This document shows, piece after piece, positions 1-64,000 of a DNA stretch of 64,000 nt. The DNA is taken from contig NZ_CANMEZ010000005.1 in NCBI RefSeq assembly GCF_947496985.1, forward strand, positions 186,001 through 250,000, read 5' to 3'. This DNA is from an uncultured Kordia sp. Lineage in GTDB: Bacteria > Bacteroidota > Bacteroidia > Flavobacteriales > Flavobacteriaceae. Made by a program: the position numbers and the translations under genes. Position 1 is the stretch's first letter. Every line of letters begins with the position of its first letter. Under the pieces are notes generated by a model. It saw nothing but the letters and a program-made list of their open reading frames with translations, was not told where the DNA came from and made no database searches.

Positions 1-1
1 A

Positions 2-163
2 ACATTAAGTCCTTCCGAAACATTATTTACAGCAATCCTCGTTTTCATAGCGCAAGTATTTTTGAGTAAAGTTTGGTTGACACATTATCAATTTGGTCCA
101 CTAGAATGGGTTTGGCGTTGCTTAACGTATAAAAAATTACTTCCTATTAAAAAGCATCTTTAA
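2..163 (+). CDS. C-terminal fragment of a membrane protein, DUF418/YeiB-like (truncated by window edge)
   Basis: Open frame from base 2 to TAA at 161-163: TLSPSETLFTAILVFIAQVFLSKVWLTHYQFGPLEWVWRCLTYKKLLPIKKHL; the FGPLEWVWR(C/S)LTY tail is typical of DUF418. Confidence 0.7.
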   Translation, partial: TLSPSETLFTAILVFIAQVFLSKVWLTHYQFGPLEWVWRCLTYKKLLPIKKHL

Positions 164-204
164 AAGTAGTTGTTAAGCCCAGTAAAGACAGTGTTTGAAA
201 AATG

Positions 205-300
205 TCAAGATAAAAAATAATTTTATCTTGATAAGTTGAGCATTTTATCAAGACAAAAAAATATTTTATCAAGGTAAAATATAGGAATCATCAAGATATT
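205..300. repeat. Cluster of TTTTATC(AA/TT)G-type imperfect palindromes
   Basis: TCAAGATAAAA(205-215)/TTTTATCTTGA(221-231) perfect 11-bp inverted repeat, followed by TTTTATCAAGACAAAA (243-258) and TTTTATCAAGGTAAAA (264-279). Confidence 0.7.
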
Positions 301-327
301 ATTTTGTATTATAAAAATACAGCATAA

Positions 328-360
328 AAAAAGCCTAAGAAATTATTTTCTCAGGCTTTG
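328..360 (-). terminator. Rho-independent terminator for the 410..1858 gene
   Basis: aagcctaagaaa-ttat-tttctcaggctt stem with A-run on + (T-run on -). Confidence 0.75.
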
Positions 361-409
361 TAAATTATAATTTTGAAGCTTTCAATTCTTTAACTTTTCA
401 ATTGAAATA

Positions 410-1858
410 TCACTTTCCGCAATCATTATATTCTTGAACAATTTGCTTTAAGTTTTCTTCATTCTTAACATCAAATTCTCCTTCTTTTAAATCATTAGCA
501 ACTTGTTTGCACTTCTTTAAATATTTTGCCAATGCATTAGCAACTTTTTCACTCTTACGATCATCAATCATAAAACCTCCTTTTTGATCTTTTACTTTGA
601 TGACATATGTTCCTTCTTCACCTGGTTTTACTAAAACCATATTTCCATTTTCTTCATAAATTTTCTCATAAAAGTATGAATTGTTGAATCCAAAACTTGC
701 CGCATTAGATAATTTTTTCATGGCATTTCCTTTGGTTTTCATACCATAAAAAGACTTCTCAACACCTTCATCAGTAGCTGTAAATGAAATTCCATCTTTT
801 GCAGAAAACTTCTTAATACGTGTTCTTCCTTTATCGTTCTTATATTTAATACTGATAGATTTTCCATAATTATCAATAGAGTTCATATCATGCAAACCAG
901 CAACTTGTTGTCCAGGTTCAATTTCTAATTTCTCAAAAATAACATATACGGTTCCTGTATACTTTTTTCCTTTTTTGTCTGTAACACTTCCCGGAACTCC
1001 ATATAAATTAACGCTGTTTTCTTTGGCAATTTTCACTTTTTCTTTGCGTAATTCACTTTGATACCTTTTCGCTTGACGACCAAATACATACCCTCTACCA
1101 ACCATTTCTTCTACAAATAACTGTCCAAAAGTTCTTGAAAAACGATTTGTAAACATGGTACGTGAACCTTTGTCATACTCAAAAGTTTCGTCGGTATACG
1201 TTGTTACAACTGCTGCTGTAGAACCTGTTTTACGAGATTCTTTTGCGGTAGCAACTCTAATCCCATCTAAATCTGTAATTCCATAAGACTTGTCAGAAGC
1301 AGAATAAAACACTTTTCCAACAATCTTAGTTCCGTTCGATCCTCCAAACGTAATAGTTCCATTAGGCTTTACATAAGGTTTATAACGACCAACGGTTTGT
1401 TGACGTTTATCTTCTTCAAGTTTTGCGGAGGCAGCAGCTTTCGCAAATTTTTCACTGATTATCTCGCGATCTTCTGCAAAAAAGGCAGCAACATTTTCTT
1501 TGTTAATTCCGTTGGCATCAATCAAGTTATATTTTTCACTCAACAAACGAATGATGATTTTCTTAGAACTAAAAGAAGCTTTTAAAATTTCATAAGGAAT
1601 CTCTGTTTTCTTTCCATCAGCAGAAGTCATTTCTACATATTGATGATCTTGAATAGAAGAAACTGAAATGGCTTTGTAATGTGCATCAAATGCTTTTTCA
1701 CCAGATAAATACTTAAACGTGTATTTATTCCTTGAATCTCCATCTTCAAAAATGGCAACTTCTTTTTTATCAAAAAGGATTTTATTTTTTTTGATTTTAA
1801 TCTTTTGACCAAAAGCCAAAATTGGTAACAGTAGTAAAATAAAAAGTGATTTTTTCAT
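410..1858 (-). CDS. Secreted hypothetical protein with N-terminal signal peptide
   Basis: 482-aa ORF, MKKSLFILLLLPILAFGQ signal peptide. Confidence 0.8.
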   Translation of the reverse strand: MKKSLFILLLLPILAFGQKIKIKKNKILFDKKEVAIFEDGDSRNKYTFKYLSGEKAFDAHYKAISVSSIQDHQYVEMTSADGKKTEIPYEILKASFSSKKIIIRLLSEKYNLIDANGINKENVAAFFAEDREIISEKFAKAAASAKLEEDKRQQTVGRYKPYVKPNGTITFGGSNGTKIVGKVFYSASDKSYGITDLDGIRVATAKESRKTGSTAAVVTTYTDETFEYDKGSRTMFTNRFSRTFGQLFVEEMVGRGYVFGRQAKRYQSELRKEKVKIAKENSVNLYGVPGSVTDKKGKKYTGTVYVIFEKLEIEPGQQVAGLHDMNSIDNYGKSISIKYKNDKGRTRIKKFSAKDGISFTATDEGVEKSFYGMKTKGNAMKKLSNAASFGFNNSYFYEKIYEENGNMVLVKPGEEGTYVIKVKDQKGGFMIDDRKSEKVANALAKYLKKCKQVANDLKEGEFDVKNEENLKQIVQEYNDCGK

Positions 1859-2043
1859 GTAATGTAATAATTGGTTTATAACTATAATCGGCGGCTAAAA
1901 TACTAAAATAAAACTACACAGTATGAGAATGTTACGTACGAAACATATAGTTTGACCAACTTAAAATCATAATTTTGCAGAAAACAATGAAAAATCGTTA
2001 AAAAAATGGTGAAACCTTGTCATTTATGTAATAAAACCATCAT

Positions 2044-2071
2044 TATTGTAGATAATTAAAGAATACTTTTG
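2044..2071 (+). promoter_or_regulatory. Bacteroidota-type promoter (TTG -33, TActTTTG -7)
   Basis: TTG at 2045-2047 and TACTTTTG at 2064-2071 upstream of the Rrf2 gene. Confidence 0.5.
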
Positions 2072-2150
2072 TTTTTAACAAACAACCATTTATTTTTATG
2101 CGCTAGATTGGAATGCCTCGAAACGTTACCATTATCTGAAATTTATAAAC

Positions 2151-2564
2151 ATGCTTTCTAAAAAAACAAAATACGGATTAAAAGCATTAACGTACATAGC
2201 TCGAAAAGGAGACGAAGCACCTGTGTTAATATCAGAAATCGCTACAGAGGAAAATATCTCTAAAAAATTCTTGGAAGCAATTCTGTTGCAATTAAAGAAT
2301 AATGGTTTTCTAGGTTCTAAAAAAGGAAAAGGCGGAGGTTACTACTTAATAAAGTCACCAAGCGACATCAAAGTCGCATCACTCATTCGAATCTTAGAAG
2401 GTCCTATTGCCATGTTACCGTGTGTAAGTCTAAACTTTTATGAAAAGTGTGATGATTGTATTGATGAAACCAAATGTGGATTGCATCTTCTCATGCTAGA
2501 AGTTCGTGATAACATGCTAGCCGTTTTAGAAAACAAAACCCTAGAAAATCTTACCAGTTCGTAA
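2151..2564 (+). CDS. Rrf2 family transcriptional regulator
   Basis: MLSKKTKYGLKALTYIAR...ISKKFLEAILLQLKNNGFLGSKKGKGGGYYL wHTH; Cys-rich CX8CX2CX6C-like C-terminal segment. Confidence 0.9.
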   Translation: MLSKKTKYGLKALTYIARKGDEAPVLISEIATEENISKKFLEAILLQLKNNGFLGSKKGKGGGYYLIKSPSDIKVASLIRILEGPIAMLPCVSLNFYEKCDDCIDETKCGLHLLMLEVRDNMLAVLENKTLENLTSS

Positions 2565-2610
2565 ATCTTAATTATCTTTTTAACTTTCGTTATACCTAAT
2601 CAATAATTAA

Positions 2611-2620
2611 TATCTTTGCA
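2611..2620 (+). promoter_or_regulatory. -7 promoter element TAtcTTTG for argS
   Basis: TATCTTTGCA 19 nt before the argS ATG. Confidence 0.5.
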
Positions 2621-2638
2621 CCTTAATTTTTAGGAGTA

Positions 2639-4417
2639 ATGAATATTCAAGAAGTAATAGCGGTAAAAGTCAAAGAAGCATTTCAAACCTTATATGAAGC
2701 TACATTAGAAAATGTAGAGTTTCAAGCAACAAGGAAAGATTTTGAAGGAGATATCACAATTGTGACTTTTCCAATGCTACGCGTTAAAAAGATGAATCCT
2801 GCACAACTTGGAGAAGAATTGGGGCAGTATTTACAAGAGCATGTAGCTGAAGTAAGCCGTTTCAATGTGGTAAAAGGGTTTTTAAATCTTGTGATTGATG
2901 ATGCTTTTTATCTAAACTTCTTCGCGAACATTACAAAAAATGAAACATTCGGACACGAAGCACCAACAAAAGGTGATAGTGCTGTAATGGTTGAATATTC
3001 TTCACCAAACACAAATAAGCCCTTGCATTTAGGACATATCCGTAACAACTTATTAGGATATAGTGTTGCAGAAATTATAAAAGCATCTGGAAAAAAGGTA
3101 TACAAAACACAGATTATCAACGATCGTGGAATACATATCTGTAAATCAATGTTGGCTTGGCAACGTTTCGGAAACGGAGAAACGCCAGCTTCAACAGGAT
3201 TGAAAGGAGATAAATTAGTAGGGAACTATTATGTTGCCTTTGATAAAGCCTATAAAACAGAAATAGCAACATTAGTTGCAAACGGAGCATCAGAAGAAGA
3301 AGCAAAAAAACAAGCACCAATTTTATTGGAAGCACAGGAAATGTTACGTCAATGGGAAGCTGGTGATGAAAAAGTTGTTGCCCTTTGGAAACAGATGAAT
3401 CAGTGGGTGTATGACGGTTTTGCAACTACATACACAAACTTAGGAGTTGATTTTGACGCCTTATATTATGAAAGTGATACCTACCTTTTAGGAAAAGACT
3501 TTGTAAAAGAAGGATTGGAAAGCGGTGTATTTTACAAAAAAGGAGATGGTTCTGTTTGGTGCGATTTAACAGATGAAGGCTTGGATGAAAAAATTGTATT
3601 ACGTGCAGACGGAACTGCTGTATACATGACGCAAGATATCGGAACAGCTATTCAACGTGTAAAAGACTATCCAGATATTGGTGGAATGATTTATACAGTT
3701 GGAAACGAACAAGATTATCACTTTAAAGTATTATTCTTAATCTTGAAAAAGCTCGGTTTTGATTGGTCTAAAAACTTACATCACTTATCGTACGGAATGG
3801 TAGATTTGCCTAGCGGGAAAATGAAAAGCCGTGAAGGAACAGTAGTTGATGCAGATGATTTAATGGTAGAAATGGCAACAACCGCCAAAGAAATTTCACA
3901 AGAATTAGGAAAGTTAGAAGGCTATACAGACGAAGAAAAAGAAGAACTATACAAAATCATCGGAATGGGTGCATTGAAGTATTTTATCTTAAAAGTAGAT
4001 CCTAAAAAACGAATCTTATTTGATCCGAAAGAATCTATTGACTTTGCAGGAAATACAGGACCTTTTATTCAATATACATACGCGCGTATTCAATCAATTT
4101 TACGTAAAGCAACGTTTGATTATTCAGCAGAAATAACAGCTATTGAGATTGATATTCGTGAAAAAGAAATTGTAAAACAATTACAAGGATATCCTGCGGC
4201 TGTTCAATTAGCGGCAAACAATCAAAGTCCGGCAGTTATAGCAAACTATACTTATGATTTGGTGAAATTGTACAATTCATTCTTCCAAAACATCTATATT
4301 TTAGGAGAAGAAGACGAAGCTAAAAAAATATTCAGAGTACAATTGTCTAAAAAAGTAGGAGATACAATAAAGCATGCATTTGCATTATTAGGAATTCAAG
4401 TTCCTGATAGAATGTAG
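2639..4417 (+). CDS. argS: Arginyl-tRNA synthetase
   Basis: VEYSSPNTNKPLHLGHIRNNLLG (HIGH motif), KMKSREG, IQYTYARI(Q)S, C-terminal LGIQVPDRM. Confidence 0.97.
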   Translation: MNIQEVIAVKVKEAFQTLYEATLENVEFQATRKDFEGDITIVTFPMLRVKKMNPAQLGEELGQYLQEHVAEVSRFNVVKGFLNLVIDDAFYLNFFANITKNETFGHEAPTKGDSAVMVEYSSPNTNKPLHLGHIRNNLLGYSVAEIIKASGKKVYKTQIINDRGIHICKSMLAWQRFGNGETPASTGLKGDKLVGNYYVAFDKAYKTEIATLVANGASEEEAKKQAPILLEAQEMLRQWEAGDEKVVALWKQMNQWVYDGFATTYTNLGVDFDALYYESDTYLLGKDFVKEGLESGVFYKKGDGSVWCDLTDEGLDEKIVLRADGTAVYMTQDIGTAIQRVKDYPDIGGMIYTVGNEQDYHFKVLFLILKKLGFDWSKNLHHLSYGMVDLPSGKMKSREGTVVDADDLMVEMATTAKEISQELGKLEGYTDEEKEELYKIIGMGALKYFILKVDPKKRILFDPKESIDFAGNTGPFIQYTYARIQSILRKATFDYSAEITAIEIDIREKEIVKQLQGYPAAVQLAANNQSPAVIANYTYDLVKLYNSFFQNIYILGEEDEAKKIFRVQLSKKVGDTIKHAFALLGIQVPDRM

Positions 4418-4490
4418 TTTTTGCAGAAAATTATTCTGAACTTGTTTTAGGGTCTCACCTAGAGAATACTACTAAATTCGTTTAAGTTCA

Positions 4491-4547
4491 CATTTCGATT
4501 CCGCTCAATGTTCGTAATCTCAAAACGCATTGAGCAGAGTTTAAATG
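4491..4547. repeat. Inverted repeat built from two copies of a dispersed ~20-mer
   Basis: catttcgattccgctcaatg (4491-4510) and cattgagcagagtttaaatg (4528-4547). Confidence 0.6.
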
Positions 4548-4701
4548 TCTGTTTAAACGATTTTTTATTAAAAAACTGCCATAAGCTGTCAAAGCCGAAG
4601 GCGTTCGAAGTTAAAAATAGTATTTAAGTTTATATTTTCGTGATTGATTTGTAGTTTTACTATGAACACTCAATTTTGAAAAAAAAATATACTATTTGAA
4701 C

Positions 4702-7700
4702 ATGTATAAAAAAATATTTTTCCTTTTCCTCTTTGTAATTGTGTCTATTGCTTATGGACAACAAAAAAAGAACAATACAGCTTACTTTACGCTAAAACCT
4801 ACATTAACTCCAAATGCAAAGCATGTAATATTTAGTTATGAAGGCGATTTATGGAAAGTTTCTTCTGATGGAGGAGAAGCTAACCGACTAACTGCAATGG
4901 AAGGAGTAGAAACGAATCCTAGTGTTTCTCCAGATGGAAAATGGTTGGCATTTACAAGCAATCAATACGGAAATAATGATGTATATATTATGCCATTAAA
5001 AGGTGGGAAAATTACACAGTTAACTTTTCATCAAAGTAGTGATAAAGTATCTTCTTGGAATTGGGATAGCAAAACAATCAATTTTACTTCAAGCAGATCT
5101 AACTCAATAACTAATTACACGATATCTATTGATGGAGGAACTCCAAAGAGAACTTTTGAACATTACTTTAATACTGTTCACAGTGTAATGGAACATCCAA
5201 AAACAAAAGATATTTATTTTAATGAATCAGATGAAGGAGAATACTTTGCGCACAGAAAAAGATACAAAGGAGATTACAATCCTGATATAAAATCATATAA
5301 TAAAAAAACTAAAAAATATACACAACATACAACATATCGAGGAAAAGATTTTGGTACTACCATTGATAAAACTGGAAGCCTATATTTTCAATCGGATAGG
5401 TATAATGGTGAATACAATTTATATACATTAGAAAATGGAACTCCAAGACGACTAACAGACTTTTCTACGTCTATTATGTGGCCTAAAGTAAGTGCAAATG
5501 GTGAAAAAATAGTGTTTAGAAAAGACTATCAATTGTTTGTATATGATGTTGCTAAAAAAATTACTAATAAGCTGAATGTTGATATCAATAACAATTCTAC
5601 CATAAAAAAAGATCAATCATATGATGTAAAAGGAACGATTACATATTTTGATGTTTCTCCAGACGGAAAAAAGATGGCGTTTGTTTCTAGAGGAAAATTA
5701 TTTGTTTCTGACATAAAAGGAAAATTTGTAAAAGAAATAAAAAGCAATTCATTAGAAGCTGTCAAGGAAGTGAAATGGTTAAAAGATAACAACTCTTTGT
5801 TATTCTCAAGGTCTGATAAAGGATATTATAATTGGTTTGTGACAAGCGCAAATGATAAAATTAAAACAAAGCAACTCACAAAAAGTATTCATAATAACAG
5901 GCAAATCACTTTTAATGCAGACAAAACCAAAGGTGTATATTTAAGAGGTAGAAATGAAATCTATCTAATGGATCTAAAAACATTTAAAAGTGAATTGATC
6001 GTGAAAGATGAATTGTGGGGTTTTTACAATTCAAATCCATGTTTCTCTCCTGATGGAAATTACGTCGCATACAACGCGTATAGAGATTTTGAAAGAGATA
6101 TTTTTATCTATAATATAACTTCTAAAAAGACAATCAATCTTACAAAAACCAAAGTTTCAGAACGTCAGCCAACATGGTCATCTGATGGGAAATATATTTA
6201 CTTTTCTTCGCAAAGAACGGCTCCGAATTTTCCAAGTGGCGGAAATGGAAGTTCTAAAGTATATCAAATGGCTTTAGATGTATATGAAAAACCGTTTAAA
6301 ATTGATAAAGTAAACGAGCTTTTTAAAGAAGATGATAAGAAAGATACAAAAGACGCAAAGAAAAAGGAAAAAGTTACGGTGTCCATTAATGAAAAAGGAT
6401 TGATGGACAGACTTACAAGGATAAGTCCAAGATTTGGAAATCAAAGTAATATTACGGTTATAAGCGAAGGAAGCAAAACACATGTCTTATACATATCAAA
6501 TCATGACGAAGGAAAACGGAAGTTATGGAAAACTACTTTGGAACCTTTTGAGAAAAACAAAACAGTAAAATTAAGTGATGAAACTATAAATGGTTATGAG
6601 TTCATTACTGTAGGTAAAAAGCACTATATTTTATATGGAGGAAATATAAACACGGTAAATTTAGATGCTAACAAATTAAAGGCAATTACAATAAATCATC
6701 GTTTCAATAAATCATTGTTCAATGAATTTGATCAAATGTATTATGAAGCTTGGGCAGGAATGGAAGAGAATTTTTATGATGAAAATTTTCATGGAGAAAA
6801 CTGGCAAAAGTTAAGAGATGAATATGCTGCATATCTACCATATGTTTCAAGTAGAGCAAATTTAAGATTAATCTTTAATGATATGCTTGGTGAATTAAAT
6901 ACGTCTCACTTTGGGTTTAGATCATTTGGAAAAGAAGAGAATACTTATTATGGAACATGGACGTCGGCAACAGGAATTATTTTTAATACAAATAACCCGT
7001 TTGAAATAGAAAGAATTGTTTCAGAAGGACCAACAGATATCAAAAGTAAAAATCTTAAAAAAGGAGATAAATTGGTTGCTGTAAATGGTAAAAGAGTAGA
7101 TGAAAAATCGAATAGAGAACACTATTTTACCAATCCAAAATTTAACTCTGAAATTAACTTAACATTTAATAGAAACGGAAAAGAATTTGATGTAAATGTG
7201 CACTCAACATCATATTGGAATATAAAAAGTTTACTTTATGATGAATGGCAAGATCAAAATCAAGCATATGTAGATGAAAAAACGAAGAACAAGGTTGCGT
7301 ATGTACACATGAAAAATATGACTGGTACGGAGTTGACTAAATTTTATCATGACTTGGTAAGTGAAGAAGCGTATAAAGACGGTTTAATCTTAGATTTACG
7401 TTATAATACTGGCGGAAATGTACATGATGCAGTATTAAATTTCTTGCGCCAAAAACAATACCTAAATTGGAAATATAGAGAAGGGAAATTAACAAGTCAA
7501 TCTAATTTTAGTTATGGTAATAAACCTATTGTTTTACTGGTAAATGAACGATCTTTATCTGATGCAGAAATGACTGCTGCGGGTTTTAAAGAATTAAAAA
7601 TGGGAACAATTGTAGGAACAGAAACCTATCGTTGGATTATTTTTACATCAAGTAAATCGTTAGTAGATGGTTCTTCATATCGATTGCCAACTTGGGGATG

Positions 7701-7845
7701 TTATACCTTAGACGGAAAAGATTTAGAAACGCATGGAGTTGCACCAGACATATATGTTGGGAAAAACTTTAAACAGCGCTTGGAGAATGAAACACCGCAA
7801 TTAGATAAAGCAATTGAAGTAATACTTAAAGAATTGAAAAAGTAA
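4702..7845 (+). CDS. Tricorn-like S41 family peptidase (beta-propeller/PD40 repeats, PDZ, S41 protease domain)
   Basis: TolB-like repeats (VSPDGKWLAFTSNQYGNNDVYIMPLKGG), core region, PDZ and S41 segment DGLILDLRYNTGGNVHDAVLNFL...NERSLSDAEMTAAGFK. The track start at 4696 is a TTG; ATG at 4702 preferred. Confidence 0.92.
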   Translation: MYKKIFFLFLFVIVSIAYGQQKKNNTAYFTLKPTLTPNAKHVIFSYEGDLWKVSSDGGEANRLTAMEGVETNPSVSPDGKWLAFTSNQYGNNDVYIMPLKGGKITQLTFHQSSDKVSSWNWDSKTINFTSSRSNSITNYTISIDGGTPKRTFEHYFNTVHSVMEHPKTKDIYFNESDEGEYFAHRKRYKGDYNPDIKSYNKKTKKYTQHTTYRGKDFGTTIDKTGSLYFQSDRYNGEYNLYTLENGTPRRLTDFSTSIMWPKVSANGEKIVFRKDYQLFVYDVAKKITNKLNVDINNNSTIKKDQSYDVKGTITYFDVSPDGKKMAFVSRGKLFVSDIKGKFVKEIKSNSLEAVKEVKWLKDNNSLLFSRSDKGYYNWFVTSANDKIKTKQLTKSIHNNRQITFNADKTKGVYLRGRNEIYLMDLKTFKSELIVKDELWGFYNSNPCFSPDGNYVAYNAYRDFERDIFIYNITSKKTINLTKTKVSERQPTWSSDGKYIYFSSQRTAPNFPSGGNGSSKVYQMALDVYEKPFKIDKVNELFKEDDKKDTKDAKKKEKVTVSINEKGLMDRLTRISPRFGNQSNITVISEGSKTHVLYISNHDEGKRKLWKTTLEPFEKNKTVKLSDETINGYEFITVGKKHYILYGGNINTVNLDANKLKAITINHRFNKSLFNEFDQMYYEAWAGMEENFYDENFHGENWQKLRDEYAAYLPYVSSRANLRLIFNDMLGELNTSHFGFRSFGKEENTYYGTWTSATGIIFNTNNPFEIERIVSEGPTDIKSKNLKKGDKLVAVNGKRVDEKSNREHYFTNPKFNSEINLTFNRNGKEFDVNVHSTSYWNIKSLLYDEWQDQNQAYVDEKTKNKVAYVHMKNMTGTELTKFYHDLVSEEAYKDGLILDLRYNTGGNVHDAVLNFLRQKQYLNWKYREGKLTSQSNFSYGNKPIVLLVNERSLSDAEMTAAGFKELKMGTIVGTETYRWIIFTSSKSLVDGSSYRLPTWGCYTLDGKDLETHGVAPDIYVGKNFKQRLENETPQLDKAIEVILKELKK

Positions 7846-7889
7846 GAGACAGCATCAAAAATGTATTTATATTGTTAAGAATTCAAATA

Positions 7890-10196
7890 CTAAAAATCTA
7901 CTCGAAAACTTAAATTAGGAGTAATACCCAATGCCTGATTTTGAACTTGAGAAACAACTTGGTTATCTAAATTATAATACTCATTTAAGATGTTTTGCTG
8001 ATCGAATACATTCCAAATAGATAATCCAATTTTAGAATTAATCTTGTCCTTTTTAGAAAGTGTCAAACGATAGGTTGCAGAAAAGTCGGTTCTAAAATAA
8101 TCTTCTAAAGTTGAAGCATTTGGCGAATTATAATTAATATCACCATTTATAACTTCAGGCACACCAATTGAAGTTGTTGGTCTTCCTGTGCGGTAATAAC
8201 TTCCTAAAGAAAATTCAAAGTCTTTATATGTATACGTTCCACCAAGCGTAACATTATGCGTAATATCAATATTATTTGGAAATGGATTACCGTTGTTGAG
8301 CGATGTAAATCCATAGTCATTTTTACTCACCGAATAACTCATCCATACATTAAAATCATGCCATTTTTTATTAAACAATACATCAACTCCTTTGGCTGTA
8401 TAACTTCCAATCGCATTTACAAACTGAAACTGGTTTTGAAAACCTTGACTTCTCGTTGTAATTCCGTCAACTTCTTTAATATACACTTCTGCGCTTATCA
8501 ATAAATTATTCTTGCTGTATTGTACACCAACAGAAGCTTGTTTACTTTTAATAAGTGGAACAGAAGTTCCATTTGCCAAGGTCCAACGACGTTTTTCAAT
8601 CCCTAAGAAATCATTCTGTAAATCAATTATTTGTGAAATTGCCTGACTTTTATATTCTCCTAATACTAATACACTAAAGTGATTGGAGAATTGTTGTCTA
8701 AAATTCAAACGTGGTTCAAAACGAAATTCATCAATTTTACCGTAACGATTTCCACGAATTCCAACATTAATCATAGTTCGATAACTATCGGAAACATAAT
8801 TTAGCTCAGAATATATGGCATGATTTCGCATGACATCTTTACGATCACTTCGAAATCGCGGATTGCTTACATCTTGAATATTAGTAATGCCAATTTCTGA
8901 AAATTGATACCCATTTTGAATCGTAAAGTTTTCATTGATGCGATATTTTGTGTGAAATTTAAAAGCGCTATCAGCTAAATCATTTTCTTGAAACAAACGT
9001 TGATTATTCGTAATGTCAAAATTAGTAGCTTCTAAATTATAATTAGAAGTGTAGAGTTGTACTTGCGTAGAAAACGAAGGAGACCATTCACGATTATAGG
9101 TTAATCCAGTGGCTAAGTTTCGTTGCGTAATCCCACTATTAACGGTTTGTAAACGATTATTGAAAGTTCCTTCTTCGGTATAACTTAAATCATTGAAAAT
9201 ATTTAGAAAGCTAAACTGTAAATTGTCTTTTTTAGAAATATCATAAATCAATTTTGTACTCATGTCATAGAAATGAAAATCTCTATTTGTTGTTGTTGTA
9301 CTATTGGTTTGTTGATTGTTATTAGTGATATCTGTATCTTGAAAAATACGATCAAAATACACCGTATATGTTGGTGTTTCAATTAAATCTGTAATAGAGC
9401 GACGCGCTGAAACTTGCACTTCCATTTTTTTATTCAATTGAATTTTGGCAAAACCATCTGCATGAATCAAATTTAATCCTGCGCCTGCTTTTAAAGAATC
9501 GTTTGGATGTTCATCTAATTGCATTTGAATCATACCAGAAACACCATCACCATATTTAGAACTTGTTCCGTTTTTAGTTACAGTAACTTTATCTAAAAAG
9601 TAAGGGTTAAACGCAGAAATCAATCCGAAAAAGTGTCCAGATTGATACATTTTTATATCGTCCCACAACAAAATATTCTGATCATTAGTTCCGCCACGAA
9701 TATTAATATTGGAAACGGTTTCGTTAATACTAGAAATTCCAGGTAAAGCTTGAATTGTTAATAAAACATCGGGTTCGGTAACGCCGGGAAGAATACCAAA
9801 GTTTTTTGGTTTTACGGTGACTTGCCCAGTTCTATTTGTGGAAATTCCAGAAGCAATATATTCGGTTAAGTAAATTTCATCCAACTCTTGAATCTGATCT
9901 ACAAAAACAGTAATTGCAATATAGCGTCCGTTAATTAATGTAAATCGTAAATTGGTTTCTGTCTCATAACCTTTCAATAAATCTTCAAGAGCAATTGTTT
10001 TCTGTTGAGGTGTTACAAATACATTTTCAATAAACTTATCAGCATATGAAAAAACGACGTCGTATTGTTTTTCAATACTAGGTAATAATTTAGACAGTAA
10101 TATTTTATTCTCTTGATTTTCTTGTGCAATAATGCATTGAAAACTAAGAAAGAAGAAAAGAAAAGTGAATAAGGTTTGTACGCGTTTTTTAATCAC
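7890..10196 (-). CDS. TonB-dependent outer membrane receptor with N-terminal STN-like signalling domain
   Basis: N-terminal STN-like LLSKLLPSIEKQYDVVFSYADKF...; plug VLLTIQALPGISSINETVSNINIRGGTNDQNILLWDDIKMY; beta-barrel with C-terminal F; GTG start overlapping the fecR-like stop. Confidence 0.9.
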   Translation of the reverse strand: MIKKRVQTLFTFLFFFLSFQCIIAQENQENKILLSKLLPSIEKQYDVVFSYADKFIENVFVTPQQKTIALEDLLKGYETETNLRFTLINGRYIAITVFVDQIQELDEIYLTEYIASGISTNRTGQVTVKPKNFGILPGVTEPDVLLTIQALPGISSINETVSNINIRGGTNDQNILLWDDIKMYQSGHFFGLISAFNPYFLDKVTVTKNGTSSKYGDGVSGMIQMQLDEHPNDSLKAGAGLNLIHADGFAKIQLNKKMEVQVSARRSITDLIETPTYTVYFDRIFQDTDITNNNQQTNSTTTTNRDFHFYDMSTKLIYDISKKDNLQFSFLNIFNDLSYTEEGTFNNRLQTVNSGITQRNLATGLTYNREWSPSFSTQVQLYTSNYNLEATNFDITNNQRLFQENDLADSAFKFHTKYRINENFTIQNGYQFSEIGITNIQDVSNPRFRSDRKDVMRNHAIYSELNYVSDSYRTMINVGIRGNRYGKIDEFRFEPRLNFRQQFSNHFSVLVLGEYKSQAISQIIDLQNDFLGIEKRRWTLANGTSVPLIKSKQASVGVQYSKNNLLISAEVYIKEVDGITTRSQGFQNQFQFVNAIGSYTAKGVDVLFNKKWHDFNVWMSYSVSKNDYGFTSLNNGNPFPNNIDITHNVTLGGTYTYKDFEFSLGSYYRTGRPTTSIGVPEVINGDINYNSPNASTLEDYFRTDFSATYRLTLSKKDKINSKIGLSIWNVFDQQNILNEYYNLDNQVVSQVQNQALGITPNLSFRVDF

Positions 10197-11088
10197 GTTT
10201 TAGAATAATCGAATTTTGTTTCTTTTGATATTTAAGCTGTAACGGTAACGTAATTGATTGCAATGCCATCTCCATATCGGTATGTGTAAAACTACAAGTA
10301 AACACTTCTGAAGTATCTACATTACTAGCATCAATAGTTACATTGTACTGTCGTTCAAATTCTTGAATAACTTCCTGTAAAGGTAAACTTTTAAAAGAAC
10401 TTTCATTGCGAATCCATGAAGGTTCTTTTAGCATTTCTTTTTCATTGCGAATTTGTTTCCCATTTAATATCAAAAAGCGTTGTCCTGGTTTTAAAACAAC
10501 AGGATTGTCATTGTAATTTACTTTTACAGAACCTTCATAACAAAAGACTTCAAATAAATTATCACGTTGTTTTACATTGAATTGTGTTCCGAGTACGGTT
10601 ACAACTCCATCGTTAGTAACTACACTAAATGTAGCTCCTTTGGCTACTTTAAAATATGCTTCACCTTCTAAATTTACTTTTCGGTTTTCATTCCATGAAT
10701 CTTCATCATATGATAAACTTGATACAGCATTTAGCGTAACAGCTGAAGTATCGGGTAATTCAATAGCTGTTTTGTCGGCAACTTGTGTTTCTACAAGCGT
10801 TACATTTGGTATTGTTGAATATAAGTATGCGCCAAACCCAATTACTAAAATCGCAGCAATGCGTAGCAATGGTTTGAACCATGAAGTAGGTTTTGATGTG
10901 TCTTTTTGTATCGGTTTTTGTACAGCATCATACGCAGCTTCAACATCTACAGTTGGCGCTTTAAAATACTGTAAGGCAGCGTTCATTTTTGTTAATTCCT
11001 CATAATCTTCAAGCTGTTTAAAAGCTTCAAATTCTTCCGGTGTCAACGAATGATCTAGCCATTTCTCTATTAATTCTTCTCGTGTCAT
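10189..11088 (-). CDS. FecR family anti-sigma/sigma regulator
   Basis: TM segment LLRIAAILVIGFGAYLYS, FecR region VNLEGEAYFKVAKGATFSVVTNDGVVTVLGTQFNVK. Confidence 0.93.
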   Translation of the reverse strand: MTREELIEKWLDHSLTPEEFEAFKQLEDYEELTKMNAALQYFKAPTVDVEAAYDAVQKPIQKDTSKPTSWFKPLLRIAAILVIGFGAYLYSTIPNVTLVETQVADKTAIELPDTSAVTLNAVSSLSYDEDSWNENRKVNLEGEAYFKVAKGATFSVVTNDGVVTVLGTQFNVKQRDNLFEVFCYEGSVKVNYNDNPVVLKPGQRFLILNGKQIRNEKEMLKEPSWIRNESSFKSLPLQEVIQEFERQYNVTIDASNVDTSEVFTCSFTHTDMEMALQSITLPLQLKYQKKQNSIILKRD

Positions 11089-11203
11089 AATCGTTTCTTA
11101 TCTATATAACAACCAACTGTTTAAAATTCCCCTCTTTTAATAATGGAAATATACTTTTCTTCACTTTTTTACGTTATCTTCTATTTTTTACGAGCAATAA
11201 AAT

Positions 11204-11260
11204 TGTCATTTCGAGAACTTCTTACTACTAAATTCCTCTAAAATTTCATACGAAGTGACA
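11204..11260. repeat. Imperfect inverted repeat, TGTCATTTCG...CGAAGTGACA
   Basis: Arms 11204-11213 and 11251-11260, intergenic between sigma factor and fecR-like genes. Confidence 0.5.
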
Positions 11261-11290
11261 TTTTTGTTTTTTTAATTTTCATCTAAATAT

Positions 11291-11920
11291 TTACAACTCT
11301 TTAATTTCTTCCCGTAATTTTGCCAATGCTCTATAAATACGTTTTTCTACTGCTTTTGACGAAATATCTAAAATAGCTGCAATTTCTTTATGCTTTTTCC
11401 CTTCAATTCTGTTCATTAAAAAAGCAGTACGTTCCGATTCTGTCAAATTTCCAATAGCACGTTGTAACTTTTGTAAATACTCTTGTTCCTGCATTAAAAA
11501 CTCAGGACTTTCATTGGTATGCGCTTTGGGTTTTACTTGTCTGTGTTGCAATACTACTTTATGATGTTTTACCTCATTTAGCATTAAGTTATTACCAATG
11601 GTAAAAACATAACTCTTCGCTTTTTCGGGTTTCACTTTTCCACAATTTTGCCATAACTTAGTAAATGCTTCTTGTGTTTTATCTTCAGGATTCAAATAAT
11701 CACCAAACTTATAATACAAATACGCGTACAAGCTTTGATAATGTTTCTGAAAAATTTTAGAAAACAAACCTTCATTGCATATATTTTCGTGTATAGATTT
11801 TGGCATAAATAGTAGATAATTTGAGGCTAAAAGTAAACATAAATTTTTTAACTTGTAAGGTGGGAATTTTGTCGTTTCAGTTGTTAAAGAAGTAATATAC
11901 TTGAAGATTGTCAGGTTCAA
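11291..11920 (-). CDS. RNA polymerase ECF sigma-70 factor; start possibly internal (e.g. MPKSIHENIC...)
   Basis: sigma-70 region 2 YLYYKFGDYLNPEDKTQEAFTKLWQN and region 4 MNRIEGKKHKEIAAILDISSKAVEKRIYRALAKLRE. Confidence 0.93.
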   Translation of the reverse strand: MNLTIFKYITSLTTETTKFPPYKLKNLCLLLASNYLLFMPKSIHENICNEGLFSKIFQKHYQSLYAYLYYKFGDYLNPEDKTQEAFTKLWQNCGKVKPEKAKSYVFTIGNNLMLNEVKHHKVVLQHRQVKPKAHTNESPEFLMQEQEYLQKLQRAIGNLTESERTAFLMNRIEGKKHKEIAAILDISSKAVEKRIYRALAKLREEIKEL

Positions 11921-11945
11921 TATTTCCCGAATACCATAAAACTAT

Positions 11946-13961
11946 ATGAGCAAAATCTCTAAAATAACGTATTTACGATGGTTGTTTTCGCTTTTCGCGA
12001 TATGTCTCTGTATAACTTCTTGCCAAGAAGAAAGACTAGAAACCATAACACCCAATGCAGAAGAAACCTTAGTTGCAAATACGATGTTACCACAATTAAT
12101 GGAACGCATTTCATTACTTGATGGATCTGCCGATAACTTTATAGACAGTGCAAATTGTTTCTTAGTTGATTTACCAGTAACGGTTTCTATCAATGGAATA
12201 ACAATTGTTGTCAATAGTGTAAATGATTACAGTGAAATTATTGCCACATTGAATCAATCAGACAATAATGATGTAACAATTACATATCCAATCACTATAG
12301 TTTTAAGTGACTATTCAGAAATTGTGATTGAAAATCAAGAACAGTTACAAACTCAAATCAATAACTGTACAGGACCAAACCAACCAGATATTGACATTGA
12401 ATGTATTGATTTTCAATATCCGTTTAGTATTGCCATTTTTGATACAAACTTTGAAGTAATCGAAACACAAAGCATTACAGATGACGAAACATTATTCTAT
12501 TTCTTGGAAAGCCTTTCAAATGGTATAGTGGCAAGTATTAATTATCCAATAAGTTTAGTAAATGCAGCAGGAACAGTAATTTCTGTTAATAGTAATCAAG
12601 AATTGGAAACGGCTATAGCTGCCGCAGAAAACACCTGTGATGAAGATGATGATAACAATTACAATGACGCAAATTGTACACAAGCATTCGTAACCGAGAA
12701 CTTAATCGATTGTTTTTGGCGAATTACCAATTTAGATGGAAACACACAATTGATCTACGAATTCTATTTCAATCAAGATGGTTCGTTCACCTTTTCAACA
12801 GAACCGACAAGTAGTACGGTATATGAAGGGAATTGGGAAGTAACAACTTCAAACGGAAGTTTAGTTTTAAACATTAGCAATGTTACTTCAAATATAACAT
12901 CAGTTAATGGTTCATGGATTATTGACGAATGTACTACAGATGAATTGCAATTGCATAACGGAAACCAACAACTAACGCTTCAAAAAAGCTGTGAAAACAA
13001 TACGCCTTTTGAATGTTTTGAAAACATTCAAAGGACTATTTGTGATGAAGATAATCCGTTTGATGGATTTGTAGAAATGAATTTAGAGGAATTGTTTATT
13101 GAAACCATCACATGTACACAACCGTATGATTTTTCATTCCATATAACACAAGTGGATGCAGATGCTAGTGTAAATGCACTAACTCCAAACTCATACACAA
13201 ATACAAGTGCCGTAGAAACTTTATACTTACGTATTCAAGATAATACAGGAGTTTATGAAGTATATACAATTACAATTGCAGTAGAAGAATGCTGTACAAG
13301 TGCAATGACAACACCATTAATAGACAATTTAATACTATACATGCCATTTGCTAACGAAGTAAAAGACTTGGTAAGCAATTGGGAAACAACAGGAAACTAT
13401 ACATATGTTTCAGATAGAGATGGAAATACTAGCTGTGCTTTAGGTTTTAATGGAAGTGAAACTTTAGAAGTTCCTATAACAACAACAAATCAAATAGTGC
13501 AAGGAGATGCATTTTCTGTAAGTCTTTGGTTTAAAATGCAAAACACTAATGCCTCTAATTATGAAATTTTACTTCAAAAAGGAAGTGCCATCAGTGAAGG
13601 TTTCCAAATAAGTGTATTCGACTTAAATACACCTGTTTTTAGTGATGCAGATTCAGGATATGGTTTATGGGATGATCCTTGGAATATGGATGCCAATTTA
13701 CCATCAGATACTACCAATTGGCATCATTTAGTACTAACGGTTGATGGAAACAATACAGTACGATTATACAGAGATGGACAACAACGAAATGAAGATGTAA
13801 ATTCTACAATAGATATAGGAAGTACACCATTAATGAATTATATGCTAGGAAGTGGTTTTGAAGGTCATTTAGATGATATCCGCATGTACAACATTGCGTT
13901 GACGCCTAATGATGTTTCTACGTTATACACATTAGATGCAGATTGCAATGCGTGTCTGTAA
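11946..13961 (+). CDS. Lipoprotein with C-terminal LamG/concanavalin-like domain
   Basis: Lipobox LFAICLCITSC; LamG-like SVSLWFKMQNTNASNYEILLQKGS...NWHHLVLTVDGNNTVRLYRDGQ...GHLDDIRMYNIALTPNDVSTLY. Confidence 0.85.
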   Translation: MSKISKITYLRWLFSLFAICLCITSCQEERLETITPNAEETLVANTMLPQLMERISLLDGSADNFIDSANCFLVDLPVTVSINGITIVVNSVNDYSEIIATLNQSDNNDVTITYPITIVLSDYSEIVIENQEQLQTQINNCTGPNQPDIDIECIDFQYPFSIAIFDTNFEVIETQSITDDETLFYFLESLSNGIVASINYPISLVNAAGTVISVNSNQELETAIAAAENTCDEDDDNNYNDANCTQAFVTENLIDCFWRITNLDGNTQLIYEFYFNQDGSFTFSTEPTSSTVYEGNWEVTTSNGSLVLNISNVTSNITSVNGSWIIDECTTDELQLHNGNQQLTLQKSCENNTPFECFENIQRTICDEDNPFDGFVEMNLEELFIETITCTQPYDFSFHITQVDADASVNALTPNSYTNTSAVETLYLRIQDNTGVYEVYTITIAVEECCTSAMTTPLIDNLILYMPFANEVKDLVSNWETTGNYTYVSDRDGNTSCALGFNGSETLEVPITTTNQIVQGDAFSVSLWFKMQNTNASNYEILLQKGSAISEGFQISVFDLNTPVFSDADSGYGLWDDPWNMDANLPSDTTNWHHLVLTVDGNNTVRLYRDGQQRNEDVNSTIDIGSTPLMNYMLGSGFEGHLDDIRMYNIALTPNDVSTLYTLDADCNACL

Positions 13962-14010
13962 AATATAAAAATAAGTGTTTATTTTAAGTTAGTTTAGTGT
14001 AACTTAGTTA

Positions 14011-14047
14011 AAAGCTGCTTTTTGTTGAATTAGGGCAGCTTTTTTTA
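14011..14047 (+). terminator. Rho-independent terminator
   Basis: aaagctgc...gcagcttttttt downstream of the LamG gene. Confidence 0.7.
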
Positions 14048-14137
14048 TGATATATATTATATAAAAACTTAATAAAACCTAGGTTTATTTGTGGATTATA
14101 TTTTATGTTTAAGAACATAAGTCATAATCCATGACGA

Positions 14138-14389
14138 TTAACAAAAACGACAAGTTTTCTCTCTTAATGTTAATGGCTCAATCACAGTAATAGTAGTTGT
14201 AGTGCACATATTTAGTGTGCAAATTGTAGTAAAAGGTGGTACTGGACAAACAATATTGTTTGTATTATCGTTTGGTCCACATTCATGTATAGAGCAATTT
14301 GTGGTTGCAGTTCCTCCTTTAACTGAATGACTCAAATTAGAGATAGACATTTTCGCGAGTCTTAATGATTTAAGATTCTTTTTTTTCAT
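14138..14389 (-). CDS. RiPP precursor-like peptide (class I lanthipeptide / GG-leader type), copy A
   Basis: MKKKNLKSLRLAKMSISNLSHSVKGG leader then Thr/Cys-rich core TATTNCSIHECGPNDNTNNIVCPVPPFTTICTLNMCTTTTITVIEPLTLREKTCRFC. Confidence 0.75.
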   Translation of the reverse strand: MKKKNLKSLRLAKMSISNLSHSVKGGTATTNCSIHECGPNDNTNNIVCPVPPFTTICTLNMCTTTTITVIEPLTLREKTCRFC

Positions 14390-14492
14390 AATATAAAATT
14401 TTAATGTTTAGTAATAGGTTGTACCTACACATACTTAGTTACATTTTTTATGAAAAAATATTAAAATAAAAATGAAATTCTAGTAATCAAAC

Positions 14493-15146
14493 TTACCCAG
14501 AAACCTTTTCCAATAACTCTTTTGCTTCTTGTAATGCTATGATCTTTTGATCAATTTCTTCCATAAGATTTTTTTGAGCTTGCGGATCAATTTTTTTGCG
14601 TTTTGAACCTGCTTTGCTCATTTCGGTTTTAAAAGCTTCAATATTTACAAGATCTATTTCTTGTTTTTCTAAGGTTTCTGCAACTCTAATATTAAATCGA
14701 GCAATTTCAGGTGTCATTTTTATATATGACGGAATAAAGAATTTATCTTTTACACCTTGCCAATATGCTTCTGCATCTTCCTCACGATCTGGAAACTCTA
14801 TTTTTTCAGAACGTAAGTTCTTTACACGTTTCTTTTCAGACATGTACGCAAAACCTATAATTAAAAGGATAAAACCAATGAAAAGTCCAAACGTTACACC
14901 AATACCTGTCCATTCATATGCCATATAGGTGACAACAAAAGGTAGTGGGATGCTCAACAACCACATTGGAATAAAAAATAAACGTCCTTCTTTAACAATA
15001 AAAGAAGCTACCATAACCATCCAGCTGGCACAAATGGTAAGCATTTCTTCACCCATGCCACCAAAGTAATAAATGCCATAAAAAGGAAGTGATAAAAGTG
15101 CAGCAAGTAAGGTCACTATAATAGCACCTGCATTGAAAATAATCAT
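14493..15146 (-). CDS. Hypothetical membrane protein
   Basis: 217-aa ORF, several N-terminal hydrophobic segments and a charged C-terminal domain. Confidence 0.7.
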   Translation of the reverse strand: MIIFNAGAIIVTLLAALLSLPFYGIYYFGGMGEEMLTICASWMVMVASFIVKEGRLFFIPMWLLSIPLPFVVTYMAYEWTGIGVTFGLFIGFILLIIGFAYMSEKKRVKNLRSEKIEFPDREEDAEAYWQGVKDKFFIPSYIKMTPEIARFNIRVAETLEKQEIDLVNIEAFKTEMSKAGSKRKKIDPQAQKNLMEEIDQKIIALQEAKELLEKVSG

Positions 15147-15297
15147 GGTATATACAGTTTTAAGATTTTAAAAGTAAGTCATAATTATGAATTCTACAAA
15201 GAGAAGATTGAGGTAAATCTATTTTTAAACTATAAAAAATAAAGGCCAGAATAGTTTCCGACCTTTATAAACTTGAGAAGTATTCAACTAAAATTTA

Positions 15298-15462
15298 CTA
15301 ACAAGCATATTCACTTGCCGTTGGATGACAATTTCCTGTACGACTTATATCTGACCAACTATCACAGTAAAAAGATCTAGGAGGTCTTCCTCCAACTAAG
15401 TTAGCCATACTTGAAATTGCTTTTTTGTTCAACGTCAATGTTTTAAGATTTCTCTTTTTCAT
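15298..15462 (-). CDS. RiPP precursor-like peptide, copy B (start corrected from 15522 to the internal Met at 15462)
   Basis: MKKRNLKTLTLNKKAISSMANLVGG leader + RPPRSFYCDSWSDISRTGNCHPTASEYAC. Confidence 0.75.
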   Translation of the reverse strand: MKKRNLKTLTLNKKAISSMANLVGGRPPRSFYCDSWSDISRTGNCHPTASEYAC

Positions 15463-15780
15463 AATAAATGATTTAAAAATTAATAATGATGTGAAATTAG
15501 AGCAGTAACAAATCGTTTGCAAGAATCATAACCTGTGATTCATGAACTGGAGGCGCTACATGAAAAATCTTAAAAAAATCATAACTAATAAATGCTTCAA
15601 ATAAGACTGATTAGGATGAAAATTCTATTTATAATCAGAGCAAGGAAACACTATTCATAATAAAAAATCAACTCCAGTCTACTGACACAAGGCGCTTATC
15701 TTAGAGAAATCAGAAGAAAAACCTTAATAATCTTGTTGAAAACGAGCGGTTTTATACTTTCAAAATTTATAAGTTTCTCC

Positions 15781-15790
15781 TATCTTTGCA
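15781..15790 (+). promoter_or_regulatory. -7 promoter element TAtcTTTG for ffh
   Basis: TATCTTTGCA upstream of the ATG at 15817; shows that the track start at 15733 is too far upstream. Confidence 0.55.
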
Positions 15791-15816
15791 ACTTCTCAAA
15801 AAAAGAATACAAACGT

Positions 15817-17148
15817 ATGTTTAATAATTTAAGTGAAAAGCTAGATAAAGCGATGCATGTTCTTAAAGGACATGGAAGTATAACAGAAGTAAATGTTGCA
15901 GAAACATTAAAAGAAGTGCGTAGAGCATTACTTGATGCCGATGTAAACTTCAAAATTGCAAAAGACTTTACAAAAAGGGTAAAAGAAAAAGCTTTAGGAC
16001 AAAACGTACTTACTACCTTACAACCAGGACAGTTAATGGTAAAGATCGTTAAAGACGAACTTACCGAACTAATGGGAGGAGATGCAGCAGGAATCAACTT
16101 GTCAGGAAAACCATCAATCATTTTAATGTCTGGTTTACAAGGTTCGGGTAAAACAACCTTTTCTGGTAAACTTGCCAATTACTTAAAAAGCAAAAAAACA
16201 AAGAAACCTTTATTAGTTGCCTGTGATGTATATCGTCCGGCGGCGATAGATCAGTTACATGTAGTTGGTGATCAAATAAAAGTGGATGTATTTTCAGATA
16301 GAGGAAACAACGATCCGGTTGCTATTGCACAAGCAGGTATTGCACATGCAAAAGAAAACGGACACAATGTGGTAATTATAGATACCGCAGGTCGTTTGGC
16401 AGTTGATGAAGCCATGATGACCGAAATAGCAAACATTCACAAAGCTATTGAGCCACAAGAAACACTATTTGTAGTGGATTCTATGACTGGGCAAGATGCG
16501 GTGAATACAGCAAAAGCCTTCAATGATATTTTGAACTTTGACGGAGTTATCTTAACAAAGTTAGATGGTGATACACGTGGTGGAGCAGCAATCTCTATTA
16601 AATCAGTAGTAAACAAACCAATCAAATTTATTGGTACAGGTGAGAAGATGGAAGCTATTGATGTATTCTATCCTTCACGTATGGCAGATCGTATTCTTGG
16701 AATGGGAGATGTTGTTTCGTTAGTAGAAAGAGCGCAAGAGCAATTTGATGAAGAAGAAGCTAGAAAACTACAAAAGAAAATTGCGAAAAATCAATTTGGT
16801 TTTGATGATTTCTTAAAGCAAATACAGCAAGTGAAGAAAATGGGTAACATGAAAGACTTAGTCGGAATGATCCCAGGAGCTTCCAAAGCAATGAAAGGTA
16901 TGGAGATTGAAGATGATGCTTTCAAACATATTGAAGCATTAATTCACTCAATGACACCAGACGAGCGTTCAAAACCAGCAATGATAAATGCAAGTCGTAA
17001 AAAGCGTATAGCTAAAGGAGCTGGACGTTCTGTACAAGAAATGAATCAATTGTTAAAGCAATTCGACCAAATGAGCAAAATGATGAAGATGATGCAAGGC
17101 GGCGGCGGAAGAAAGCTAATGCAAATGATGAAAGGAATGGGCGGATAA
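15817..17148 (+). CDS. ffh: Signal recognition particle protein Ffh
   Basis: MFNNLSEKLDKAMHVLKGHGSITE..., GLQGSGKTTFSGKLA, DTAGRL, TKLDGDTRGGAA, Met-rich M domain MSKMMKMMQGGGGRKLMQMMKGMGG. Confidence 0.97.
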   Translation: MFNNLSEKLDKAMHVLKGHGSITEVNVAETLKEVRRALLDADVNFKIAKDFTKRVKEKALGQNVLTTLQPGQLMVKIVKDELTELMGGDAAGINLSGKPSIILMSGLQGSGKTTFSGKLANYLKSKKTKKPLLVACDVYRPAAIDQLHVVGDQIKVDVFSDRGNNDPVAIAQAGIAHAKENGHNVVIIDTAGRLAVDEAMMTEIANIHKAIEPQETLFVVDSMTGQDAVNTAKAFNDILNFDGVILTKLDGDTRGGAAISIKSVVNKPIKFIGTGEKMEAIDVFYPSRMADRILGMGDVVSLVERAQEQFDEEEARKLQKKIAKNQFGFDDFLKQIQQVKKMGNMKDLVGMIPGASKAMKGMEIEDDAFKHIEALIHSMTPDERSKPAMINASRKKRIAKGAGRSVQEMNQLLKQFDQMSKMMKMMQGGGGRKLMQMMKGMGG

Positions 17149-17194
17149 ACTATATCAGTCGCAGTTAACAGTTTCAGTATATAGTAAATAAAAT

Positions 17195-17563
17195 ATGGAT
17201 TTTTAAAAATTATTAGCATACCAAAAGTCTTATGACTTAGCGATGCAAATTTTTGAAGTCAATAAGCAGTTTCCGAAAGAAGAAATTTATTCTCTAACGG
17301 ATCAGATAAGACGTTCATCCCGTTCAGTTACTGTAATTATCGCAGAAGCCTATAGAAAACGGAGGTATAAAAAGCATATCGTAAGTAAGTTGACAGATGC
17401 TGATGCTGAAAGTTCAGAAACTAACGTCTGGTTAGACTTTTCATTATCCTGTGATTATGTTACAAAATCCGAAATAGAAAAGCTGAAAACTTTAAGTAAA
17501 GAAGTTGGGAAATTGTTAAACTATATGATGAATAATCCAGAGAAGTTTGGCGTTTCTGATTGA
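17195..17563 (+). pseudogene. Four helix bundle protein (23S rRNA intervening-sequence family) with an in-frame TAA at the fourth codon; ORF re-opens at ATG 17243
   Basis: ATG GAT TTT TAA AAA TTA TTA GCA TAC CAA AAG ... = MDF*KLLAYQKSYDLAMQIFEV..., the usual family N-terminus interrupted by one stop. Confidence 0.65.
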
Positions 17564-17619
17564 AAACGGATATACTGAGACTGAATACTAGAAAGAAGAC
17601 ACACACAACACAACTATAC

Positions 17620-18510
17620 ATGATTTTATTAGATGGAAAAAAGGTATCGAACGATATCAAAGATGAAATTGCTGCTGAGGTTCAGAAAATGAAGGATCGC
17701 GGAGAAAAAGTTCCGCACTTAGCTGCAGTTTTAGTAGGAGATGATGGCGCAAGTTTAACATACGTAGGAAGCAAAGTACGCTCTTGTGAGCGTGTCGGAT
17801 TCGAATCTACATTGGTACGTATGTCTAACACGACTTCAGAACTTGAATTATTAAAAAAGATTCACGAATTAAATGACAATGATGACATTGACGGATTCAT
17901 CATTCAATTACCATTACCACCGCAAATTAATACGCAAAAAGTATTAATGGCAGTACATCCAGATAAAGATGTAGATGGTTTTCACCCTGAAAACTTTGGA
18001 AAAATGGCATTAGACATGTCTACATTTATTCCAGCTACACCTTTTGGAATCTTAGAATTATTAGAACGTTACGACGTTGAAACCAAAGGAAAACACACGG
18101 TTGTTATTGGAAGAAGTCATATTGTTGGTAGACCAATGAGTATTTTAATGGGAAGAAGAGGTTTCCCAGGAAACTCAACAGTTACTTTAACACACAGTCA
18201 TACCAAAAACATTACACAAATTACCTGTCAGGCAGATATTATTATTACGGCATTAGGACAACCAAACTTCCTAAAAGCGGAAATGGTAAAAGATGATGCC
18301 ATTGTTATTGATGTAGGAATTACACGTGTGCCAGACGAAACAAAAAAGCGTGGTTACCGAATTACGGGCGATGTTGATTTTGAAAATGTAAGCAAAAAAA
18401 CAAGTCACATTACGCCAGTTCCTGGTGGAGTAGGACCAATGACGATTGCCATGTTATTAAAAAATACCTTATTGGCGAGAGAACGTCATTTAATGGCAAA
18501 CAGAAGATAA
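17620..18510 (+). CDS. folD: Bifunctional methylenetetrahydrofolate dehydrogenase/cyclohydrolase (start corrected from 17560)
   Basis: MILLDGKKVSNDIKDEI..., YVGSKVRSCERVG, QLPLPPQINTQKVLMAVHPDKDVDGFHPENFG, PVPGGVGPMTIAMLLKNT. Confidence 0.96.
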   Translation: MILLDGKKVSNDIKDEIAAEVQKMKDRGEKVPHLAAVLVGDDGASLTYVGSKVRSCERVGFESTLVRMSNTTSELELLKKIHELNDNDDIDGFIIQLPLPPQINTQKVLMAVHPDKDVDGFHPENFGKMALDMSTFIPATPFGILELLERYDVETKGKHTVVIGRSHIVGRPMSILMGRRGFPGNSTVTLTHSHTKNITQITCQADIIITALGQPNFLKAEMVKDDAIVIDVGITRVPDETKKRGYRITGDVDFENVSKKTSHITPVPGGVGPMTIAMLLKNTLLARERHLMANRR

Positions 18511-18530
18511 TATACATATTATATATAATC

Positions 18531-18562
18531 AAAAGCGATCTTGAAAAAGGTCGCTTTTTTTG
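18531..18562 (+). terminator. Rho-independent terminator of folD
   Basis: aaaagcgatcttgaaaaaggtcgctttttttg. Confidence 0.8.
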
Positions 18563-18785
18563 TTTTCAATAGAACATTGAGCAGAGTCGAAATGTGAAGC
18601 ATTATGAAGTTCTGAATTAAGTTCAATATGACGCTTTAAAACCAAAATCGTTATCTTTATTAAAACTCCAATCTTACAAGTTTTACCTAGATTAATAAAT
18701 ACACAAAAAACGAACTGACATAAGTATAAAATAGAAAACACTAAATTTTAAATGTAAAAGTATTCTACTCAAACACCAAACACCA

Positions 18786-19217
18786 ATGAAAACTTCCGAA
18801 CCACCAGTAATCGTCTCACAAAGTTTTAAACAACCTGCGGCAGTTGTATGGAAAGCCATTACAGATGTTACACAAATGCGTGCATGGTTTTTTGATAACA
18901 TTCCTGATTTTAACCCTAAAGTAGGTTTCAAAACCGAATTTAATGTAAAAGCACTTTCGCGCGACTTTTTACACTTATGGACAGTTACCGAAGTCATTCC
19001 ACATAAGAAGTTAGTCTACAATTGGAAATACCAAGACTTAGCTGGCGATTCGTTTGTTACTTTTGAACTTAGTGCTGAAAATAACGAAACAACACTCACA
19101 TTAACAACTACAGTTATAGAAGACTTCCCTGATGAAATTCCTGAGTTTGCACATGAAAGTTGTGTTGCAGGTTGGAATTATTTTATAAAACAGCAGTTGG
19201 TTGGTTTTTTGAAATAG
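18786..19217 (+). CDS. SRPBCC / AHSA1 domain protein
   Basis: SQSFKQPAAVVWKAITDVTQMRAWFFDNIPDFNPKVGFKTEF...GWNYFIKQQLVGFL. Confidence 0.88.
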   Translation: MKTSEPPVIVSQSFKQPAAVVWKAITDVTQMRAWFFDNIPDFNPKVGFKTEFNVKALSRDFLHLWTVTEVIPHKKLVYNWKYQDLAGDSFVTFELSAENNETTLTLTTTVIEDFPDEIPEFAHESCVAGWNYFIKQQLVGFLK

Positions 19218-19260
19218 TATGTTTTTTATGTCAATACTTTTTTCTTGATAAAAAAGTATT

Positions 19261-19374
19261 CAAAAAATCAAGCCTGTAGACAGGAAATTGCTGCGCAACA
19301 TTCGTTCTCGAAGCTACATGCGTTAAGCTATCGCTTCGCACTTTCGCTTCTCCTCTCATTATTTCTTACTACAG
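19261..19374. repeat. Intergenic direct repeat, copy 1 (114 bp)
   Basis: caaaaaatcaa..ctgtagacaggaaattgctgcgcaacattcgttctcgaagctacatgcgttaagctatcgcttcgcact..., near identical to 19691-19804. Confidence 0.9.
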
Positions 19375-19690
19375 TCGTCCGTAAAGAAGAACCTTTGTCG
19401 TATTGAATGATATTATATGTGTTAGATTCACATTGAAAAGTATTCAAAAATTTAGTAAAAGCTTTTTGGTTTTAGTTTTCCAGAGAAAACTAAAAATACC
19501 TGCCAGAAAAGTGCCATTTCTTTTGGTTCACTTTCTTTGGGCAAGCAAAGAAAAGAACATATAAAATTAAATATTCAATTTAAACTCTAATGGTAGTTCG
19601 ATTATAAAAAGTTTAGTAAAAGTAAAGTTTAGCCTTTGTTCATTTTTTCTTGATAAAAAACATTTCGACTTCGCTCAATATAAACCAAGC

Positions 19691-19804
19691 CAAAAAATCA
19701 ATTCTGTAGACAGGAAATTGCTGCGCAACATTCGTTCTCGAAGCTACATGCGTTAAGCTATCGCTTCGCACTTCCGCTTCTCCTCTCATTATTTCTTACT
19801 ACAG
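19691..19804. repeat. Intergenic direct repeat, copy 2 (114 bp)
   Basis: Same sequence at an offset of exactly 430 bp; a few substitutions (e.g. ctttcg/cttccg). Confidence 0.9.
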
Positions 19805-19882
19805 CCGGAAGTAAACGAATGCCTTTTGTTTTACTATAGAACATTTATAATACTTAGTGTAACTCTGTAGCTGTATGATATT

Positions 19883-20272
19883 TTACGAAGAATGCTTTTT
19901 AAACTTCACAGCCTTCATCCGTTTCTTAAACTCTACACTAGGTCTAAAAGCAACATTTACTCCTTTAATAGAGGTTGCATTTACGGCTTTGGGCGTGTCT
20001 TTCCCTTCACTTCGAATGTGTGTGGTAAACGTTCCAAAATCGCCTAAAGAAATACTATTGCCTCTGCACAAATATTCTGGAAGTAAATGCACCAAACCTT
20101 GTAATACGGCAATCGTATCTATTTCGGTTACGGTAGAAATTGCCGCAAGGCGTTCACTCAGTTGTTTTAAATCAATTTTTTCGCGTGCTGTGGTAGAAGC
20201 ATAGTATTTCTTGGTGCCACCACCAGCAACACCGGGCGTTCCGCGTTCTATGATTTTATATTTTATAGCCAT
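19883..20272 (-). CDS. HU-like DNA-binding protein (Bacteroidota histone-like family)
   Basis: MAIKYKIIERGTPGVAGGGTKKYYASTTAREKIDLKQLSERLAAISTVTEIDTIAVLQGLVHLLPEYLCRGNSISLGDFGTF. Confidence 0.88.
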   Translation of the reverse strand: MAIKYKIIERGTPGVAGGGTKKYYASTTAREKIDLKQLSERLAAISTVTEIDTIAVLQGLVHLLPEYLCRGNSISLGDFGTFTTHIRSEGKDTPKAVNATSIKGVNVAFRPSVEFKKRMKAVKFKKHSS

Positions 20273-20412
20273 CTTTTTGTCTTTTATACATTAGTTTTAA
20301 GTTGAAATTGAACGTGCACTTGAGGTTTTCAATAGTTCATCTTTAGCATTCAACTCTTTTGTCAAGTAGTTTTTTATCTGTTGTCTAGTTATTTAGACTA
20401 TCTATTACCTAT

Positions 20413-20478
20413 AAAAATAAATTTTACTACCTAGTAAAAATAAGTTTACTAAATAATAAAAACAAATTTACTAGGTAG
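20413..20478. repeat. Three tandem 22-23 bp imperfect-palindromic units
   Basis: AAAAATAAATTTTACTACCTAGT / AAAAATAAGTTTACTAAATAAT / AAAAACAAATTTACTAGGTAG; ctacctagtaaa (20427-20438) is the exact complement of tttactaggtag (20467-20478). Confidence 0.75.
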
Positions 20479-20726
20479 AAAAATGTAAAAACTCTCTGAA
20501 AACATGTCTAAAACCTCAGGAGCAACTAAAGAAAACTACAGGAGGAAGTGATTGCCTGCTGCGGAGGTTTTTAAAAGTTTGTTGGTGCTTTTTGAGGGTG
20601 TTTACGGGAAACCTCATTGTAAAGTTGTAGGGAATGTTTTATATTTATAGGGAATAATGAGGTTTGGAATGAGAGTTCTCCCTCACGTATATATTGTTAA
20701 CAATTTAAATCAACCCATAAATATAT

Positions 20727-21806
20727 ATGGACTACTTTTCAAATGACAGAGTTAATGAAGGAGATAGAAGAGATACTGCTTTTCAACTAGTAAATGCTTT
20801 GAGAGAAGTTGTAAGTATTTCAAGAAAATTGAATCAACCTATATCATATGAACAGACTTTAGATTTAGTAGAAGACTTAAACCCTGATATCTATAAATCA
20901 ATGACTGTTTTATTAGATAGAAAAAATGAAAGTGACTGGGTTAAATATTATAAAGAATTGGCTGAAGCTCAATCAACGCCTGAAAATGAGATAAACCCTG
21001 TTGATCTAATAGAAAAGGATTTAAAAGAATTAAATAGTATTGCTTTAAATAAAGGAAATAAAAGATTCTTAAAAAAACGTATTAGAGATTATAAAAGTGC
21101 TATTGAATTCTTTCAACCAAGAAAAATATCTGAACATAAGATTTTAGCTCGCGACACTTATATAGCGGAAAGAAAGGATCTTAATTTAAATGGTAAAATT
21201 TACGAAAGAGAAGAGTTTATAGATTATAAATTAGATAGTAATAATGTACTTCGCTTAAGATTACTACATCCAGACAATGCGGAAAATATCATTGGTGCTG
21301 ATTTGATTTATGAACACTTGGATACTAAAAACGGTAGAATTAGATTTTTGCACATGCAATATAAAACTTGGGATAACAAAAGCTTGAATTTTAAGGCAGG
21401 TAGTTTAAATGCTCAAATTGAAAAAATGGATAGAAATCTTTGCAAAGCTGGGTATTGTAATAATGATAAAGGAAAAAAAACGATTAGTGGTTTTAGACTT
21501 CCGTATTGTTGTGCTTTCCTTAGGCCTACAAGTAAATTGCAAAGCTCTAATAGTAAAATGGTAAGTACAGGTTTACATGTTCCAATTTGCGAGGTGAAAA
21601 AAATAATGGAAACTGAAAAATCATTAAATAAGAAGAATGTTAGTGGAAAAAATGTTTCTTATAAAATCTTTGACGAGCTTTTTAATGCCAGAATGATTGG
21701 TTCAAGATGGTTAACTTATGAAGAACATACAAACTTTTATAAGGAAAGGAACTTGTTAGATATAGACAATATAATTAGATTGCATGCGCAAGAAATTATT
21801 ATATAA
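20727..21806 (+). CDS. Orphan hypothetical protein; possible divergent PD-(D/E)xK-like nuclease
   Basis: 359-aa ORF; GADLIYEHLDTKNGRIRFLHMQYKTW (D...QxK spacing) followed by a Cys-containing segment NLCKAGYC...LPYCCAFLRP. Confidence 0.7.
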   Translation: MDYFSNDRVNEGDRRDTAFQLVNALREVVSISRKLNQPISYEQTLDLVEDLNPDIYKSMTVLLDRKNESDWVKYYKELAEAQSTPENEINPVDLIEKDLKELNSIALNKGNKRFLKKRIRDYKSAIEFFQPRKISEHKILARDTYIAERKDLNLNGKIYEREEFIDYKLDSNNVLRLRLLHPDNAENIIGADLIYEHLDTKNGRIRFLHMQYKTWDNKSLNFKAGSLNAQIEKMDRNLCKAGYCNNDKGKKTISGFRLPYCCAFLRPTSKLQSSNSKMVSTGLHVPICEVKKIMETEKSLNKKNVSGKNVSYKIFDELFNARMIGSRWLTYEEHTNFYKERNLLDIDNIIRLHAQEIII

Positions 21807-21909
21807 ATTGATTACTAATTTTATAATAAACAAAACTCTTCAAAAAAACAATTCAAACCGAATAATTACTATTTTTGAATAAAACATATCAACTTCTCAT
21901 TAAATAACT

Positions 21910-22137
21910 ATGGATAAAGACTTATTACATTTAATCAAAGAAATTAAAGGAGTAAAAAGCATAGACCAACTTGAAAATATAAAAGAGTTAAGTAATGCTA
22001 TTCTACGAAATAAAAAACGAGAAGCAATGATGACTATTCTTGCTATTTCAGAAGAAATGGGTAAAGAAGAGATTTTAAATTCTATCAAAGACTTATCAGG
22101 ATATCTAGAAAGCATTGTTGATAAAGGAGAAAAGTAA
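21910..22137 (+). CDS. Small helical hypothetical protein (75 aa)
   Basis: MDKDLLHLIKEIKGVKSIDQLENIKELSNAILRNKKREAMMTILAISEEMGKEEILNSIKDLSGYLESIVDKGEK; follows the 359-aa ORF and precedes a terminator. Confidence 0.6.
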   Translation: MDKDLLHLIKEIKGVKSIDQLENIKELSNAILRNKKREAMMTILAISEEMGKEEILNSIKDLSGYLESIVDKGEK

Positions 22138-22178
22138 ACTTCAAGGAATAAAAACTTACTTTGTAAAATAAACAAATC

Positions 22179-22222
22179 AAAAAAACCGAACAACAGCTTC
22201 TCAATGCTATTGTTCGGTTTTT
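22179..22222. terminator. Bidirectional rho-independent terminator
   Basis: aaaaaaccgaacaacagc..gctattgttcggttttt between convergent genes. Confidence 0.85.
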
Positions 22223-22251
22223 AACTTACTATTACTAACTAACTTATTTTT

Positions 22252-24960
22252 TTATAAAGTATAGATAAATCGGAAGGTTACAAAACGTGGCTGAATAAAC
22301 GTTTCAGAAGTAAACACTGATAAGTTATTCGCGCTGTTTCGTACTTGCGAACTAATGTCTAATATATTAGTAGCTTTTAATTCATATTCCCACTTCGCAT
22401 CTCTGTCTTTTCGGTATGAAAGTGAAGCATTCCATGTTTGGAACGATTGCGATTGTCCGTTTCCTAAATCTTGATTGTTATAGGTATAGTCCGAACGAAA
22501 CGTTATTCGTTTCCAGATATACGCATCAAAATCTATAGAAGGTGCATTGGTAACAAACTTCGTTTTACGACCACCTTGTGTGTTGTTTGTAACACTGTAT
22601 TGGTAATTGAGGCTTACATTTGGTGCTACTCTAAAGTTGGTACGGATACCAGGTCGGTAGGTTTGTGTAAATCCTTCATTCAACGATTGCTGTCCTTGTA
22701 TAAATTGATTGATTTTACTGTAGTTGAAACTCGCATTTAAACTCGCGCGCACTTTTCCAAATGTACGTTGTACACGTCCAAATACATTTACGTTTTCATC
22801 CGCAAAGTTAGAGTTAAAGAAAGTACTTGTACGAATAACGCTTTCAAAATCTGTTAAGCTTCGTATCTGATCTATATTACTAGAATACGATGCTCTCGCA
22901 AATACATTGGTATAGTTAAATAAGTTGAAACTTGTATATACTAAACTTACATTGTGCGACAACGCATTTTGTAAATCAGGCGCACCAAATTGGAAGCTAT
23001 TAAAGTTATTCATCACCAAACCTTCTGCCAAGCGTGTAACATCTGTAAACTGATTACGCATGTCGTATCGCAATGTTAAGGCTTCACTCTTTTTAAACTG
23101 AATACGGGTTTCAAAATCGGGCAATACTCTAAAGAAGTTATCTTTAAACGTTTCTCCACCTTGTGAATTGTTGTTTCCGTATGCATGTACTGAAAATCCT
23201 GGTGTAAATGTAAACTTTCCACTTTTTAAACGGTAATGTACACCAAGATATACATCGCTAAAGTTATAGGTTACATCATTGGTAATCTGTCCATTATTAA
23301 AGCTAGGGATTGGGTTGAATTGGATTCCTGTTCCTCTAAATTGAAAGAGATTCGAATTGAAATCTTGACGACTTAGTATTGTTCCCAATGTAAAGTTGAT
23401 ATTACTCTTTGTGTTTAAGATATTATAGTAATCTAACTTCGCATCTAATTGATTGGATTGAATACGTCTATTTTGTGCTAAGTCATAAATGTCTTGTGCC
23501 GTATCTAAACCTAAACCAGCAGCTGTAGTATCAAAAGCACTATTTAAACCATTATCTAAACGAGCATTGTAAAAAGGATCTTCATTTTTAAATAAATGCT
23601 GTGCTTCAAATGCTAAAATATTGTTTTCATTTATGGTATAATAGTAGTTTATATTTTGATTGATGCTAAATGGTTTTACGGTATCTACCTGATCCGTATT
23701 TCCAATTACCGAAGAAAATACACCTTGTACCTGTGAATCGTTTGAAGTACGTGCTAGTACATCATAGTCTAATTGATTGTTGAGGTTTGGCTGAAAAGTA
23801 GCACTTAGTTTTACCAATGCTTGGTCTGAACGTTCTCTGCTTCGTTGTTCTGTAGCTTCATCAGGAATACCTAAATCTGGATCTGTATATTGTACAAAAC
23901 TTGTTTCTTTGGAAAGAATACGACTGCTATTGTAAATAACGAATCCGCTTAAGTCTAATGCTTTCGTTGGTGAGTAGCTAAAGTTTCCTGTAGCAAGTTT
24001 ATTTTCAATTTCTAAGGCATTTCCTTGATTCGTTAAGAAATTTAATCCGTTATCACCTAAGTTAATATTAGTTCCGCTACTTCTACTTGGCGCTCTAAAA
24101 CCACCGCCAAAACCACGAATGTCTCTACGACTTAAGGCAACTTCACCAATATTATTAAGATCTCCAATGAAGTTTATACTATATTTTGGACTGTAATAAA
24201 AGAGTTTCGGTTGTACCAGATAAAGTTCATCGTCTGGCGAGCTTCCTCCACCTACGGTTACATTACCAAACCAGAAGTTTTCTTTTCCTTCTTTTAGTTT
24301 AATATTGATGGCAACATTATCTTGATTGTTTGTTACACTTCTTAGTTGACCAACTTCCGAGTAGTTTCGTAAAACTTGTATTTTGTCTACAGCTTTTGAT
24401 GGAATGTTCTTTGTAGCAAGTTTGGTATCTCCGTCAAAGAAATCTTTTCCGTTTACCATAAGTTTATTCACAACTTTTCCTTCTACTTCAATTTGACCAT
24501 CTTCATTAATTTCTACACCGGGAAGTTTTTCAAGTACATCTTCTAGTTTTCGCTCTGTACCATTTTTAAAAGAATCTGCATTATATATTAGTGTATCTCC
24601 TTTAATAGTAACAGGCATTTCATAAGTAAGTTCAACTTCATCTAATGTAGTATCTTCTTTTAGTACAAAGTCTTTTGTAACAGAAGTTTCTTTTGTAGTT
24701 AATGAATCTTCAAGCGTTTTTAAACCAATATAACTTACTTGAATTTTATACTTACTATTCTTTTTTAAGGCCAGTTTGTATTTTCCTTGCTGGTCCGTAA
24801 TACTATACGATTCTAAAGTACTTGTAGCTTTATTAATAGCAATTACATTTGCTAATTCTAAAGGGTTTTTTAAGCTATCTCTAACTATTCCTTCCATTTT
24901 AATTTGTGCAAAAGTGCTTTGTGCTACAAGGAATAAGAGGATACAAAATATTTTTTTCAT
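22252..24960 (-). CDS. TonB-dependent receptor / outer membrane beta-barrel protein with CarboxypepD_reg-like N-terminus
   Basis: Signal peptide; MEGIVRDSLKNPLELANVIAINKATSTLESYSITDQQGKYKLAL; plug LEDVLEKLPGVEINEDGQIEVEGKVVNKLMVNGKDFF. Confidence 0.9.
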   Translation of the reverse strand: MKKIFCILLFLVAQSTFAQIKMEGIVRDSLKNPLELANVIAINKATSTLESYSITDQQGKYKLALKKNSKYKIQVSYIGLKTLEDSLTTKETSVTKDFVLKEDTTLDEVELTYEMPVTIKGDTLIYNADSFKNGTERKLEDVLEKLPGVEINEDGQIEVEGKVVNKLMVNGKDFFDGDTKLATKNIPSKAVDKIQVLRNYSEVGQLRSVTNNQDNVAINIKLKEGKENFWFGNVTVGGGSSPDDELYLVQPKLFYYSPKYSINFIGDLNNIGEVALSRRDIRGFGGGFRAPSRSSGTNINLGDNGLNFLTNQGNALEIENKLATGNFSYSPTKALDLSGFVIYNSSRILSKETSFVQYTDPDLGIPDEATEQRSRERSDQALVKLSATFQPNLNNQLDYDVLARTSNDSQVQGVFSSVIGNTDQVDTVKPFSINQNINYYYTINENNILAFEAQHLFKNEDPFYNARLDNGLNSAFDTTAAGLGLDTAQDIYDLAQNRRIQSNQLDAKLDYYNILNTKSNINFTLGTILSRQDFNSNLFQFRGTGIQFNPIPSFNNGQITNDVTYNFSDVYLGVHYRLKSGKFTFTPGFSVHAYGNNNSQGGETFKDNFFRVLPDFETRIQFKKSEALTLRYDMRNQFTDVTRLAEGLVMNNFNSFQFGAPDLQNALSHNVSLVYTSFNLFNYTNVFARASYSSNIDQIRSLTDFESVIRTSTFFNSNFADENVNVFGRVQRTFGKVRASLNASFNYSKINQFIQGQQSLNEGFTQTYRPGIRTNFRVAPNVSLNYQYSVTNNTQGGRKTKFVTNAPSIDFDAYIWKRITFRSDYTYNNQDLGNGQSQSFQTWNASLSYRKDRDAKWEYELKATNILDISSQVRNSANNLSVFTSETFIQPRFVTFRFIYTL

Positions 24961-25024
24961 TGGTGTTCGTTGCTAGTTAGTTTAAAAATGATTTTTAAGT
25001 TAGACTAAATTTTTTACCAAAGGT

Positions 25025-25855
25025 TTAACCTCTTCTTCGTCCTCTGTTATTTCTCATTTCTAGCATCTTTTCACGAATCGTTGTTTGATAATCTGTTTTG
25101 TTTATTTCCTTTCCTTTATCGGGTGCTTCAATTTTGATTTGCTCGCCCGAGTTAATTACAATTTTAGAACATAGCATTGTTGTGTTTCCTGCACTTACTT
25201 CTAAAATTAAACCTGGTAGTCCCCAATATTCCGCTGGTCCATGACTTACAGGAATTTGCGGAGAATACCATGCTTCAATAGTTGTCATCTTTACTTCTGG
25301 CGTTGTAGTAGTACCATCTGCATTCTTCTTTGGTGCTGCATTTCTAAGATCGGCCCATGAAAAGTTGTACCAAGTTAACTCACTACTAGGAATTGAAGCT
25401 GTAGCTTTAAAGCAAGTATATTGTCCTATTTGCTTTGTTTCTTTCCCCATTTTCCATTCAATAGCTTGTAATTTATCTTTCACTAAAAACTTCTTACCAT
25501 AAAACTCTTGACTTTGTACTAATGAGTTTTCTTTTACATTTTTATATTGATATCCTCTTGAAAAATTTGCTCCCCAAGAATCTGTTGCACCAGAAACGGC
25601 ATCTAACTTGTCTTCTTCTTTAAATACGGATGCTTCTTTGTTGAAACTTAATACGTATGTTTTTTCTAAACGATTCTTTAAACGTGCAGCAACATCTTTT
25701 TTTTGTGCTTCACTCAACCGAGCTCCCCAACTTCCTAATTCCATTTTAGATTTTGAATAGTAAAAAGCTTGTCCTTGAAATTCTTGCATACTAGGTTTAA
25801 ACGATAATAATAGGATAAAAGAAAGACAAGAGAGTTTTAGTAGAAGTGATTTCAT
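25025..25855 (-). CDS. GLPGLI family protein
   Basis: YWGLPGLILEVSAGNTTMLCSKI motif; adjacent to its typical TonB-receptor partner. Confidence 0.93.
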   Translation of the reverse strand: MKSLLLKLSCLSFILLLSFKPSMQEFQGQAFYYSKSKMELGSWGARLSEAQKKDVAARLKNRLEKTYVLSFNKEASVFKEEDKLDAVSGATDSWGANFSRGYQYKNVKENSLVQSQEFYGKKFLVKDKLQAIEWKMGKETKQIGQYTCFKATASIPSSELTWYNFSWADLRNAAPKKNADGTTTTPEVKMTTIEAWYSPQIPVSHGPAEYWGLPGLILEVSAGNTTMLCSKIVINSGEQIKIEAPDKGKEINKTDYQTTIREKMLEMRNNRGRRRG

Positions 25856-26003
25856 GATGATTGGTTATAGTTAATAATGTTTAACAAATTTAAGTAAAGA
25901 TTAAACAGTTTTCTTTGTTTTATAAAAATATTAACATGTAATTGTCTTATTTTCAATCAATCTAAATAGTGTTCGCTGTTACAAAGAAAATATGAATAGA
26001 AGC

Positions 26004-26044
26004 AAAAAACCGAATGGACTCATCACTTTCCATTCGGTTTTTTT
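26004..26044. terminator. Rho-independent terminator-like hairpin
   Basis: aaaaaaccgaatgg...ccattcggttttttt. Confidence 0.7.
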
Positions 26045-26371
26045 AAAACTAGCTATACAAAAAACACTTGTTGCTTTTTCTTTTTTGCACAGCAAAGATT
26101 AGAAATATTATTTATGTATTTTTATTTATGTTTTATATGGTGACCATAAACAATATTTATGATTAGATGTAATTGTAAAGAATAACACTTTGTTAAAAAT
26201 GTTTTTTAAGTGTGTGATCTATAGTTTTATAGTAACAAAAAACAATCTCCCGGTAGGGTAGATAGCTGTTAGCCTGTTTTAATATAGTAAATAAACAATA
26301 AAAATATCTATTGTTTTTTTCATAACAGGGATAAGGCTCTTTTCGAAGAGCTTTTTGTTTTTATATAGTTT

Positions 26372-26938
26372 CTATGGTTTTATACATGTAATTCTCCAAA
26401 AAGGGAATGCTACTTTTTCAGATGTGTCAACCCATTCACCAATCCATTTGTACCCTTTTTCAGAAATATTATAAAATGTTAGGCGTGAAAAACCATCCAT
26501 TCCGTTAGGTGCTTTTTGTGGTTTGTATAGAATGATTTTACCATCATCTGTTTTCTTTCCTTCCCAAGAAGATAATTTTGGAGTCGGTGTTGCAGAAGTA
26601 TAGTAATGTACATACCATTTAAGGCTGTCTTTTTGAAACTGTCGAATGCTTCCAGAATGTTTTCTATCTGCTTTTAAAGTTTCATCTTGTATGGCCATTC
26701 CATTCATAATGTACTTGAATTTCCAAGTCATTTTCACAGCTTTAGCCCAGGTGCCATCTTGATTTCTACTTTCCGATTCGCAGTTACATTCACCAATGAA
26801 AGGTTTGAAATCATCTAATTGTTCGGGAGCTTCTGGATTTTTACTTCCATACGGGTTTGTTTCAGAAGGTTCGTACTCGTTTTGAGCTGTAGCCAGCATC
26901 ACCATTCCTAAGAATAGGAATGTCGTAAGTTTTTTCAT
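26372..26938 (-). CDS. Secreted hypothetical protein, DUF1579-like
   Basis: Signal peptide MKKLTTFLFLGMVMLATAQ; TWKFKYIMNGMAIQDETL...GSIRQFQKDSLKWYVHYYTS. Confidence 0.7.
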   Translation of the reverse strand: MKKLTTFLFLGMVMLATAQNEYEPSETNPYGSKNPEAPEQLDDFKPFIGECNCESESRNQDGTWAKAVKMTWKFKYIMNGMAIQDETLKADRKHSGSIRQFQKDSLKWYVHYYTSATPTPKLSSWEGKKTDDGKIILYKPQKAPNGMDGFSRLTFYNISEKGYKWIGEWVDTSEKVAFPFWRITCIKP

Positions 26939-27017
26939 AATATTCGTTTTTTGATGTTCTTGAAGATAAGAAATTCTGAATAAATGAAAAAATAAAGGTA
27001 GCTGCGCGAAGTTGAAG

Positions 27018-27770
27018 CTACTTCCGATGAATACTACTCAAAATCTCCATCACTTCTACTTTTTTACGCACAGAAACAGGAACAGTACTTTTGTCTTTCA
27101 ACAATAAATAACCACCATCTGTTTTTATGAAAGCTTTGATAAATTGAAGATTCACTAAGTGACTTTGATGTACACGTAGGAACTGATAACTTTTCAACAT
27201 GTCTGAAAAGTATTTAAGTGTTTTGGTTACAAAAATCTTTTGTCCGTCTTGTAAATAGAAGATTGTATTGTTACTATCCGACTCACATCGAATGATTTCA
27301 TCCAAACTCACAATAATAATTTTGTCTAAGGTATGAAGAGATATTTTATTTGGCTTTTCATTCGGAGCAGCTAAGGTGTCTTTTAAAATGTCTAAACGTT
27401 CTTTATTCGGATGAATTTGACTTTTGGCTTTGTTGATGGCTAATGAAAGTTCCTCTTCTGCATATGGTTTTAATACATAATCAATAGCTGCAAACTTGAA
27501 TGCTCTAATAGCAAATTCATCACTTGCAGTAACAAAGATGATTTTAGAAGTTAAGTTTGGAAAAATTTCCAATACATCAAAACCAGAACCGTCACCTAAC
27601 ATAATGTCTAAGAATAAAATATCGGGTTGTTGTTTGCGCAATAATTTTGCAGTTTCTACAACACTTGAAGCTGTTCCAATAATATTTAATTCAGGATGTA
27701 AGCGTTCAATGTCGCTTTTTAGCATATTTAAAGCTGCAGGAATATCGTCAACAATTACAGTAGTAAGCAT
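27018..27770 (-). CDS. LytTR-family response regulator
   Basis: Receiver (DILFLDIMLGDGSGFDVLE, TASDEFAIRAFKFAAIDYVLKP) plus LytTR (LRVHQSHLVNLQFIKAFIKTDGGYLLLKDKSTVPVSVRKK). Confidence 0.95.
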   Translation of the reverse strand: MLTTVIVDDIPAALNMLKSDIERLHPELNIIGTASSVVETAKLLRKQQPDILFLDIMLGDGSGFDVLEIFPNLTSKIIFVTASDEFAIRAFKFAAIDYVLKPYAEEELSLAINKAKSQIHPNKERLDILKDTLAAPNEKPNKISLHTLDKIIIVSLDEIIRCESDSNNTIFYLQDGQKIFVTKTLKYFSDMLKSYQFLRVHQSHLVNLQFIKAFIKTDGGYLLLKDKSTVPVSVRKKVEVMEILSSIHRK

Positions 27771-27867
27771 GTGTTTTAGTATTGAGTTATTTATGTTGAA
27801 ATTAATTATTAAGAGTCTAAAAGCGAAGCGGTCTAACTTCTAATAGCGACAGCGATCTTTCATCTAA

Positions 27868-30800
27868 TTAATAATCTGTTTCCAGTGGAATTTTAAATGA
27901 AATTTTTGTTCCAGCTAAGGTAGCATCTTTTTCAGAAACATCTTCAATTTTTAGTGTGTTACGTCCTGCTAAGGATTCTATACGTTCTTTGGTTACTTGT
28001 AATGCCATTGATTGATGATCTGTGTTTGTTTTGTTTTGTTGAGATTGATAAATGCCAATTCCATTATCTGTAATTGTAGCATAAAGGAAATCATTGTCCG
28101 TCTTGAAATGAATTTTCAATTCTCCAGATCGTTGCAATGGCATAATTCCATGTCGGATTGCATTTTCTACAAAAGGTTGAATCAACATTGGGGGAATTAA
28201 TACTTCTTCAGGATCTAAATCTGAAGTTAAATCAATTTCATATGAAAAATCTTTGCTCGCCATTAAGCGTTCTACTTCTACATAGTTTTTTAAGGTTTTG
28301 ATTTCTTGCGCAAGCGAAATGGAATCTTTTCTCGAATTTGTTAAGGTTTCACGTAATAAAACAGCAAACGTATTGATAGTTTTGTCCATCTTCGTAATAT
28401 CATTTCGACTCATTCCTTTGATTCCATTCAATACATTGAAAATAAAATGCGGATTCATTTGTAAACGCAATGCTTTTTGTTCTAACGAAAGCATATGATT
28501 TTCTAGTTGTAAACGTTCGCGAATCGCACGGTTTTTTGCTTTTACACGTCTGATATAACTATATACAATATATATAATGATGAGTCCGAGAATTGTCCAA
28601 ACCGTGTTTTTAAACCATGTTTTTTTGTATAGTGGTTGAATGACATAAAACTTGAACTTAATGGAGTCACTTTCCAACCAGTCTTTATTACGTGATTGTG
28701 CCATAAAATTATGATCTCCGTAATCTAAACCGCCAAAAGTAATTTTACTTTCTTTTGTCCATGAACTCCAGTCTTCATCATCAAATTTGTAACGATATAC
28801 AATAGATTCAGGATTGTCTAAATCAATTGAACGAAACTGGAATTTCATATTATTTTGATCTTCAGAAAGCTGTAATGTTTTATCTGCATTTGTCCAATTG
28901 TGTAAATCAATTGAATCTAAATTTTTACCAGCTACTTCAATACTTTCAAAGTGTATTTGCGGTTTTGAGAGTTGTTGTTCAGAAGTAGAAGGTTGATATC
29001 TTGTAAGTCCGTCAATCGTTCCAAACCAAATATTCCCTTCAGTATCTTTTGTGGTAGCGTTATGACAGGTTTCTATACCTAAAAAACCATCATTTTTTCC
29101 ATAGTGAATTACATTGGTGATTTCGTTTTTCTTATTTAATGTAATTTGATCTACACCACCTTCACTTCCTGCCCAAAGTGTTCCATTATCATCAAAAATT
29201 AATTGATAAATATTACTTGAGTATAATTTTTTCTCCCCTTGTAATTGCTTGAATTTTAAATCAGAAGACAACTCAGAATACCAAATTCCTTTTCCAAATG
29301 TACCAATGTACATATCATAATTATGAAAACGAATTGTTCCAATGGCTACTTGGTTTCCAGTAATTTTTTTAGGTTCAATATGTGTGACTTTATCTTTTTT
29401 GATGTAACCTAAATGCCCTTTACTTGTAGCATACCAAATTCGACCAGTTTCATCGCGTGCTAAATCACGAATTGATAAGTCTTTGATACCTTCTTGTACG
29501 CCAAATGTTTTTAGATTGTATAGTTTTTTTGTGTCGTAATCGTACTGAAAACGTGCAATTCCGTCTGCATAGGTAGCAATCCAAACTTGCGAGCCAAATA
29601 TTTTTATGTTACTAACCCAATTAGAAGGCAAACCATCTTCCGTGGTAATACTTGCTGTGTAAATGTCTTCAATTTTTTGAGTTTCATAGGTGATTTCATC
29701 TACGAACGTGCTATCATATACAATAGAATCACGGATCTTCTTTTGATAGATATAAATTCCTTTTCCTTCACTTCCTGCCCAAATGCGTCCTTCTTTATCG
29801 TTGGTTAAAGTTTTTACTTTTTCATCTAAATATTCGCTAGTCACAGTTTCACGATGAATTCCTGTAGAATCAATTGTCATTAAACCAGATTCAGATGTAG
29901 AAAACCACAATGTTTTATTGTGGTTATGAACGGCGTAAATTCTATTGGCCGTTAAGCCATTATCTTTTGTGTAATGTTTAAAGTTATTTTTTTCAAATTT
30001 AAATAATCCGCCACCTGATGAACCAATCCAAATGTTATTTTGTCTGTCTTTGAATACTTTACGAATGTTGTAGACTGTTAATCCATTTCGTTTGGTAATT
30101 GATTTTTCGGGTAAATTATCAAGTAAATTGATTCGCTTGATTCCTGTGTTTGTAGTATTGATCCACAATTCAGCATCATTAATGATATTAATACTATTAA
30201 TTTTTCTTGTTTCTGCAACAATTTGAAACCCTTTTTGATTTGGTGTAAAAGCAAAAATTCCATCTGTAAAACTTGCCGCAATTATTTTCTGTTTGAATTG
30301 TGCTAAAGATTTAAAATCACCATCTAAAATTTTTGTAAACGTTGCCGAGTTTTCCAAACGATCGGTTTTCCACAAACCTCTTTGTGAAGCAATCCAGAAT
30401 GAAGTTCCATCAAAAAGAATATCATTTATTTGTGATGCATTTATAATAGCATTACAATTCAACGGTTTTGTGCCTTCATCAGATTTATAATAATGAATAC
30501 CTTTTTCAGTTGCTAAATAGGTGTTGCTGTTTGTGATTTCAATATCTAATACCTTTGGCGTTTTATATTTTTTAAATTCATTTTTTATACGAACCGAAAG
30601 TCCTTGTTGTGTTCCAATCAATAAAGTGTCGTTTGAAAAACGCAATGCATGAATGTAATTAGAACCAAGTCCTTTTTTTTCATTCCAAATTGTAAATGAA
30701 AGTCCGTCAAAACGTGCAATTCCACCACCTTGCGTTCCAACCCATAAATAGCCTAAATCATCTTGAACAATGGCGTTTACTTGTGATTGTGGCAATCCAT

Positions 30801-30903
30801 CTTTTAATGTATATGCGCGTAATTGATTTTCTTGCGCCATTGAAAACCATGTTCCAATAAACAAAAACGTTAATAAAAGATATGTTTGGTAAACTATTTT
30901 CAT
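27868..30903 (-). CDS. Sensor histidine kinase with two-component beta-propeller, Y_Y_Y and LytS-type kinase domain
   Basis: Repeated GLPSNWV/IWIGS..GGGLF motifs; YRYKFDDEDWSSWTKES; LQMNPHFIFNVLNGIKG; HATPase PPMLIQPFVENAIRHGI. Confidence 0.95.
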   Translation of the reverse strand: MKIVYQTYLLLTFLFIGTWFSMAQENQLRAYTLKDGLPQSQVNAIVQDDLGYLWVGTQGGGIARFDGLSFTIWNEKKGLGSNYIHALRFSNDTLLIGTQQGLSVRIKNEFKKYKTPKVLDIEITNSNTYLATEKGIHYYKSDEGTKPLNCNAIINASQINDILFDGTSFWIASQRGLWKTDRLENSATFTKILDGDFKSLAQFKQKIIAASFTDGIFAFTPNQKGFQIVAETRKINSINIINDAELWINTTNTGIKRINLLDNLPEKSITKRNGLTVYNIRKVFKDRQNNIWIGSSGGGLFKFEKNNFKHYTKDNGLTANRIYAVHNHNKTLWFSTSESGLMTIDSTGIHRETVTSEYLDEKVKTLTNDKEGRIWAGSEGKGIYIYQKKIRDSIVYDSTFVDEITYETQKIEDIYTASITTEDGLPSNWVSNIKIFGSQVWIATYADGIARFQYDYDTKKLYNLKTFGVQEGIKDLSIRDLARDETGRIWYATSKGHLGYIKKDKVTHIEPKKITGNQVAIGTIRFHNYDMYIGTFGKGIWYSELSSDLKFKQLQGEKKLYSSNIYQLIFDDNGTLWAGSEGGVDQITLNKKNEITNVIHYGKNDGFLGIETCHNATTKDTEGNIWFGTIDGLTRYQPSTSEQQLSKPQIHFESIEVAGKNLDSIDLHNWTNADKTLQLSEDQNNMKFQFRSIDLDNPESIVYRYKFDDEDWSSWTKESKITFGGLDYGDHNFMAQSRNKDWLESDSIKFKFYVIQPLYKKTWFKNTVWTILGLIIIYIVYSYIRRVKAKNRAIRERLQLENHMLSLEQKALRLQMNPHFIFNVLNGIKGMSRNDITKMDKTINTFAVLLRETLTNSRKDSISLAQEIKTLKNYVEVERLMASKDFSYEIDLTSDLDPEEVLIPPMLIQPFVENAIRHGIMPLQRSGELKIHFKTDNDFLYATITDNGIGIYQSQQNKTNTDHQSMALQVTKERIESLAGRNTLKIEDVSEKDATLAGTKISFKIPLETDY

Positions 30904-30904
30904 G

Positions 30905-31747
30905 TTAATTTGGAGTCGCTCGTTTTTTGAATTCTTTTGAAAATTCTGGGACTAGCTTTTGACCATTCCATTCGAATATGCGTTTCATTGTTTTAGACTC
31001 GAACCAACCTTTTTCGTCATCAATAAGTTCGCCTTCTTCTTTGGTAAATAATACAATTGGCTGTCCGTTATCTTCATCTGTCGTATATGTAAATTTTTCA
31101 GATAGCGCATACACACCACCATCGCCAATTTTAGATAAATCAGCCACTTTGATCAATTTATAATTATCTTTCAAAAATAATACCGTATATCCACTTTCGG
31201 CTCCACAAGAATCACCAAAATAGTTTATTTCTAAAATTTGAATTACATTTTGCAAGTCGTGCGAAGGAGAAAAGCTAATGCCGATATTTTCGTCCATTAG
31301 TTTTATTATGGTTTCTGTATATTTTTTTGTGTTGAATACAGTTCTGATATGTAATACACCTTGTTCTTCATTTAGAAATTTTCGAAAATAGAAATGTTGG
31401 TTTCCATTTTTTTTGTGAGCATTCGCGATAAATTGTCCTGCAATAAATCCTTTTTTACCATTATGAACAACTTCATACCAAGCCGTTTTAGCAGTTGAAG
31501 TTTCTAGAATTTGATCTGTTTTTTTTAAAACTTTTACAAAATCTCCAATATGTAGTATCGTTACAACTTCAGATGTGGTATTTGGTTCGGATCTTAGTTT
31601 TACATTATTTCCATACAATGCATAGGTTTTTTGAATAGTGAAATTATGATAGATATATAAGGAAACATTTTCTTTTTGTGCATAGCTGTTTGTGAAACAC
31701 ATGAAGAAAAGAAGTAAAATAAATGTTTTGGGTTTTAATGTATGCAT
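30905..31747 (-). CDS. SH3-like domain-containing secreted protein
   Basis: Signal peptide; LYGNNVKLRSEPNTTSEVVTILHIGDFVKVLKKTD; 1-nt gap to the kinase gene (operon). Confidence 0.85.
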   Translation of the reverse strand: MHTLKPKTFILLLFFMCFTNSYAQKENVSLYIYHNFTIQKTYALYGNNVKLRSEPNTTSEVVTILHIGDFVKVLKKTDQILETSTAKTAWYEVVHNGKKGFIAGQFIANAHKKNGNQHFYFRKFLNEEQGVLHIRTVFNTKKYTETIIKLMDENIGISFSPSHDLQNVIQILEINYFGDSCGAESGYTVLFLKDNYKLIKVADLSKIGDGGVYALSEKFTYTTDEDNGQPIVLFTKEEGELIDDEKGWFESKTMKRIFEWNGQKLVPEFSKEFKKRATPN

Positions 31748-31790
31748 AACACAAATATAGGGTAAAATTGATAGGTTTCTAAAGAGAGAA

Positions 31791-31830
31791 CAGTCGAGAA
31801 TACTTATTCCGTAACTAAGTATCTCGACTG
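31791..31830. repeat. Strong hairpin CAGTCGAGA(A)TACTTA...TAAGTATCTCGACTG
   Basis: 15-bp arms with a single bulge, intergenic. Confidence 0.7.
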
Positions 31831-31919
31831 CATTTGGAGAGATTAAAAGATAATAATGGTTAAAGGATTGAAAGAAGATCCTATTTATTAAATCTTAAAA
31901 TTGATACATTACTATATTA

Positions 31920-32969
31920 TTATAATTGCGTGTAGTAACGTTGATTGTCAAATTCTGTACGAACGTATGATAATGGATTGTTATGTTGCATCATTGGTTT
32001 CATTACACAAACTGCTGTTGTTTTTCCTTTAAAAATTACTTTTTGACCAACTTTTACAGCTTTCCATCTGAATTTTTCTAATGGTATTCCTGTGTCTTTT
32101 ATTTTTTGACTGTACACTTCGTTGTCGTCAATCCAATCCATAATTTCGTTAGCGTCTGCCAATGAAGGTACATCTTCATCATCTGAGAATTGTACTTCCC
32201 AACGAATTGGAATATTGAATTTGTAAGCAAATGGCTTTCCAGGCTCTTTTTCTTCTTTTGTTCTAATTGCGTCTAACCAGTGAATATCTTCATAAGGATA
32301 TGTACGCATGAATTGTTTTGATAAATCTACATTTCCAGGTGATTGTGCTGTTGGATAGTATCCATAAAACGCTTTTGCTAAGAAATGTTTTTGAAATTGT
32401 CCGTTGAATACTGTTGCATGCGGCGTAGCAAATACTTTTGGCTGATAGTTAGCCGTAAATGTTTGTTTTAGTATTTGTAATAATGCTTTGTTTTTTCCTA
32501 ATTCAGACGTGTGAAATACAAGTTTGCTATTTTCTGCTAATACATTTTCAAGTTTAGGAAGTGTACTTTCTTTTAAACAGTTTACTAATGATTCTTGCGA
32601 TAAAGGCGCGCCATGAATAGTAGTTTCTAATGAAAGTCCTTTTTTAGAGTTTCCTTTGTTTACAATATGAATTTCATTGTAATCTTGATTGTTGTGATTT
32701 TTATTTAACCAAGCAATGATTTCTTGAAGTGAAAATGCATCGTCAACAATGGTGTAATTTTGTGCTTCAAAATGCTTTTTAGCATCTTTATAATAGGTTT
32801 GCGATCCTTTATCGTATCCAGCAATAAACACAACTGCTTGTTGTTTTGCTACAGTTTCGCTTGCTTCTATTGAAGCCATATCGTTAGAGTCTTCTTTTGG
32901 GGAGCATGCAAATACGAGCGCTAATACAAGTCCCATGAATGTTGCCATTTTTATTGCTTTTGTTTTCAT
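31920..32969 (-). CDS. Lipoprotein, hypothetical; N-terminal DUF4347-like region suspected (start corrected from 33116)
   Basis: MKTKAIKMATFMGLVLALVFACSPKED lipobox begins at 32969; the 49 upstream residues of the track ORF run into the 33045-33176 repeat. Confidence 0.7.
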   Translation of the reverse strand: MKTKAIKMATFMGLVLALVFACSPKEDSNDMASIEASETVAKQQAVVFIAGYDKGSQTYYKDAKKHFEAQNYTIVDDAFSLQEIIAWLNKNHNNQDYNEIHIVNKGNSKKGLSLETTIHGAPLSQESLVNCLKESTLPKLENVLAENSKLVFHTSELGKNKALLQILKQTFTANYQPKVFATPHATVFNGQFQKHFLAKAFYGYYPTAQSPGNVDLSKQFMRTYPYEDIHWLDAIRTKEEKEPGKPFAYKFNIPIRWEVQFSDDEDVPSLADANEIMDWIDDNEVYSQKIKDTGIPLEKFRWKAVKVGQKVIFKGKTTAVCVMKPMMQHNNPLSYVRTEFDNQRYYTQL

Positions 32970-33044
32970 AGTGTTGTGATTTATTAAATTATACGTTGTT
33001 TTTTGTGTTGTTGTTATGATTATATTTTTTGTTGATTTAGTGTG

Positions 33045-33176
33045 AAAATCAGCTTGAATAATAGCAATCTGCTTTCGGATTGAAACTACTATCAGTATTG
33101 CATTTTGAAAACCCACTCTTCAATACATTTTGATAGTAACTTTTGACAGCCATCAAAAGCTATTCAAGCTGATTTT
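33045..33176. repeat. 132-nt imperfect inverted-repeat element
   Basis: 16-bp perfect terminal arms aaaatcagcttgaata / tattcaagctgatttt; further inner complementarity tactatcagtattg / caatacattttgatagta. Confidence 0.8.
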
Positions 33177-33196
33177 ACCCAACTAACCAACCTAAC

Positions 33197-33412
33197 TTAT
33201 CTTTTTAATGTGATAGATGCTTCTTGTTTTAGCGGCAATGCAATGTGTTGTAATCGCATTCGTTTTGCTAATGTTGGACTCGAAATCCATTTACCTTCTT
33301 GAAATAAAGCAACCGTGTTTACTTTTCCTTCATTATCAAATTGCATTTTGATTTGCGAATAGATATTCAAATATTTTTGAATCATTTTTGTTGTTGTTAC
33401 ATCGTACCACAT
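33197..33412 (-). CDS. Small hypothetical protein (71 aa)
   Basis: Open frame with no overlapping alternative; no recognised domain. Confidence 0.4.
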   Translation of the reverse strand: MWYDVTTTKMIQKYLNIYSQIKMQFDNEGKVNTVALFQEGKWISSPTLAKRMRLQHIALPLKQEASITLKR

Positions 33413-33561
33413 TTGATCTTTCTTTTTAAAATTTGTAATTTTTATGTGTGATTAAGATGACTTTGTTTCTTAATTACATTTCAAATGTAGTGGCAACTTC
33501 ACGGTTTTTCGGAGTGGTTTTAGAATTCGTTGACGTTAAACTAGAATTCGTTTTAAAACAT

Positions 33562-33602
33562 AAAAAAAGCAGTAATGATTTTAAGTTTCATTACTGCTTT
33601 TG
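33562..33602 (-). terminator. Rho-independent terminator
   Basis: aaaaaaagcagtaatg...cattactgctttt. Confidence 0.8.
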
Positions 33603-33626
33603 TAGTATTATATAATTGTAAGTTTT

Positions 33627-33998
33627 CTATTCGTCCTCTCGGTTTACCAAATCCATGGAGAAGGCAGGTAAGCAAATAGCTAAATATTCGCAATCTTCAT
33701 CAAACGGATTGGAATATTGAACGCGTGTATTTTTTTCAATTTTAATAGATTGTCCGGCTTCTAAAACAATTGTTTCATCTTCAATGATAAATTGCTTTTT
33801 TCCTCTAATGATATATGTGAATTCATCAAATGCAGGCGTTTGAAACGGTTCTTTCCATTTTGGTGGAGCAACCATATGTGCAATACTTACCTTTGAGTTT
33901 CCATCTGTAGCATTTCCGAAGTGTTCTTCAATCAACTTTCCATCTGTTGTAGGAACGACAAAAGGTGCTTTTTGAATGTGATACTTTTTATTGCTCAT
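33627..33998 (-). CDS. Cupin domain-containing protein (start corrected from 34028)
   Basis: EFTYIIRGKKQFIIEDETIVLEAGQSIKIEKNTRVQYSNPFDEDCEYLAICLPAF. Confidence 0.85.
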   Translation of the reverse strand: MSNKKYHIQKAPFVVPTTDGKLIEEHFGNATDGNSKVSIAHMVAPPKWKEPFQTPAFDEFTYIIRGKKQFIIEDETIVLEAGQSIKIEKNTRVQYSNPFDEDCEYLAICLPAFSMDLVNREDE

Positions 33999-34578
33999 CT
34001 TTCTTCTCGTTTTCAGTTTTGTCAACATGTTCCCAGTTGATCATGAAATATTTTATTTTGGCAGCATCTGGAATTTGAACGGCTTCAATTGTTAAACTAG
34101 CATCATAACGCAAATCTTCTGGAAGTTCTTTTTTATCAATCGTAAAATATTCGTTACTATCAACAATCACGACAATTGTATTCATAGTATTGTAAATGTT
34201 TTTGATACTATAGTTTTCACGAATGTCTTTAAATGTACTTTTTGTAGAAACTCCTTTTGCAGTTTTAAAACGTTCATCATGTACTTGAATCGTTTTAATT
34301 TTTTCGCTTTTATCGTGTTGTTGTCTAGGTGTTAATGTTAATAATTGTTTTCCGCCTTTTTCATAAATCAAATATTTATCATCACCAGCTTGTACATAAT
34401 CACCTTCGCCAATACGCTTTACCAACGAATCATTCGCGTAGATTGAATCTAATTGTTGTACAATAATTTCTTTGTGTAATTTTCCAATTTGATCTTTTTG
34501 AATTAAAAATGGATCTTCCTTTTTTGCACAACTTGCCAAACAGGCAACAATAATTCCGAGGAATACTAATTTTTTCAT
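33988..34578 (-). CDS. Lipoprotein, hypothetical
   Basis: MKKLVFLGIIVACLASCAKKED lipobox. Confidence 0.75.
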   Translation of the reverse strand: MKKLVFLGIIVACLASCAKKEDPFLIQKDQIGKLHKEIIVQQLDSIYANDSLVKRIGEGDYVQAGDDKYLIYEKGGKQLLTLTPRQQHDKSEKIKTIQVHDERFKTAKGVSTKSTFKDIRENYSIKNIYNTMNTIVVIVDSNEYFTIDKKELPEDLRYDASLTIEAVQIPDAAKIKYFMINWEHVDKTENEKKDEQ

Positions 34579-34598
34579 CTACTATATTTAGTTTTTTA

Positions 34599-36134
34599 TT
34601 ATTTGATAACTTTTTTAAGAACTCCTAAAACACTTCTAAGAAATGTAACACTGGTTAATAATTTTACAATTGGATTTTGCCGCGTACTTTTTCTACTTGA
34701 ACTTCTTGATGATTTCGCTTTTTCCTTTGCTTCTTTTTCCTTTGCTTCTTTTTCCTTTTCATGAATTGCTTCTGCTTTTTTAATCTTTTCATTTAGCATT
34801 TCGTAAGCACTTTCACGATCAATTTCATCATTGTATTTTTTTACCAATTTAGAATTGTCGATCACTTCTTTCAATTCGGCAGGAGTTAACACATCCATAC
34901 GACTCATCGGTGCACGTAACATCGTTGCGGCTAATGGTGTTGGTCTACCTTTTTCATCCAATGCAGAAACTAATGCTTCTCCAATTCCTAAGGAAGTTAA
35001 TACTTCAGCTGTATCATAATATTCAGAGTCAGGATAGTTTTCTGCGGTTAACTTGATTGCTTTTCTATCTTTTGCTGTAAACGCACGTAAAGCGTGTTGT
35101 ATTTTTAATCCTAATTGTCCTAAAACGGCGTCAGGAACATCAGTTGGGTTTTGAGTTACGAAATATAATCCAATTCCTTTGGAGCGAATCAGTTTTACAA
35201 TACTTTCTATTTGGTTTAATAAGGCTTTGGAAGCTTCTTTAAAGATTAAATGTGCTTCGTCAATGAATAATACCAATTCTGGGCGTCCGCTGTCACCTTG
35301 TTCTGGAAATGTTTCATAAATTTCAGCAAGTAAGCTCAACATAAACGTTGAGAATAACTTAGGCTTATCTTGAATATCTGTTAAGCGAATAATGTTAATG
35401 TAACCTCTTCCGTCTTTATCAACTCTAGTTAAATCTTCAACATCAAATGAAGTTTCACCAAAAAATAAGTCAGCACCTTGTTGTTCTAATTCTACAATTT
35501 TACGTAAAATAGCACCTGTTGAAGCGCTAGAAATACGTCCGTACATTTCCTTAAACTCTTCTTTTCCTTCATCTGTAGCGTATTGTAATACTTTCTTGAA
35601 GTCTTTTAAATCGAGTAGTGGCATTTTGTTATCATCACAATATTTGAATACTACTGCGACAATTCCTGATTGTGTTTCTGTTAAGTCTAAAATTCGAGAG
35701 AGTAATACAGGTCCAAATTCAGAAACTGTAGCACGCAAACGCACTCCATCTTGATCTGATAATGAAAGTATTTCTACAGGGAAATTGCTAGCTTCAAACG
35801 GAAATCCAATTTTTGTATGACGTTCATCAATTTTTGGATGTCCAGGACTTGGTTGTGCTATTCCACTTAAATCACCTTTTAAATCCATTAATAGTACAGG
35901 AATTCCTTTGTCGGATAAGTTTTCGGCAAGAATTTGTAATGTTTTTGTTTTTCCAGTTCCAGTTGCTCCAGCAATTAATCCATGACGATTTAATGTTTTC
36001 AACGGAATTTTCACATAGGCTTCTGTAACGGTTTCACCTTCATGCATTGCAGCGCCCATTGTAATATAATCACCTTTGGTTGCATATCCTTTATCAATAT
36101 GATCTTTAAAATTTTCCATACTCATTACTTCCAA
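34599..36134 (-). CDS. Helicase HerA-like ATPase (DUF853 family); translation may start at MENFKDH (36119)
   Basis: HGLIAGATGTGKTKTLQILAENLSDKGIPVLLMDLKGDLSGIAQP; ELVLFIDEAHLIF; GIGLYFVTQNPTDVPDAVLGQLG. Confidence 0.93.
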   Translation of the reverse strand: MEVMSMENFKDHIDKGYATKGDYITMGAAMHEGETVTEAYVKIPLKTLNRHGLIAGATGTGKTKTLQILAENLSDKGIPVLLMDLKGDLSGIAQPSPGHPKIDERHTKIGFPFEASNFPVEILSLSDQDGVRLRATVSEFGPVLLSRILDLTETQSGIVAVVFKYCDDNKMPLLDLKDFKKVLQYATDEGKEEFKEMYGRISSASTGAILRKIVELEQQGADLFFGETSFDVEDLTRVDKDGRGYINIIRLTDIQDKPKLFSTFMLSLLAEIYETFPEQGDSGRPELVLFIDEAHLIFKEASKALLNQIESIVKLIRSKGIGLYFVTQNPTDVPDAVLGQLGLKIQHALRAFTAKDRKAIKLTAENYPDSEYYDTAEVLTSLGIGEALVSALDEKGRPTPLAATMLRAPMSRMDVLTPAELKEVIDNSKLVKKYNDEIDRESAYEMLNEKIKKAEAIHEKEKEAKEKEAKEKAKSSRSSSRKSTRQNPIVKLLTSVTFLRSVLGVLKKVIK

Positions 36135-36228
36135 AATTTCGTTAAAAATAAGCGATTTTAATGAAGTCTAAAAAGATTGTTACCAGATTTACAAGATTCT
36201 TACTGAATTGAAAATTATTATAAAAAAT

Positions 36229-36261
36229 AACATCCGTCTTTCTTTCAAAAAACGGATGTTT
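36229..36261 (-). terminator. Rho-independent terminator
   Basis: aacatccgt...acggatgtt hairpin. Confidence 0.7.
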
Positions 36262-36286
36262 AAAATAGTAATTTTGTTATTTGTTT

Positions 36287-38626
36287 TTAATACTTAATAA
36301 TCTTTTTAGTGATGCTAATATTTGTTTCTGTATCTAAGATTTTGATAAAGTATAAACCAGCAGCTTCACGTTGCATTGAAAGAGTATTTGTGCCTTTTGT
36401 AAAGATTCCTGCTTGTATTCTCTGCCCAGTAATACTAGTGATTTCATATAATAAATTTGAAAAATTATTTATTGAAACCGTAAAATCAGTAGCTGATGGG
36501 TTTGGATAAATACGTAAGTTGTTTGCCAATGTGTTTTCGCTAACACTTAGTGGTGAAATCATTTTTAATACATGAGAAATACTTCCTCCAAAATTTCCAT
36601 TACCATCTATTAATACATTATTATCTTCATCTTCCAGTCTATAAGTTCCTTGCCCATATTGGCAGCAAAGTCCATCGCCAAAAGAGTCATTTAATGTAAA
36701 CGTATAACATTCGTCAAATGTAGTGATGACTATATCTGTAATTTCATCTGGTTGTGTTACATTCATGTTCACAGAAGTATATGGTCCGCCACTACTCACA
36801 ACAGCTCCATTAGAGTCTGTTAGTTCCCAAGTTGTTTCAGCTCCATAACCATCAGGAGTAATAATTACTCTAATTGTAGTTGCTTCATAAGAATCAGGAA
36901 TACTAAAAAGTATTTGATTAGTATTATTTATGGGTAATTGATCTGCATTTCCGTTAGGATTTGAAACAGTAGCGGTAAATGAATGTGATCCAATACCACT
37001 TACGGGAATTGCCGTAAGAGGAATATCTTCAAATTCATCATTCGCTAAATTTCCTGTCCAGTTAATAGTAATCGCAGTATTTGTATCTAATTGATGTGAG
37101 ATTGTAGCACTCGTTAATGCTGTACTTCCTGCATTTCTAATACGTAATGTAGGTGTAATTGTTTCATTGCATAAATCTGTTGGAATATTTAAAACAGTAA
37201 GTGCTGCATCAAAATCAAATCCTTCAGATGGAGGAAATTGTTGAAGTGTTATTGGGTTTGTTCCTGCTGGATCTAACCAGAATTTTAATTGTTGTGAATT
37301 TATAGCGCTAAAATCCCAAGAAATACCAAAACGTCCGTACCAATCTTCGAGATTGTTATCGTTTGTTCCTGAGCATGCTGCATAACCTCCAGAGAGTTTT
37401 CCAATAATCAATCCATCCTGATCAAATAATGGAGAACCTGATGAACCTGGTTCAGTCACACCTAAATCCCAAGCGTCAATATGCCAAATTTCTGTAGCTG
37501 GATTTCCATTGAAAAGTATTGTGTTACGGTACGCACCGTCCGTATCTACACATACTTTTTGAATATCGCCACTAGGATGATGAACTCCTACAACTAGCGA
37601 TGGTACATCTGTGGTAGAACGATTCCAACCTGCCCAAACTAAATCAGCACTATTTGTTGAGAAAAAAGCAACATCAGTAATTTCCAATAATGCCATATCT
37701 GATTTAGAGTTTGAAGCTCTTAGAATAGCACCACTTGCTGTTTGGATAAAAGAATTATCTACACTAGGAGCATTCGTAGCACAATCTGCAACAGATTCAT
37801 CACTTGCCCAGTTAAAGCGAAATGCCCAACCTGAAACAGAACCACCTAAACAGTGATTAGCAGTTAAAAAATATGGTGTTCCATCGTTATCAGTATTGTT
37901 AACCAAGGCTCCTGTACAAAATCCGCTTCCTCCTGTAACAAGCATTGCTACAGATTTTTTCACACCTTCTTTGATATTATGTGCATCTGAATTGAATGAA
38001 GAAATATCACAGTTAACATCTACATTACAAGCTCCAGAATCATTTAATGCTTCAGGGTTTGCATCATCATACATTTCTACAGTTCTATATCCGTGGACAA
38101 CATTTCCGATGTTTAAGCGTCCTTGACCACTTACTTTTTTTGGTTCAAAATATTCAATCCAAAGACTTTCTCCATGTAACATCCAAGTTCCTAAAATTTC
38201 TTCAGGGTTATTGTGTAGGTGTGTAAATTCATTCAATATTTCAGAATGATCATCATTATAGATATACACTTTTGCACCTTTTGGAATATTATATTGATCA
38301 AAAATTAAATTCATTGTTAAAGCATCTGGAGAAACAAAGTTAATTCTCCAAATACGATCTCCATTTGGTAGAGTATGCCATTTTCCAGCATTTGTGATAC
38401 CATAATCGACAAAATGATCGTATCCAAATCGCCATGGAATTGATTTATCTGCATCATTTACAACGTCTTCTGCTTGTAAGGCAGTTAAATTAGGTCTGGG
38501 TAATTCAATCGGGGTTACTTTTGCAATAGTTGAAAGATTCCAACTTTCAGGCTGCGGTCGTTGAGAATTTTGTGCTGTTGCCTGTAATATAAAGGACAAC
38601 AGAACGAAAAGTGTAATTCTTTTCAT
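36287..38626 (-). CDS. Secreted trypsin-like/lysyl-endopeptidase-like serine protease with T9SS type A sorting domain
   Basis: GSGFCTGALVNNT..TPYFLTANHCLGG (His), SDMALLEI (Asp), TEPGSSGSPLFDQDG (Ser); C-terminal RIYPNPSATDFTVSI...GLYFIKI. Confidence 0.93.
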   Translation of the reverse strand: MKRITLFVLLSFILQATAQNSQRPQPESWNLSTIAKVTPIELPRPNLTALQAEDVVNDADKSIPWRFGYDHFVDYGITNAGKWHTLPNGDRIWRINFVSPDALTMNLIFDQYNIPKGAKVYIYNDDHSEILNEFTHLHNNPEEILGTWMLHGESLWIEYFEPKKVSGQGRLNIGNVVHGYRTVEMYDDANPEALNDSGACNVDVNCDISSFNSDAHNIKEGVKKSVAMLVTGGSGFCTGALVNNTDNDGTPYFLTANHCLGGSVSGWAFRFNWASDESVADCATNAPSVDNSFIQTASGAILRASNSKSDMALLEITDVAFFSTNSADLVWAGWNRSTTDVPSLVVGVHHPSGDIQKVCVDTDGAYRNTILFNGNPATEIWHIDAWDLGVTEPGSSGSPLFDQDGLIIGKLSGGYAACSGTNDNNLEDWYGRFGISWDFSAINSQQLKFWLDPAGTNPITLQQFPPSEGFDFDAALTVLNIPTDLCNETITPTLRIRNAGSTALTSATISHQLDTNTAITINWTGNLANDEFEDIPLTAIPVSGIGSHSFTATVSNPNGNADQLPINNTNQILFSIPDSYEATTIRVIITPDGYGAETTWELTDSNGAVVSSGGPYTSVNMNVTQPDEITDIVITTFDECYTFTLNDSFGDGLCCQYGQGTYRLEDEDNNVLIDGNGNFGGSISHVLKMISPLSVSENTLANNLRIYPNPSATDFTVSINNFSNLLYEITSITGQRIQAGIFTKGTNTLSMQREAAGLYFIKILDTETNISITKKIIKY

Positions 38627-38857
38627 AGTAAATGGGTGGTGTTGATTGGTTTAGTTAGGTTTTTTTGTTGCGAAATTAACAAAAAAATAACATTTACAAT
38701 GAGAATCATTCATTTTGCGACAAAATTTGTTGGTTTTTTCTTATAATTTGTCCAATTATAATAGATTGATTAATAATAAAATATATTTGTATCGCTTTTG
38801 GAACACTATTTGAAAAGTATTTTGTTTAAAACACCTACCCGTTTTATTTTTTTTAAT

Positions 38858-39391
38858 ATGAAAAAACTATTTATTGCCGTTTTATTTTTATGCAGTTTAC
38901 AACAATCTTTTGCACAAACTGATCCGTATGTAGAAAATGTAAAGCATTATTTATCCATTAACGGAACACAGCAACAATACGAAGGAGCTATTGATGGAAT
39001 GTTTACGATGTTACGAAAACAATTTGAAACATATAAGATTCCTGAGGCAGTTTGGAAAGAATTAGAAGGTCTAAAAGGAAAACAAGTTGAAGATGTTAAA
39101 GCAATTTTAGTATCAGCTTATAAAGCTTACTTTACATTGAATGATATTAAAACAATGACTGCATTTTATGAATCTGCAGCCGCAAAGCAAATGTTAGCTG
39201 ATGCTACAAAGTTAACAGATATACAACGACAACAAATAGGAAACTTTTACGATTCAGCAACAGGACAAAAAATGATTGCAAGTAAAGATGGATTAGCAAA
39301 AATAGAAGGTGAAATTTCTATGCAATGGAGTGGTGAGCTGTATAAAAATGTACTCAATAAATTAGCAGAAAAAGGATATAGCCTCAACTAG
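38858..39391 (+). CDS. DUF2059 domain-containing secreted protein (start corrected from 38798)
   Basis: MKKLFIAVLFLCSLQQSFAQ signal peptide; AYFTLNDIKTMTAFYESAAAKQMLADATKLT. Confidence 0.85.
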   Translation: MKKLFIAVLFLCSLQQSFAQTDPYVENVKHYLSINGTQQQYEGAIDGMFTMLRKQFETYKIPEAVWKELEGLKGKQVEDVKAILVSAYKAYFTLNDIKTMTAFYESAAAKQMLADATKLTDIQRQQIGNFYDSATGQKMIASKDGLAKIEGEISMQWSGELYKNVLNKLAEKGYSLN

Positions 39392-39414
39392 AAATTAATT
39401 ATATAAATTATTAT

Positions 39415-39447
39415 AAAAGTTCACTTAGGTTTTCGAAGTGAACTTTT
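39415..39447. terminator. Bidirectional terminator
   Basis: aaaagttcacttaggttttcgaagtgaactttt. Confidence 0.8.
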
Positions 39448-39452
39448 GTGTT

Positions 39453-40157
39453 TTATATAAATAACTTTGCTAAATAGTCGTAATGTTCTCCTTCGAGTAA
39501 AAGTTCACATTGAAAACCACAAGCATGTGCCGCATTTTGAAGCGTGTTATAATCTACATATAACCAATGAAAAGGTGCTTCGTGCTCACCTTTGTAGCTT
39601 ACGTAATAGAGCAATTCACCATAATAATCATTTTTGGAAGGAATCCATTTGCCGCCATCTTCATCTTCGTCAAACATATAAATGATATCTGAAGAATCAA
39701 CTAAAACTTGTCCACCTTCATTCAATAAGGTTTTTAAATGATTTAAAAAGGAAGCAATGTTTTTGAGTTTTCCACACATTCCGGCACCATTCATTAATAA
39801 TAAAATGGTATCAAAGTTTCCAGAAAAACCTAATACATCTGTTTGAATTGCTTTTTCAACTCCTCTTAATTTACAAGCTTCAACCGCAGCTTCTGAAACA
39901 TCAATAGCCGTAACATCTAAGTTGCGATCGTTTTGTAAATACAAACTATGACTTCCTGCGCCACAACCGACATCTAATACATTTCCTTTTGATAATTGAA
40001 GTGCAGTTTGTTCCAGTTTTGGCATTTCTTTATAAGAACGAAATAAATAGGGAAGTGGTAATGAATCTTCTTCAGAAATAGACGTAGCGGTTACTAAATC
40101 CTCTGTGTAGTTTCCTTGTTGATAATCCAAAATCGCTTTTCCGAATAAATCTTTCAT
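39453..40157 (-). CDS. Class I SAM-dependent methyltransferase (start corrected from 40238)
   Basis: GNVLDVGCGAGSHSLYLQNDRNLDVTAIDVSEAAVEACKLRG. Confidence 0.92.
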   Translation of the reverse strand: MKDLFGKAILDYQQGNYTEDLVTATSISEEDSLPLPYLFRSYKEMPKLEQTALQLSKGNVLDVGCGAGSHSLYLQNDRNLDVTAIDVSEAAVEACKLRGVEKAIQTDVLGFSGNFDTILLLMNGAGMCGKLKNIASFLNHLKTLLNEGGQVLVDSSDIIYMFDEDEDGGKWIPSKNDYYGELLYYVSYKGEHEAPFHWLYVDYNTLQNAAHACGFQCELLLEGEHYDYLAKLFI

Positions 40158-40449
40158 ATAAATAATGCTAGCTGACAAAAGTACATCAAGTAATTGATAT
40201 TTGATGAAAAGACATAAAAAAAGCAACGATTTATACAAAGTATTCCTCGTCGCTTTGTGTTAACTATAACCTAAATAATTAACCTATAACCCTCAATTTT
40301 ATAGGTTCTTGAACTTAAAAATCATCGTAAATCAAACCTTTGAATGATTTATAACTTTTTATATTCATCTATAAGTTCTCTTGTAAAAGATTTGTTACCC
40401 AACAAAAACAAAAAATATAATTTACCTTTGTCGCAAACAGGAAAAGCCC

Positions 40450-40956
40450 ATGCAAGATTTTATTAATGAACTTCCCAAACTCGCAAAAGAGGTAGAATCA
40501 GAGAACCGAAAATTCTTTACTAAACTCAAAAAGAGAACACCAAAGAATTTAGATTATATCATGCAAGATTTGCATGAAGAAGAGTTTGAGAAAACAGATT
40601 GTCTTACCTGTGCAAATTGTTGTAAAACAACAAGCCCTATTTTTACGAATGCCGATATTGCGCGAATTTCTAAGCATTTTAAAATGAAAGAACATCAATT
40701 TATAAGCCAGTTTTTATACTTTGATGAAGATAATCATCATGTATTGAAAAGCGCACCATGTCATTTTTTAGGAGCTGATAATGATTGTATGATTTATGAT
40801 GTACGACCAAAAGCATGCAGAGAATATCCACATACAGATCGTAAAAAGTTTCATAAAATCTCTGAAATTACCATGAATAATATTGCCATTTGCCCAGCAA
40901 CTTATAATATTGTAGAGAAGCTAAAGACTGTTTTGGCAAGCAAAGGAAAAAAATAA
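40450..40956 (+). CDS. YkgJ-family cysteine cluster protein
   Basis: DCLTCANCCKTTSPIFT...SAPCHFLGADNDCMIYDVRPKACREYPH; TAccTTTG at 40423-40430 upstream. Confidence 0.93.
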   Translation: MQDFINELPKLAKEVESENRKFFTKLKKRTPKNLDYIMQDLHEEEFEKTDCLTCANCCKTTSPIFTNADIARISKHFKMKEHQFISQFLYFDEDNHHVLKSAPCHFLGADNDCMIYDVRPKACREYPHTDRKKFHKISEITMNNIAICPATYNIVEKLKTVLASKGKK

Positions 40957-41022
40957 TCCTTAAAGAAATCTAGAAAAACTGTATCTTTATACAGATCGTT
41001 ACACCCACAAAATCTTATCATT

Positions 41023-41874
41023 TTGGATACTATTTTAACTTATTTTGATGCTATTCCATCTTCGCACAGAAGTGCAATTTTAATTGGAGGAATCGCTTTT
41101 TTCTGGTTAATTGAATATATAATTCCGTTAATTCGATTTGATTACAAAAAGTTCAATCATGCTGGAATTAATATATTTTTTACACTCACTACAATTGTGA
41201 TCAACTTCTTTCTAGCATTCTTATTATTTGAAGCTTCAGAATGGGCGATTGCTAATAAATTTGGAATATTGCAATGGATTGATATTCAATTTCCAAGTTT
41301 ATCCGCTTGGTGGTATGTTCTAATTGGAGTTGCAGCGTTAGATTTTTTTGGTGCTTGGTTGGCACATTATGTAGAACATAGAATTCCTGTATTGTGGCGT
41401 TTTCACTTAGTCCATCATACAGATACGCATGTAGATACTACAACCGCAAATCGTCATCATCCAGGCGAAAGTGTCATTCGTTTTATGTTTACTTTACTAG
41501 GCGTTATTCTTGTAGGTGCGCCAATAGCAATTATAATGTTATATCAATCAATGTCTGTGGTATTATCACAATTTAATCATGCAAATATTAGCATTCCTAA
41601 AAAGTTAGATACAATTATTAGTTATGTAATTGTTTCTCCTAATATGCATAAAGTGCATCATCACAATGTATTACCGTATACAGATACAAATTATGGAAAC
41701 ATATTTTCAATTTGGGATCGAATTTTTCAAACATTCGCAACCAAAGATCCTGAAACATTGGTTTATGGTGTTGATACGTATCCGAATGCTTCCGAAAATG
41801 CAAACTTAAAAAGCTTACTAAAAATTCCTTTTAACAAATATCGTCCGCCAACAACGTTGAATGCTGATGAATAA
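41023..41874 (+). CDS. Sterol desaturase / fatty acid hydroxylase family protein (TTG start)
   Basis: HYVEHRIPVLWRFHLVHHTDTHVDTTTANRHHPGE; NMHKVHHHNVLPYTDTNYGNIFSIWDRIFQTF. Confidence 0.93.
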   Translation: MDTILTYFDAIPSSHRSAILIGGIAFFWLIEYIIPLIRFDYKKFNHAGINIFFTLTTIVINFFLAFLLFEASEWAIANKFGILQWIDIQFPSLSAWWYVLIGVAALDFFGAWLAHYVEHRIPVLWRFHLVHHTDTHVDTTTANRHHPGESVIRFMFTLLGVILVGAPIAIIMLYQSMSVVLSQFNHANISIPKKLDTIISYVIVSPNMHKVHHHNVLPYTDTNYGNIFSIWDRIFQTFATKDPETLVYGVDTYPNASENANLKSLLKIPFNKYRPPTTLNADE

Positions 41875-41883
41875 TCGTATTAC

Positions 41884-43122
41884 ATGAATCATCAGGTTTT
41901 AGTTATTGGATACGTTTGGCCAGAGCCAAATTCTTCCGCCGCAGGAATTCGAATGTTGCAATTATTGCAATTGTTTCGAGAACAAAATTGGGAAGTTACT
42001 TTTGCATGTCCAGCAGCTCAAAGTGAATTTGGGTATGACTTACGTCAGATTGGGATTGCTTCAAAAACAATTCAAATTAATGATACTGGCTTTGATGATT
42101 TTATACAAAAATTAAATCCGTCAATAGTATTGTTTGATCGTTTTATGATGGAAGAACAATTTGGTTGGCGCGTTGCGGAACATTGTCCTAATGCATTACG
42201 AATATTAGACACAGAAGATCTACACAGTTTACGAAAAGCACGTCATCAAGCATTGAAAGACCAAAAAGAATTTCATGTTGATATGCTAAAAAGGTATCAA
42301 TTGGCACAGCGTGAAATTGCCAGTATTTTACGTTGCGATATTTCATTGCTAATTTCTGAAGTGGAACGCGATATTTTGATCAATCATTTTAAAATAGACG
42401 CTTCCTTGTTGTTATATATTCCGTTTATGTTGGAATCATTATCAAGAGAACACATAGAAAGTTTACCAATTTTTGAAGAGCGACAACATTTTGTAACAAT
42501 TGGAAACTTTTTACATGCGCCTAATCGTGATATGGTGTTGTATTTGAAGAAAGAAGTATGGCCAGTTTTACGTAGTAAACTTCCAAAAACAGAAATGCAT
42601 GTGTATGGTTCATATGCGAAACAAGATAGCTTACAACTGAATCAACCAAAAGAAAAGTTCTTCGTTCACGGTAGAGCCGAAAGTGCTTCAGAAGTCATTT
42701 CAAAAGCTAGAATTTTATTAGCACCATTGCGTTTTGGAGCGGGTTTAAAAGGTAAATTCATTGATGGAATGCAACATGGAACGCCATGCGTAACCACTAC
42801 AATTGGAGCAGAAGGAATGCATGGGAATGTACCTTGGAACGGAATTGTTTCAGATATTGTTGGAACTCTAGTCAATGAAACGGTAGAATTGTATACAGAT
42901 AAAAATCGTTGGTTAACAGCGCAGCAAAATGGTTTTGAAATTCTTTCAACACGTTATCAAAAAGAGAGATTTCAGCAACAACTTTTAGAAAAAATAGAAA
43001 CTACATTTCACAATCTAGAAGCACATAGGGCAAACAATTTCTTTGGAAGTATGTTGCAATTGCATACTACAAAAAGCACCAAATACATGTCACTTTGGAT
43101 TGAGGAGAAGAATAAGATCTAA
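41884..43122 (+). CDS. Glycosyltransferase (group 1/GT4-like)
   Basis: FVTIGNFLHAPNRDMVLYLKKEVWPVLRSKLPKTEMHVYGS...ARILLAPLRFGAGLKGKFIDGMQHGTPCVTTTIGAEGM. Confidence 0.88.
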   Translation: MNHQVLVIGYVWPEPNSSAAGIRMLQLLQLFREQNWEVTFACPAAQSEFGYDLRQIGIASKTIQINDTGFDDFIQKLNPSIVLFDRFMMEEQFGWRVAEHCPNALRILDTEDLHSLRKARHQALKDQKEFHVDMLKRYQLAQREIASILRCDISLLISEVERDILINHFKIDASLLLYIPFMLESLSREHIESLPIFEERQHFVTIGNFLHAPNRDMVLYLKKEVWPVLRSKLPKTEMHVYGSYAKQDSLQLNQPKEKFFVHGRAESASEVISKARILLAPLRFGAGLKGKFIDGMQHGTPCVTTTIGAEGMHGNVPWNGIVSDIVGTLVNETVELYTDKNRWLTAQQNGFEILSTRYQKERFQQQLLEKIETTFHNLEAHRANNFFGSMLQLHTTKSTKYMSLWIEEKNKI

Positions 43123-43169
43123 AATGATAAATGTTAAATGCAAAAAGATTGTTTCAAACAATAAACTCT

Positions 43170-44426
43170 TTATTTATAAATCAAATATTTTTCACGAACT
43201 TTTTTAAAAGCATTCAATCCTTCTTGCCAAGTTGCTTTAATTTCAGTTTCGGTTAATCCTGCTTCAATTTGTTGTTGTAATTTGTCAGTTCCTGCAAGTT
43301 TGTAAAAGAAATTATTCTTATTGAAAAAAGGTTTATCTGCCGCGTGTTGTTGATGTGTATTATAAAATTCTAGCAACCATTTCAAATTAATTTCAGACAA
43401 ACGTTTTTCTTGTGATAAATCATAACCGTGGCATTCTTTTCCATTGTTTTTTGGATTTTTTGCTCCAAAATTTGGTTTTGGTGTAAAGCTATACGAATGG
43501 CGTTTCAAGAAGTAATCTGGAGTTCCTGCAATTTGAAACTGTTTCTCTGTTCCACGTCCAATACTTACTGGCGTAGCTTCTAGTAAACATAAACTTGGAT
43601 ATAAATTTATTGACTGATCGTTTGGTAAATTTGGTGATGGTTTTATGGGTAAACTGTAAAAAGTGTCATGTGTGTAGTTTTCAACTTCAATAATAGTTAA
43701 ATCACATTTCACGCTATTCTTTAACCAATTCTCACCATTAATCATTTGAGCATATTCACCAATGGTCATTCCGTGAACAATTGGAATTGGATGCATTCCT
43801 ACGAAACTTTTAAATTCCTTTTCTAAAATGGGACCATCTACATAATGTCCATTCGGGTTTGGTCTGTCTAAAATTAACACAGGAATATTCGCTTCAGCGC
43901 AAGCTTCCATCACATAATGTAGTGTAGAAATATAAGTGTAAAAACGTGCGCCAACATCTTGTACATCAAATATAACAACATCTAAATTTTCTAACTGTTC
44001 AGGATATGGTTTTTTATTCTTTCCATACAAAGAAATAATTGGTAAACCTGTTTTAATATCTTTTCCATGTTTTACAAGTTCGCCTGCATCAGCTTTTCCA
44101 CGAAAACCGTGTTCAGGAGAAAATACTGTTTGTACATTCACGTTAAGCGCAACTAACGAATCTACTAGATGCGTATATTCATTCTCTGATTTAAAAATAA
44201 CACTGGTTTGATTGGCAACAATTCCAACACGTTTATTTTGAAGTTTTGGTAAAAACATACCTGTTCTGTTAGCACCAACAATAACTTCTTTTTTCGTTTC
44301 TGAAATTACTGGATTTCCATTCTCAGCAGCTTTGTGAGCGTTTTGTTGTGTTTTGGCATCACATCTTGTGAAAAATCCGATTAATAACAACAATAAAAAT
44401 GTATTTTTGAAAAATCTATAAACCAT
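43170..44426 (-). CDS. DUF1343 / NamZ-like exo-beta-N-acetylmuramidase family lipoprotein
   Basis: KRVGIVANQTSVI...VQTVFSPEHGFRGKADAGE...VIFDVQDVGARFYTYISTLHYVMEAC...NPNGHYVDGPIL. Confidence 0.93.
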   Translation of the reverse strand: MVYRFFKNTFLLLLLIGFFTRCDAKTQQNAHKAAENGNPVISETKKEVIVGANRTGMFLPKLQNKRVGIVANQTSVIFKSENEYTHLVDSLVALNVNVQTVFSPEHGFRGKADAGELVKHGKDIKTGLPIISLYGKNKKPYPEQLENLDVVIFDVQDVGARFYTYISTLHYVMEACAEANIPVLILDRPNPNGHYVDGPILEKEFKSFVGMHPIPIVHGMTIGEYAQMINGENWLKNSVKCDLTIIEVENYTHDTFYSLPIKPSPNLPNDQSINLYPSLCLLEATPVSIGRGTEKQFQIAGTPDYFLKRHSYSFTPKPNFGAKNPKNNGKECHGYDLSQEKRLSEINLKWLLEFYNTHQQHAADKPFFNKNNFFYKLAGTDKLQQQIEAGLTETEIKATWQEGLNAFKKVREKYLIYK

Positions 44427-44428
44427 TC

Positions 44429-45676
44429 TTGAATTTGAATTACGAGTTTTTTATTGCCAAACGTATTATTAAGGCAAAACAGTATAAAAGTAGTGTATCA
44501 GCAACAATAATAAAAATCGCTATTGCTGCAATTGCGATTGGTATTGTCATGATGATGGTTGCGATAGCTACAGGAATGGGACTGCAAAAAACGATCCAAG
44601 AAAAAGTTGCAGCATTTAATGGACACATTCAAATCTCTACTTTTGATAATAATGACTCGGAAGTTTCACTATTTCCAGTAGATTCAAAACAAGAGTTTTA
44701 CCCAAGTTTTACACAGGTTGAAGGCGTAACGCATATCCAGGCTGTAGCTACGAAAGCAGGAATTATTCGCACCGAAAAAACATTTGAAGGAGTTTTAGCA
44801 AAAGGTGTTGGGAAAGATTATAATTGGACTCCTTTTGAAGATTTTTTAAAAGAAGGACGTTTGCCAAATGTGTCTGAAAAACGTGAAAATAGAGAAATTT
44901 TAATTTCAAGTTATTTAGCACGACGTTTAGAATTTAAGTTAGGCGATACATTCAAAACCTTATTTTTAAAAGAAAATACAAACGAAATTCCTAATGAACG
45001 AACGTTTGAAATTGTTGGAATCTACGAATCTGGATTTCAAAAATTTGATGAAAATGTCATGTTGGTTGATATTCGTCATATTCAACGAATGAATAAATGG
45101 AAAAAAGATCAAATAGGAAATTTTGAAGTTTTTCTAGATGATTTTGAATTGATTCAGCAGAAAGACGATGAAATTTATGATGTCATACCTCCAAATTTAG
45201 ATACACAAAGTATAGTGAGTAAGTTTCCGTTTATTTTTGAATGGATTTCACTATTTGATGTCAATATCTTTTTAATCATCGGAATCATTATTATTGTTGG
45301 AGGAATCAATATGATTACTGCTTTGTTAGTATTGATTTTAGATAGAACTCCTATGATTGGAATTTTAAAATCACTAGGAAGTAATGATTGGAGTATTCAA
45401 AAAATATTTTTATACAACGCAACTTATTTAATTGCAATAGGATTATTAATCGGAAACGTTCTTGGAATAGGACTTATTTGGTCGCAACGTACATTTGGGT
45501 TTCTAAAATTTCCAAATCCAGAACAATATCACACTACTATTATTCCAACACATATTGAACTTTGGCATATCATAGCATTGAATATTGGTACGTTGGTTTT
45601 GTGTGTATTAATGTTAATATTACCTTCTTATATTATCACAAAAATTACGCCTGTAAAAGCAATTAAGTTTACCTGA
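44429..45676 (+). CDS. ABC transporter permease, LolC/LolE/FtsX family (TTG start)
   Basis: YEFFIAKRIIKAKQYKSSVSATIIKIAIAAIAIGIVMMMVAIATGMGLQKTIQEKVAAFNGHIQI; C-terminal FtsX core. Confidence 0.92.
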   Translation: MNLNYEFFIAKRIIKAKQYKSSVSATIIKIAIAAIAIGIVMMMVAIATGMGLQKTIQEKVAAFNGHIQISTFDNNDSEVSLFPVDSKQEFYPSFTQVEGVTHIQAVATKAGIIRTEKTFEGVLAKGVGKDYNWTPFEDFLKEGRLPNVSEKRENREILISSYLARRLEFKLGDTFKTLFLKENTNEIPNERTFEIVGIYESGFQKFDENVMLVDIRHIQRMNKWKKDQIGNFEVFLDDFELIQQKDDEIYDVIPPNLDTQSIVSKFPFIFEWISLFDVNIFLIIGIIIIVGGINMITALLVLILDRTPMIGILKSLGSNDWSIQKIFLYNATYLIAIGLLIGNVLGIGLIWSQRTFGFLKFPNPEQYHTTIIPTHIELWHIIALNIGTLVLCVLMLILPSYIITKITPVKAIKFT

Positions 45677-45769
45677 TTTTTTTGGTGTTTTAGATTATAA
45701 GAATATCCATTTGGACTTTACTAAGCTTATATGTAAGTTAGAGTTATATTTAACTTAAATCATGATATT

Positions 45770-45973
45770 ATGAAAAGGAAAAATTTTAAATCATTAAAAC
45801 TGAATAAAAAAATAATTTCGAATTTTTATCAATCTAAAATTAAAGGGGGAAATACAACAACAAGAGAGAGTGTATTTATTTGTGGACCTCGACCTTCTAT
45901 TGATATTTGTGATAGTGATTATTGTCCTCCTTCAAAAGGTGAAGCAATTACTCTTTGTATGTGCAATTTATAG
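45770..45973 (+). CDS. RiPP precursor-like peptide, copy C
   Basis: MKRKNFKSLKLNKKIISNFYQSKIKGG + NTTTRESVFICGPRPSIDICDSDYCPPSKGEAITLCMCNL. Confidence 0.75.
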   Translation: MKRKNFKSLKLNKKIISNFYQSKIKGGNTTTRESVFICGPRPSIDICDSDYCPPSKGEAITLCMCNL

Positions 45974-46023
45974 CTTTAAATTTTAAATCATAATTGGTGT
46001 AATATAAATCTAAAGAGAGTTTG

Positions 46024-46031
46024 TATCTTTG
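46024..46031 (+). promoter_or_regulatory. -7 promoter element TAtcTTTG
   Basis: Overlaps the track's nominal start at 46029, so ATG 46050 is the likelier start. Confidence 0.5.
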
Positions 46032-46049
46032 TACGCTCAAATTAGAAGC

Positions 46050-47411
46050 ATGGAATACGCAGAAAATATATTAGGAACTATTGGAAATACACCTTTAGTG
46101 AAAATGAATGCCTTAGTAAAAGATGTTGACGCTTTGGTATTGGCAAAATATGAAACATTTAACCCCGGAAATTCTGTGAAAGATAGAATGGCGTTAAAGA
46201 TGATTGAAGATGCAGAAGCGGATGGACGTTTGAAGCCAGGAGGAACGATTATTGAAGGTACTTCTGGAAATACAGGAATGGGATTAGCTTTGGCGGCTGT
46301 TATAAAAGGATACAAACTTATTTGTGTAATGGCTGATAAACAATCGAAAGAAAAGATTGATATTTTACGTGCTGTTGGAGCTGAAGTTGTAGTGTGTCCA
46401 ACTGCTGTAGAACCAGATGATCCACGTTCATATTACTCGGTTTCAAAGCGTTTAGGAGAAGAAACTCCTAATTCTTGGTATGTAAACCAATATGATAATC
46501 CAAGTAATGCAAAAGCGCATTATGAAAGTACTGGTCCAGAAATTTGGAAGCAAACAGATGGGAAAATAACACATTTTATTGTTGGAGTTGGAACAGGAGG
46601 AACAATTTCTGGTGTTGGAAAATACCTAAAAGAACAAAATCCTGATGTGAAAATTTGGGGAGTTGATACGTATGGTTCTGTATTTAAAAAGTACCATGAA
46701 ACAGGAATTTTTGATGAAAACGAAATTTATTCATACATCACAGAAGGTATTGGAGAAGATATTTTACCAAAAAATGTAAACTTTGATATCATTGATGGAT
46801 TTACAAAAGTAACTGACAAAGATGCTGCTGTATATACACAACGTTTAGCAAAAGAAGAAGGAATGTTTTTAGGAAACTCTGCAGGGTCTGCTATTAAAGG
46901 ATTATTGCAGTTAAAAGAGCATTTTACAAAAGACGATGTTGTTGTTGTGTTATTTCATGATCACGGAAGTAGATATGTAGGGAAAATGTTTAATGATGAT
47001 TGGATGCGTGAACGCGGATTCTTAGATGAAGAAGTGTCAACAGCTTCAGATTTAATTAATGATCATCATGATAAACCATTGGTAACCGTAAAAACAGGAG
47101 AATTGGTGTCACATGCAATAGAACGTATGCGTAAATTCAAAATTTCTCAAATTCCTGTGGTTGATACTGAAGGTTTTGTAGGTTCAGTTGATGAAACTAC
47201 ATTGTTTTCAAAATATATGGAAAACAAAGAAATTAGCGACATGTACATTTCAGATATCATGCAAGAACCGTTTCCTGTAGTACACAAAAATGCTTCTATT
47301 GATGATATTTCAAAATTAATTACAAAAGACAATCAAGCAGTATTGGTTGATTTAGGAAACAATAAACATCATATTATTACAAAGTATGATATCATAAAAG
47401 GAATTAATTAA
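46050..47411 (+). CDS. PLP-dependent cysteine synthase / cystathionine beta-synthase-like with C-terminal CBS domains
   Basis: MEYAENILGTIGNTPLVKMN..NPGNSVKDRMA..EGTSGNTGMGLA; GVGTGGTISGVGKYLK; CBS pair HAIERMRKFKISQIPVVDTEGFVGSV. Confidence 0.95.
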   Translation: MEYAENILGTIGNTPLVKMNALVKDVDALVLAKYETFNPGNSVKDRMALKMIEDAEADGRLKPGGTIIEGTSGNTGMGLALAAVIKGYKLICVMADKQSKEKIDILRAVGAEVVVCPTAVEPDDPRSYYSVSKRLGEETPNSWYVNQYDNPSNAKAHYESTGPEIWKQTDGKITHFIVGVGTGGTISGVGKYLKEQNPDVKIWGVDTYGSVFKKYHETGIFDENEIYSYITEGIGEDILPKNVNFDIIDGFTKVTDKDAAVYTQRLAKEEGMFLGNSAGSAIKGLLQLKEHFTKDDVVVVLFHDHGSRYVGKMFNDDWMRERGFLDEEVSTASDLINDHHDKPLVTVKTGELVSHAIERMRKFKISQIPVVDTEGFVGSVDETTLFSKYMENKEISDMYISDIMQEPFPVVHKNASIDDISKLITKDNQAVLVDLGNNKHHIITKYDIIKGIN

Positions 47412-47431
47412 TTCCATTGAAAATACAGCAT

Positions 47432-47466
47432 AAAAAAGTCGAATATTACTATTCGACTTTTTTTAT
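47432..47466 (+). terminator. Rho-independent terminator
   Basis: aaaaaagtcgaatattactattcgacttttttt. Confidence 0.85.
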
Positions 47467-47477
47467 GGATTATATTT

Positions 47478-47828
47478 TTATAAGAGCGGATCTTTATTTT
47501 TAAAGTCTGAAACTAACTTCTTGTAACGTTTTTCTAGGTTTCTGTTATCAATCAATATAATTATTAATACAGAGAAGAATATAAATATAGAATAACCTAA
47601 AATTGAATTTAAGCTACCTTTCAATGTCCCTGAACCACCTTCATCTGGACTTATGATATAAGAACCAGCTTGTTCTCCTTGGCTTGGAACCACATTTGAG
47701 GTAATATTATCCTGTAGCTGATCATCCGCTTTATTCGGGATGTTAGCATGTAGGTTAAGGGCAAATATGAAAAATAATAATATGGTAATTTGTATTTTCA
47801 CAGCATAAAAATATAAAAAAAAACTCAC
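47478..47828 (-). CDS. Small membrane/secreted hypothetical protein
   Basis: Signal-like N-terminus, one C-terminal TM (YSIFIFFSVLIIILID) and basic tail. Confidence 0.55.
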   Translation of the reverse strand: MSFFLYFYAVKIQITILLFFIFALNLHANIPNKADDQLQDNITSNVVPSQGEQAGSYIISPDEGGSGTLKGSLNSILGYSIFIFFSVLIIILIDNRNLEKRYKKLVSDFKNKDPLL

Positions 47829-48329
47829 AAAAATAATTTTAGCTATTGATTTTTAGGATTTTATAAATTTTAAATACAAACAATATTAACAAGTATTTGT
47901 TAATTATCTGACACTGTTATGTAACTAAAGTGTCCTTGTTTTAAACATTTTATATTTTTTCAAAAAAAGTATAAAATAAAACATTTAAAATCTAAATTTT
48001 ATGTAATTCCTTTGTTTACAATAGTTTATTAAGTGATTTTAGTTTTCTTTAATAGGTTAAATTCATTTTTAAACACTTAAAAAGACATCTGTTATTCAAA
48101 AATAATTCATGAAATAGTTTACGTGATTTTGGGGGCAATCAATGTAGAAAAAACATGAGTGTTGTGGTCAGAATTAGATTCAAAAAATCTAATAATTCTT
48201 TCAAAGTGAACACAAAAATAACAACTTTTTTCATAAAATATTGTATTTATCTAATAGATTCACTGCAAAGACAGGGAAGATGTCTAGTTATTTGATGATT
48301 TTTTATACATATCTATAGTTTAAAAACTA

Positions 48330-48365
48330 AAAAATCTCTTAATATTTAAAATACTAAGAGATTTT
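48330..48365 (-). terminator. Terminator for precursor D
   Basis: aaaaatctcttaatatttaaaatactaagagatttt. Confidence 0.75.
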
Positions 48366-48385
48366 ATAACAGTTTTTATGAATTA

Positions 48386-48571
48386 CTATTTTGCAGTTTT
48401 TAATTCTGTTGGACAGTCAGGACAAGAATAACATGATAAGTGACAAGTGCAAACTCCTACTGGAATAGTTGTTTGATTAGAACCTAATCTTCCTCCTGAT
48501 ACAATAATACGATCTAATTTACTAATTGATTTCTTATTTAATGCTAAACTTTGTGTTGTTCTTTTTTTCAT
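48386..48571 (-). CDS. RiPP precursor-like peptide, copy D
   Basis: MKKRTTQSLALNKKSISKLDRIIVSGG + RLGSNQTTIPVGVCTCHLSCYSCPDCPTELKTAK. Confidence 0.75.
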   Translation of the reverse strand: MKKRTTQSLALNKKSISKLDRIIVSGGRLGSNQTTIPVGVCTCHLSCYSCPDCPTELKTAK

Positions 48572-48639
48572 AATTTATGGTTTTATTTCATTATCAATAT
48601 ATGAAAAATATCCTATTAAAATTTTCTATTTATAAAATA

Positions 48640-48660
48640 AAAAGCGAGCCGAAGCCCGCT
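48640..48660 (-). terminator. TTCG-tetraloop terminator for precursor E
   Basis: Minus strand agcgggcTTCGgctcgctttttatttt. Confidence 0.7.
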
Positions 48661-48687
48661 AATTAAATAATTTTCAAATTAATGAAA

Positions 48688-48879
48688 TTACTCAGATGTA
48701 CATTGCATACGTCCTGATGGTCCCCAGCAGTATACTTCAATTGTTAATGGTTCCGCAATAGGGTCCGCACAATTACAATACGTTTTCGTGTTAGGAGCCG
48801 CACCAGTTACAATGTTAGCTCTAAAGTTAGAAATTGACTTTTTGTTAAGCGTTAAGCTTTTTACATTTCTTTTTTTCAT
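48688..48879 (-). CDS. RiPP precursor-like peptide, copy E (start corrected from 48915)
   Basis: MKKRNVKSLTLNKKSISNFRANIVTGA + APNTKTYCNCADPIAEPLTIEVYCWGPSGRMQCTSE. Confidence 0.75.
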   Translation of the reverse strand: MKKRNVKSLTLNKKSISNFRANIVTGAAPNTKTYCNCADPIAEPLTIEVYCWGPSGRMQCTSE

Positions 48880-49338
48880 AATATGAAAATTTAAGTTAAT
48901 AATGTAAAAGTTCACGATTACAATATTTGTTACCCTAAAACATCGACAAACTTGTGTTGAGTTTTTAGTATATGAAGTTATATGTTATGACTTTTTAACA
49001 TACAATGGTATAAGATATTCCTTAATAAACTCTACGTTGAGCAGCCATAGATTGTAAACGGAATGATGATCTTAAAGTATTTAGAAAATTGAATACCGAA
49101 AAACAAAGCTTCTCGGTTTTTATGAATTGTAAGAATGCTTCAAAACTATAAAATTACAAGCTAATTTTGAAATATTTTTCTATAAATAAGATAACTCTAA
49201 ATTTATGATTTGTAAGTAGACTAGCTTTGATGTTTATAATAAGTAGATAAATTTAGGATTAAACAAAAATGTAGGATTTAGATTTGCAGTAATGAGGTTT
49301 TTGGCTTCTTTTTCCTATATTTAAGAAAACCTTTATGT

Positions 49339-51912
49339 ATGGACAGTTTAGCAAAAGCATTAGCTATTAATCATTATAATTTGTCTCTTTCAACTAAGAA
49401 TACTGATGATTCAGATTTTGATCCTTCTGAGATAAAATGGAAAAGGATAGAAACAATACTCAAAAGAGGAATTACAGAAGATGATATAGGTTTTTCTCGA
49501 AACATTCTCATAATTGGAGCAGGAGCTTCTAAAAATGCATGTAGTGAAGCTTACACAACAGATCAAATTGTAGAAAAACTTTATGAGAAATTATCAGTTT
49601 TTGAAATGATATACGGAACTAAAAAAGAATTAGAAAAAGATAAAGAAAAAGAAAAAGAAATCTCCAAAATAATTGAACAGAATAAAAAGACTAGACCTTT
49701 TGCAGAGAAATTTTTTTCAGATGCTTTCAAACATATAAATCGGGTAAGAGATGATTCAATGAAAATGAAGACATTATTGGATAAAATTGGATTTGAAGGT
49801 GCTTTAAAAATTTTACATGAGTTTATTAATAAAGAAGATATAACAAAATGTATTGTTGAACTTTTAAATTATAGATATATACCAAATTTATTTTATGAAA
49901 TCATTGCACATATGTTTAATCATCGATTTATAGATGTCATCATCAACTTAAATTTTGATGAAATGTTAGATAGTGCTATTGAAGATGAAATGGGAGATTC
50001 TGACTGGATGAAAATCACAAATGATGCATCATGTATAAAGTTTGAGAAAGCGATTGTTGAAAATAGGTTAAGAATACCTCTTTATATAAAACCTCATGGC
50101 ACAATCAGTGATATTGATTCGCTATTGTATTCTGTGCCACAATATTTAAACTTGTCAAGCTCTATTAGAGATTTACTTAAAAAAATATTTAAAGGGACAG
50201 TTTCCCATACTAATGAACTTGATCAAGGTGAAAAAAAGATAAAAAGATTCAACATTATTGCAGTTGGATATGCATTTAATGATACTGATGTATTCGAGCA
50301 TGTATGTGAAAATATACTCAAAAATTATAGGCATAGAAAAAAAGATAGATTTGAGACTAGTCTTTATATATTCAATCCTCATCCGATAGAAATTTTACAA
50401 AACATCTCCGAAAAGATAGATCATATAAATGATTATAATCAATATGATAAATTTAAGAAAGAACTAACCTATTATATTGATCATGACAGATTGAAAAAAT
50501 TAGAAATTAAGATTTTAAACGAAGTAAATGATAGAAAAAAAGAAGAACTGAAAAAAAGATATAGTATACAAAAAAAACAAATAAAAAAAGTAAAAAAAAC
50601 TATTTTAAAACTTTTTGTAGCTAGTAAAGATGTAAACTCAATGGACAATATAAATCTTAAATTTTTAAGCTTATATAAAAATATTAGAGATTATTTTAAT
50701 TCTCCATTTGAGCCTGCCTTACCTTTGAGACATTTGTTTATCTGTAAAATTTTCACACAAAAGTATCTAGAGGGGATTCTAAAAACAGATCCTACTGCAA
50801 AAGGATTAGAACAACTTCTTCAAGATAGATATAAGGTAAATTTACTTTTTGATTTATTAAAATTTAATGGTGAAGTTCCAATAAATGTAATTACACATGG
50901 TAGGACAGGGAAATATTACCGTTTATATTCTGAAGAATTTCTTGATAATAAGAACTCAGATAAAAATAAGTTAGAATACATTTTTGATTTATTGCACCAT
51001 GAAAGAAGTGGAACTTTCAAAGAAGATAGCTTTTTAGTCAATGAAGAGTTTTTAAAATCTCAAAAAATTTATGAGTCATTTTATGGTAATAAAGAAACCA
51101 AACATCTTACTGTTAATAATAAAGAATTTTACGAAAAATTTGCTAAGATTATAGGAGAAATTATAGAAGAATATAAAAATAGTGATGTAAATAAAATTTT
51201 TAAAGATGTAATTTTAGAGTGCTCAATTCATAATAAGATTCCCTACACAGGTTCACATGAAATAAATTCAAAATATGATGATCCTGAATATGTGAAATTT
51301 TACCCTTTTAATAGTGAAAATATCATTAATACAAATTTGAGTTTAACATGGCATTTTTATGATTATTCAGTGAATAACCTAAAAGATTGGAATAAACTAA
51401 TCATGGTTTCTTATTCCGGAAGTGCATTGATTAACCTACATATTAAAAGTTCTAATAAAGAAAATACGCATCTTGAGAAAATATTTGATAAAGGAAAAAC
51501 AATTGAATTATATTACGAATGTGAGCACCCTGTTTTTTTTGAAAAAGAAGATAAAGATGAAATGACACCTAAATCTATTATTAATTTTATAAAAAATGAT
51601 TTAAGTAAAGAAAATTTTACTTATCATAATATCAATAAAATTAAAAATTTCCATAAAATGGCATTATTCTTAGATAGAGATGAAGTAAAATATGGAATTT
51701 ACTTTTTCAATCCTCCACATAAAAATAGAATTAACCCTGTTTGGTTTTCTGTAGTTGAAGACGATAAGAAAAAAGGGAGGGATTTCAATAAAAAGAATTT
51801 GAAAATCATGAAAGAGTATGCTGAAACTTTAAAAGAGAAAGTTCGTGAACAAAATGAAATTAATAGCCTAAAATTAGAGATTGAAAAGTTAAAGGAACAA
51901 AAAAGAAATTGA
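49339..51912 (+). CDS. SIR2-like (SIR2_2-type) domain protein with large uncharacterised C-terminal region; candidate anti-phage NADase
   Basis: aa 56-64 ILIIGAGAS; aa 203-210 NLNFDEML; aa 251-255 KPHGT; aa 308-317 AVGYAFNDTD; 857 aa. Confidence 0.85.
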   Translation: MDSLAKALAINHYNLSLSTKNTDDSDFDPSEIKWKRIETILKRGITEDDIGFSRNILIIGAGASKNACSEAYTTDQIVEKLYEKLSVFEMIYGTKKELEKDKEKEKEISKIIEQNKKTRPFAEKFFSDAFKHINRVRDDSMKMKTLLDKIGFEGALKILHEFINKEDITKCIVELLNYRYIPNLFYEIIAHMFNHRFIDVIINLNFDEMLDSAIEDEMGDSDWMKITNDASCIKFEKAIVENRLRIPLYIKPHGTISDIDSLLYSVPQYLNLSSSIRDLLKKIFKGTVSHTNELDQGEKKIKRFNIIAVGYAFNDTDVFEHVCENILKNYRHRKKDRFETSLYIFNPHPIEILQNISEKIDHINDYNQYDKFKKELTYYIDHDRLKKLEIKILNEVNDRKKEELKKRYSIQKKQIKKVKKTILKLFVASKDVNSMDNINLKFLSLYKNIRDYFNSPFEPALPLRHLFICKIFTQKYLEGILKTDPTAKGLEQLLQDRYKVNLLFDLLKFNGEVPINVITHGRTGKYYRLYSEEFLDNKNSDKNKLEYIFDLLHHERSGTFKEDSFLVNEEFLKSQKIYESFYGNKETKHLTVNNKEFYEKFAKIIGEIIEEYKNSDVNKIFKDVILECSIHNKIPYTGSHEINSKYDDPEYVKFYPFNSENIINTNLSLTWHFYDYSVNNLKDWNKLIMVSYSGSALINLHIKSSNKENTHLEKIFDKGKTIELYYECEHPVFFEKEDKDEMTPKSIINFIKNDLSKENFTYHNINKIKNFHKMALFLDRDEVKYGIYFFNPPHKNRINPVWFSVVEDDKKKGRDFNKKNLKIMKEYAETLKEKVREQNEINSLKLEIEKLKEQKRN

Positions 51913-51918
51913 ACGAGT

Positions 51919-54054
51919 TTACTTTATTAATTCAATAGATTTTTCAACCTCCGTTAAAGGAAGCTTGCAGGTTCCATTAACGCAGACATAAATGTAAGTA
52001 CCATCTTCTATAAAACGATTTTGTAAAAGTGGAATCGTACTTTCTGACATCGTTCCGGCAACTAAAATATTGGGTAAATAATAGGTGTTTAATTGCTGCA
52101 TTTTTTCCAATCCTTCTGAACCTGCAATGGCAACTTCAAAATACGGACTTGTGTAGTTTGACATTAATTGTAACCAGTTGGAATAGGAAGAAGGCGAATT
52201 GCCTATGTTTGGAATCATATTCGTTAACATTTGCTTCGCTTGGTTTTCGTATTCTTTGTTACTATAATAATGACTCAGTTTGAATAAATTATTTGCCATG
52301 ATAGAATTAGAAGCTGGAATTACATTATCGTTCACTTCTGTTTTTCTAGCAATTAAATTTGTATCTGTATCAGATGTAAAATAAAACATCTGTGTTTTTT
52401 CGTCTTTAAAATGTGTCTGTGTGTAATTGGTTAATTCTTTGGCTTTTTGCAACCATGCTTCATCAAAAGTTACTTGATACAACGCAATAAAACTTTCTAT
52501 AACAGCCGCATAGTCTTCCAAATATCCATTAATACTACTTTTACCATCTTTATAATTATGATTCAGTCCGCCATCTGTTCGGAGTTGATTCTGTATGATG
52601 AAGTGTGCATTCTTTTTAGCAGCTTCTAAATATTCAGCGTTTCCAAATGCACGATACGCATCTACATATCCTTTTAGCATCAATGCGTTCCAAGAAGTCA
52701 ATACTTTATCATCTAATCGTGGTTTTGCTCGTTGTTCACGTGCTTCAAATAGTGATTTTTTCCAGTTTTGTATTTTCGCGCTAAGCGTATCAAGATCAAG
52801 ATTATTTTTTGCGGCAAAATCAACTTTAGATTCTTTTCGAATTAAAACATAATAATTGTCTTCCCATTTTCCATATGAATTTACATTGTAAAACTTTTTA
52901 AACAATTCGAAATCTTCTTTTAAAATAACTTCTAATTCAGCTTTCGTCCAACGATAAAAAGCTCCTTCTTCCAGTTCGTTTGTTGCTGTCATACTATCTG
53001 CATCAAGCGAAGAATAAAAAGCTCCGTTTGTAGTTGTTAATTCACGGTTTATGAATGTAAGTGTTTCTGTAACAATGTCTTTGTGTAATTCATTTTTTGT
53101 TGCCAAATATGACTCAGAATATAAACTAACCAATTGAGCGTTGTCGTATAACATCTTTTCAAAATGTGGGACATGCCATTTTTTATCTGTAGAATATCTT
53201 GAAAAACCACCACCAATTTGATCGTAAATACCGCCATATGCCATCATTTTTAGTGTAGTATTTACATATGATTGCACTTTTTCATCAGTATGTTGAATTC
53301 CATAACGCAATTGAAATTTTAAGTTAGTAGGCATTGGAAACTTTAGTTGTGTTTTTTGACCGCCTTTATTGAAGTCTAAATAAGAATTCCAGGTTTTTAC
53401 ATAGGATTGAATGGTTTCAAGGTTGAATGGAGCTGCTTCTTTATTTAAGGTAATTAATTCTGATTTTTGAATACCTTCAGTTAGTTTTTCAGCATATTCC
53501 ATCACTTTCTCAGGGTTCTTTTCATATAATGAAGAAATATCGTTGAGCGCTCCCATCCATTGTCTTTTGGTAAAATACGTGCCGCCAAAAATAGGTCGTC
53601 CATCAGGCAATGTAATACAATTTAATGGCCAGCCGCCACTTCCTGTCATTAATTGAACAGCATTCATATATACCTGATCAATATCTGGTCGTTCTTCTTT
53701 ATCAATTTTAATACTGACAAATTTGTCATTCATCAACTTGGCTACAGAATCATTTTTAAAACTTTCGTCTTCCATTACATGGCACCAATGACAAGCAGAA
53801 TATCCGATAGATATAATAATGAGTTTATTTTCCTCTTTAGCCTGCGCAAGTGCTTTCGGATTCCACGACTTCCAATTTACAGGATTGTGTGCATGTTGTA
53901 ACAAATAAGGACTTGTTTCATGAATCAATTCATTTGTATATTGATGCTCATTTACGTGATTGGTATCTGTTTTGGAAACACAACCAAGTACGCTAGTAAT
54001 AAGTACAGCAATTGCATAACATTTAAATTTTTTCAACTGTTGAAATAGAGTCAT
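51919..54054 (-). CDS. Thioredoxin domain-containing protein (DUF255/YyaL-like) with lipoprotein-like N-terminus
   Basis: [61 protein letters not shown]...[24 protein letters not shown]. Confidence 0.96.
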
Positions 54055-54268
54055 ATTATAAGTAGCTATCGATTGATGAAATATAGTATTAAAATTTCAA
54101 TTTCTTTTGAAGTAACCTTAATTAAATATAGTGTAAGGACTATTTTTTTCAATACGAATACGGATGCATCATTTGTTGTATTATTTGCTCGATTTATCAC
54201 ATTTCTATTTTATTATCGCGCTATTTTTAGTAAAAATTTAATACACTAACAACCTTAAATTAATAGCT

Positions 54269-55651
54269 ATGTCTAAAAAAACTTTTTTACTACTCATAAC
54301 TGCCGTCTCAGCTTTGGGCGGATTATTATTTGGTTATGATACTGGAGTCATTAATGGAGCACAATTTTACTTAAGTAAATTTTTTGTGTTAGATGATGTC
54401 ATGAAAGGTTGGGTTGTTGGTAGTGCGTTAATAGGTTGTTTATTTGGAGCTATTGCAGCTGGATTTTTAAGTATAAAATTAGGAAGAAAGCAATCGTTGA
54501 TTATTTCTGCGGTTTTATTCACATTATCTGCATACGGCTCAGGATTGCCAGAATTGTTTCCGCAAACCGTTTCTACATTAGTATTCTTTAGAATTTTAGG
54601 AGGTTTAGGAATAGGAATCGCTTCTATGAATGCACCTATGTATATTGCCGAAATTACACCAAGTGATATTCGTGGAAAAATGGTAACCTATTATCAATTA
54701 GCCATCGTAATTGGATTCTTTGTTGTGTTTTTAGCGACATATTTTATTGGAAACAATCTGTCAGAAGCTCAAAATATTGATTTTGGTTGGCGACGCATGT
54801 TTTGGTCAGAATTAATTCCAAGTTTGTTATTTCTAGTATTGCTGTTTTTTGTGCCAAAAAGCCCACGTTGGTTAGCATTAAAAGGAAAAGATGACGAAGC
54901 ATTAGTGGTGTTAAATAAAATTCATGATGAAGAATTTGCTTCAAAAGAATTAGAAGATATAAAAGATTCACTAACAAAAAGTACAGACAAAGTAAAAGTG
55001 AATTACTTTTCAAAAGCTATTTTAGGAATCATTATTATAGGAACAGCATTGTCTGTTTTGCAACAATTTACAGGAATCAATGCAGTATTATATTACGGAG
55101 CAGACATTTTTGAAAAAGCCTTAGGTTTTGGAAAAGAAGATGTATTAGCACAACAAATATTACTAGCATTTATAAACCTAATATTCACATTTGTGGCAAT
55201 GTTTACGGTAGATAAATTTGGTAGAAAACCATTAATTTATATAGGTTCAGGAGGAATGATTCTCGGATTTTTATTACTTGGTGTAAGTTTACAACAGCAA
55301 TCAGTTGGAATCATCTCATTACTAGGAGTTTTAATTTTTATTGGCTCGTTTGCTTTATCAATGGGACCAGTAGTTTGGGTGATATTATCAGAAATGTTTC
55401 CCAACAAAATTAGAAGTGTAGCGATGTCAGTTGCTGTTGCAGCACAATGGGCAGCAAACTATGTAGTATCACAATCGTTTCCTGTTGTTATGGGAAGTGA
55501 AGTAAATAATGGACCAACTTGGAATGGTTCATTACCGTATTTCATTTTCATAGCATTTATCCTTGTGATTGTGTTTGTTACATACAAATATATTCCAGAA
55601 ACCAAAGGGAAAACACTTGAAGAAATAGAAGGTTTCTGGGAAGAAGCCTAA
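54269..55651 (+). CDS. Sugar porter family MFS transporter
   Basis: GGLLFGYDTGVINGA; GGLGIGIASMNAPMYIAEITPSDIRGKMVTYYQLAIVIGFF; QQFTGINAVLYYGADIF; PETKGKTLEEIE. Confidence 0.96.
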   Translation: MSKKTFLLLITAVSALGGLLFGYDTGVINGAQFYLSKFFVLDDVMKGWVVGSALIGCLFGAIAAGFLSIKLGRKQSLIISAVLFTLSAYGSGLPELFPQTVSTLVFFRILGGLGIGIASMNAPMYIAEITPSDIRGKMVTYYQLAIVIGFFVVFLATYFIGNNLSEAQNIDFGWRRMFWSELIPSLLFLVLLFFVPKSPRWLALKGKDDEALVVLNKIHDEEFASKELEDIKDSLTKSTDKVKVNYFSKAILGIIIIGTALSVLQQFTGINAVLYYGADIFEKALGFGKEDVLAQQILLAFINLIFTFVAMFTVDKFGRKPLIYIGSGGMILGFLLLGVSLQQQSVGIISLLGVLIFIGSFALSMGPVVWVILSEMFPNKIRSVAMSVAVAAQWAANYVVSQSFPVVMGSEVNNGPTWNGSLPYFIFIAFILVIVFVTYKYIPETKGKTLEEIEGFWEEA

Positions 55652-55721
55652 ATGATTTTTAATTTAAATTTGATAAAGATGTAAAATTGGATAAGTTTGA
55701 TGGTAGAAATGACACTATAAT

Positions 55722-58700
55722 ATGAAAAAGAGGTTCTGTTTTTTTAGTTTGCTAATGTACTTAGTTTGTTTCAATTCTTGGTCACAAGAAACGACGCAGA
55801 AATATGACTTTGTGAGTATAAAAGAAGGGATTTCTAAAGTTGGAATTTACACAATTATCCAAGATGATTTAGGGTTTATTTGGTTAGGAACAAATGGTGC
55901 AGGATTATATCGTTACGACGGAATTAGCTATGAATCATATAAATACATTATTGATGATCCTACTTCGTTGAGTAGTAGTTTGGTGCAAAGTTCATACTTA
56001 GATAGTAAAAATAGATTGTGGTTCGGAACTGAAAATGGACTCAATTTATACGATCGCGAAAATGATCGATTTCAGCGAATACCTAGCGAAGCTTTCAATA
56101 TTGAAGAAAGTGAAAATATTACGATTAGTAGTATGAAAGAAGATCAGCATGGGAATCTTTTTCTAGGTACGCTCGATTTAGGATTGTTCAAAATGAATTT
56201 GAACGATTTTACCGTAGAACGTGTGCTGAGTAACGAATCGTTGGAATCTATTTCGTTAAATGGAAGTGCAATTGATATAGATGTTGATGGAAATGTATAC
56301 GTGGCAACAGATAGAGGAATTAAATCGTATGATTACAAAACAAATACACTACGTCCGGCAGTATTTCAGAATACATCAGGTGATTTTCACATAAACAATC
56401 CAACGGAATCATTATTAATTGATAAAGAGAATACGATTTGGTTAGGTACCGAAACTGATGGACTAATTAGAGTGCGTACCGTTATATCTTCCAATAATGA
56501 ACCAATTCACAAAATTGACACGTTTTCATTTTCAGAAAATCAATTTCTATCCTTAGCCGAATTAAAAAACGGAACATTATTATGCGGAACGGAAAATGAT
56601 GGATTGTATCACATTGACAAAACTGGTAAAATTTTAAATCTTTACGAAGCCAATAAAAGCAATACAAGTAGTATTCTTTCCAATTCTATTTGGTCTTTGT
56701 ACTTAGATACAGATGAACGTATTTGGGTTGGTTATTATAATAAAGGTGTTTCTGTATATGATAATTTGTATGATAAGTTTAATGAAATCAGAAGCTTACC
56801 GGAAAACCCAAATTCATTGCAATATGTTTCTGTTGCTGCCATAGAGGAAGATGATGATAATAATTTATGGATTGGTATGGATGGTGGAGGAATTGATGTT
56901 TTTGACAAGAAAAATCATAACATAACTCACATCAATACAAAAAATGATCAAACATATAAAGGTCTTACTAGTGATTATATTGAAAGCTTACTAGTTGATT
57001 CAAATCAAAATTTGTGGGCTGGAAGTTGGGATAAAGGATTGTTTTATTTGAAAAAAGGAACAAAGAAGTTTGTCAATTTTACACGGAAAAACACAAATGA
57101 AAATTTAAGTTCTAATACTATATTAACGCTTGCAGAAGATTCTGAAGGTATTATTTGGATAGGATCATACAATAGTGGATTGCATTCGTTTGATCCAAAT
57201 ACAAATACATTTACACATTACAATTTTGAACCTTTTATTACCAATAGATTAGTAGATATTGAAGTGCGAAAAGTTATTATAGATCGTAATGATCATATTT
57301 GGTTAGGAACTGAAATAGGTTTATTTAAAGTAGAAAAGTTAGATGATGGTGAGTTTTCAGTGATTTCGATGCGAGATAAAATGCCTGAAAACTTCAAAAA
57401 CCACAATAGTTCAGACAATATATTACCCATCTTTGAAAGTGCTGATCGTTCTATTTGGGTAGGAACACGTGGTGCTGGAATGTGTAAATATGATCCTGCA
57501 ACCGAAACGTTTGTTTGGTATAATAAACTAAACGGATTGGTTGAAGAAAATGTAAACGGAATTACGCAAAGTGTAGATGGAAACATTTGGATAGCAGGAA
57601 ACTCAGGAATAACAAAGTTAAATGTAAAAGACAACACGTTTACAAATTATACAAGTAATGACGGTTTATTGTCTAATGATTACAACATCAATTCTGCATT
57701 TAGAGACAAAGATGGATTGTTATATTTTGGAAACTTTCAAGGTGTAGATTATTTCAATCCGTTAGACATAAAAATCAACAAAAATGTACCTTCATTATAT
57801 CTGACAGAATTTAAATTATTCAATGAAAACGTAATTCCTAACGAAGAAAAATCGCCCTTAGAAAAAGTAATATCTAAAACAGATAGCTTAACACTTAATA
57901 GCAAACAGTCGGTTTTTACAATTGAATATTCAAGTATAAACTACACACGACCAGAAAAAAATGAATATGCATATTACTTAGAAGGATATGAAACTTCTTG
58001 GAATTATGTTGGTAAAAAACGAAGTGCAACGTATACCAACTTAGATCCGGGAACGTATACATTTAAACTAAAAGCGGCAAACAATGATGGTGTTTGGAAT
58101 GAATCTCCACTGTTATTAAATATTACAATTTTGCCACCTTGGTGGAAAACTACTTGGGCATTGTTATCATATGCTTTGTTAGTTTTATTAGGTGTATATC
58201 TGTTGAATAAAATAACGCAGACGCGAATAAAAGACAAGCAATTAGTAGCCAACGAACGTAACAATCGTTTGTTAGAAAAAGAATTGAATGAAAAGAAATT
58301 ACAATTTTTCACAAACATATCACACGAATTCAGGACGCCACTTTCCTTGATTATTGGTCCGTTGGAAGATATTATTAAAAATGATAGTTCTATCATTCCT
58401 GAAAGAATTAAAGAAAAACACAATACCATTCATAAAAACACGAATAGATTATATCGTTTAATTAATGAATTATTGGATTTTAGAAAGCTTGAATTAGATA
58501 AAGTTCGAATCAAAGTACGAGAACTCAATCTTGTATCGTTTACGAAAAGCGTAACAAGTCACTTTAAAGAAGAAGCATTCATAAAAAACATTCATCTTAG
58601 TGTTGATACAGACATTCAGGATATTGAAGTCTTTGCTGATGAGCGTATGTTGGAAAAAATAGTTTTCAATATCTTATCAAACGCATTTAAAGTAACGCCA

Positions 58701-59897
58701 GAAGGTGGCGCTATCACAGTTGATTTATCTGCAAAAGAAGACTTAGTTGATTTACCATTGGCTAATGACAAAGAAAAAATAAAAGCAATTGAAATTTCAA
58801 TTTCAGATACAGGTCCAGGTTTAAAACAAGATCAAGTAGATAAAATATTCAAACGTTTCTATCAGGTTGATAACTTAAACAAAACCTATTATGGCGGCAC
58901 AGGAATTGGCTTAGAAGTAGTGCAAAATTTCGTGAAACTTCACAAAGGGAAAATAAAAGTAACAAGTGAAGTTGGTACAGGAACAACTTTTACAATTGTA
59001 TTGCCTGCAAGTGGAGAATATTTTAGTGAAGACGAACGACTATCAGAAAAAGTAGAAGATCAAGTTCAAAAAGAAGAAACCTTTGTAATTCCTGCTCCAA
59101 GTACTGAAAATATTCCAGAAGAAGATGAGGAAAATGTAAATGTAGCATCACATACATTATTAATTGTAGAAGACAATACAGAATTACGAAATTATCTGAA
59201 AAATGAACTAAAAACACAATACAAAATACTGCTTGCTAAAAACGGAAAAGAAGGATTACAATTGGCAAAAGAATTTTTGCCAGATATTATCATGACAGAT
59301 GTTATTATGCCCGAAATGGATGGTTTCATGTTTTGTAAAAACATAAAAAGTGATATCAAAACGAGTCATATTCCATTACTAATGCTAACGGCTAAAACAC
59401 GTATAGAAAACCGAATGGAAGGTATTGAAAACGGAGCAGACGCTTATATGGTAAAACCTTTTGATGTCGGTTTATTAAAATTACGCTTGTCACAGTTAAT
59501 TACAAGTAGACAATTAATATTCAATAAATACTTTAGTGTTATCAGTGATGCAGATAATAAAACCACGACTTCTATTGACAAAGAATTTATTGAAAAAGTA
59601 TTGGGTTACATTAATGAAAGTATTGGTGATCCTAACTTAAACGTGGAATCGTTGGCTTCACAATTAAACTTAAGTAGAAGTCAATTCTATCGAAAAATAA
59701 AAGCCTTAACAAACCAAACGGCAAATGAATTTATTCGTAATATTCGATTATTGCGTGCCAAGCAAATCATAGAAACGGGTAACAATAACATAAGCGAAGT
59801 ATGTTACAAAGTAGGTTTCTCATCACCATCATACTTTACAAAATGCTTTAAAAGTCACTTTGGTGTCTTGCCAAAAGAAATAGAAAGCAGTAAGTAA
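55722..59897 (+). CDS. Hybrid two-component system protein (propeller sensor, Y_Y_Y, HisKA/HATPase, receiver, AraC HTH)
   Basis: Propeller repeats; FFTNISHEFRTPLSLIIGPLEDI (H-box); YYGGTGIGLEVVQNFVKLHKG; receiver MTDVIMPEMDGFMFC; AraC HTH EVCYKVGFSSPSYFTKCFKSHFGVLPKE. Confidence 0.97.
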   Translation: MKKRFCFFSLLMYLVCFNSWSQETTQKYDFVSIKEGISKVGIYTIIQDDLGFIWLGTNGAGLYRYDGISYESYKYIIDDPTSLSSSLVQSSYLDSKNRLWFGTENGLNLYDRENDRFQRIPSEAFNIEESENITISSMKEDQHGNLFLGTLDLGLFKMNLNDFTVERVLSNESLESISLNGSAIDIDVDGNVYVATDRGIKSYDYKTNTLRPAVFQNTSGDFHINNPTESLLIDKENTIWLGTETDGLIRVRTVISSNNEPIHKIDTFSFSENQFLSLAELKNGTLLCGTENDGLYHIDKTGKILNLYEANKSNTSSILSNSIWSLYLDTDERIWVGYYNKGVSVYDNLYDKFNEIRSLPENPNSLQYVSVAAIEEDDDNNLWIGMDGGGIDVFDKKNHNITHINTKNDQTYKGLTSDYIESLLVDSNQNLWAGSWDKGLFYLKKGTKKFVNFTRKNTNENLSSNTILTLAEDSEGIIWIGSYNSGLHSFDPNTNTFTHYNFEPFITNRLVDIEVRKVIIDRNDHIWLGTEIGLFKVEKLDDGEFSVISMRDKMPENFKNHNSSDNILPIFESADRSIWVGTRGAGMCKYDPATETFVWYNKLNGLVEENVNGITQSVDGNIWIAGNSGITKLNVKDNTFTNYTSNDGLLSNDYNINSAFRDKDGLLYFGNFQGVDYFNPLDIKINKNVPSLYLTEFKLFNENVIPNEEKSPLEKVISKTDSLTLNSKQSVFTIEYSSINYTRPEKNEYAYYLEGYETSWNYVGKKRSATYTNLDPGTYTFKLKAANNDGVWNESPLLLNITILPPWWKTTWALLSYALLVLLGVYLLNKITQTRIKDKQLVANERNNRLLEKELNEKKLQFFTNISHEFRTPLSLIIGPLEDIIKNDSSIIPERIKEKHNTIHKNTNRLYRLINELLDFRKLELDKVRIKVRELNLVSFTKSVTSHFKEEAFIKNIHLSVDTDIQDIEVFADERMLEKIVFNILSNAFKVTPEGGAITVDLSAKEDLVDLPLANDKEKIKAIEISISDTGPGLKQDQVDKIFKRFYQVDNLNKTYYGGTGIGLEVVQNFVKLHKGKIKVTSEVGTGTTFTIVLPASGEYFSEDERLSEKVEDQVQKEETFVIPAPSTENIPEEDEENVNVASHTLLIVEDNTELRNYLKNELKTQYKILLAKNGKEGLQLAKEFLPDIIMTDVIMPEMDGFMFCKNIKSDIKTSHIPLLMLTAKTRIENRMEGIENGADAYMVKPFDVGLLKLRLSQLITSRQLIFNKYFSVISDADNKTTTSIDKEFIEKVLGYINESIGDPNLNVESLASQLNLSRSQFYRKIKALTNQTANEFIRNIRLLRAKQIIETGNNNISEVCYKVGFSSPSYFTKCFKSHFGVLPKEIESSK

Positions 59898-60064
59898 CAT
59901 AAATCAGAAATAAAGCATTATCAGCTTTAGGTAGTTCTTTTCCATAGAGTACTATGGTTTGTTCGTTAAAAATCTGAATATTGTAAATTTAAAGCAAGCT
60001 ATTCTTAAGTTTCTGAAAAAGATTATATCTGGAAGGTATTAAATAATATAACAAAGAACTGCAT

Positions 60065-60096
60065 AAAAAAAGGATTCTCGTATGAGAATCCTTTTC
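60065..60096 (-). terminator. Terminator for precursor F
   Basis: aaaaaggattctcgtatgagaatcctttt. Confidence 0.8.
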
Positions 60097-60117
60097 ATAT
60101 TAATACTACTAAAATTT

Positions 60118-60315
60118 TTATGCTGGATGTGTTCCCATATCACAAACCCAACCTTGTGTGCAGTTTGCAGCTATGGTGCAATACTCTTGTAAAGTTCCCC
60201 AACAGTTTCTTGGAGCATAACTTGTAGTAGTTCCTCCACCTTTTGTTGCTTCTGTATTCAAATTAGAAACTGATTTCTTGTTAATTGATAACGATTTAAG
60301 ATTCTTTTTTTTCAT
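60118..60315 (-). CDS. RiPP precursor-like peptide, copy F
   Basis: MKKKNLKSLSINKKSVSNLNTEATKGG + GTTTSYAPRNCWGTLQEYCTIAANCTQGWVCDMGTHPA. Confidence 0.75.
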   Translation of the reverse strand: MKKKNLKSLSINKKSVSNLNTEATKGGGTTTSYAPRNCWGTLQEYCTIAANCTQGWVCDMGTHPA

Positions 60316-60790
60316 GATATAAAATTTTAAAAGTTAATTAACTAAAAGTAAGAAATACTGACAGGAATTATTTACGGTAAAACCTTAATAAAATTAAAGC
60401 TGACTTTTTTTAACATTTAATTAGAATATAGGAGATTTACAATTTTTGTTAATGTTAAAATAGTATATTTCATGGTTCCTTTTTTTAACAAAATATTTAG
60501 AAAGTCTGTATGTGCTGTAATTATGGAGTGAAAATACAATGCAACAAATGTGTCATGGCTGCCTTTTTGTGTGAAATGCTACAATAATACAAGAAATGTA
60601 CACGCTAACTGCTTGAAAATTAAGGATGATTAAAATAAATGGACTTCTTTGTTTAGAATGTTATAAATGTAGCATATATCATAAAACATATGCAACTACA
60701 ACGTTGTAATTGTCGAAAAACGCATCAAAAGTTGCATCATATGCTTTATAATTCACATTAATTAATTAATATTTTTTTAACATTTGTGAA

Positions 60791-60889
60791 ATGCGAATTA
60801 AAAAATTTAAATGGAGAGTGCTAAATGAGTTAATTCTCATTGCTGCAATTATTGCACTGATAATTTTCCTCATAGTTTTCATTTTTTAA
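60791..60889 (+). CDS. Candidate 32-aa single-pass membrane microprotein
   Basis: ATG at 60791 to TAA at 60889: MRIKKFKWRVLNELILIAAIIALIIFLIVFIF; basic N-terminus plus one TM; not in the ORF track because of the size cutoff. Confidence 0.45.
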   Translation: MRIKKFKWRVLNELILIAAIIALIIFLIVFIF

Positions 60890-60931
60890 AAATTAATCAT
60901 TAAAACAAACTAACATTAAACCAATTTTTCT

Positions 60932-63900
60932 ATGAAGATTATACCGCTAAAAAAGTTTTTCTTTTTAATAGCCTTTCTCTATGGAAGCTTTTTACAAGCC
61001 CAAACAATCAAGGGAAAAGTAACAAGTGCTGATGTACCACTACTTGGTGCAACAGTTGTTGTAAAAGGAACCGATAATGGTACCTCTACTGACTTTGACG
61101 GTAACTACACACTTAAAAACGTAGCATCTGATGCCATATTAGTTGTAAGTTATGTAGGTTACGTAACCAAAGAAGTACCCGTAGCTGGGAAAGCTACAGT
61201 AAACATTACTTTAGAAGAAGATGCAGCAGCTCTTGATGAAGTAGTCGTTGTAGGATACGGAGCCAAAAAGAAAAGTTTAGTAACTGGTGCCATATCAAGT
61301 GTAAACAGTGAAGACATCAAAAGTGTATCCAATCAAAGAGTTGAACAAGCCTTACAAGGACGTACTTCGGGTGTTACTATTTCATCATCATCAGGTTCGC
61401 CAGGTTCAGGTGCTCGAATTAGAATTAGAGGTACAGGATCAAGTGGAACTTCTGAACCATTATTTATTGTTGATGGAATGAAAGTTTCAACAATTGATAA
61501 CATTCCTCCATCGGACATTGAAAACCTAGAAGTATTAAAAGATGCAGCTTCGGCAGCTATCTATGGTACAGAAGGCGCAAATGGTGTTATCATTATCACA
61601 ACAAAAAGTGGTAAAGGGAAAAAAATCAAAGTAAACTTCAATACGCAAGTAGGATTCCAAACACTTCAAAGTGATATTCAATTAATGAATGCAGCCCAGT
61701 TTGTAACTTATATGAATGAAGCTGGTGTAACTTCTGTAGTAAATAATGGAGTTGATACTAATTGGATAGATGAAGTATTTGATTCAGCTTTCATGCAACG
61801 TTATGATGTAAGTTTATCAGGAGAAGTAGCAGACATTTCATATTATTTTTCAGCGTCGCATACTGATCAAGATGGTATTGTTGCTAAGGAGAATTCTTCT
61901 TTTAAAAGAACATCAATTCGTTTAAACTTAAAAAGCGAAATTACAAATTGGTTTGAAGCAGGTGTAAGCGCCAACGCTTCATTTATAGATAAAGAAGGTG
62001 TACAGGAAAACAATGATACAAGAGGTGTAATACAAAATGCATTAGTGTTAGATCCATTAACACCAGTTACTTATGCTCCAGGTCAAGTGCCGCAAGAAGT
62101 AATTGATAGAGCTTCTGATAACGGTTTCCCAGATGTACCATTGCTAACAGATAGAAATGGAAATGTATATGGGTATCCAACGTATTCAACTGGAGAAACA
62201 TTAAATCCAGTTGCATATTCTAATGTAAACAGAACTTTAAACCAAAATAATCAATTCTTATCAACTATCTATGGTAAATTCAAAATCTTAGATGGATTAA
62301 GCTTTACAACTAGATTTGGATATGAATACAGAGATTTTGATAACAGAAATACAATCTTACCATACTTTGTAGCTTCAGAAGCACAAAATACAACCTACAC
62401 AATGTCTGAATCAAGAATTCGTTCAAAAAAGTGGTTATGGGAAAACTTTGCATCATACACAAGATCATTTGATAAGCATAACTTTACTGCATTAGCTGGA
62501 TATTCTGCTGAAGAAACTGAAATACCAACAATTTTATCAAGAAGTGGTTCTATAGGAATTCCTGATTTTACAGCTTTTGATTTAGACTTACCAGGGTTTA
62601 CAGTAGAAGATAGAACAGCAAACATCAATACATTTAGAGATAACTTAGTATCTATGTATGGTAGACTCTCATATGACTATGATGGAAAGTACTTATTTGA
62701 AGCATCTATAAGACGAGATCGTTCGGATAAATTCCCTACAGCAAATAAAGCAGGTACATTCTCAGCATTTTCTGGAGGTTGGATATTATCAAAAGAAGAT
62801 TTCTGGAATCCTGATTCATTTGTAAACTACTTTAAAGTAAGAGGAAGTTGGGGACAAAATGGTAACAAATCTAATTTATCTGGAAACTCTGATGTCATTA
62901 GCATCACAAGAAATATTAATGGACTTCCAATAGACTATTTAGGAGTTGGAGGAGCACAAATTACAGGATTTGCAAACTCTAACTTAGTTTGGGAAACATC
63001 TACTCAAACAAACTTTGGTATTGACTTTAGAGCATTGAAAAATAAATTACGTTTCTCAGTTGATTATTATAAGAAAACTACAGAAGACTTAATTGTATCT
63101 GATGGTAGCTTAATTACCCCAGGTTCTGCAGGATTTACATCAAATGAATTTAATGCAGGAACAATTGTAAATAAAGGTTTTGAATTTGAAGTAGGATACG
63201 CTAATAGAGATAACGAGTTCAAATATGAAATTAACGCAAACTTATCTACATTAGATAATGAAGTAACAGAAATATTATTCTTACCAGAAGGAACATCGTT
63301 AAGAGGAGCGGGAGCACCACAGAATGATGATGGAATTACAAGATTTACTGAAGGTTTACCAGCTTGGTATTTCTTTGGATACCAAACAAATGGAGTAGAC
63401 CCAGCAACAGGAGAACTTGTAAGAGTAGATACTGATGGTGATGGAAACGTTACAAATGCAGATAAAACATTCATCGGTTCACCACATCCAGATGTATTAT
63501 TTGGAGGAAACTTTAACTTCCAATACAAAGCATTTGATTTAAATATTCAATACCAAGGAAGTCTTGGGAACGAAATCTTTACTTCGTATCACCAACCTTC
63601 TAGACCTATCACTAACAAGCCAGTACATTTCTTTAATGATAGATGGCAAAACCCTGGTGATAATGCAACTTTCCCATCGTCAGCAACGATTACAGATTCG
63701 TATGATACTGACTTAATGGTAGAAGATGGTTCATATATGAGAATTAAGCAGATTCAATTAGGGTATACATTACCACAAAGGATATCTGAAAAATTACATT
63801 TAAATAATCTAAGATTATACGTATCTTTAGATGACTACTTAACATTTACTAAATACAGAGGATTAGATCCTGAAATTGGAAACTTTGGATTTAACGATAT

Positions 63901-63967
63901 CGGAGTAGATAGAGGTTATTATCCAACAGCCGCTAGAATGATCTTTGGGTTAGCTCTAGACTTTTAA
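60932..63967 (+). CDS. SusC/RagA family TonB-linked outer membrane protein
   Basis: Carboxypeptidase-like VKGTDNGTSTDFDGNYTLKNV; DEVVVVGYGAKKKSLVTGAISSV; RIRIRGTGSSGTSEPLFIVDGM; EVLKDAASAAIYGTEGANGVIIITTKSGK. Confidence 0.97.
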   Translation: MKIIPLKKFFFLIAFLYGSFLQAQTIKGKVTSADVPLLGATVVVKGTDNGTSTDFDGNYTLKNVASDAILVVSYVGYVTKEVPVAGKATVNITLEEDAAALDEVVVVGYGAKKKSLVTGAISSVNSEDIKSVSNQRVEQALQGRTSGVTISSSSGSPGSGARIRIRGTGSSGTSEPLFIVDGMKVSTIDNIPPSDIENLEVLKDAASAAIYGTEGANGVIIITTKSGKGKKIKVNFNTQVGFQTLQSDIQLMNAAQFVTYMNEAGVTSVVNNGVDTNWIDEVFDSAFMQRYDVSLSGEVADISYYFSASHTDQDGIVAKENSSFKRTSIRLNLKSEITNWFEAGVSANASFIDKEGVQENNDTRGVIQNALVLDPLTPVTYAPGQVPQEVIDRASDNGFPDVPLLTDRNGNVYGYPTYSTGETLNPVAYSNVNRTLNQNNQFLSTIYGKFKILDGLSFTTRFGYEYRDFDNRNTILPYFVASEAQNTTYTMSESRIRSKKWLWENFASYTRSFDKHNFTALAGYSAEETEIPTILSRSGSIGIPDFTAFDLDLPGFTVEDRTANINTFRDNLVSMYGRLSYDYDGKYLFEASIRRDRSDKFPTANKAGTFSAFSGGWILSKEDFWNPDSFVNYFKVRGSWGQNGNKSNLSGNSDVISITRNINGLPIDYLGVGGAQITGFANSNLVWETSTQTNFGIDFRALKNKLRFSVDYYKKTTEDLIVSDGSLITPGSAGFTSNEFNAGTIVNKGFEFEVGYANRDNEFKYEINANLSTLDNEVTEILFLPEGTSLRGAGAPQNDDGITRFTEGLPAWYFFGYQTNGVDPATGELVRVDTDGDGNVTNADKTFIGSPHPDVLFGGNFNFQYKAFDLNIQYQGSLGNEIFTSYHQPSRPITNKPVHFFNDRWQNPGDNATFPSSATITDSYDTDLMVEDGSYMRIKQIQLGYTLPQRISEKLHLNNLRLYVSLDDYLTFTKYRGLDPEIGNFGFNDIGVDRGYYPTAARMIFGLALDF

Positions 63968-64000
63968 CCAAAAAAACTTTTTTTGAAAAATGAAAAAAAA

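Follow-up and report, generated by a model that had tools for sequence, protein, structure and literature searches.

A candidate SIR2-type defence NADase with a probable TrmB/PLD-like C-terminal half in an uncultured Kordia

What does a single large gene with a SIR2-like N-terminus do when its other half resembles no catalogued domain? This question is raised by an 857-residue open reading frame (ORF) with an ATG start, product P0001, in a 64,000-nucleotide stretch of DNA from an uncultured Kordia sp., hereafter called the window (Table 1). The original prediction took it for a lone candidate abortive-infection NADase with a novel C-terminal half. SIR2 NADases recur as a bacterial immune weapon, and the systems built on them differ in how they sense infection. 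The reading favoured here, at a probability of roughly 0.6, is that P0001 is a single-gene, phage-triggered abortive-infection NADase in which a C-terminal winged helix (wHTH) and a degenerate PLD domain serve as sensor or switch.

Table 1. Positions within the window of the features discussed in the text
Feature	Position	Strand	Basis
SIR2 and predicted TrmB/PLD-like fusion, P0001, 857 aa	49339–51912	+	ORF; same region order in six homologs; GC content
N-terminal segment, residues 1–54	49339–49500	+	aligns with family segment LALNLVDVSTxxEE; HTH of some relatives absent
SIR2_2-type domain, residues 54–349	49498–50385	+	PF13289 over 200–349; GAGAS, N205, D207, H253, G254
GAGAS NAD-binding motif, residues 60–64	49516–49530	+	G60, A63 and S64 invariant in 7/7; motif of PMC12931631
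Family signature H191xxxHRFxDxxxNxNxDExLD211 with catalytic-type Asn205/Asp207	49909–49971	+	invariant columns in 7/7
KPHGTIS, residues 251–257, with catalytic-type His253-Gly254	50089–50109	+	K251, H253, G254, T255 and S257 invariant in 7/7
Predicted winged-helix segment, residues ~485–567	50791–51039	+	alignment to modelled homolog L011; Foldseek TrmBL2 match
Predicted PLD-fold domain, catalytically degenerate, residues ~659–820, with invariant H763-N764	51313–51798	+	alignment; L011 model; Foldseek
C-terminal lysine/glutamate-rich helix, residues 818–857	51790–51909	+	low-confidence model; unconserved in family
Lanthipeptide-like short ORFs	14279–14389, 15346–15462, 45770–45973, 48386–48571, 48691–48879, 60160–60315	−, −, +, −, −, −	

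The reading frame and its family

At the base composition of the region, 857 open codons would arise by chance with a probability of about 10^-39, and the ORF is real as claimed. Its GC content of 25.4% is the lowest among the 28 window ORFs of at least 250 residues (28.7–36.8% elsewhere), which is consistent with horizontal acquisition, and such signs of transfer lend indirect backing to a defence role. Six full-length homologs were found, each 21–26% identical to the window protein. A phylum-wide search gave one clear find, P0002 of genome G680 (759 residues), and an alignment-guided scan of GTDB contigs, which used two short peptide patterns and was not exhaustive, added proteins from a Phaeodactylibacter MAG (L011, 810 residues), Neolewinella persica (L012, 744 residues), a contig that bears the label "unicellular cyanobacterium SU2" (L013, 935 residues) and a Lewinella MAG (L014, 828 residues). 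The seventh member, in genome G995, was found by the C-terminal profile alone. The family occurs in three genomes across 1,625 genome searches (some genomes being counted repeatedly), plus four contig loci. It is absent from the 10 other genomes of the genus, and apart from its own genome no homolog was found in 100 relatives or 400 members of the taxonomic family, where one weak match was an unrelated protein. Weak matches in six genomes (G148, G709, G608, G674, G577 and G1112) were set aside, either after inspection or as spurious. An earlier contig scan with low-complexity patterns gave no homolog, and neither tblastn searches of phage and plasmid records nor six viral-contig scans gave a relative of the window protein; two plasmid SIR2 proteins matched by P0002 were discarded, the similarity covering the SIR2 region only and at low identity. 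The family is coherent, very rare and patchily spread. The genes of the L013 contig (NEED01000032.1) are closest to those of the Phaeodactylibacter locus L011, and this contig may be a contaminant in its assembly rather than a source of cyanobacterial genes.

All seven members share one region order, namely an N-terminal segment, SIR2_2, a middle region and a C-terminal domain, and 38 alignment columns are invariant. The C-terminal half described as novel is therefore not isolated to one gene; it is a conserved module of the family. The extended N-terminus of L013 shows a helix-turn-helix (HTH) match below cut-off (HTH_37, E = 0.003); L011 and L014 align with this extension, and the window protein lacks it. 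The window protein has also diverged in the C-terminal domain, where the PWW preceding His763 is lost and seven residues are inserted after Asn764. The G995 homolog (L037:8114–10426) carries one in-frame TAA in a loop of the C-terminal domain, beyond which a readable segment resembles the conserved GFYYE..LLSRRVNP block, suggesting that this copy, which lies beside TIR genes, is truncated or decaying.

The SIR2 domain and its predicted catalytic residues

The SIR2_2 model PF13289 matches residues 200–349 of the window protein with E = 9e-8 and 32.8 bits against a curated cut-off of 24.5, in agreement with the SIR2_2-like region predicted for the N-terminus; the other members score 33–42 bits, so that all seven exceed the cut-off. 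Invariant columns of the SIR2 half include G60, S64, H191, H195-R196-F197, D199, N205, D207-E208, K251, H253-G254-T255 and S257, to which the family signature adds L210 and D211. Asn205, Asp207, His253 and Gly254 are thus retained in 7/7 members at 21–26% identity to the window protein. The interior of GAGAS varies in two homologs (GPNAS and GAAAS) while G60, A63 and S64 stay fixed. Asn205 at 49951 and His253 at 50095 are where the original prediction placed them, and VGYAFNDTD and the C-terminal strings that it quoted are present; the position given for IIGAGAS, 49516, is that of residue 60, the Gly with which GAGAS opens, the longer string beginning two codons earlier at 49510.

In DSR2, Asn-133 and His-171 are needed for NAD+ cleavage and are kept in ThsA, pAgo, DSR1 and HerA-type sirtuins (PMC11087589). 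The SIR2 effector of Avs5 is defined by GAGXS, TTNXD (xxNxD) and HG/NG motifs, and each of the N110A, D112A and E202A substitutions abolishes immunity (PMC12931631). Asn205, Asp207 and His253 are the counterparts of these essential residues and are retained throughout the family, so the proposed equivalence with SIR2 defence effectors agrees with both reports. In PADLOC, the SIR2 domain of P0002 comes closest to the models for pAgo-associated SIR2 (E = 4e-7) and PDC-S65, and P0002 matches a ThsA model weakly (E = 0.0017). The sequence evidence supports the assignment of the N-terminal domain as a SIR2-type NADase domain of a known kind, with its catalytic signature intact family-wide.

An ordinary sirtuin, either a deacetylase or an ADP-ribosyltransferase with a housekeeping role, or else a decayed gene, would fit the single copy in housekeeping surroundings, the divergent C-terminus of the window protein and the in-frame stop of the G995 homolog. 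This explanation is extremely unlikely, since the domain is of the SIR2_2 type, the family is rare and patchy, the window ORF is intact through 857 codons and the signature is conserved. Furthermore, no CxxC pair occurs within residues 54–349 of the window protein, and so nothing points to a zinc site like that of the deacetylase sirtuins.

Predicted fold and catalytic state of the C-terminal half

The C-terminal half had been said to match nothing recognizable. This holds at the sequence level: outside SIR2_2 the window protein has no credible match in Pfam, NCBIfam or PADLOC, the last answering the HMM search of defence models that the original prediction proposed, and searches of PDB sequences with the protein (phmmer) or with profiles gave nothing meaningful. 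A Pfam match to N4_RNAP_helical below cut-off is probably an artefact of a lysine-rich helix. It no longer holds with respect to the six homologs and a fold-level match. The original prediction proposed structure prediction with Foldseek for this half. The AlphaFold model of the window protein itself, from five sequences, reached a pLDDT of only 40.6 and was set aside, and the fold was instead read from a model of the C-terminal half of L011 (five sequences; pLDDT 72.5, pTM 0.57). Archaeal TrmBL2 ranks first among the Foldseek PDB matches of the L011 model (E = 2.7e-4, probability 1.00), with an alignment of about 345 columns spanning the winged helix and the PLD part; the global TM-scores are low (0.27/0.40), which may stem from a different or uncertain orientation of the domains to each other. 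Lower matches are the effector domain of TrmB (E = 0.03), the PLD nuclease Zucchini (E = 0.17) and FAM83B, which is PLD-like (E = 0.42), and the weak viral matches include a PLD-type envelope lipase from a poxvirus as well as a PLD protein. Neither the window protein nor its homologs match the Pfam TrmB models, and profile–profile comparison with classical PLD families (PLDc_2 and PPK PLD domains) gave no signal, so that the PLD/TrmB assignment comes from fold comparison only. On this modelled fold, the C-terminal half is probably a TrmB-type wHTH plus PLD-fold regulator-like module. The coiled coil predicted at the C-terminus corresponds to a helix over residues 818–856 in a low-confidence model and is not conserved in the family.

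Invariant residues of this half are P459, R464-H465, F472, G511, R522, W684, G694, L697 and H763-N764. The His763-Asn764 pair occupies the place of HxK in PLD enzymes, and this pair, together with the PLD-like fold and the weak Zucchini matches of the model, could point to a dual effector in which the SIR2 NADase is joined to an active PLD-type phosphodiesterase or nuclease. However, at the Lys position of HxK the window protein has Ile and its relatives have K, Q, R or E, and the conserved frame has no Asp at the spacing of HxKxxxxD (HKD), which disfavours a working phosphodiesterase. The TrmB effector domain is a member of the PLD fold superfamily that lacks the catalytic motif, and the PLD folds of both TrmB and FAM83, which the model matches, are non-catalytic. 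A dual effector is therefore very unlikely. The original prediction left open a phage sensor or a second effector; since the PLD HxK...D signature is lost, a sensor module is the likelier of the two, as the modelled resemblance to a TrmB-type wHTH and PLD fold would suggest.

The same resemblance gives rise to the main rival of the defence reading, namely a transcription regulator that senses NAD+ or ADP-ribose, in which HTH and wHTH parts would bind DNA and the SIR2 and PLD folds would bind ligands with no toxic hydrolysis. The predicted TrmB-like half, the additional N-terminal HTH of L013, which the alignment extends to L011 and L014, and the isolation of the window gene among metabolic genes are in line with such a regulator. 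Against it, the strict retention of the catalytic Asn, Asp and His goes beyond the needs of ligand binding alone, some homologs lie in restriction and TIR islands, and the window protein itself lacks the N-terminal HTH. A regulator of this kind is unlikely.

Proposed function and gene neighbourhoods

For the abortive-infection NADase favoured here, we infer NADase activity, a trigger and a defence role. The C-terminal winged helix and the catalytically degenerate PLD-fold domain would act as the sensor or switch; this half may bind an infection cue, be it a nucleic acid, a phage protein or a ligand resembling a nucleotide or a sugar, binding would change the assembly of the SIR2 domains, and the activated N-terminal SIR2_2 domain would hydrolyse NAD+. 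A bolder version is possible but tentative: this would be a defence family not described before, whose TrmB-like winged-helix and PLD-fold module directly gates a SIR2 NADase and so converts a small-molecule or nucleic-acid cue into NAD+ loss within one protein. TrmB-like modules have so far come from sugar-sensing or chromatin regulators. A regulator-like sensor half, if true, would be a new route of activation, tying cell suicide to regulators that bind metabolites or DNA. The conserved Asn205, His253 and His763-Asn764 and the small size of the family make the proposal directly testable.

The family most likely represents a new architecture among SIR2 defence proteins. It resembles DSR2 and DSR1 as a single-gene SIR2 protein with an N-terminal NADase-type domain, equivalent Asn and His residues and a large C-terminal regulatory half, but this half is predicted to combine a wHTH with a PLD fold; the 50 PDB matches that Foldseek listed for the L011 C-terminal model include no DSR2 chain, and no DSR model was matched in PADLOC, a release that may or may not include such models. 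ThsA of Thoeris likewise has a SIR2 NADase-type domain, and the G995 homolog neighbours TIR genes, whereas the window protein has no SLOG/STALD sensor match and its gene no adjacent ThsB. Unlike SIR2-HerA (Nezha), the window gene has no neighbouring HerA ATPase. The SIR2 effectors associated with pAgo and long-B pAgo are the systems nearest to the P0002 domain in PADLOC; the window gene has no Argonaute adjacent or fused to it, and the C-terminal half has no pAgo-associated domain match. Avs5 (AVAST type 5) likewise carries its SIR2 effector, with the motifs GAGXS, xxNxD and HG/NG, in a single protein (PMC12931631), but the window protein shows no match to a STAND P-loop NTPase in Pfam at E ≤ 10. 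The predicted order of winged helix and PLD-fold domain follows the layout of winged helix plus effector-binding domain described for TrmB and TrmBL2 (PMC4158304), whereas the window family is bacterial, fused to SIR2 and devoid of a sequence-level match to TrmB in Pfam. A SIR2 domain coupled to a TrmB/PLD-like half appears to be undescribed in the libraries and literature searched.

The window gene is a solitary copy in a neighbourhood of housekeeping and metabolic genes, and the copies of L011, L012 and L014 likewise lie among ordinary genes; this setting counts against the defence reading, as do the phage, plasmid and viral-contig searches that gave no relative. In agreement with the prediction that HerA, ThsB and Argonaute partners are not adjacent, a Pfam scan that reached roughly 9 kb upstream of the gene and 8 kb downstream of it detected neither HerA nor ThsB/TIR nor Argonaute. 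The genes around the G680 homolog code for the R subunit of a type I restriction-modification system, an N6/N4 DNA methylase, an SNF2 helicase, a NOV_C/PD-T4-1-like protein and HsdS, and three TIR_2 genes flank the G995 homolog; judged from gene content, the context of these two copies indirectly favours a defence or conflict role. UvrD-helicase and DUF4268 genes lie near the L013 homolog. Local gene order is not shared with relatives of the genus, which precluded an empty-site comparison.

A divergent pair, coding for a DUF6565 lipoprotein and a transmembrane (TM) coiled-coil protein, lies beside the SIR2 gene in L011 (3370–4403) and L013 (4036–5010), the small lipoproteins of the two loci being 47% identical, and L014 carries one TM coiled-coil-like ORF at the corresponding position. 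This shared pair and the TIR genes adjoining the G995 copy would suit a SIR2-plus-partner system, with the partner among such divergent neighbours or elsewhere in the genome. No neighbour is common to 7/7 members and none of these genes adjoins the window gene; moreover, L011 and L013 are each other's closest relatives (54% identical), and so their shared neighbours may merely reflect common ancestry. The pair, found beside only two of the seven members, was rejected as a general partner, and a partner-dependent system is quite unlikely.

In the window, a 116-residue ORF at 47478–47828 on the minus strand has a signal peptide-like N-terminus, a C-terminal TM helix and no Pfam match. Several short ORFs (Table 1) carry the leader MKKRxxKSLxLNKKSISxL, which resembles those of class I lanthipeptides, and have cores that contain Cys. 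With one of them as query, the whole genome (G000) gives 142 places at E ≤ 1 and 38 at E < 1e-3, scattered across many contigs and nearly all starting at leader residue 1–3, and only one LanB-type gene (Lant_dehydr_N) was found in the genome, at C1:475412–477382. These ORFs would form part of a very large dispersed repertoire of RiPP precursors, possibly modified in trans.
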